Origin: a virus
Length of the DNA: 28,954 nt
Virus record (IMG/VR): IMGVR_UViG_3300027752_000076
Coordinates: 1 to 28,954 of that record
Strand: one strand, 5' to 3'
The stretch's first letter is position 1, and every line of letters starts with the position of its first letter. The notes beneath the pieces are model-generated. The model was given only the letters and a program-made list of their open reading frames with translations, did no database searches and was not told where the DNA came from. A program made the position numbers and the translations under genes. Positions 1-28,954 of this stretch are shown here, piece after piece.

Positions 1-335
1 TGTGTAAATGTATCATACCTACCTACTCCACCAAACATTACTTTACCCTCAGTAATAGACTCCTCTATAGCATCAGCTACTTCACCTGGACTTATACCAT
101 TTATAGTTATGTCAGCTGCTTTACCAAGCACGTGTTGACTGGTATCTTTACTACCTATACTTGAGTTATGCTCTTTGCAGCGATATGCACTGTTAATGTG
201 TATAGCACCATGCAGATCTCTTAAAACCTGTAATTCGTCAGACAACTCAAACACATTTTCAACAACATCCCTAGTCATTTCACAACCACACCTACATTCA
301 AACTCATGTAGATAAAAATTACTAGTCAGTCTCAT
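1..335 (-). CDS. M15-family D,D-/L,D-peptidase (endolysin), 3' end cut by window edge
   Basis: The minus-strand frame opens at base 335 and stays open to the left edge, giving 111 residues without the C-terminus. Residues 66-75 read S-Q-H-V-L-G-K-A-A-D, the SxHxxGxAxD zinc signature of the M15 / VanY-type peptidases, with H68 and D75 as expected zinc ligands. The third ligand, a histidine near the C-terminus, would lie outside the window. The N-terminus (NFYLHEFEC) and the 'INSAYRC' strand at 47-53 also fit the family. Such enzymes cut stem-peptide bonds in peptidoglycan and act as phage endolysins. There is no signal peptide, so it needs a holin or similar for release. Its start overlaps the 3' end of a one-helix membrane protein by 14 bases, suggesting a lysis pair. 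N-terminal cysteines (C14, C16, C18) are unusual. The family call is firm; the endolysin role is inferred from position. Confidence 0.85.
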   Translation of the reverse strand, partial: MRLTSNFYLHEFECRCGCEMTRDVVENVFELSDELQVLRDLHGAIHINSAYRCKEHNSSIGSKDTSQHVLGKAADITINGISPGEVADAIEESITEGKVMFGGVGRYDTFT

Positions 336-495
336 CTTTATCGTTTTTATTATTTAAAGAAACCCATTTAGTTAGCGTATATCCTATAGTTATTAATAGT
401 AATATAATCTTTAGCCAGTCCTCTATCCCCATGAATGTTGTCACGCCTAGTGTGCTACCGTTTATCAAATAAAGCTTAATTTCGTTTATACTCAT
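322..495 (-). CDS. Small single-helix membrane protein, holin candidate
   Basis: A 57-residue frame starts at base 495, five bases after the stop of the 2315-residue gene, in the A-rich context AAAATAAAAACAATG. One hydrophobic helix spans about residues 28-45 (LKIILLLITIGYTLTKWV), preceded by a short amphipathic N-terminus and followed by a charged tail (NNKNDKDETD). This could be a one-helix holin or pinholin-like protein releasing the M15 peptidase encoded just downstream, whose start it overlaps. Many small phage membrane proteins look the same, so the role rests on position and topology only. It could also be an internal virion or superinfection-exclusion protein. Confidence 0.65.
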   Translation of the reverse strand: MSINEIKLYLINGSTLGVTTFMGIEDWLKIILLLITIGYTLTKWVSLNNKNDKDETD

Positions 496-500
496 TGTTT

Positions 501-3500
501 TTATTTTAATTCTCTTTTCTTTAATTTTCTACCTCCAAGCTTTCTTTTCTTCATCTTTCTTTTATTTAGTAAGCCTTTTTTCTCCTTCTTGTTAATCAAA
601 CCTAGATCCCACTGACTGTAACCTAAGAATAAAGCTATTGACTGCCACATTTTAGTGTCTTCATCTATAGCGACTCTTATGTTATCAGCTTTTTTAATGG
701 CCCTATCTAGAGGTATATTTGTTACAGCTGACACTATTTGTCCACCAGCATAGTAAGCTGGATTGTCTAGCCCATAACCAGTCATTTTCTCTCTAGTCTT
801 CTTATAGCTAAAAGCTCTACCAGCACTCATTAATTTCCTCATCTTTGATGATAATGGAGGTGATAGATCTAGTGTTTTCTGTGCTGCTTTGGTAAAGTCT
901 GGTCTATCAGAGTCGTTCTGCTTCTTTATTTCAAGCAAAACATTTTTAGAAGTAGAAAGTATGGCACCATATATACCAGAACCTCTTAAAAAAGTATCTA
1001 ACATGCTGTTTGCTACTTTTACTTCTCTTTCTTCTAATTGATCATCATCTTCATCTTCAAATAAACCAGCAAATAAAGCTGATTGTAGTGCAGAGAATAT
1101 AGCATTTTGCACGAAAGTATAATACATCAACTTACTTAGGTTCGTCTTTGGATCCCCACGTCTGTTTATAAGATCCAGGAAGGACTTTTTTGTTAATCTG
1201 GCATATTGCATTGGGGTATTTGCAAAAGCTAGTATAATACGTCCTAATGGACTAGCTTGTTGCTGTGATACTCTATCAGGTCTTGAAGACTGTTGGTTTT
1301 CTTCAGCTGTTTCTTGGAAATCAAGGAAAGCTTGTTTTTTAGCCTCAAGCTCGCTCATACCCTCTTTCTTGTACCTGTTAATTCTATTTCTAATAAAAGA
1401 AGCACCACCCATTGCTATAGCAAAACTATCCGCCATTTGTGTTGGAAGGAAACCAGCTTTTAATATAGCTGCTAAAACAGCTTTCGACTTATTAGTAGCT
1501 GTAGCTGCTGCACTTGCTATTTCATCTGCGTTTATATCGTTCTTTAAACCAGATCTTCTCTGCTTCAAGAAGTCACTATTAAATAACATAGCAAAGTCAG
1601 CCCAAAATTGTTTCTGATTAGCAAATGCCTTAGCTGCAGCAATAGGGCTATTATCTGTCCAGTTAACAAAGTTAACTATAGATAAAGTCTGCAACAACGC
1701 TGATCTAGTGTTTAAGAACATTATAGTACCAACAGAATCGTTTATCCAGTTCATAAACTTGTTAGTTAGCTTATTAGAACCATTAGGTCTATTTCTACCT
1801 GATTTCATTCTGTAAAGCATATCTTCCATTGCTTCTACATAGTTGTCTCCAAAAGCAGCTCTAAGCTTATTCATGTTCTTGTCTTGGAATATAACATCTA
1901 CATTTTCTTGCCATTCTTTAAGAAACTCCTCTCTCTTGGTAGTATTTATCATGTTTACTACATCTGTAGTAAGGGTACCAGCTAGCCAATCTCCATTTGG
2001 ATCAGGATATTTACCACCTAGTATTACTTTAACCTGAGTAGCAAACTTTTTTAAGTCTGGGTTTGCTTCAACTATAGCAACTAATGCTTTTTGATCACTT
2101 TTAGACATTCCTGGTATTTCAGTACCCATCAAGTTCCAAAGATAAACCCTAACAGCTACATCGTTAGTAAAACCTGTTTCATTAACTTTACCAAGACCTT
2201 TTGGCACGTTCTTTATCTTCTTCTTTAGGTTTGATATAGTTCCAGAAACTCTTTCCTTGTAAGCTTCAAAGTCCCTAATACCTTTAGAGAATGGGTCAAA
2301 TAGTTTCTCCTTGTAAAAAGCTCTATGCATATCACCTTGCTTACCCTTACCTGTTATCTTATACAGTAACCCAGCAAAATCATCTGCTGAAGGGGGTATA
2401 AAAAACTTGAATCTTCCTTTCTTAGTACCTCTTACTTTACCCTTAGCGTATGAATACTTTTTCTTAGAGCCTATACCTGTAACATCTTCTATTATGTTGT
2501 TGAACGCTTTACTTGGGTTCTTGCTAAATGATATCTCTTGCTCCGCGTCTAATGCTCTAGCGAAGCTATCTTGTGAAAGATCTATGACTGTATTGTCGAT
2601 GCGATTATCAAGTGATAAATCAGTTTCATTACTTTTAGAGAAATTTATTTCAGATTTTTTACCAGTTTCAGTGTTCATAACAGTAGAATTACCATTTATC
2701 TCACCGTCTTTATCTCTAGGTACTGCTATTGCTAGGTCTTTTGTTGGGTTGTCGTTTCTGTCCCACCATTGAGGTTGAGCTGTAGTGTCTTTGTTACCTA
2801 GGTTTTTAAGAGAAAGTAATCTACCATCTTTAAAAGCTATTTCAAAACCTCTAGGTTGCGCAGGTGTATTGTATCGCCCTGTGTCAAACTCTCCGTAACC
2901 TTTCCAGTCTCTTTTTGATTGCTTAGTTAAAAAAGATTCTCCAGCTGGTTTTTCTTCTACATATATAGTACCTCCTTTAGACCTACCATCGTAAAACTCA
3001 CTTTCAGTCATGTTTGGGTCTTTTGGAAGAAGATATGTATCTAAATAAAATTCCACTTCCACCATTCTACCGTCTTCTCCTCTAAGCATCTCACTACCTT
3101 TGAAGTCACTATCTTGGTATTCTTTCTTAAACCACCCTTTGGTATTGTTTATATCGAAATTCCCTTCAGTATTTTTGTAATCTACTTCACCCGGAGCAAC
3201 TAGAACACGAATATCAAGATCAACGCTTCTGTCAATTGTTACACCACCAATAACTGTTCTAATGCTTACCACCTGCTCTTTTACGCCTACAGGCATTGAG
3301 TTAACTTCTCCTTTCTCTTTTTGCAAGTGTATTCCCCTTTTTATTTGATCTTCCGTGAAAGCTCTTTCAGCATATAATACACACCATGGATTAGACTCTT
3401 TCCCCCAGTGGTTTTCTAGTATTTTCCTAGCCGCTAATTGACCTTGATCATCTGGGTATATGTTAAAAGTTTCAACACCTTCCGGTAGAGATTTTTTATT

Positions 3501-6500
3501 AAACAACTCTGGAACAGTATTAGGGTCTATCCTTGCTTCTTTAACGTCGTCTTTAAAGTTTTCTATTAAAGTGTTAGGATTATCAACACTCATTGGGTCT
3601 ACACCCTTTAATTCCGCTACTCTTATTGCTTCACCTACTTTAGCGGCATCTTCTGGAAATATAACATTACTCTTAGCTATATAGTAAAGTGCAATCTTCT
3701 TATACTTGGATCTTTGATTATCTTTTAATTTAAGCGAATCAACCCAGTTAAAAACAGAGCTTATTTGCTCGTCTATTACTTTGCTATCTAGTTCAGATCT
3801 ATTCTTCTCTAATATAGAAGTGTATTCTTTTCGTATCTTCTTAGAAAACTGTATATCACTTTTACCAGCTCCAACATCAGCTAGTATCTGAGTCTTAGAT
3901 TTAGCTGTATTGATATCCATTTTATTAATCTTGTCTCTAACAATTACGTTAGCAACTTTAGTACCGTATAGCTTAGCCACACCCTTAAGTAACTGACCTA
4001 TATTTCTATCGTACTTGTTGAACTGGTTTTTAGGCGTTATACCCATAGCTTCTTGTAGCTCTAGAACAGCTTCAGGTGTTATCCTACCTCTAAACTGAGG
4101 CTTAAGTCTTCTAACTTGTGTTTGAGACGTAGCACCTTTACTTCTACCTTTAGGTGAGGTTATAGACTTTCTTCTCTTGTACACATCATCACTTTTAGAC
4201 CTCTTGTCTATGTACGGTTCATATAATAGCTTCAACACTAGAGAAGGCGTATTCAAAGAATAACCTTTTGCAGTATCTGAAACATCTATTATTTCACCCG
4301 TTTCGTTTACATTAACCTCATTACCTGCTATGTTAAACTCAGGTAAGGTTTTTATAAAGCTTTTTGTTTCTTCAGACGTTCTAAATAAATCTTGTATACG
4401 ACCAGCTTCAGATTTCTCAGGATATCCATTAACAAATTTCTTTGCGTATGTTAAATTATTCTGAGGGTTGTCTAGCTTCTTTAATGGCACATCGAATATT
4501 ATTTCAGCAACTTTAGCGGCGAACTTATCAGCGACAACTTTAAACGTATAGAAAGAAAACTCTTCTGGTTTAACATCTACGGCATTTTCTATTTCTGTCA
4601 TCTTGTCTTTAACATACCTACTGTTTCTTACGTCGATAAGTTTTTTATCATTCTGAGCAGATACCTCACTGGTTCTTTCAACCTCTTGATTAGCTATTTG
4701 CTTCTTGTATTCTGGATCATCAATCCTACTTAAATAACCATCACCTATTTCTTGCTGATAAAAAGCCTGTCTTTTAGGTCTTATGTTACTGTTTATGAAT
4801 GTAGAGAATTTAGAAGTATAGGGATTATACCTATTAAGTATACCCTCAAAATACTGATCAACAAAAGAAATAGCTTCAGCTCTAGTTATACTTCCCTTTG
4901 CTTCTTTGTAGCCAAGAGCCTCAACAGCAATAGCTTGATATTGCTTAACTAATTCTGCTTCTTCAGCAGCTGTTATAGTTCCTTCTTTGTATTTACCGGC
5001 TAACTTGTTTGCTTCTTTCTTTTTTTTCTTCTTTGCTTTCTTATCCTTGTCTTTGCTTTTAGCTTCTTTTTTATCTTTCTTAACCTCCTTAGGTCCTTCT
5101 TCATCAGCTTTTGCTTGGCTCTTCTTAGCCATTTTTATCTTTAACTCTAGATTAGACTTTAGATTTACAAAATCGTCTTGATCTAACTCATACTCTAGAT
5201 CGTTAAGTGTTTCTAACTCTTGTTCTAAGTCTGCTACCTTGTTTTTAGAAAAAGATACATCGGATTTTGATTGGCTTTTCTTTATGTCACCATCTTTTGA
5301 TAGATTTTGCACTGGTGTATTCATCATCTTACCTTTACTATCTATCGCTTTTTTAGCTGCTTTAGTTAGCTTCCCCTGCTTACCACTCTTATCATACTCT
5401 TTCATGAAGTTGTAAACATCTTGACCACTCTCAAATGATATATTATCAAAACCTTTAGGTTTGAATATACCTACAATAGCACCACCTATCTTTTCCATAG
5501 ATGTTTTATCGTAATTTATCTGACCTTTAGATAAGGCATCTGAAAATACATTTATGTATTCTGTTGCAACTTGACTAGATGAGGTGTACCCTCTGTCTTT
5601 CATTTGCTTATCAACAACTCTCCTTTGTGTAGATGTCATTGCTTTTCTAAACTGTTTAACTATTTTACCTTGAGCCTCCGTATCACCAACCATGACTTTA
5701 AGTATAGGGTGTAATAGCTCATGACTACCAACGTTTATAGCACCTGTATTCCTAGCAACTTCTTTGTTTATGAATATCTTTCTACCAACAGCAAATCCAG
5801 CTATGTTATTCTTAGAGTCTCTAAACTCTTGCTTACCTTCTTCTTTAACGTTTGTTGCTTCGAGAGCTTGTTCTGTCTCAGCTGTAGTTTCATACACTTC
5901 TACTTCTAAACCTCTTTTAGCAGCCTCTTTTCTTGCAAATTCTATGTTTTCACCTAGTCTCATTTCAACTAGCTTGGACTTAGCTGAGTCATACTCTATA
6001 GTGAAACCTTCTTTAGCAGACTCATACTGAGATTCAGATATATCACCTCTTCTTAACTTCTTGTTAAGTTCAGTTATATTAAAAGCAGATGCATCAGCTA
6101 AATCCGTTAAATTATCTATTTCCTTAATTTTATCTGGATCTAAGCTTTCGTATATTTCATTACCATTAACTATGGAGTCTGATATTTCAGATTCTTTAGA
6201 ATCTATTTTACTTTGTAAGCCACGTATTACGGTTGAGTCGGTGGCGCTTTTCATTTGTTTTCTAAGAGCAGATAGTTCATTTATCTTCGTCTCTATACCT
6301 TCACCATCAACAACTGTTCTTATAGTGTTTAGTGCTTTGGAGGAGTATGTACCACCAACCATACCACCACCACCTATAAAACCCTGTACACCTGCTTCCC
6401 AGCCTTCTTGACTAGTTACAGCATCTATAAAAGCTCTACCTGCATTAGCCTCTTCTTCTGTTCCAGCAACTCTACCATACTCTTTGTTCACTTCATCAGC

Positions 6501-7448
6501 GGCATGCTGTAATATTTCAGTAGACATTTCTGTTAAACCTGTAGATAGTACATTCATTGTCGCTCTAGCACTCTTGTTGTATATCATTTTCTCAGCAAGA
6601 TACTTACTACCCATGCCTAATAAACCGGTTGATCCCCCAGCAGTTCCTTTGACAGCACCTTTAGCAGCTTTAAGTACTGTTCCAAGACCAAGCATCTCTA
6701 GACCCTGAGATACAGCAGCCATACCAACAGGTACACTTGTATCAGCTTCCCCTGATTTTATGAGTTCGTCTAGACTCATGTCAAGGTTTTTAGCCTTCAT
6801 TTCATTGAAGGATATATAATTCTCTGCAGCATAATCCATGAAGAAACCAGTAGTTAAAGTACCAGCACCATAAGCTACACTACCTAACATACTAGTAACA
6901 GCGTTTATACTACCAGCTATAATACCCCCGACATCACCATCTTGTACGCTATCTATTATACCTACAGTCCTTTTAGATTGTAGTTTTTCTTCTTTATATT
7001 TCTCTATGTTTTTTAAAGTTGCCTCAGTACCTAGTCCTCGCGTATTCCACGTATCACTTGGATCATAATTGCTTACCCATTCATCTACAGCGTCTTGACC
7101 AAACACCATACTATAAACAGCATTAGTTGCTACATCTAATGAAGAGGACGCACCGTCATCATCAAGCCAAAACTCTTTTACGTCTACTATCTGCTCACCT
7201 AGGTTCCAGAATGAGTTCTTAATAGATTGCCAAGCCGATAAAGATTCTCCCGATGTTGAACCCATATCTTTTGACTCCGCAGTTGGATCCGCACTTACAG
7301 AGTCTTGTGGCTTTCCCGCTCTTCCCTCTAACTCTTCCATAGTCATTGGCCCTTCTTGCGGCTTATAGCCTTCTATTACTGTTTTGATGTTCTGCTCTGA
7401 TTCACCTGCGTCAATCATTTTTTGAACAATACTATTTAATTCGTCCAT
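501..7448 (-). CDS. Giant multi-domain internal virion/ejection protein with HELLH metallopeptidase motif (2315 aa)
   Basis: This is the last and largest of three genes ordered like T7 gp14-gp15-gp16, so an ejected internal virion protein is likely. Its start at 7448 directly follows the preceding stop (TAAATG). Visible parts: Gly/Ala-rich hydrophobic segments at about 166-200, 237-263 and 347-370; an HELLH zinc-peptidase motif at 576-580 (H576, E577, H580) following 'NVGS'; a lysine-rich linker at about 780-820; a patch at about 872-900 (YNPYTSKFSTFINSNIRPKR) resembling sigma-factor region 2; an unrecognised module with NPWC (C1356) and a later WWDRND; and a C-terminal half with hydrophobic stretches near 1900-1930 and 2105-2130, an acidic EDEDDD run and a basic tail. 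A repeated [DE][VI]xFSK motif at 730, 1198, 1600 and 1638 separates these modules. The layout fits phage polyvalent proteins. The peptidase motif is seen, but activity and third ligand are unproven. No transglycosylase motif was recognised. Confidence 0.8.
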   Translation of the reverse strand: MDELNSIVQKMIDAGESEQNIKTVIEGYKPQEGPMTMEELEGRAGKPQDSVSADPTAESKDMGSTSGESLSAWQSIKNSFWNLGEQIVDVKEFWLDDDGASSSLDVATNAVYSMVFGQDAVDEWVSNYDPSDTWNTRGLGTEATLKNIEKYKEEKLQSKRTVGIIDSVQDGDVGGIIAGSINAVTSMLGSVAYGAGTLTTGFFMDYAAENYISFNEMKAKNLDMSLDELIKSGEADTSVPVGMAAVSQGLEMLGLGTVLKAAKGAVKGTAGGSTGLLGMGSKYLAEKMIYNKSARATMNVLSTGLTEMSTEILQHAADEVNKEYGRVAGTEEEANAGRAFIDAVTSQEGWEAGVQGFIGGGGMVGGTYSSKALNTIRTVVDGEGIETKINELSALRKQMKSATDSTVIRGLQSKIDSKESEISDSIVNGNEIYESLDPDKIKEIDNLTDLADASAFNITELNKKLRRGDISESQYESAKEGFTIEYDSAKSKLVEMRLGENIEFARKEAAKRGLEVEVYETTAETEQALEATNVKEEGKQEFRDSKNNIAGFAVGRKIFINKEVARNTGAINVGSHELLHPILKVMVGDTEAQGKIVKQFRKAMTSTQRRVVDKQMKDRGYTSSSQVATEYINVFSDALSKGQINYDKTSMEKIGGAIVGIFKPKGFDNISFESGQDVYNFMKEYDKSGKQGKLTKAAKKAIDSKGKMMNTPVQNLSKDGDIKKSQSKSDVSFSKNKVADLEQELETLNDLEYELDQDDFVNLKSNLELKIKMAKKSQAKADEEGPKEVKKDKKEAKSKDKDKKAKKKKKKEANKLAGKYKEGTITAAEEAELVKQYQAIAVEALGYKEAKGSITRAEAISFVDQYFEGILNRYNPYTSKFSTFINSNIRPKRQAFYQQEIGDGYLSRIDDPEYKKQIANQEVERTSEVSAQNDKKLIDVRNSRYVKDKMTEIENAVDVKPEEFSFYTFKVVADKFAAKVAEIIFDVPLKKLDNPQNNLTYAKKFVNGYPEKSEAGRIQDLFRTSEETKSFIKTLPEFNIAGNEVNVNETGEIIDVSDTAKGYSLNTPSLVLKLLYEPYIDKRSKSDDVYKRRKSITSPKGRSKGATSQTQVRRLKPQFRGRITPEAVLELQEAMGITPKNQFNKYDRNIGQLLKGVAKLYGTKVANVIVRDKINKMDINTAKSKTQILADVGAGKSDIQFSKKIRKEYTSILEKNRSELDSKVIDEQISSVFNWVDSLKLKDNQRSKYKKIALYYIAKSNVIFPEDAAKVGEAIRVAELKGVDPMSVDNPNTLIENFKDDVKEARIDPNTVPELFNKKSLPEGVETFNIYPDDQGQLAARKILENHWGKESNPWCVLYAERAFTEDQIKRGIHLQKEKGEVNSMPVGVKEQVVSIRTVIGGVTIDRSVDLDIRVLVAPGEVDYKNTEGNFDINNTKGWFKKEYQDSDFKGSEMLRGEDGRMVEVEFYLDTYLLPKDPNMTESEFYDGRSKGGTIYVEEKPAGESFLTKQSKRDWKGYGEFDTGRYNTPAQPRGFEIAFKDGRLLSLKNLGNKDTTAQPQWWDRNDNPTKDLAIAVPRDKDGEINGNSTVMNTETGKKSEINFSKSNETDLSLDNRIDNTVIDLSQDSFARALDAEQEISFSKNPSKAFNNIIEDVTGIGSKKKYSYAKGKVRGTKKGRFKFFIPPSADDFAGLLYKITGKGKQGDMHRAFYKEKLFDPFSKGIRDFEAYKERVSGTISNLKKKIKNVPKGLGKVNETGFTNDVAVRVYLWNLMGTEIPGMSKSDQKALVAIVEANPDLKKFATQVKVILGGKYPDPNGDWLAGTLTTDVVNMINTTKREEFLKEWQENVDVIFQDKNMNKLRAAFGDNYVEAMEDMLYRMKSGRNRPNGSNKLTNKFMNWINDSVGTIMFLNTRSALLQTLSIVNFVNWTDNSPIAAAKAFANQKQFWADFAMLFNSDFLKQRRSGLKNDINADEIASAAATATNKSKAVLAAILKAGFLPTQMADSFAIAMGGASFIRNRINRYKKEGMSELEAKKQAFLDFQETAEENQQSSRPDRVSQQQASPLGRIILAFANTPMQYARLTKKSFLDLINRRGDPKTNLSKLMYYTFVQNAIFSALQSALFAGLFEDEDDDQLEEREVKVANSMLDTFLRGSGIYGAILSTSKNVLLEIKKQNDSDRPDFTKAAQKTLDLSPPLSSKMRKLMSAGRAFSYKKTREKMTGYGLDNPAYYAGGQIVSAVTNIPLDRAIKKADNIRVAIDEDTKMWQSIALFLGYSQWDLGLINKKEKKGLLNKRKMKKRKLGGRKLKKRELK

Positions 7449-8846
7449 TTAATTTCTGTATTTTTGTATTAATTCTTCAGCTGTTGGGTTTCCACTTGCA
7501 ACTGTTTTACTACTACTACCACTACTGTTATCACCGTAATTACTTATAAAATGATTTTTAGCCTTTTCACTAAGGTTTGTACTCTGTATGTATAGTTTGT
7601 GTAAATCTCTAGGGCTATTTATGTCCATTGGTATACCTACTACATCATCACCTGAAGCTACGAATATATCGCCATCACCGTAGTTTCTTTTAAAAGAAGC
7701 TAAACTTTCAGCATCATCATCCATATCGTATGTTTCTAAGAACATGCTATACACATCATCTTTAGTTATATAGTCACCTGGTCTACTAGGATTTATAGTG
7801 TTTAACGTGTTAACCATTTCTTTAAGAGACGAAGTAGCTGGTGTCATACTTGAGAAATCATAAGCACCTTGGACTAAAGAGCCAGATACAGATATTTCAT
7901 CTTTAAGAGCTCCGTTAAATCCTCCACCACGACCACCTGATTTAGGTTGTTTTTCAGCTTGACCTGCTCTCGCTGATTCAGACAATACGTTCATATAACC
8001 ATCGATCACTGCCTCTCTAAGCATTTCGTCGTTTCCAATCTCGAAAAGAGCTGGATCTTGTAAACCTAAACCTCCCTCTACTATGAAATCATCAGAAGCT
8101 AATGATAATAAAGTGTCTCTACCACCCTTAGAAACCATGTTACGTAGTTTTTGACGTGTTAACGTTTCAGTAGCACCTGTAAGTGCTTGTCCTTTGTTAT
8201 ATAAGTTCTCGTTTAATTGTATTATTTGATCAGCCGAAGTAAAGTCTTTTAGAAAAGCTTTTGGCATATCACCATAACTAGTGTACTTAGCGTTTTCATC
8301 ATTCCAAAAAACTAATTGACCTCCTGGACCAACACCCAACTGTGCTTCATTTGTATACATTTTAGAAGACTCTTCCATATCACTAGCTGTGTTTCCGTCC
8401 GATATCAAACTCTCGTCATGATCTTTTAGATAAGCTATCTTGTCATTTTTGTAGTTGTCTATTTGACCAGCCAAACCCTTAAAAGATCTATTAACTCTAT
8501 CCAAAGTTCCTTTGTATTCCATGTATAATGGAGATGAGTAATCATCTATCTTAGATAAGGCATTAGCAGCCTCAGCATACTCGTTTCTACCATTAACCAA
8601 GAATGTACTAACACTAGCTTGTTGCTCTGCTGTTAAATCAGTTAAATCTACATCAGAGCTTAGTTGATTTATATATGTTGATATCCTTTGATTAGCTGCA
8701 GCTTTCTTAGCACTTCTCATTGCTATATCTGGAGCCATTAGGACAGCAGATGATTGTATGCCTTCCATCAGCTTTTTCGCTGGATCAGAGAACCTCTGTG
8801 AGTTCCTGCGTATCTTCTCTCCTCGTATTAAATCTCTATTTATCAT
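7449..8846 (-). CDS. Internal virion protein, middle member of the ejection set (465 aa)
   Basis: This 465-residue protein is mostly helical and polar, with a basic N-terminus (RDLIRGEKIRRNSQRF) and a glycine/serine-rich C-terminal region that includes a GGRGGG stretch. It has no signal peptide or membrane segment, and I recognise no catalytic motif. It lies between the small Gly/Ala-rich 211-residue protein and the 2315-residue protein, and its stop abuts the start of the latter (TAAATG), so the two are probably translationally coupled. By position and relative size it corresponds to T7 gp15, the periplasmic tube component of the ejection machinery. That is analogy by gene order, not by sequence match. 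It could equally be another internal structural protein. Confidence 0.7.
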   Translation of the reverse strand: MINRDLIRGEKIRRNSQRFSDPAKKLMEGIQSSAVLMAPDIAMRSAKKAAANQRISTYINQLSSDVDLTDLTAEQQASVSTFLVNGRNEYAEAANALSKIDDYSSPLYMEYKGTLDRVNRSFKGLAGQIDNYKNDKIAYLKDHDESLISDGNTASDMEESSKMYTNEAQLGVGPGGQLVFWNDENAKYTSYGDMPKAFLKDFTSADQIIQLNENLYNKGQALTGATETLTRQKLRNMVSKGGRDTLLSLASDDFIVEGGLGLQDPALFEIGNDEMLREAVIDGYMNVLSESARAGQAEKQPKSGGRGGGFNGALKDEISVSGSLVQGAYDFSSMTPATSSLKEMVNTLNTINPSRPGDYITKDDVYSMFLETYDMDDDAESLASFKRNYGDGDIFVASGDDVVGIPMDINSPRDLHKLYIQSTNLSEKAKNHFISNYGDNSSGSSSKTVASGNPTAEELIQKYRN

Positions 8847-8863
8847 AATATATTTTATTGCTA

Positions 8864-9499
8864 TTATCTAGTTGGCATACCTAGATTTTGTAAGAAACCT
8901 CCTTGTCCACCACCAATTCCTCCAGCGGCAGCACCAGCTAAACCTCCAATACCACTCATTATAGAATCTTTACCAGCTTGAACGGCTTCGTTAGCCGCTG
9001 CACTTCTTTGTTGTGCCATACCTAGTAGTGTTTCATTTTTCTCAGACTCAGCGTCTCTTGATATTAATTCGCCTTTTGCTTCGTATAACTGTAAGTTACC
9101 AGCCTGCTGTCTTTCCGCTTGTTGATTAGCACGCTCTTGTCTACCTATATCTGCTGACGCTACTTGTAGGTTTTGATTTTGTTGATTAGCCATTGATTGA
9201 GCTAGTGACGCTATACCTGATCCTCCAGCAGCACCTTGCATTTGACCCATTATATTGGATAAACCAGCTTGCTGTTGTTGTGCCTGGAAGTCTGCTGCTT
9301 GCGTGTTAACAGTTAGATCTTCCATGGTGTTCTCCATGTTAGCATATACATTAGATGTATCAGCACCTGCATACTGTGCTTTTCTCATTTCCATTTCTTT
9401 CGCCGCACTTCTAGCTTCTCTTTTTCTTTTACCTGCACCTATGAGTCCTCCCGCTATTTGCGCTACTCCTCCTACAGCTCCCATTATTGCTCCTACCAT
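8864..9499 (-). CDS. Gly/Ala/Gln-rich internal virion protein, gp14-like (211 aa)
   Basis: The N-terminus (MVGAIMGAVGGVAQIAGGLIGAGKRKR) is a glycine-zipper-like hydrophobic segment followed by a basic cluster. The middle is a long Gln/Ala/Asn-rich helical region, and the C-terminus has a second glycine-rich segment (about residues 185-205). Small internal virion proteins of podoviruses that insert into the outer membrane, such as T7 gp14, share this general composition. Here it opens the set of three ejection-type genes, 17 bases ahead of the 465-residue gene. The start codon lies in AAAACAATATAATAATG, with no Shine-Dalgarno sequence. The call rests on composition, position and a remembered resemblance to proteins common in marine podoviruses. 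Confidence 0.7.
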   Translation of the reverse strand: MVGAIMGAVGGVAQIAGGLIGAGKRKREARSAAKEMEMRKAQYAGADTSNVYANMENTMEDLTVNTQAADFQAQQQQAGLSNIMGQMQGAAGGSGIASLAQSMANQQNQNLQVASADIGRQERANQQAERQQAGNLQLYEAKGELISRDAESEKNETLLGMAQQRSAAANEAVQAGKDSIMSGIGGLAGAAAGGIGGGQGGFLQNLGMPTR

Positions 9500-9531
9500 T
9501 ATTATATTGTTTTATAGTTTATTATCACACA

Positions 9532-9858
9532 TTATTTGCTACTCTCAAATATTTCAGATCCAACAAGGAATAATTCAGCATATTCAATTGAATCATTTTT
9601 AACCTGCGCTTCGGCGTAATAGCCTTTAAGCCCACTGGTATTAACATCTGCTGTTTTACTAAACAATATAAAACTACCTAACGTTGGTCTTATTTGGTAA
9701 GGATCTATATTTGCCGTAATTGTATATGTTGTTATACCAATTATTCTTCCTATTAGTACTATGTCTTCGCCGTTTACATCATTTGTGTAGTATGCGGTAT
9801 CACCTACCTGTACAGATACGTTTAGTGGCTGTGGGAATGTTAATGTTATTTCGTCCAT
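9532..9858 (-). CDS. Small conserved virion-associated protein (108 aa), function unknown
   Basis: A compact beta-rich protein. Its N-terminus (TFPQPLNVSVQVGDTAYYTN) and C-terminus (GLKGYYAEAQVKND and AELFLVGSEIFESSK) look like segments I remember as strongly conserved in uncultured marine phages between the tail-fibre and internal-virion genes. It has no membrane segment or catalytic motif. It lies 13 bases downstream of the 431-residue fibre-like gene and 32 bases upstream of the first ejection-protein gene, so a tail-tip or adaptor role is plausible. No specific function can be given. Confidence 0.7.
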   Translation of the reverse strand: MDEITLTFPQPLNVSVQVGDTAYYTNDVNGEDIVLIGRIIGITTYTITANIDPYQIRPTLGSFILFSKTADVNTSGLKGYYAEAQVKNDSIEYAELFLVGSEIFESSK

Positions 9859-9871
9859 ATTTTCTTATTTA

Positions 9872-11167
9872 TTAAATCAATATATTGTCTAGATCAAGTA
9901 CGCTAGCAAAATCAACAGCCCCAGGAGTAAGTACTCTCACGACTATAGTTGCTGTTAGTGTCGAAGGAGAAACCAAATTGTTTACTACAAAATCTTGACG
10001 CAAGACATTGAATAAGTAATCAGGTAAAGCCCCATCTTGACCTGTCCAAGAAATAGATGGTGGATTATTACCTACGGTAATTGTTTGGCTAGAAGTTGCT
10101 GTTACTGTATATTCTACCGTTTTAGTCATAGTATAGGGTAGGAAATACCTAATAGACGGAGAGCCAGGAGTAACGGCAACGTTTGTGCTTGTAAATGCAA
10201 GTGACAAACTTGATTGTATATATTGAATTACTGATGGTGTAGATGTTTGTCCGCCAAGGAGGTTAAAGCTAGCTGCTAGATCTCCGGTTAGTGTAAAACT
10301 GTATGTTCTATTAACATTTGTGGTAGCTGGAAACACAACACTGACAACAGCTTTACCTGTACCGTCTATCATACCAGATGTGTTAACAACACTAATATTA
10401 CCTGGATTATATTCACCTGTTAGAGCCCAGTTAGCACCTGTTATCCCATATATAGTGAAAGTACGAGTATCACCTCCAGCATTCACAACTGTACCTGTGT
10501 TGAATTGGTATGCTGTTATTTTCACAAGTGGATCATAGTACTGAATAGCATTAGCTGTTAAAACAAATTCATCTAATGAATTGTCAATTGCCGGGAATTT
10601 ATAAGAAACAGAAAATACTACTTGTATTAACCTTTTCTTGTTATCAAAAGTCTTAACACTTGTTATTGTATAGTAATCTCTATTGCCGACACTAACAGCT
10701 AGTACTGGCATAGTTTTAAAGTAATATCCGGTTGAAGCTACAACCGCTTGAGTAAAAACAGTTAAAGAGGAATCCCACTCACCACTTCCACTGAAGTTAC
10801 TAGGTAGATTATTGGCAGATGGTGTAGATACGTTAGTTATACCACCACTTTTAAGTGTACCACCTATTATTATAGGAGCTTCAGATGCGTAACCCTGTAT
10901 ACATAACGCTATTAGCACATCTGTAGCAGGCATTATACTAGGCGAAGTATAAACTATAGTACAATCTATATTAGCACCGTTTTGCGTAAAGGTAACACTA
11001 CTTACATAATTAGGCAAAGTGTTTATTGCTGAAAAATTGTTAGCGTCTATAGAATAACCCGAATCAGGGGTTATTGTTAAAAACACCTGAGCGTATGAGT
11101 TAGTCCAGTCTAACCCCAACGTTGCAGGGAAACTAACTACGTTTACTGTAAAATTTTCAAAAGCCAT
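9872..11167 (-). CDS. Beta-rich tail fibre/adhesin-like structural protein (431 aa)
   Basis: The protein is rich in Thr, Ser, Val, Asn and Ile, with alternating hydrophobic residues and frequent Gly/Pro turns, as in stacked beta-sandwich or fibre proteins. It has no signal peptide, transmembrane helix or enzymatic motif. It follows the 2059-residue tail stabilization gene after 20 bases and precedes a small structural gene, so it probably forms part of the tail fibre or a receptor-binding appendage. The start at 11167 lies in AAAACAATTACTATG. The upstream spacer shares TAACTTAAAAT with the one before the capsid gene. A family name cannot be assigned by eye. Confidence 0.65.
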   Translation of the reverse strand: MAFENFTVNVVSFPATLGLDWTNSYAQVFLTITPDSGYSIDANNFSAINTLPNYVSSVTFTQNGANIDCTIVYTSPSIMPATDVLIALCIQGYASEAPIIIGGTLKSGGITNVSTPSANNLPSNFSGSGEWDSSLTVFTQAVVASTGYYFKTMPVLAVSVGNRDYYTITSVKTFDNKKRLIQVVFSVSYKFPAIDNSLDEFVLTANAIQYYDPLVKITAYQFNTGTVVNAGGDTRTFTIYGITGANWALTGEYNPGNISVVNTSGMIDGTGKAVVSVVFPATTNVNRTYSFTLTGDLAASFNLLGGQTSTPSVIQYIQSSLSLAFTSTNVAVTPGSPSIRYFLPYTMTKTVEYTVTATSSQTITVGNNPPSISWTGQDGALPDYLFNVLRQDFVVNNLVSPSTLTATIVVRVLTPGAVDFASVLDLDNILI

Positions 11168-11179
11168 AGTAATTGTTTT

Positions 11180-11190
11180 ATTTTAAGTTA
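11180..11190 (-). promoter_or_regulatory. A-rich translation-start leader, copy 2 of TAACTTAAAAT
   Basis: Reading on the minus strand, the TAA stop of the 2059-residue gene opens the 11-mer TAACTTAAAAT, followed by an A-rich stretch and the ATG of the 431-residue gene. The identical 11-mer is placed the same way between the scaffold-like and capsid genes. It replaces a Shine-Dalgarno sequence and is probably an A-rich initiation context of the Bacteroidota kind. Confidence 0.35.
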
Positions 11191-14100
11191 TGGGCAAGCG
11201 GTGTAGTCCCAGTTAGTATCTATTAACTTCTCTAATCTAGTACATAAACCTGTAGAATCAGTTTCCACTAAATAGTGATCCCCAGTACCATAGCCTACTC
11301 CTAAATCTACCCAATACTGACTTGAATAAAATAATCCAGGACCCAAAATAAAACGTCGATTAACTAACGGGTGATAATTATAATAATTTATATCCGGGTT
11401 AAAAAGACCTCTTTCGAAAAGTATAGTACCTAGTGTAGGAAAAAATGGACTTGTAATTGGATCACAACCTTGGGGTTGGGAGGTGTTTTGATACCAGAAA
11501 ACCCTAGTTGACATAGTGCCTCTTTCTTTACAATTCGGGATTGGAGGGTAAGTGCAAGGCGAGTTTGGATTCGCTTCCCAAGCTAACATGGCATTATAAG
11601 CCTCGCAAAATGCTGATGTGTAATTAGCATACTGAGAAAGATTAATCGAATAACCTTCGCTTGTGTATCCTTCTTCCATCAGGTAGCCGTCGCCTCCGGT
11701 GCCTGTGTCTATTGGCCACATCTTACATATATCTGGACATATTTCTAAATCGTTGTATTGAACGTATTCTTCTACTATACCAGAACTATTTAAAACCATC
11801 ATGAAGAACGATGCAGGTGCAGTATCGGGGTTAGTAGGATCTAGACCTGTCTCACCTATCTGTGGATTCAATTCAGCAGCACCACTTGCAAATAAGTATG
11901 CGCCTCCTGAGGTTATTGGAGCACTTGTTGAGTTATCATACATTTGAATACCAAGAACGCCGGTTCCATCTGAAAAGTCAACTCCATCGCCGAAGAACTT
12001 AAATGATACAGGGCTATTGCCATATCCGTTTGAAACCAAGTTATACTCTTGGTTTTGGATTTCATAAAAATCATCTATCAAGCATTTAGCATCTTGAGCT
12101 GAACTTTCTGGTTCTATGTTAGTAATAACTCCATACTGAGTGCGTCTCCACGTTGTAATAAATACACGCGTAGTATCCGGCGCAGGTAAGTCTACTACAG
12201 TACCTGTAACCTGTTGCTCACCTTGATTACCATCAGGATCTTCCACAATCATTGTAAAGTCTATAGTGCTAGCACCACCGCTTACTGTGCTTGTAGCTAT
12301 TTCCCATTGATCAGTTCCGTCGTTTTTTGCCGTAGGTTGAGCCATCCAACTAGGCAAACCAGGAGTACCAACAACAGTGTTTATAACTAATTGACTAGAA
12401 AGATGATCATTGTCAAGTAAAGTAATATTTGGATAACTCCAAGTATCTCCGTCTACTAAGTTGTTTAACCCAGCAGGTACATCACTTGAAAAGTAAGGGT
12501 TATCAGCTAAAGGTGTCACAATAATACTCATTACAGCATAGTTACTGCAAACCTCACCACAGCAAGCTCTAACAGTAAATGAACCGGCAGAACCATTGTA
12601 GTCTGCGTCTGGAGTAAAAGTAAAACTACCAGAAGAAGGTAATGTTGTTTCGTCCAATATACCACTAGTTGTTGAGTTTGTTCCTCGTTGGAAAGTTATA
12701 GCTGATGTACAGGTATTAGACTGAACAATATTAAATGTTCCTACTGCATCTTCTTCCACCTCAAAGTTTTGATTGTATATTACAGGAGGTGATATGCTAG
12801 TGGAGCAGTCAGGATCTGCGCTATTTATCACATTGTATTGTGATATACCTGGCGCCTCTATGTTAGTAGCTCTACCGATACCTTGCACGTTGAACTCACT
12901 GGAATCTACGTTGGTATTGCAATTTGTAGTAAAGAAAGTAGGCATACCTTTTATGTAGTTGAAGTATTTACCTTCTTTTTCTACAAACCCCTTAATCTCA
13001 CCTTCTTGAAGATCAGTTAATATAGAGTTTACATACCAACCATCCGTCTCTGATGAAGCAGTGGGTGTTAAATTATTTGCCTGTATTTCAGCTAGTGAAT
13101 ATCTTCTACCAGTATTAGATACTCCTGTTGTATACGTGTATTTTTTTGATTTAGTCCCGCTATAGTTTAGTGTTTTAAAGCCTTTAACCGCCTCTGAACT
13201 CTCGTTAAATATAGTGTTAAACGAGCTTTCGTGATAAGGATTACCGCTTGCTACTGTGCTACTAGGTGTATTAGGCCCTATATTGTAAAATGTATTTCGC
13301 TTTTCGTTTACACCATGTTCCCATATCCTACCATTCTTAAATGTATAATAAGAATTATCTAGATAAGCTCCAGCTTCAGGTGTGTAAACTTTTCTAGACG
13401 TGAAACCATTTACTGCTTCTTTGTATGAAACAGTTGTGCTTGTTGTTGGGAAAGAATTTACAAATTGATCACATAAAGGATGCTTGTTTAGTCTATCAAA
13501 ACTCCCTGCCCCTAATGTTTGTTGCCAATAAGGTGTTAAAGAATTTAAAGTTATATTGTAGTTTCTTTTATCGGTATCCCAAGTACCTATTACGTTATTG
13601 TTTATAGGTAGATTGTCTGAGAAAAAAGAGTGCATTCCATAGTTAGACAAATCAGTAATACCATCCCTGGAAAGTCTTATAACAGAACCTCTATTTGCGT
13701 CTGTAAAATAAATTCTAAAACCAAACTCAGCAAACGATTCTGGATTGGTAGCTATGCCAAATTCACCTTGAAATGTTAAAGTAGTTCCAAGTACAGCTTG
13801 GTTCGATGTTAAGTTTGTATTACCATCCGCATTGAATAAAGCATTCTTGTTAGCAAGTATTTTCATAGACTTTTTCTCGCAAAGCGTTATCAAGTCAGTA
13901 TCTCTAGTATGTAGTTTTTGTATACTACCGTATTCTGGGTTAACATCCTTAGTTATCCCTTCCGCTTGTATAAACTGGTTCAAATTATTTGTACCTGATA
14001 TAGAATTAAATATTTGTGAAAATATTATACCATTACTACGATGTTCTTCTTTATATGGCTCGTCTAAAGTGGCAGAAGCCTTAACACCATTATTAATTGT

Positions 14101-17100
14101 AGGTTGGTTAAAATCATCTCTAATACGATCAGATTCAACACCATTACCAAATGAGTAGCAATTAAAGAAATCTAAAGTATGCGGAGTGTTTGCGTCACTA
14201 CTACTATCAGTGTTTAATAAATTATAAATCCTAGGTACTTCCCAATATATATCTAACTCAGCTGCTTCTTTTGGCTCTGTTTCAAATATAGCCGGATTAT
14301 TAGTCGTAAAAGATTCATCGGTATCCAAAGGTTCTATAAATTCTATACCTACATAGGAGTTAGTATAAGTACCAGAATTAATCCACTCATTGATTCCGCC
14401 TGGGCTACTAATAGGGTTCCATTGAACACTTTCCCAAGCATCCAAAACGTTATATTTTATAGTCCACCTTGTTATTTGATTAGTACCATCTTCAGGAGGA
14501 AAAGTATCGATGGTGTTGTCTTCATTGTAAGCGTATGATTTATTTTCAGAAGAAAATGTTACCTGGTATATAGTACCTTCTGGATCCTTTATTCCATTAC
14601 CTCCATCTACAAATCTGAAAAGCGTACCAATAGAATTTAACTGCGCAAGCAGTGGTGGGTTTTGGTCTACAATACCTCCGTCATCAGAGTACTCACCATA
14701 ACCACCATTCCAACTTACTTCCATTGTATTCGGTACAATTCCTATAGCTTTTCCCGTGCTGTTTAACCCGTCAGTTGACCCTTGATCCAAGAACAATCTA
14801 GCGCTTTGTCCTTGAGCATCAGCTCTTCTCCAATCATCACGCCAAAAGGTTCTAGTGCCATTAAATCCGGTTTTCCAGTACAAGAATCCTAGTGCTTTTC
14901 TTACATATGTTCTATTTACATCAGCTGCTGCGTTAGCTACCTCTCTACGTATAACATCATCTTGAAATACTTTTACAAAAAATCTACCAGTAAATTCTGG
15001 TTTGTTTTTAGTTTCTACTCTAATTAACTCAAGTGATAGACCAGGTACTGCATTGTTTTGACTATAAGGTATCGTAGATGTAAAGTTCATGTCTGGCCCA
15101 AATGCACCAGTAATAGTAATAAGAACATTAGTATTACCGCTGGTTAGACCAAATGTAGATATTTGATAGTAATTACTAGCATTACCACCAGTTTTCACCC
15201 TCATTAATAAACCTGAAGTCTCTCTAGCTAGCTCTCCAAATTGAGCATCAAAAGCATCTTTATCTACAGCAATTTCATTAACGCCTTCTATAGGAAATCC
15301 TACAACACCGAATTGAGTGCTCATTGTACCCATTGATAGTTTAGTTTCTTTCAAGTAGGTTGGAGCTTCATTCTCTATAGCTATAATTTTATACCTAGCA
15401 GTCTCAGTTACAGGACCAAAGGTATCATGACCTTTTTTAAGTATCAAGAAAGTATCTTCGTCGACCTTGTTTCTTTCTGCAGATGGAAAAGATAACCAAA
15501 GATTACCATCTTCCGCGTCGTAAAATCTGTCCAGTGCTAGGTTATAGTACTCACGAGATGTTTCTTTTACATAGAATTTAAAATGAGGAAATTGTTTGTT
15601 TTGCTCGTAATACGGTATTGCAGTTGGATTTTGATCATTATTTTTTAATTCAGCAATTAATTTAGTAGAACCAGCAGCTTCTTCTTTTAAAACAGTTACA
15701 GATGCCGCTTTACTAGTGAATACAGGTGTTGTTCTACCATAGTGATCCATGAAAGCTACTCCAATTTGGTAAGTTCTTATAGATTTAACAGACTCAGCAA
15801 CCTGCTCTCCATCCATACTTATACCTAAAGGATTACCAAATGCGTCTTGCTCTGTACTTATTAACAGTGAACTTGTAGTGACACCTATGTTGGTTTTAAA
15901 TATAGAACCGTCGTTGTTCAACAAGTTGAAATTTTGAGTATAATTACCAAAAAGCAATCTATTAGCAGTTATTTCTTGTGCTTTTGCTTTTCTAGGAACA
16001 TTATCATAAGGTCTAAGTATTTGATTAGACTGAACAACTGAAGTTATTATCTCACTATCTATGTCAAAAGAACCTCTATTGCCACTTACAACCACATTCC
16101 ACTCCGCATCCTCGTCTGTGAAAGTGTCTACTATGTATACATTAGAGTTGTTTGTAGCCTTATAAAGTATATCGACAGCAACTACGTCTGGATACAACAC
16201 TGGATCAGGTACAAAGTTAGATATAGTCAACTGTCTTATATTGTTTGTCATACCTAAATTATAACCTTGACTCGGGGAGTAATCAAAGCCACCCGGTATA
16301 AATGCTATGTTTGAGAAAGGTGAAAATGCAGATAATTCGTTGTTTTTATACTTATACCTGTAACCGAATCTAGAAAATATCATTTCAAAGAATGGTGGTT
16401 TTTGCTCCAGTGTTACATCGTATGGAAGATTTTCCAGTGTTAATCCCTCTTGTGAAACACCAATAGAAATAACTTCAACGTTGGCTCCTAGCTGTGTTGG
16501 GTTAGGTTGTACTTTCACTCTTATAATAGCGTCTACGTCCAAAGGATCATTAGCTGAGCTAGTTAAAAGAAGTACATCTCCTTCAGCATAAACAGGTGGT
16601 GTGTTAGATAACCACGTTAAAGTAACTATAGTACCTATGGGTACTGGTCTGATTGTTCCAACTGGTGCACCTGGTATAGTTTCGTAAAAACTAGTTAACA
16701 CAATAGTATCAACATTAGCCCCAGGTAGCTCCGTAGCTGGATCTATAGTTTTAGTAGAATAAGAAGTTACTACAGGTGGTTGTAATGGATATTTTTTTAT
16801 TACGGTTATATCATCTTCTATAAAGTTTCTACCGTATATCTGTGAATGCGTTATAAAGTTAGGTGTAGAACTCTTCCAGTCTTTTATAAGTATTTTTTTA
16901 GGTTCAGTTTGGTTGTCTGTCCAAATAAGCATACCTTCAAGTACATTAACACCTGTTATTAAGTAATTTGAACTAAAATTTAATATACCCTGTGTATCAA
17001 CAATCAACGGTCTTGTTAGCTTTGTCTTGCTATTGTAGTAAGCTATTACGCTGGTGTTTGCAGAAGCTATAAACCAATATACATCATTAGAATTTTCGTC

Positions 17101-17367
17101 GGTTTTTGCCCCTACGCAAATAGGGTTACTCAATGCTGTAATATACTCAGTGTCTAACCATTGATTATATGCACTTGTTTTAGGGTTGTACATTTTGTTA
17201 CGTAACTCTAAATTACCCTTTAAGTTCTGGAAAGAACCAACATTAGAGCTATCAGAAGATGCTAACTCTAGGTTCAAGGCATCTCTATACTCTCCATTAG
17301 GTACTAATCTCTCATCGAGATCTTTATTCATTTTTCCCGAGTTGAATGTGTGTATTAATTCAGCCAT
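11188..17367 (-). CDS. Tail stabilization protein with C-terminal cadherin-like beta domains (2059 aa)
   Basis: The N-terminus (HTFNSGKMNKDLDERLVPNG followed by EYRDA) is the signature I associate with the large 'stabilization' protein of crAss-like and related Bacteroidota podoviruses, a tail component lying next to the ring proteins. The first roughly 1500 residues are beta-rich with many aromatic and Asn residues. From about residue 1530 the character changes. 'EVEEDAVGTFNI' followed by 'FTPDADYNGSAGSFTV' (about 1585-1600) is typical of VCBS/cadherin-like bacterial adhesion repeats, and a second such unit, with 'VEDPDGNQG', runs to about 1727. The last 330 residues are unassigned and carry scattered cysteines. 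No signal peptide is present, as expected for a virion protein. The gene starts 6 bases after the upstream ring-protein gene. The stabilization call is by family memory; the adhesin role of the C-terminus is inferred. Confidence 0.75.
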   Translation of the reverse strand: MAELIHTFNSGKMNKDLDERLVPNGEYRDALNLELASSDSSNVGSFQNLKGNLELRNKMYNPKTSAYNQWLDTEYITALSNPICVGAKTDENSNDVYWFIASANTSVIAYYNSKTKLTRPLIVDTQGILNFSSNYLITGVNVLEGMLIWTDNQTEPKKILIKDWKSSTPNFITHSQIYGRNFIEDDITVIKKYPLQPPVVTSYSTKTIDPATELPGANVDTIVLTSFYETIPGAPVGTIRPVPIGTIVTLTWLSNTPPVYAEGDVLLLTSSANDPLDVDAIIRVKVQPNPTQLGANVEVISIGVSQEGLTLENLPYDVTLEQKPPFFEMIFSRFGYRYKYKNNELSAFSPFSNIAFIPGGFDYSPSQGYNLGMTNNIRQLTISNFVPDPVLYPDVVAVDILYKATNNSNVYIVDTFTDEDAEWNVVVSGNRGSFDIDSEIITSVVQSNQILRPYDNVPRKAKAQEITANRLLFGNYTQNFNLLNNDGSIFKTNIGVTTSSLLISTEQDAFGNPLGISMDGEQVAESVKSIRTYQIGVAFMDHYGRTTPVFTSKAASVTVLKEEAAGSTKLIAELKNNDQNPTAIPYYEQNKQFPHFKFYVKETSREYYNLALDRFYDAEDGNLWLSFPSAERNKVDEDTFLILKKGHDTFGPVTETARYKIIAIENEAPTYLKETKLSMGTMSTQFGVVGFPIEGVNEIAVDKDAFDAQFGELARETSGLLMRVKTGGNASNYYQISTFGLTSGNTNVLITITGAFGPDMNFTSTIPYSQNNAVPGLSLELIRVETKNKPEFTGRFFVKVFQDDVIRREVANAAADVNRTYVRKALGFLYWKTGFNGTRTFWRDDWRRADAQGQSARLFLDQGSTDGLNSTGKAIGIVPNTMEVSWNGGYGEYSDDGGIVDQNPPLLAQLNSIGTLFRFVDGGNGIKDPEGTIYQVTFSSENKSYAYNEDNTIDTFPPEDGTNQITRWTIKYNVLDAWESVQWNPISSPGGINEWINSGTYTNSYVGIEFIEPLDTDESFTTNNPAIFETEPKEAAELDIYWEVPRIYNLLNTDSSSDANTPHTLDFFNCYSFGNGVESDRIRDDFNQPTINNGVKASATLDEPYKEEHRSNGIIFSQIFNSISGTNNLNQFIQAEGITKDVNPEYGSIQKLHTRDTDLITLCEKKSMKILANKNALFNADGNTNLTSNQAVLGTTLTFQGEFGIATNPESFAEFGFRIYFTDANRGSVIRLSRDGITDLSNYGMHSFFSDNLPINNNVIGTWDTDKRNYNITLNSLTPYWQQTLGAGSFDRLNKHPLCDQFVNSFPTTSTTVSYKEAVNGFTSRKVYTPEAGAYLDNSYYTFKNGRIWEHGVNEKRNTFYNIGPNTPSSTVASGNPYHESSFNTIFNESSEAVKGFKTLNYSGTKSKKYTYTTGVSNTGRRYSLAEIQANNLTPTASSETDGWYVNSILTDLQEGEIKGFVEKEGKYFNYIKGMPTFFTTNCNTNVDSSEFNVQGIGRATNIEAPGISQYNVINSADPDCSTSISPPVIYNQNFEVEEDAVGTFNIVQSNTCTSAITFQRGTNSTTSGILDETTLPSSGSFTFTPDADYNGSAGSFTVRACCGEVCSNYAVMSIIVTPLADNPYFSSDVPAGLNNLVDGDTWSYPNITLLDNDHLSSQLVINTVVGTPGLPSWMAQPTAKNDGTDQWEIATSTVSGGASTIDFTMIVEDPDGNQGEQQVTGTVVDLPAPDTTRVFITTWRRTQYGVITNIEPESSAQDAKCLIDDFYEIQNQEYNLVSNGYGNSPVSFKFFGDGVDFSDGTGVLGIQMYDNSTSAPITSGGAYLFASGAAELNPQIGETGLDPTNPDTAPASFFMMVLNSSGIVEEYVQYNDLEICPDICKMWPIDTGTGGDGYLMEEGYTSEGYSINLSQYANYTSAFCEAYNAMLAWEANPNSPCTYPPIPNCKERGTMSTRVFWYQNTSQPQGCDPITSPFFPTLGTILFERGLFNPDINYYNYHPLVNRRFILGPGLFYSSQYWVDLGVGYGTGDHYLVETDSTGLCTRLEKLIDTNWDYTACP

Positions 17368-17373
17368 TGAATA

Positions 17374-18273
17374 TTAGTGTTTTATCTGCTTAGACTTACC
17401 TCTCATTATTTGTGCCATCTCTTCTATCTTTATATTTGATAGTCTTAACTTGGCATTTCTTCTTGCTGCAACCATCTCTCTTTTAAACCTAGCAACCATA
17501 TATTCCTGTGTGTTAGCTCTAGTAGATAGTATAGCGTAAGCTATGTACTTGTACAATGCTTCTTCAGCAAATTTGTGAACAACCATTTCTTCGTCTGTAC
17601 CTAGACCATCTGATATATATTTAAGTGTAACAACTCTACCAGCCATGCTTGAATCAAAGTAAATTATATTTGATATAGGATCTATGTAGAAGGTCCCATT
17701 AGTCTGAGCATGTTGTGGGTCTAAACCATATCTTCTTCCAAAATGATTCAAACCAAGAAACCCACTTCCATCAACACTGCTGTTTCTATTGTTTGTTGTT
17801 TGAAATCTTTCTCTAGTAACAGACTCATCAGCTGTTATAATCTCACCTTTCTGTTCATCAAAAAGATATTCATAATTATTATCTTGTAGTATCGGTAATG
17901 GATTGCTTGTCTTTATAGCTGGGTATATTATTCTTTCCACTCCACCTCCATCAATCCAAACCATCTTAACGTAGTTAACATAGTCTTTTGGTAATACAAA
18001 ATTCAACGCTGGTCCAACCTCAATTTCTTGAGACTTTACAGAGGGTAATATATCAAAACTAAACTCTTGTATACCTCTTTGTGCATGAAAAGAAACATCT
18101 GTTCTTCTTATCTTACTTATTATTTTATCTTCTCCAACATATGATATTATAAAGTTGTTTATTATATCTTTTATACTAGTGAATTGGTATGACCCATAAT
18201 TCTCGTCCCAACTATCCCAAACGCCATCAGGCCCTAAATAGTATTGTTCATCTGTTTGATTTATTAGCCCCAT
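17374..18273 (-). CDS. Neck/ring (head-tail adaptor) protein 2 (299 aa)
   Basis: A soluble mixed alpha/beta protein with a conserved-looking N-terminus (LGPDGVWDSWDENYGSYQFT), a helical segment with 'RTDVSFHAQRGIQEFSFDIL' and the strand 'VLPKDYVNYVKMVWIDGGG'. The C-terminus is basic and helical. In crAss-like and related phages, a protein of this type precedes the large stabilization protein and forms part of the neck or tail ring (tail tubular protein A / P22 gp4-like group). It lies 3 bases after the 243-residue gene and 6 bases before the stabilization gene, so the three are probably co-translated. Membership of the neck complex is well supported by order; the exact ring is not known. Confidence 0.7.
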   Translation of the reverse strand: MGLINQTDEQYYLGPDGVWDSWDENYGSYQFTSIKDIINNFIISYVGEDKIISKIRRTDVSFHAQRGIQEFSFDILPSVKSQEIEVGPALNFVLPKDYVNYVKMVWIDGGGVERIIYPAIKTSNPLPILQDNNYEYLFDEQKGEIITADESVTRERFQTTNNRNSSVDGSGFLGLNHFGRRYGLDPQHAQTNGTFYIDPISNIIYFDSSMAGRVVTLKYISDGLGTDEEMVVHKFAEEALYKYIAYAILSTRANTQEYMVARFKREMVAARRNAKLRLSNIKIEEMAQIMRGKSKQIKH

Positions 18274-18276
18274 ATA

Positions 18277-19008
18277 TTAAGATTTTTCTTGTTGAATTGC
18301 TTCGTTTTCTTCTGAATTAAACACTTGATATAAGCTCAAGTCTTTTACTAATAACCCAGCCATTTCTAGTATTTTAACAATTAATTCTGTTTCCTCAGAT
18401 GGATGTAATTGAAAATCAACTGATTGACTAGCATCGTAAAGAGCTTCTCCAAATACCATTTGATAAGACCACTCAACTTTAGCTGGTTTCTTTATATACT
18501 GTAGCTCAACCTCACTTGGTTGTATTATCTCTGAGTCTCCATATATTCTTATGCCATTTGAGTTGGCAATAAATATGGGTCGTATATTTTTTGGTTTTGT
18601 TAGTGGTGAAGAATTTATATATAAAAAGTCATTTGCCTGTATTCTCTCAGCCTCAATAGACTCTACAGAAACTACACCAAAAGGATTTGTGGTGGTATTT
18701 TTATATATAACAGTTCCTAATCTATATATATCAGCGGGTTCGTTGAAATAACCAGCGACATATGTTGGTTGTACTGTTGTTTCAAATATATTTATCTTCT
18801 CATTTAAGAGATTTAACATGTCAGAATATTCTGTACTGTTTCCAGCTATTCTTCCAAATTGATTTATGTCATAAAAATATTGTTCAAACATATCTCCTTG
18901 AGCATGATTAGCAAATAGATTAAATTCTTGAGGGGTAACATAACCTCTCTGTTCTTTATTTAGTATTCCTAGCACCCTTTGGTACACAGTATCTATGCTT
19001 ACACTCAT
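18277..19008 (-). CDS. Neck/ring (head-tail connector) protein 1 (243 aa)
   Basis: The N-terminal helices (VYQRVLGILNKEQRGYVTPQ then EFNLFANHAQGDMFEQYF) are followed by a beta-rich centre and a helical C-terminus (HPSEETELIVKILEMAGLLV). This arrangement fits podovirus connector/adaptor proteins that bind below the portal, and the 'EQRGYVTPQEFN' segment is one I associate with crAss-like ring proteins. It is the first gene of the neck module, starting two bases after the stop of the 53-residue CxC protein. There is no membrane segment or enzyme motif. A structural adaptor role is inferred from position and general architecture. Confidence 0.65.
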   Translation of the reverse strand: MSVSIDTVYQRVLGILNKEQRGYVTPQEFNLFANHAQGDMFEQYFYDINQFGRIAGNSTEYSDMLNLLNEKINIFETTVQPTYVAGYFNEPADIYRLGTVIYKNTTTNPFGVVSVESIEAERIQANDFLYINSSPLTKPKNIRPIFIANSNGIRIYGDSEIIQPSEVELQYIKKPAKVEWSYQMVFGEALYDASQSVDFQLHPSEETELIVKILEMAGLLVKDLSLYQVFNSEENEAIQQEKS

Positions 19009-19010
19009 AA

Positions 19011-19172
19011 TTAATAAGGGAATTTGTTATTCAAATATTCTTTTCTTTTACTGCAAGCACATTCTTTACCTGTGGCTTTGCTTATTCCTTCGACTACTTT
19101 CTTTATTCCAGTAGCCTCTGTTATTGCTTCAATAGTATCTCCTAAACCTTTTTTTTTCATCTTAAAAGCCAT
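19011..19172 (-). CDS. Tiny conserved CxC protein (53 aa), function unknown
   Basis: The frame from ATG 19172 to TAA 19013-19011 encodes 53 residues beginning MAFKMKKKGLGDTIEAITEA and ending KRKEYLNNKFPY. Its C-terminal part has ECAC (C38, C40) followed by a basic KRK segment and a terminal FPY. I remember small proteins with the pattern GLGDTI...ATGIKK...CxC..R...LN..FPY recurring at this place in uncultured marine phages, so it is likely a real gene. Two cysteines alone cannot bind a metal well, so a dimeric zinc site or a redox pair is possible. Nine consecutive A residues on the coding strand (19149-19157) encode K6-K8 and are a likely spot for slippage or sequencing error. The UUCG hairpin lies just upstream. 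Confidence 0.75.
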   Translation of the reverse strand: MAFKMKKKGLGDTIEAITEATGIKKVVEGISKATGKECACSKRKEYLNNKFPY

Positions 19173-19191
19173 AACATATTTTTAAGTAAAT

Positions 19192-19213
19192 GTAACCGCC
19201 CGAAGGCGGCTAC
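19192..19213 (-). terminator. 9-bp hairpin with UUCG tetraloop between head and neck genes
   Basis: On the minus strand the sequence GTAGCCGCC-TTCG-GGCGGTTAC folds into a nine-pair stem (one G-U pair) closed as C(UUCG)G, an exceptionally stable tetraloop. It begins 10 bases after the stop of the 283-residue gene and ends 20 bases before the start of the 53-residue gene. The downstream sequence (ATTTACTTAAAAA) has only a weak U-tract, so partial termination, attenuation or an mRNA processing/stability role are all possible. Confidence 0.6.
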
Positions 19214-19222
19214 TTTAAATTT

Positions 19223-20074
19223 CTATTTAAGTTTCTTTAGTATTGATTTGTAAACTTCCATTCCTTCGTCTGTCTTGAAGTACGCAGCTAAAGCTGAGTA
19301 AGGATGTTCATCAAATGGTACTGTCATTAGTTTCCTGTTAGATTGACCGTATGTAAAAGTTCTTTGGTCAGCCGATAGATTAAGTACACCAGCCTCTGTA
19401 GCTTTTACCCCAATGTTTCTTAGTTGAACATTATCGTCGTCAGCAAGATCAAGGAATAAAGCTGGTTGTCTTTTAGCAAAGATCATTAGATCTCTTTTAA
19501 GTTCACTAGAAGATAAATCAGATACAGAACTACCAAATTCAGCTCTTAGTATAGCTTCTGCGTGTTCTATTTCTATTGTCCTAGCTGTGTTTAAAGCTTC
19601 AAGCTCTAGCTCTATCCAATAAAGTTCATTTTTAGAATCTTTAACTGGATTGTGTTCTGAATATACTTTGTTTAAGAATGGGTGATACAGTGATAAAAGT
19701 TTTTGTAAACAAACATCTTCTTTGTTAACCGTAATAAGTCCATCTCTTAAAACTATCCTACCGAGTGTTGCAGGTCCTTTCTGCTCATCAACAAAAGGTG
19801 AGGCATGATTTGTTGCATACCTAAGTTCTCTTTGATAACCTTTTTCTTCATCAAAATAAAGTAAAGGTTTCTTTTGACTATGCCTAGAAGGTATAGTATA
19901 TACCAATGGTGATTTACCGGTCTTGAGGTAGTATGTCCTAGCCTTGTATTCCCATTTTGGTTCTGCCATTTTAGGCATTTCTACTTTTAATATTTTTTTT
20001 GGTTGTACTATTGTCTCAACCACTTCCTGAGGAGCAACCTCAACTTTTTTTGCTGTAGCTTTCTTGTTAGCCAT
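19223..20074 (-). CDS. Conserved head-region protein of unknown function (283 aa)
   Basis: The N-terminus is Lys/Ala/Val-rich and low in complexity (about residues 1-40), followed by a folded region with 'WEYKARTYYLKTGKSPLVYT' and 'GRIVLRDGLITVNKEDVCLQ', a helical centre, and a C-terminal 'FKTDEGMEVYKSILKKL'. There is no membrane segment and no catalytic motif that I recognise. It sits between two hairpins, after the capsid gene and before the neck genes, which suggests a head-associated or head-completion protein made at lower levels than capsid. A possible own promoter lies just upstream. I remember similar proteins beside this type of capsid gene in marine phages, without an assigned function. 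Confidence 0.7.
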   Translation of the reverse strand: MANKKATAKKVEVAPQEVVETIVQPKKILKVEMPKMAEPKWEYKARTYYLKTGKSPLVYTIPSRHSQKKPLLYFDEEKGYQRELRYATNHASPFVDEQKGPATLGRIVLRDGLITVNKEDVCLQKLLSLYHPFLNKVYSEHNPVKDSKNELYWIELELEALNTARTIEIEHAEAILRAEFGSSVSDLSSSELKRDLMIFAKRQPALFLDLADDDNVQLRNIGVKATEAGVLNLSADQRTFTYGQSNRKLMTVPFDEHPYSALAAYFKTDEGMEVYKSILKKLK

Positions 20075-20082
20075 AATATGAT

Positions 20083-20112
20083 AAAATATAAATGTTATTA
20101 AAAAATTGACAA
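20083..20112 (-). promoter_or_regulatory. Possible Flavobacterium-type promoter (TTG-N19-TATATTTT)
   Basis: On the minus strand a TTG (20112-20110) is followed after 19 bases by TATATTTT (20090-20083), matching seven of eight positions of the flavobacterial -33/-7 pattern TTG-N17-23-TANNTTTG. It lies between the capsid terminator-like hairpin and the start of the 283-residue gene at 20074, where a new promoter would make sense. The implied 5' leader would be very short, and AT-rich sequence yields such matches by chance. Confidence 0.3.
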
Positions 20113-20148
20113 TAGCCTGTTACTATATATATAGCTAGCTAATGTCAC

Positions 20149-20196
20149 AAAATAATAATAACCACCCCCTATAAATTCAACAGGGGGTAATTATTA
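20149..20196 (-). terminator. Strong terminator-like hairpin after the capsid gene
   Basis: The arms 20182-20196 and 20156-20170 pair over 15 base pairs around a CCCCCU/AGGGGG core with an 11-base loop, beginning 12 bases after the capsid stop. Two pairs are G-U when transcribed on the minus strand but would be C-A mismatches on the plus strand, so the structure is built for minus-strand transcripts. It is followed by UUAUUUUG. This fits an intrinsic terminator or attenuator limiting read-through from the capsid gene. Confidence 0.75.
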
Positions 20197-20207
20197 AAAA
20201 TAATTAA

Positions 20208-21647
20208 CTATGAAGCTAAATCTTTAAATAAGATAAAGTTGTTAGCAGCTTGAACACATAGACATCTCTCAGATAAGAAATGAACGTTCATTGCATCTTC
20301 ATCAGAAGTAAAGTTACCTCCAACAGATCCAGTGATCCAAGATTTCATCTTACGATCATCCGCTTCAGAAGCTCTGTAACGAATATGTAAGAAAGGTCTT
20401 GATATGTTTTGTCCTAGCATTTGGTCATAAACTGAAGAAGTTCCAGCAGGTACTAATACCCCTTGAACATCACCAACTAAACCACGAGTTGTAGCGTCGT
20501 TTAAGTATTTCCAGTCAGTCTTGTAGAAATCGTAAGATCCACGTCTGAAACCAGAGAAACCTAGGTTAAGTGCCATATCTTCAGAATTTTCAAATACACC
20601 ATAAGATGTACCTCCAGCTCCGTAAGAGTTTTGAGCAGCTAACATGTTGTCGATACCTAGTGAAGTTGCACGGTCTAAGAATAACATGTTCTCTTCAATA
20701 GAACCTTGCTTGTCAAGTTCCTGTAGAATAAGATCAAAATCATCTAAACCAGTAGCACCATCAAAATCAGCATCAGTATAAACTAAACCTCTTTCTTCTA
20801 GCGCTGAGAATAAACCGTCAGAACCAGTGATAGCAGTTCCACCACCAAATCCAGATCCTGGAGTAATAGTAGTACCAGCAGCAGTACGTTCAGCTTCAAT
20901 CATAGACATTTCTAGTTGATCCTCGAAACGAATACGAGCTTCATGCTCAGATTTCAAGTACCATAAGTAACCAGATGTTCCAGCTTCAGTTGTAACTTCA
21001 ACCCATCCAATTTGAGCAGTGTCAGATCCATTAACTGAATACTTGTCTCTCAAGATGATTGGCTTATTGTTGAATTGCTCGAAAGCAGCATCTACAGAAG
21101 TACCAGCATTTTGAGTTCCTTTTGCATACTCAGAACCATATACGAATACTTTAACATTTCCAGAACCTGTAATGGCAGTGGTTTGAGTAGCTCCGTAACA
21201 AGCGAAAGTAATAGTAGCAACACCAGCAGCTGTAGTTACAGACTGTACATATGCTTTATCAACAGTAAAACCATCAGCACTAGCTATAACGATAGTAGCT
21301 CCAGGTCCTATAAGGTTTGTAGAGACACCAGCATTCGCAGGTATAGTTAAGGCAGTAGTTGTAGTAATTGTTGCGTTATCATACGCAATATGTAGTCGAC
21401 CTTGTTCAGACCAAACTACTTGATCAGATGCCATAGGCATTTCAGCTCCAACCATACGTAAAAATCCAGAGATTGTTCTGTTTCCAAAACGCTCAACTTC
21501 TTTCTCATATACTTCTGGTAAGAATTGTTGTGTAAAATCCATGTCCGTTAGGGACAGGTAATTGTCATTAAATAATGTTTGTGTTGGGCGTGGTGTTAAA
21601 TGCGCTAATGCGCCAGCACTACCCGTGAATGAGCCGTTTGCAGCCAT
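20208..21647 (-). CDS. Major capsid protein (479 aa)
   Basis: The position after portal and scaffold-like genes and the size fit an HK97-fold major capsid protein. Recognisable segments are an N-terminal arm (LSLTDMDFTQQFLPEVYEKE), a Thr/Ala/Gly-rich beta insertion at about residues 75-165 that may be an inserted surface domain, 'NKPIILRDKYSVNGSDTAQI' followed by GWVEV, and 'GYLWYLKSEHEARIRFEDQL', which I recognise as core capsid segments in uncultured marine phages of this type. The C-terminus contains 'ISRPFLHIRYRASEADDRK'. The gene ends with TAG and is followed at once by a strong hairpin. Its start is 17 bases after the scaffold-like gene, in an A-rich leader. Abundant expression is expected. 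No prohead protease gene is seen nearby. Confidence 0.88.
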   Translation of the reverse strand: MAANGSFTGSAGALAHLTPRPTQTLFNDNYLSLTDMDFTQQFLPEVYEKEVERFGNRTISGFLRMVGAEMPMASDQVVWSEQGRLHIAYDNATITTTTALTIPANAGVSTNLIGPGATIVIASADGFTVDKAYVQSVTTAAGVATITFACYGATQTTAITGSGNVKVFVYGSEYAKGTQNAGTSVDAAFEQFNNKPIILRDKYSVNGSDTAQIGWVEVTTEAGTSGYLWYLKSEHEARIRFEDQLEMSMIEAERTAAGTTITPGSGFGGGTAITGSDGLFSALEERGLVYTDADFDGATGLDDFDLILQELDKQGSIEENMLFLDRATSLGIDNMLAAQNSYGAGGTSYGVFENSEDMALNLGFSGFRRGSYDFYKTDWKYLNDATTRGLVGDVQGVLVPAGTSSVYDQMLGQNISRPFLHIRYRASEADDRKMKSWITGSVGGNFTSDEDAMNVHFLSERCLCVQAANNFILFKDLAS

Positions 21648-21656
21648 AATTTTTAA

Positions 21657-21667
21657 ATTTTAAGTTA
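21657..21667 (-). promoter_or_regulatory. A-rich translation-start leader, copy 1 of TAACTTAAAAT
   Basis: The TAA stop of the scaffold-like gene opens the 11-mer TAACTTAAAAT, followed by an A-rich stretch and the ATG of the capsid gene. The same 11-mer stands before the 431-residue fibre-like gene. It is the only visible start context for the capsid gene, which has no Shine-Dalgarno sequence despite needing very high expression. Confidence 0.35.
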
Positions 21668-22849
21668 TTTTTTTCGTTTAATTCCAAACTTAGAAGTTTT
21701 AGAACCACTAATAGAGCGCACTTTAAATCCACCAGTATCATTGACTTTTTCATGTGTCCCTCTAGGACTCATATCAATGTTTTTTGACTTCTTTATACTA
21801 TCTCTTACGCCATCGGCTTTTCCTTGCTCGTAAAAGTGCTGTGCAATCTTATCAGGATTCATAGCTGTAAATAAAGACTTGTGATAACCCTTAGCATCTG
21901 ACATTTCGTTTTTATCATTCAAGAACTTCTTGACGAAATTACTAATATCGCTTTGGGTAGTCTTTACTTCGTCTGCATTGTTTACTTTAAACCTAAACTT
22001 CTTATCTCCTACAGAATATTCAAAACCTTTGAAATCCTTAGAAAATACATTTTCAGTCTTCTTATTAAATGTAGACACATTATGTTCAGCTATTTTAGTA
22101 GCTTCTTCGTTTTCTTTTTTATAACGATTGAAAAAATCAACCGCTTCTTTTTGTTCAGGTAATAGTCTACTACCACCTTTTATTTCTTCGTAATAATTAT
22201 TTTTTAAACCATCTAGATGACTCTTAGCCTTAGCTAACTCTTCTCTTCTAGCTATCTTTTTTCTTCTTATATCTACATCTTCATCTATTTCTTCATCATA
22301 AGAAAAGTTGTCTTCCATTAAGAAGTCTATATCTTCTCTATCCAGATGAGGTTTAGTATTATTGTAATACTCCATCAATAGTTGGTCTTCGTTTAAGTCA
22401 TCGTAGTTTTGATTTAACTTAACATAATCTTCTAAAGTCCCGTTAGTTTCATTCATGAAATCAACAACCTTCTGTATATTTTCTGGTAATTCAGCTCCAG
22501 TAACTTGCTCGTATTCTACAGCTTCTTGAATTTCCTCTGCTAGGTCTTGAACCTGCTCAACAACTTCTTCATCTGTTATCTCCTCTATAACGGACTCAAC
22601 AGTGTCTTGTAATACAGCTTCTTCAGCTGGAACATCTACTGCCTGTTCTATTATTTCCTCAACAACTTCCTGCTTTGGTTGCTCTACAACTTCCTGTTGT
22701 ATTTGTTCAGGTTCTTTTTTATCTTCTGACTTGTTAAGTTCTGATAAATCAACCTTTATTACGCCATCATCAAATGACATTGGATTATTCTCTACTTCCG
22801 CTGTAGCTTTTTCAACTACCTCGGTTACTTCTTGTGTTTTTTCTGACAT
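21665..22849 (-). CDS. Scaffolding-like protein (394 aa)
   Basis: The protein lies between portal and major capsid, the usual place of a scaffold. Residues 1-125 are strongly acidic and rich in Glu, Val and Gln, and probably extended or coiled-coil. A helical middle has 'NGTLEDYVKLNQNYDDLNED' and 'HLDREDIDFLMEDNFSYDEE', segments I remember from this position in marine phage genomes. The C-terminus is basic (KTSKFGIKRKK), as expected for a scaffold tail that binds capsid. No protease or membrane motif is visible. It starts 32 bases after the portal gene. A scaffold role is inferred from position and charge pattern; a minor head protein is the main alternative. Confidence 0.65.
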   Translation of the reverse strand: MSEKTQEVTEVVEKATAEVENNPMSFDDGVIKVDLSELNKSEDKKEPEQIQQEVVEQPKQEVVEEIIEQAVDVPAEEAVLQDTVESVIEEITDEEVVEQVQDLAEEIQEAVEYEQVTGAELPENIQKVVDFMNETNGTLEDYVKLNQNYDDLNEDQLLMEYYNNTKPHLDREDIDFLMEDNFSYDEEIDEDVDIRRKKIARREELAKAKSHLDGLKNNYYEEIKGGSRLLPEQKEAVDFFNRYKKENEEATKIAEHNVSTFNKKTENVFSKDFKGFEYSVGDKKFRFKVNNADEVKTTQSDISNFVKKFLNDKNEMSDAKGYHKSLFTAMNPDKIAQHFYEQGKADGVRDSIKKSKNIDMSPRGTHEKVNDTGGFKVRSISGSKTSKFGIKRKK

Positions 22850-22881
22850 GATAAAATATTATATAAGTGTTATTACTATTA

Positions 22882-25314
22882 TTACCTAGGATTAGTGGAA
22901 TCTAAGTTAAATCCACCACCTAATATATCATTTCCCGCAGATTCAAAATTCTTTGGTACTTGATTTGTTTGGTTTCTGTATTTTATTTCTCCTTGCTGAG
23001 TTGCTTCCATTCTAGATCTATCATCTTTTCTATCCTCCTTAAGTAGCTCTCTACTCTTAGCTCCACTAGACTCTGCTTGCTTCAATTTTATATTCATTTG
23101 AAACTCTAACTGCATTAGTTCTTTTTTAGCAGCTATCTCTTGCATCATTTTTTGTGAGTCTATTGATGCCTGCAATTGTAGTAGCTCTGCTTTTTGAGCT
23201 GTTATTGCCTGGTTTTTCATAACCTCTGCTTGAGCAGAAACCTGCTGTGCTTGGGCATTAGCATCTGCTTGAGCCTTTATGTTCTGCTGTTGCATTTGCA
23301 TATCTCTTTCCTGCTTAGCTTTTCTTCTTATCTTCAATAATTGATTAGCTAGCCTAGTACTTCTTATCTCTCTAAGATCTATAGCATCATCGATATCTAT
23401 CAAACCAGAAGATATCGCAGCTTGTATGTTGTTTTCTAGTATAGCCTTTTCCTCGTCATCAGGTTGTAGTTCTATGAAAATAGCAAAGTCATGTAAGTAT
23501 AGATCTTTCATTTCCTCTAGTACAGCTACATTTTGATTACCTATCTTATGAGCGAAAGCTTCTTTTGCTGGAGAATATTCTAATATATCAGATATTCTAA
23601 GAGATAAATTTTCAGCTAAATCAGATGTTAAGAACAAACTACCATCTAGTATATGTCTGGTAGCAGTATTAGAGTTGGCAGCGGCTATTTTTTGTACACC
23701 AACTAGAGCTCTAGCATCAGGTGTACTTCCATCTCTAGCTTCATTCAAGCCGGTTACATCGCGTATCATTTGCAGATAGTAATTATAAGTGCTTATCAAG
23801 GCTGATAGCTTGTTACCACCAGAACCGCTAGTTATCTCCTGTATAGGTACTTTACCAGGATTCATTTCACCTTCTTGTGTAAAAGATCTACCTATAACGG
23901 AACCTGTTTGAAAAAACATATTTAATGCTTCCTGCGGATTGTAATTTGTCCCATTACCTAAATCTATTTCAGCTAAACCATCTGCATCTAAGTAAACCCC
24001 ATCAGGAACCATTCTAGACAACACCTGTTGCAGTTTAAGATGAGTTAGCTGTATCATATCAGCAAATCCAGTTATACGGCTTACAATTGATTCTATGCGA
24101 CCCTTGTACATTCTAGGTGCAACTATACTATAGTTCATCTTAACTTTAGTGAAATCACTTTTAGGTCTTATCATATTAGAGGCTATCTTCCATTCTAATG
24201 TCATTCCACCTAATATCTTTACACCTTCGTATAAAACCTCTATTGATCTAGATAATTTTTCTATACCAAATTGACTATATAATTCTGGAGGTGGATTAAA
24301 ACTATCGTCTTTTGGTATTAATTTAGAAGCTCCTGTAGAAGTGTCTTTTACTTTAAAAACTTCGTTGGTATAAGTTTTATAGTTGTAATACAAAACCTGT
24401 ACAGTATTGCCATCATCTTCATTGTAATTCTGTAGGTTTCTATCAGAAGAGTTGTTGTTACCATAAGATTGACCAGCGATCTTCTTTAAATCCTCATCTG
24501 TTAAGCCAGGAAATTGTTTTTTTAATTCGTTAATATGTATGCTCTTTACTTCACCAACATAATACAGGTCGTCAAAATAAGGTGATTCCGTGTAAGAGTA
24601 TACCAGGTTAACTGGATCAACATACTCTACTTTAACACCTTCAGACTTTGAGAATCTATTTTTTATTGCTCCTAATCCTATCGTAGTAAGATCGTAGTTG
24701 CATCTCCTTTTTATTAAATCATATTTATTACCTTCCAGTAATACGTTTATAGCTTGCTCTTCGGCTAATTCAACACTTTGCTTGTAGCTTAATTGCATGT
24801 GAAGATCTAACTCCTCCTTGTTTTTTGGTAATGTTTCTGGATTGTTTTCGAACAAGTCAACACCAAAACTAGCCTGAACCATCTCGGTAAGTTCCCTTGT
24901 TTGCATATCCCGTAAAATGGATTCCATATACCTAGTACGCTTATCTACTCCAAATGGATCTTGTGAATAAGCTTTTATATCAAACGATCTATCAGATATA
25001 CCATTAGTTACTATATCTACAAACTTAGGGATAACAGGTACTGGTTTCCAATCTAGGTTCAAGTAAGACATATCACCATTTATAGATAATTCATCTTTGT
25101 ATTTTTGAACAGGTTGTTCTCCTCTGGAGTAAAGTCTTAATCCATGGAAGCTATTTCTATTACTTTCAAATCTACTTCCTCTTCCTCCACTACCAGAATT
25201 GAACCACTCACTCTCTATAGCCCTACCTATTGAGGTACCGTATTCTAATGATGCCTTCTCCTGATCGCTAGCAATCTGGCTTGGAAAATAACTTGTTATT
25301 GGTAATTGAGCCAT
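22882..25314 (-). CDS. Portal protein (810 aa)
   Basis: This protein forms the dodecameric DNA channel at the capsid vertex. It follows the terminase gene directly. The segment 'NLDWKPVPVIPKFVDIVTNG' (about residues 66-85) is a signature I associate with crAss-like and related Bacteroidota phage portals. The middle contains 'RPKSDFTKVKMNYSIVAPRM' and 'MIRDVTGLNEARDGSTPDAR', typical of podovirus portals. The C-terminal 150 residues are a long Gln/Ala-rich coiled coil (around 'MQMQQQNIKAQADANAQAQQ'), consistent with the helical barrel. At 810 residues it is large, as in podoviruses with long barrels. The start lies 8 bases after the terminase stop, in AAATAAATATG. Confidence 0.9.
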   Translation of the reverse strand: MAQLPITSYFPSQIASDQEKASLEYGTSIGRAIESEWFNSGSGGRGSRFESNRNSFHGLRLYSRGEQPVQKYKDELSINGDMSYLNLDWKPVPVIPKFVDIVTNGISDRSFDIKAYSQDPFGVDKRTRYMESILRDMQTRELTEMVQASFGVDLFENNPETLPKNKEELDLHMQLSYKQSVELAEEQAINVLLEGNKYDLIKRRCNYDLTTIGLGAIKNRFSKSEGVKVEYVDPVNLVYSYTESPYFDDLYYVGEVKSIHINELKKQFPGLTDEDLKKIAGQSYGNNNSSDRNLQNYNEDDGNTVQVLYYNYKTYTNEVFKVKDTSTGASKLIPKDDSFNPPPELYSQFGIEKLSRSIEVLYEGVKILGGMTLEWKIASNMIRPKSDFTKVKMNYSIVAPRMYKGRIESIVSRITGFADMIQLTHLKLQQVLSRMVPDGVYLDADGLAEIDLGNGTNYNPQEALNMFFQTGSVIGRSFTQEGEMNPGKVPIQEITSGSGGNKLSALISTYNYYLQMIRDVTGLNEARDGSTPDARALVGVQKIAAANSNTATRHILDGSLFLTSDLAENLSLRISDILEYSPAKEAFAHKIGNQNVAVLEEMKDLYLHDFAIFIELQPDDEEKAILENNIQAAISSGLIDIDDAIDLREIRSTRLANQLLKIRRKAKQERDMQMQQQNIKAQADANAQAQQVSAQAEVMKNQAITAQKAELLQLQASIDSQKMMQEIAAKKELMQLEFQMNIKLKQAESSGAKSRELLKEDRKDDRSRMEATQQGEIKYRNQTNQVPKNFESAGNDILGGGFNLDSTNPR

Positions 25315-25322
25315 ATTTATTT

Positions 25323-27533
25323 TTATATTATTTTAGAAAATGCACCATCATTGGTATATCTTGCTATTTTTAAATCTAATTTAGGTCTTTGTATGCTTTG
25401 ATTAGGCCTGTACAGGTTTCTATTACAAGCCATTATAGCTAGACCAGAGCTAATAGCGGCATCAAACTTAGTTCGTTTGTTTATATCAAAACCAGCCCAG
25501 TCATTAAGTGTTTCCGTAAAATACATGTCACCATACTGACCATCAGACTTTATACCAACATACTTATCTATATATGTTTCTATAGCAGCAGCGTGTGCTT
25601 GTTTTATATCTTCACTGGAATTAGGCATACCACCTAACTCCTTCTCAGTTATAGACAATTTGTTCCATAACTTATCAGGTCTATTCATAGAATAACCTCT
25701 ATAACCTCTTCTCTTAAAATGGTATAATAATCTTGGTTTGTTATTCTCGCAGAGTATAGGCATACCGTAAAACACACAAGACATCAAAACATCTTCGAAA
25801 AACATCTCAGCTGTTTGAGGTCTAGCAACATATTGTAAGAAAAAAGTATTAGGAGGAGAATCCTCCATGCTAAACTTAGTTAAACCGTGTAAAGCTCCTT
25901 TTGATCCTCTACCATCAGTTGTACCAGATATATCATAACTGTCACATCCAAAAGCACCCATGTGATCATTGCCTGGGAATTTAATTCCGTTTTTTAGTAT
26001 CTGATTATTCTGCAAACTCGAGTTCGGCACCCAAGAAACCTTAAACCTACCATTGGGATTTGGTGTAAAAATAACTGTAGAGTCTTTTATACCATTTGCC
26101 CACTGAAAGCTACCAGTGGTTATAACATTACTATTTTTTAAATCTTCGTTATAATCAATTTGCTCATATATCTTAACAAGATTAAACAAACTGTTTTTTG
26201 TCTCATCTCTAAAAGCATGCTCTTCTGTTCTAGGAAACTGCCTGTAGAATTCATTTAAAGCATCTTGGTCATTTCTTAAACCATCTGCTTCGTTGTTCCA
26301 GTTTTCTATAACACCCATTTCTATAGGATCACCGTACATGTCTAAAACTTCTTCTGTAGGTGTGTCAAACACTGGGTAACCATATTCATCTATAAAACCC
26401 TCGTAGTTCCACTCCATTGGTATAAACAAAGAATACAAGCCAGAAGCTGTTTGTCCATTTCTGTTTCTATTGGAAGTGTTAGAGCTATTGAATAATTTTT
26501 TAAAATTAGCACCACCTTTATCTAAAGCGTTTGATGTTGAACCCATCATACACTTACCTATAATCCTATTACCTAGTCTTAAACAGGTTTTAGTAACTCG
26601 CCAATTATTTAGTATGTTGTCAGGTCTTTCCCACTTTCCACTCTCATCGTGTACTAGTAGTTTTAGTTTTTCCCCGTCATAGGAGTTGTCACCTGTGTTT
26701 TTCCAGTCAATCGTGGTGTCGAGACCCTCGAGTTTTTCTGCACTCTGTTTTGATTGTATTGATTTTCTTGTAAGTCTAGACGCTGGGATTCTGTATGCGA
26801 GTTCTGTTTTTGGACGGTCCATACCGTCTTGTATTGGTTTAAAGAAGAATGGATAGTTAACCGATATTGGTACAACTTTGTCCGTAAACATCTTCTTTGC
26901 ATCAGATCCAGATTTTGACAGTATTCCAAATCTAGCATCTGAAGATATTGTTGCTTGGTTAACAGTTTCGCCGGAAGCCATAAAAGAAAATCCAGATCGT
27001 CTGTTTTTGAGGTAGGACATTCCATAACACCTCTTGTCTGCTTTACAAGCTTCCCAGAATATAAAGAATAATCTGTTTGCTTCTCTAAAGTCAGGTTTCC
27101 CAACGTCAATCTTGGACCACTGCAAGTACATAAAGTGAGTACCAGTAATGTAAGTAACCAAGCCTTTATTATTAAACCAATGGCCTTCTTCTCTTCTTCT
27201 GAATTGTTCATCTATATATGGTTCCCATTTATTCTGGAAATCCTCAGGATAATCTCTCCACTCAAATATGCTTTCTACAGACTTAAGTTCTTTAGGATAT
27301 TCCTTAGCTTTCCACTTGTTAGTAGATTTATCTATTTTTGCAGGTGCTTTAGGTAAGGCTATACTTAAGTTATTTATACTGTATATCTCACCTATTTGAC
27401 CAGTCTTGCTTATTACAATTATATCATGCTCTTTGTTATAGCCGTAAGACCACTTCTTAGACTTATTTAGTCTAGATATAGTGTTTTTCTTTATAGGTGT
27501 TATAACACTGTACAATGTTTGTTTGTAGATCAT
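25323..27533 (-). CDS. terL: Large terminase subunit (736 aa)
   Basis: This is the ATPase-nuclease motor that packages DNA into the prohead through the portal encoded next. Residues 176-184 (KNRRSGFSF) match the deviant Walker A seen in crAss-like and other phage terminases, which lacks the classical GKT. 'LLVHDE' with D296 and E297 forms Walker B plus the catalytic glutamate. The C-terminal RNase-H-like nuclease is marked by D531 and D534 in 'GCDSYDISG', with D691 in 'TKFDAAIS' as a likely third acidic residue. An N-terminal extension of about 100 residues precedes the ATPase core, which begins near 'GHWFNNKGLVTYITGTHFMY'. The start ATG overlaps the preceding stop (ATGA), showing coupling to the 93-residue gene, which may be its small partner. 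Confidence 0.9.
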   Translation of the reverse strand: MIYKQTLYSVITPIKKNTISRLNKSKKWSYGYNKEHDIIVISKTGQIGEIYSINNLSIALPKAPAKIDKSTNKWKAKEYPKELKSVESIFEWRDYPEDFQNKWEPYIDEQFRRREEGHWFNNKGLVTYITGTHFMYLQWSKIDVGKPDFREANRLFFIFWEACKADKRCYGMSYLKNRRSGFSFMASGETVNQATISSDARFGILSKSGSDAKKMFTDKVVPISVNYPFFFKPIQDGMDRPKTELAYRIPASRLTRKSIQSKQSAEKLEGLDTTIDWKNTGDNSYDGEKLKLLVHDESGKWERPDNILNNWRVTKTCLRLGNRIIGKCMMGSTSNALDKGGANFKKLFNSSNTSNRNRNGQTASGLYSLFIPMEWNYEGFIDEYGYPVFDTPTEEVLDMYGDPIEMGVIENWNNEADGLRNDQDALNEFYRQFPRTEEHAFRDETKNSLFNLVKIYEQIDYNEDLKNSNVITTGSFQWANGIKDSTVIFTPNPNGRFKVSWVPNSSLQNNQILKNGIKFPGNDHMGAFGCDSYDISGTTDGRGSKGALHGLTKFSMEDSPPNTFFLQYVARPQTAEMFFEDVLMSCVFYGMPILCENNKPRLLYHFKRRGYRGYSMNRPDKLWNKLSITEKELGGMPNSSEDIKQAHAAAIETYIDKYVGIKSDGQYGDMYFTETLNDWAGFDINKRTKFDAAISSGLAIMACNRNLYRPNQSIQRPKLDLKIARYTNDGAFSKII

Positions 27534-27811
27534 TTCTTCTTAGATCTTTTTTCAGCAAAACCAGTAAAACTTTTTTCCTCAACCTGTTCCTTAGGTTTAT
27601 TGTTTAACAAGTCTTCTTCTTCTTGTATCCTACTCAATATCTCAAATGCATCAAATATTGCTAATTTTTTAGTAGCAGCGGCATTTTTTAGCTTATCAGC
27701 TGAAAGGTCGTCTCCAGAATCCACTATAGCTTCTTCAGCGACTTTTATTAATTCCTCAACTGCTTTCTGTCCAGCTAGGATTATATTCTTCTTCGTTTCC
27801 TGTACGTTCAT
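27530..27811 (-). CDS. Small helical protein before terminase, possible small terminase subunit (93 aa)
   Basis: The protein is almost entirely helical, with 'ADKLKNAAATKKLAIFDAFE' in the centre and a basic C-terminal tail (FTGFAEKRSKKK). It overlaps the terminase start by ATGA, and its own start lies 56 bases inside the preceding gene, with no later methionine to use instead. Small helical proteins directly ahead of terL are often small terminase subunits that recognise DNA ends, and a basic tail would fit, but I see no clear helix-turn-helix. I remember similar proteins in this place in marine phage genomes. The small-terminase role is inferred from position only. Confidence 0.6.
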   Translation of the reverse strand: MNVQETKKNIILAGQKAVEELIKVAEEAIVDSGDDLSADKLKNAAATKKLAIFDAFEILSRIQEEEDLLNNKPKEQVEEKSFTGFAEKRSKKK

Positions 27812-28361
27812 ATTTAATTGTTATTGAAGTGGTTGGTACTCTATATAATCTTTGAGTACCTATAATAAACTCATATTCAGAGCTTGGCCCGAATCCAACT
27901 AAGTCTCCTTCACTTAGTCCATTTAACTCAGGATCTTTTATCTTTAAAATACCAACTAGTTGTTTCTCAAAATAGCTAGAAAACATTTTAGTTTCTTTTA
28001 TTGGTTTAATTAGATTAAAACCTTCGCAAGATACCCAATCTGTATTTTTTGCTTTTTTATATGCATACACTTGGTTGGGTTGAACAATATACATTCCATC
28101 ACCATAATAACTCTTGCTGTTTTTTTCTTCTCCTCTTATATCTCTAAAACGCCTAAAAACATTGTGGTGCACTACCACCTTGTCACCAACACTTATTCCC
28201 GTTTTATTCTTATACGGCTCATAAACCACTTCAGCTATTCTGCTAACATAGTTGTGATTCTCTAGCTCCGTATTTAATATCAATTCTTCGCCTTCGATAG
28301 ACTTCTTGTTATTATATCTACCATCAACTGTTTTTACTACAAAGTCTAAATAACCTTTCAT
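27756..28361 (-). CDS. GroES-like co-chaperonin-type protein (201 aa)
   Basis: The segment 'NHNYVSRIAEVVYEP' followed by 'GISVGDKVVVHHNVFR', a polar stretch and 'IVQPNQVYAYKK' has the order of a GroES-like fold: a strand with a small turn, a GDKVV strand, a variable mobile-loop-like region, then a final strand. A second half (LVGILKIKDPEL ... LSEGDLVGFGPSSEYEFIIG) looks like a partial repeat of the same fold. If real, it would be a phage co-chaperonin acting with host GroEL to fold capsid proteins, as T4 gp31 does. It starts at TAATG, overlapping the 72-residue gene's stop by one base. The fold assignment is by pattern, and function is inferred. Confidence 0.5.
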   Translation of the reverse strand: MKGYLDFVVKTVDGRYNNKKSIEGEELILNTELENHNYVSRIAEVVYEPYKNKTGISVGDKVVVHHNVFRRFRDIRGEEKNSKSYYGDGMYIVQPNQVYAYKKAKNTDWVSCEGFNLIKPIKETKMFSSYFEKQLVGILKIKDPELNGLSEGDLVGFGPSSEYEFIIGTQRLYRVPTTSITIKYERTGNEEEYNPSWTESS

Positions 28362-28579
28362 TAGTATTGAAGATCATATTCAATCGCTATGGACATTGTT
28401 TTGTAGAAATCTTTCCAAGGCATTAGCTCGTCATCTTTTTTGATATAAACTGAAAATCTATTATCTTCCTCAATTATGTTCTCTATAATATGACCACCGT
28501 AAACCTCTTGACCAACAGAGTAGTGCATTGCATCATTCTTGTAGTCTCTACCGATACTAATTTTTCTTATTAGTCTCAT
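28361..28579 (-). CDS. Small conserved phage protein of unknown function (72 aa)
   Basis: A short mixed alpha/beta protein (begins MRLIRKISIGRDYKNDAMHY) with 'YSVGQEVYGGHIIENIIEED', which suggests a small beta-barrel. It overlaps the upstream gene by 23 bases and the downstream gene by one base (TAATG), so it is translated as part of the early packaging operon. No motif indicates function. I remember proteins beginning in this way next to the GroES-like gene in marine phages, which supports its being real. Confidence 0.6.
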   Translation of the reverse strand: MRLIRKISIGRDYKNDAMHYSVGQEVYGGHIIENIIEEDNRFSVYIKKDDELMPWKDFYKTMSIAIEYDLQY

Positions 28580-28862
28580 CTACTTTTATTTCTTTAACAT
28601 CGCCAGTAGCCATGTCTATATCAACAGATCCATATTTACCAGATAATATGCTTCTAGTACTTTCTAGTTCTTTAACAAGAGTTGAGAATTTTGCTATTAA
28701 ATCAGCTTTATATGCTTCAACGCCACCTATTTGCATTTGTGCATTATTAACATTTTGCATTGCTAATTGAAGTTCCTTTAACTCAACTTCACTTAATTTT
28801 TTAGCTGATGTTTCATCGACTGCTAGTTCCTCAAAATCAACATAATCTTTTACTTTTTTCAT
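28557..28862 (-). CDS. Small coiled-coil protein (101 aa), function unknown
   Basis: This is the first gene of the visible operon. It is largely helical (about residues 22-75 around 'LSEVELKELQLAMQNVNNAQ'), with heptad-like leucines, then a short 'KYGSVDIDMATGDVKEIKVD' beta tail. I remember proteins of this shape (helical hairpin followed by a short beta tail) near the terminase in many marine phages, without known function. The start at 28862 lies in a strongly A-rich leader (TTAAATAAAAATG). The stretch upstream to the window edge holds a possible promoter and a short inverted repeat. Confidence 0.6.
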   Translation of the reverse strand: MKKVKDYVDFEELAVDETSAKKLSEVELKELQLAMQNVNNAQMQIGGVEAYKADLIAKFSTLVKELESTRSILSGKYGSVDIDMATGDVKEIKVDETNKKN

Positions 28863-28954
28863 TTTTATTTAATTTTATATTATTAATTATTATATCTATA
28901 TTATCACGTGAAATTGACACTAATTAAAGTTCACCTTTAGGTGGTATTTTAATA
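28863..28954 (-). promoter_or_regulatory. AT-rich leader upstream of the packaging operon, possible promoter/operator
   Basis: These 92 bases contain no gene on either strand. On the minus strand they hold a short inverted repeat (CACC-TAAA-GGTG near 28932-28943), the 9-mer TGTCAATTT (28919-28911), a palindrome TCACGTGA (28904-28911) and a TATAAT-like box further on, then a long A-rich leader. The 9-mer also occurs in the putative promoter after the capsid gene. These could form a promoter with an operator, but no part matches a full consensus. Confidence 0.3.

Follow-up and report, generated by a model that had tools for sequence, protein, structure and literature searches.

The giant protein and its four tags

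Does a short motif that recurs at the joints of a very large phage protein mark sites at which the chain is cut and, if so, by which enzyme? The question is raised by a 28,954-nucleotide stretch of DNA from an uncultured marine phage (IMG/VR record IMGVR_UViG_3300027752_000076, hereafter the window), in which a single ORF encodes 2315 residues and in which the original prediction had noticed four [DE][VI]xFSK motifs. DVSFSK, DIQFSK, EINFSK and EISFSK were indeed found at residues 730, 1198, 1600 and 1638, three of the four being preceded by K-S, as claimed; of the nucleotide range proposed for them (2523-5261) the upper limit is correct and the lower one is 3 bases off, the tags spanning 2520-5261. 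The number of copies expected in the ORF from its composition is 0.013, a looser pattern reached a maximum of 2 copies in 5000 shuffles of the protein, and a six-frame scan of the window revealed no further [DE][VI]xFSK. A fifth FSK of the protein, at residue 1720 (LFDPFSKG), is of a different type from the four tags. The parts of the ORF, all on the minus strand, are as follows.

501..7448, minus strand: giant modular protein, ORF of 2315 aa, last large gene in the structural block
6012..7448, minus strand: N-terminal region, tag-free (residues 1-479)
5274..6011, minus strand: zincin metallopeptidase module (residues 480-725)
5709-5723, minus strand: zincin HExxH (residues 576-580)
5559-5561, minus strand: zincin third ligand, Glu630
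5244..5261, minus strand: seam tag 1, DVSFSK (residues 730-735)
3858..5243, minus strand: module 2 (residues 736-1197; alignment A7)
3840..3857, minus strand: seam tag 2, DIQFSK (residues 1198-1203)
2652..3839, minus strand: module 3 (residues 1204-1599; alignment A8)
2634..2651, minus strand: seam tag 3, EINFSK (residues 1600-1605)
2538..2633, minus strand: short spacer from tag 3 to tag 4 (residues 1606-1637)
2520..2537, minus strand: seam tag 4, EISFSK (residues 1638-1643)
504..2519, minus strand: conserved C-terminal module (residues 1644-2315)

Several unrelated domains are thus joined in one large polypeptide, and they are distributed separately: the zincin is present in 109 of the 141 giants searched and, with the window protein counted in each case, homologues of the N-terminal region in 20, module 2 in 15 and module 3 in 7. 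Comparison with Pfam yielded nothing beyond a chance-level DUF6040 and no match to the named polyvalent domains (LPD, ART-PolyVal and others), so that the protein is classed as one that works like a polyvalent protein rather than as a Pfam-defined member.

The tags had been said to fall where the protein changes character. The borders are real, while the 'sigma-like' label given to module 2 finds no support, this module having no convincing match in Pfam or among PDB sequences; for the zincin and the C-terminal module, too, no convincing PDB sequence relative was found. What had been described as a long C-terminal half is a last module making up 29% of the protein. Tag 1 comes after the zincin domain, and the residues around it (725-745) have pLDDT values <50 in the AlphaFold2 model, so that this region is probably a flexible linker. 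Tag 2 opens module 3, which occurs elsewhere together with its tag: the homologues in L107, L115 and L142 begin with the same tag type, and that of L107 is preceded by another upstream module than in the window. Tag 3 is retained in L001 and L002, and tag 4 is the start of the C-terminal module homology. The alignment of homologues that had been suggested as a check therefore came out as foreseen, the motif staying while the flanking modules are exchanged.

Tags at the module joins of related giants

The C-terminal module has at least 581 relatives in IMG/VR, and 235 giant proteins were taken from that collection in three batches (81, 60 and 94, window included). Duplicate loci were dropped before the counts (17 of 77 and 35 of 129); six loci refetched in batch 1 were counted once, and L003, which is cut, was left out of the counts. 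The exact form originally described, [DE][VI]xFSK, turned out to be a local variant, the way in which phages close to the window, and not the family as a whole, spell a broader junction tag, hydrophobic-x-F-S-[KR]. Counted as [VIL].FS[KR] through the last joint, with the C-terminal module excluded, this tag occurs 110 times versus 11.9 expected in the 81 giants of batch 1, 69 versus 8.3 in the 60 of batch 2 and 86 versus 13.5 in the 94 of batch 3, a 6-9-fold over-representation across the three batches. With the last joint omitted too, the values are 77 versus 11.5, 46 versus 8.1 and 58 versus 13.1, respectively. The enrichment is absent from 356 other ORFs of the batch-1 loci (8 versus 7.0 expected), and 94 of the 235 giants are without any [VIL].FS[KR] through the last joint. 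The C-terminal module itself contains an FSK site that is no seam; the counts that include this module are 130 versus 17.0, 75 versus 11.9 and 95 versus 19.3.

The position of the tags was assessed in 67 non-redundant giants from which the C-terminal module, used for fetching the proteins, had been removed and in which the tags had been masked. Of the 63 tags, 51 are at most 15 aa away from a point where homology stops, as compared with 27.8 ± 3.7 for rotated positions (0 of 300 rotations equalled the observed value), and no control motif reached p<0.05. One seam of L096 that was modelled sits in a confidence dip separating domains.

That the tags are chance occurrences or ordinary conserved domain ends draws on one site, before the C-terminal module, where the tag is also inherited along with that module. 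This reading is refuted by the replicated batches, in which enrichment persists with the last joint omitted, by the four copies versus 0.013 expected in one protein and by the within-protein matching over non-homologous joints described below, and it is hardly credible.

One spelling per protein

Within a given protein, joints that are not homologous to each other are spelled alike, in a form particular to that protein; among phages this form may be FSK (as in the window), FSET (as in L034), SIKY[DT], KK[FY]R (as in L130) or IKNSK. Near-identical seams were removed before permutation (from 106 to 70 for the HAD test, from 109 to 80 for the seam following the zincin, and from 61 to 48 and 40 in the replication). 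The seams before and after the HAD module match each other with a score of 19.83 versus 15.99 ± 0.41 for permuted pairs (p = 5e-5, n = 70), a result replicated in an independent batch (18.27 versus 15.18, p = 5e-5, n = 48) and maintained when the pooled data were permuted inside C-module clades (p = 5e-5). The match persists among the 30 proteins that have no FS at the last seam (20.17 versus 14.94, p = 5e-5), and the seam following the zincin matches each of the other two (p = 5e-5 for each). Control segments gave a weak excess in the HAD seam test (p = 0.025; pooled, p = 0.01; no-FS subset, p = 0.03), with p = 0.07 in the post-zincin seam test and 0.09 and 0.16 in the replication batch; this excess presumably reflects composition and is far smaller than the seam signal. 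The seam-spelling tests thus revealed a consensus common to the tags of one chain, as would be expected of the sites in a viral polyprotein processed by its own protease.

The original prediction had left the choice between a protease recognition site and a seam for recombination. In favour of linkers aiding DNA recombination between modules are the clustering of homology boundaries at the tags and L062, which resembles a fusion at a tag (KLKFSKGPVKKVLDVIDVKGKVQQAKIKFSK). At the DNA level, however, the tag serines are written in both codon classes (TCN 56, AGY 51), the codons of two seams of one gene agree only at chance (82 of 142 versus 76.5 expected; in batch 3, 39 of 80 versus 41.6 expected), and distant joints change spelling together, so that this half of the proposal, already disfavoured, is very improbable. 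Selection acts at the protein level, and the matched spelling per protein, combined with the chance-level codon agreement, points to a single reader serving all joints rather than to DNA copying. The tags mark module joins, and because their spelling is common to the joints of a protein but varies from phage to phage, recognition by a protease is the interpretation best retained.

The zincin as candidate reader

H576, E577, H580 and E630 are invariant in 71 aligned sequences, providing the HExxH and third-ligand Glu by which the zincin of polyvalent proteins is recognized (Iyer 2017). The AlphaFold2 model of the module has a mean pLDDT of 82. A Foldseek search of the PDB yielded no match at E<=1e-3; comparison with M34-like zincins (PPEP/Zmp1, lethal-factor type fold) gave VIA Z values of 3.3-5.5, as weak best matches, and the best matches in a viral structure library include polyvalent-annotated phage proteins.

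HExxH precedes the C-terminal module in 76 of 81, 54 of 60 and 88 of 94 giants (batches 1, 2 and 3), and the tags upstream/downstream of it number 2/106, 1/65 and 1/80. In the sister phages L010, L011 and L016 HExxH is present and the tags are absent, which, like the 94 giants without [VIL].FS[KR], counts against processing of the tags by the zincin. An alternative is that the tags are docking motifs binding one partner (portal, core, chaperone or C-terminal module), through which a long chain could be packed or threaded one module at a time. A shared partner likewise predicts concerted spelling per protein, and the modelled tags fall in flexible or low-confidence joints, but docking requires neither the location at module joins nor the near-exclusive location downstream of the zincin motif, and we regard it as a serious but rather unlikely alternative to cleavage.

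If the tags are cut, the protease may be a different one, of phage or host, such as an unrecognized prohead protease. In batches 1-2 seam spelling correlated with zincin sequence (partial Mantel r = 0.118, p = 0.0002, with 15 of 70 proteins dropped for want of an alignable zincin; r = 0.099 when a later set of regions was used). In batch 3, seam spelling did not specifically track the zincin (r = 0.026, p = 0.22), the region after the zincin being correlated instead (r = 0.094, p = 0.005), and in the pooled data other regions correlate as well. Moreover, L271, which is full length, lacks HExxH (HDAFH is present) and any zincin profile match, yet retains matching, FSES-type seams flanking its HAD module; and a 394-aa gene of the window (21665-22849), located between the portal and head genes, matches nothing in Pfam or PHROG and might have any function. 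Against a different protease, none, prohead protease included, was recognized among the other window proteins scanned, and HExxH is near-universal in the giants and almost always ahead of the tags. A separate enzyme is thus considered distinctly unlikely.

Zincin class was also tried as a predictor of FS loss at the last seam. The association, spotted post hoc, was striking in the discovery batch but not significant in the test batch (p = 0.42), and it is not retained as evidence; in the test batch FS was scored as lost in 4 of 8 proteins with other zincins versus 14 of 46; three of these 14 (L105, L106 and L127) carry FSK or FSR farther upstream.

Comparison with known systems

Maturation of head proteins by a prohead protease, as in SPN3US and T4, relies on a short consensus recurring in several cut proteins. 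The protease is in that case a separate one, of a kind not recognized in the window.

Self-processing of polyvalent proteins by their zincin-like MPTase, in analogy with polyproteins, was proposed by Iyer et al. 2017 (PMC5512222). As presented in the parts of that paper dealing with these proteins, they share with the window protein the giant size, the disparate exchangeable modules and the HExxH zincin with a Glu in a later helix; the same parts give no repeated cut-site motif, in contrast with the per-phage tags found here, so that self-processing could not be tested directly before. A repeated multi-joint cut-site motif in such phage proteins was not found in the literature searched. What is new is therefore the per-phage tag spelling and the multi-joint candidate site motif, zincin self-processing itself having been proposed in 2017. 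The virion RNA polymerase of phage N4, as described in a preprint on this enzyme and by Iyer et al., is likewise giant, ejected and endowed with an HExxH zincin domain; that it is packaged unprocessed despite its zincin (PMC5512222) counts against the self-processing reading.

Proteins with ART-PolyVal, LPD3 and LPD38 domains (L305-L312) carry a DIRFSR tag 6-7 residues past the end of the ART-PolyVal match in 4 of 5 scanned, an illustration rather than a test, as they were retrieved by means of a motif. In L305 the ART-PolyVal match is below Pfam's cut-off, and in L307, the fifth scanned, the ART match is split in two and the tag is ahead of LPD3. These proteins are unrelated to the window giant, and HExxH is found in only 1 of their 8 ORFs, several of which are cut.

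Proposed processing and its consequences

By taking into account the whole of these data, we give about an even chance to the giant being a polyprotein-like ejection or 'polyvalent' protein all of whose tags are recognized by one co-evolving reader, most likely its own zincin, which cuts them. The chain would be ordered as N-terminal region, zincin, exchangeable cargo modules and conserved C-terminal module, with short flexible tags in between; as reader and tags would co-evolve, each phage would have its own spelling. Cleavage by the zincin of the same chain, in the head or after ejection, would free the modules, the predicted products being residues 1 to ~733, ~734-1201, ~1202-1603, a ~38-residue spacer and ~1642-2315. 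The broader proposition of a family of tailed dsDNA phages with true polyproteins, each a single injected chain with its own zincin, five or six cut sites at most, a per-phage cut-site dialect co-evolving with the reader, and swaps only after tag respelling, is plausible, at somewhat less than even chances.

In each protein the tags provide candidate sites for more than one joint, and with the rule of one spelling per protein the borders of modules can be predicted for hundreds of uncultured marine phages. If the tags are cut, separate effector delivery from one chain of 2000-4000 residues would be explained, and site-specific proteases forming a family, with dialects that occur in nature, would be on offer.

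Lineage and relatives

The window phage belongs to the Cellulophaga/Flavobacterium podovirus lineage, 87 of 50,697 phage records matching its terminase and 87 its portal. No match was found in these records to the whole giant protein, to the seam-HAD-C-terminal stretch of L096 or to the C-terminal module of L153. The last structural gene of Cellulophaga phi18:3 and phi38:1, Flavobacterium elemo and Tenacibaculum Gundel_1, phages of the same lineage by terminase and portal, also encodes a giant, with hardly any sequence similarity to that of the window and no [VIL].FS[KR]. As the annotation of phi18:3 gp123 as a virion protein comes from MS/MS proteomics, we infer by comparison that the window giant may be carried in the virion. 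The prokaryote genome collection contains 16 loci, every one of them titled MAG, and Maribacter phage Panino has two [VIL].FS[KR] in a different context.

The giant protein and its tags

The window, which spans the whole of a 28,954-base virus record, belongs by terminase and portal comparison to the group of podoviruses of Cellulophaga, Flavobacterium and Tenacibaculum. Its giant protein works like a polyvalent protein (Iyer et al. 2017), and gave no match to the named polyvalent Pfam domains. The gene is:

501..7448, minus strand, giant gene (2315 aa), last large gene of the structural block

As originally predicted, [DE][VI]xFSK is present four times in the protein, at residues 730, 1198, 1600 and 1638 (0.013 expected). 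This is the local spelling of a short junction motif, hydrophobic-x-F-S-[KR], here called the tag. All four copies are kept in two relatives 88-90% identical to the window protein, L001 (one copy with R for K) and L002. A third, L004, is 71% identical in the C-terminal module and only 28% in the N-terminal and zincin part, and reads EEQFSK near tag 1 and LLQLSR near tag 4.

Giants were collected from IMG/VR using the window C-terminal module, beginning at tag 4, as the query; three batches of 81, 60 and 94 distinct proteins were sampled, the window and six further loci included. The module itself was found in at least 581 contig stretches in IMG/VR. None of three tblastn queries gave a match in the GenBank phage set, and 16 MAG matches were obtained, several in Bacteroidota. 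Among tripeptides expected more than three times, FSK was the most over-represented by z-score in the first batch (185 distinct contexts, 50.8 expected), with I or V favoured two residues before it and Q one before. Through the last joint inclusive, [VIL].FS[KR] occurred 110, 69 and 86 times in the three batches (11.9, 8.3 and 13.5 expected) and, with that joint omitted, 77, 46 and 58 times (11.5, 8.1 and 13.1 expected); 356 other ORFs from the batch-1 loci held 8 (7.0 expected). Per giant, up to the last joint (n=235), 94 had none, 68 one, 41 two and 32 three or more.

Tags at module borders

The proposal that the motif marks module joins held in a test on 67 non-redundant proteins, from which the C-terminal module was removed and in which the tags were masked before BLAST homology boundaries were drawn: 51 of 63 tags lay within 15 residues of a boundary, against 27.8±3.7 for rotated positions, and control motifs (LS[KR], F[KR]S, FT[KR] and similar) did not reach p<0.05 by the same count. 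Tags were mainly at module ends (homology ends, 28 vs 11.3; starts, 27 vs 19.1). Tags often flank, on both sides, a HAD-type module that occurs in 125 of 141 giants, as in L096 (NAINFSRTIHKPKGITVLDFDDTL...VQQAKVKFSK). Partial homologues of window module 3 were found in four distant giants, opening with a window-like tag in L107, L115 and L142 and with the tag replaced in L078; the L107 copy directly follows a kinase/HAD module, where the window has module 2. An AAA_33/zeta-toxin-like kinase match lies between two tags in L107 (about residues 2410-2811), within the HAD module as a polynucleotide kinase-phosphatase-like unit, and in L115 (about 2405-2791). The L062 giant (match at 3384-5396) reads KLKFSKGPVKKVLDVIDVKGKVQQAKIKFSK and resembles a fusion of two modules at a tag in which the HAD module is largely missing.

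One spelling per protein

The central new result is that tag spelling is shared within each protein. The sites on either side of the HAD module (26 residues before it, 16 after), which are non-homologous to each other, were more alike within than across proteins (19.83 vs 15.99±0.41, p=5e-5, n=70; control segment farther upstream, 14.97 vs 14.25, p=0.025). Both are also matched by a third seam, directly after the zincin: the last at 18.16 vs 16.42 (n=80, p=5e-5; control p=0.07), the first at 19.7 vs 17.49 (n=63, p=5e-5). A replication planned in writing beforehand gave 18.27 vs 15.18 in the third batch (n=48, p=5e-5); among the 40 proteins with a first seam less than 50% identical to every earlier one, the values were 18.0 vs 15.11. 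The match also persists on permutation within C-module clades (pooled n=108). It extends to 30 proteins lacking FS in the last seam (20.17 vs 14.94, p=5e-5; control p=0.03). Spellings shared within a protein include SIKFDQ/SIKYT/SIKYDQ (L045), two copies of IKNSK (L058), three of FSET (L034) and KKFRA/KKYRA/KKYRS (L130). L049, L110 and L175 combine a HEI[SM]H zincin type with an AK[RL]S-like last seam, [ND]PS standing in place of FSK.

The original prediction also offered a recombination seam. Tag serines use both codon classes (TCN 56, AGY 51), and amino acids common to both seams share their codon about as often as expected (82/142, 76.5 expected; 39/80, 41.6 expected). These codon data speak against a recombination seam, lead us to reject recent DNA copying as the source of the repeated spelling, and indicate that the spelling is kept by selection on the protein sequence.

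A candidate reader

The best fit is that each phage has a single reader of its tags. The zincin is the natural choice: it occurs in nearly all giants, keeps its catalytic residues and is suitably placed. HExxH precedes the C-terminal module in 76/81, 54/60 and 88/94 giants of the three batches; of the 17 lacking it, 13 are cut off by the contig or locus end and three others are short ORFs. The remaining one, L271 (2720 aa), is a full-length protein with HDAFH instead and no match to the zincin profile. The 71 aligned zincins, themselves selected by profile match, all have His576, Glu577, His580 and Glu630 (window numbering). Tags upstream and downstream of HExxH numbered 2/106, 1/65 and 1/80 (31-44% upstream expected from position alone). 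In the AlphaFold2 model the window zincin domain is confident, and residues 725-745, holding tag 1, have pLDDT <50. Iyer et al. 2017, who described polyvalent proteins, propose processing by their zincins, and cite processing of P1 DdrB and N4 vRNAP left unprocessed (PMC5512222).

Direct tests were mixed. Seam spelling correlated with the zincin in batches 1-2 (partial r=0.118, p=0.0002) and not in batch 3 (r=0.026, p=0.22); in the pooled batches other regions also correlate, more weakly. In the test batch, FS loss could not be predicted from zincin class (4/8 vs 14/46, p=0.42). L271 has FSES-type seams that match each other despite the lack of HExxH, and the sister phages L010, L011 and L016 have HExxH and no tags. 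Thus, zincin cleavage of the tags is rated putative, though probable among protease readings, and a role of the tags as docking motifs is kept as a serious rival.

Related tags and other genes

A further motif, NPDIRFSR, was found in 8 fetched viral contig stretches (7 contigs), always in frame, in ORFs of 547-2449 aa, and 6-7 residues past the end of an ART-PolyVal match in 4 of 5 scanned proteins. As an illustration, these sequences suggest that tags of this kind may be more widespread. L305-L312 are unrelated giant ORFs carrying them; L307 has two, with PBECR5, LPD3 and HExxH.

Between the portal and a head structural gene of the window, a 394-aa gene (21665-22849), with no match in Pfam or PHROG, may encode a scaffold or protease. 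A GroES-like co-chaperonin gene (27756-28361; PHROG match, E 1.3e-17) adjoins the terminase, and sister phages also encode GroEL.
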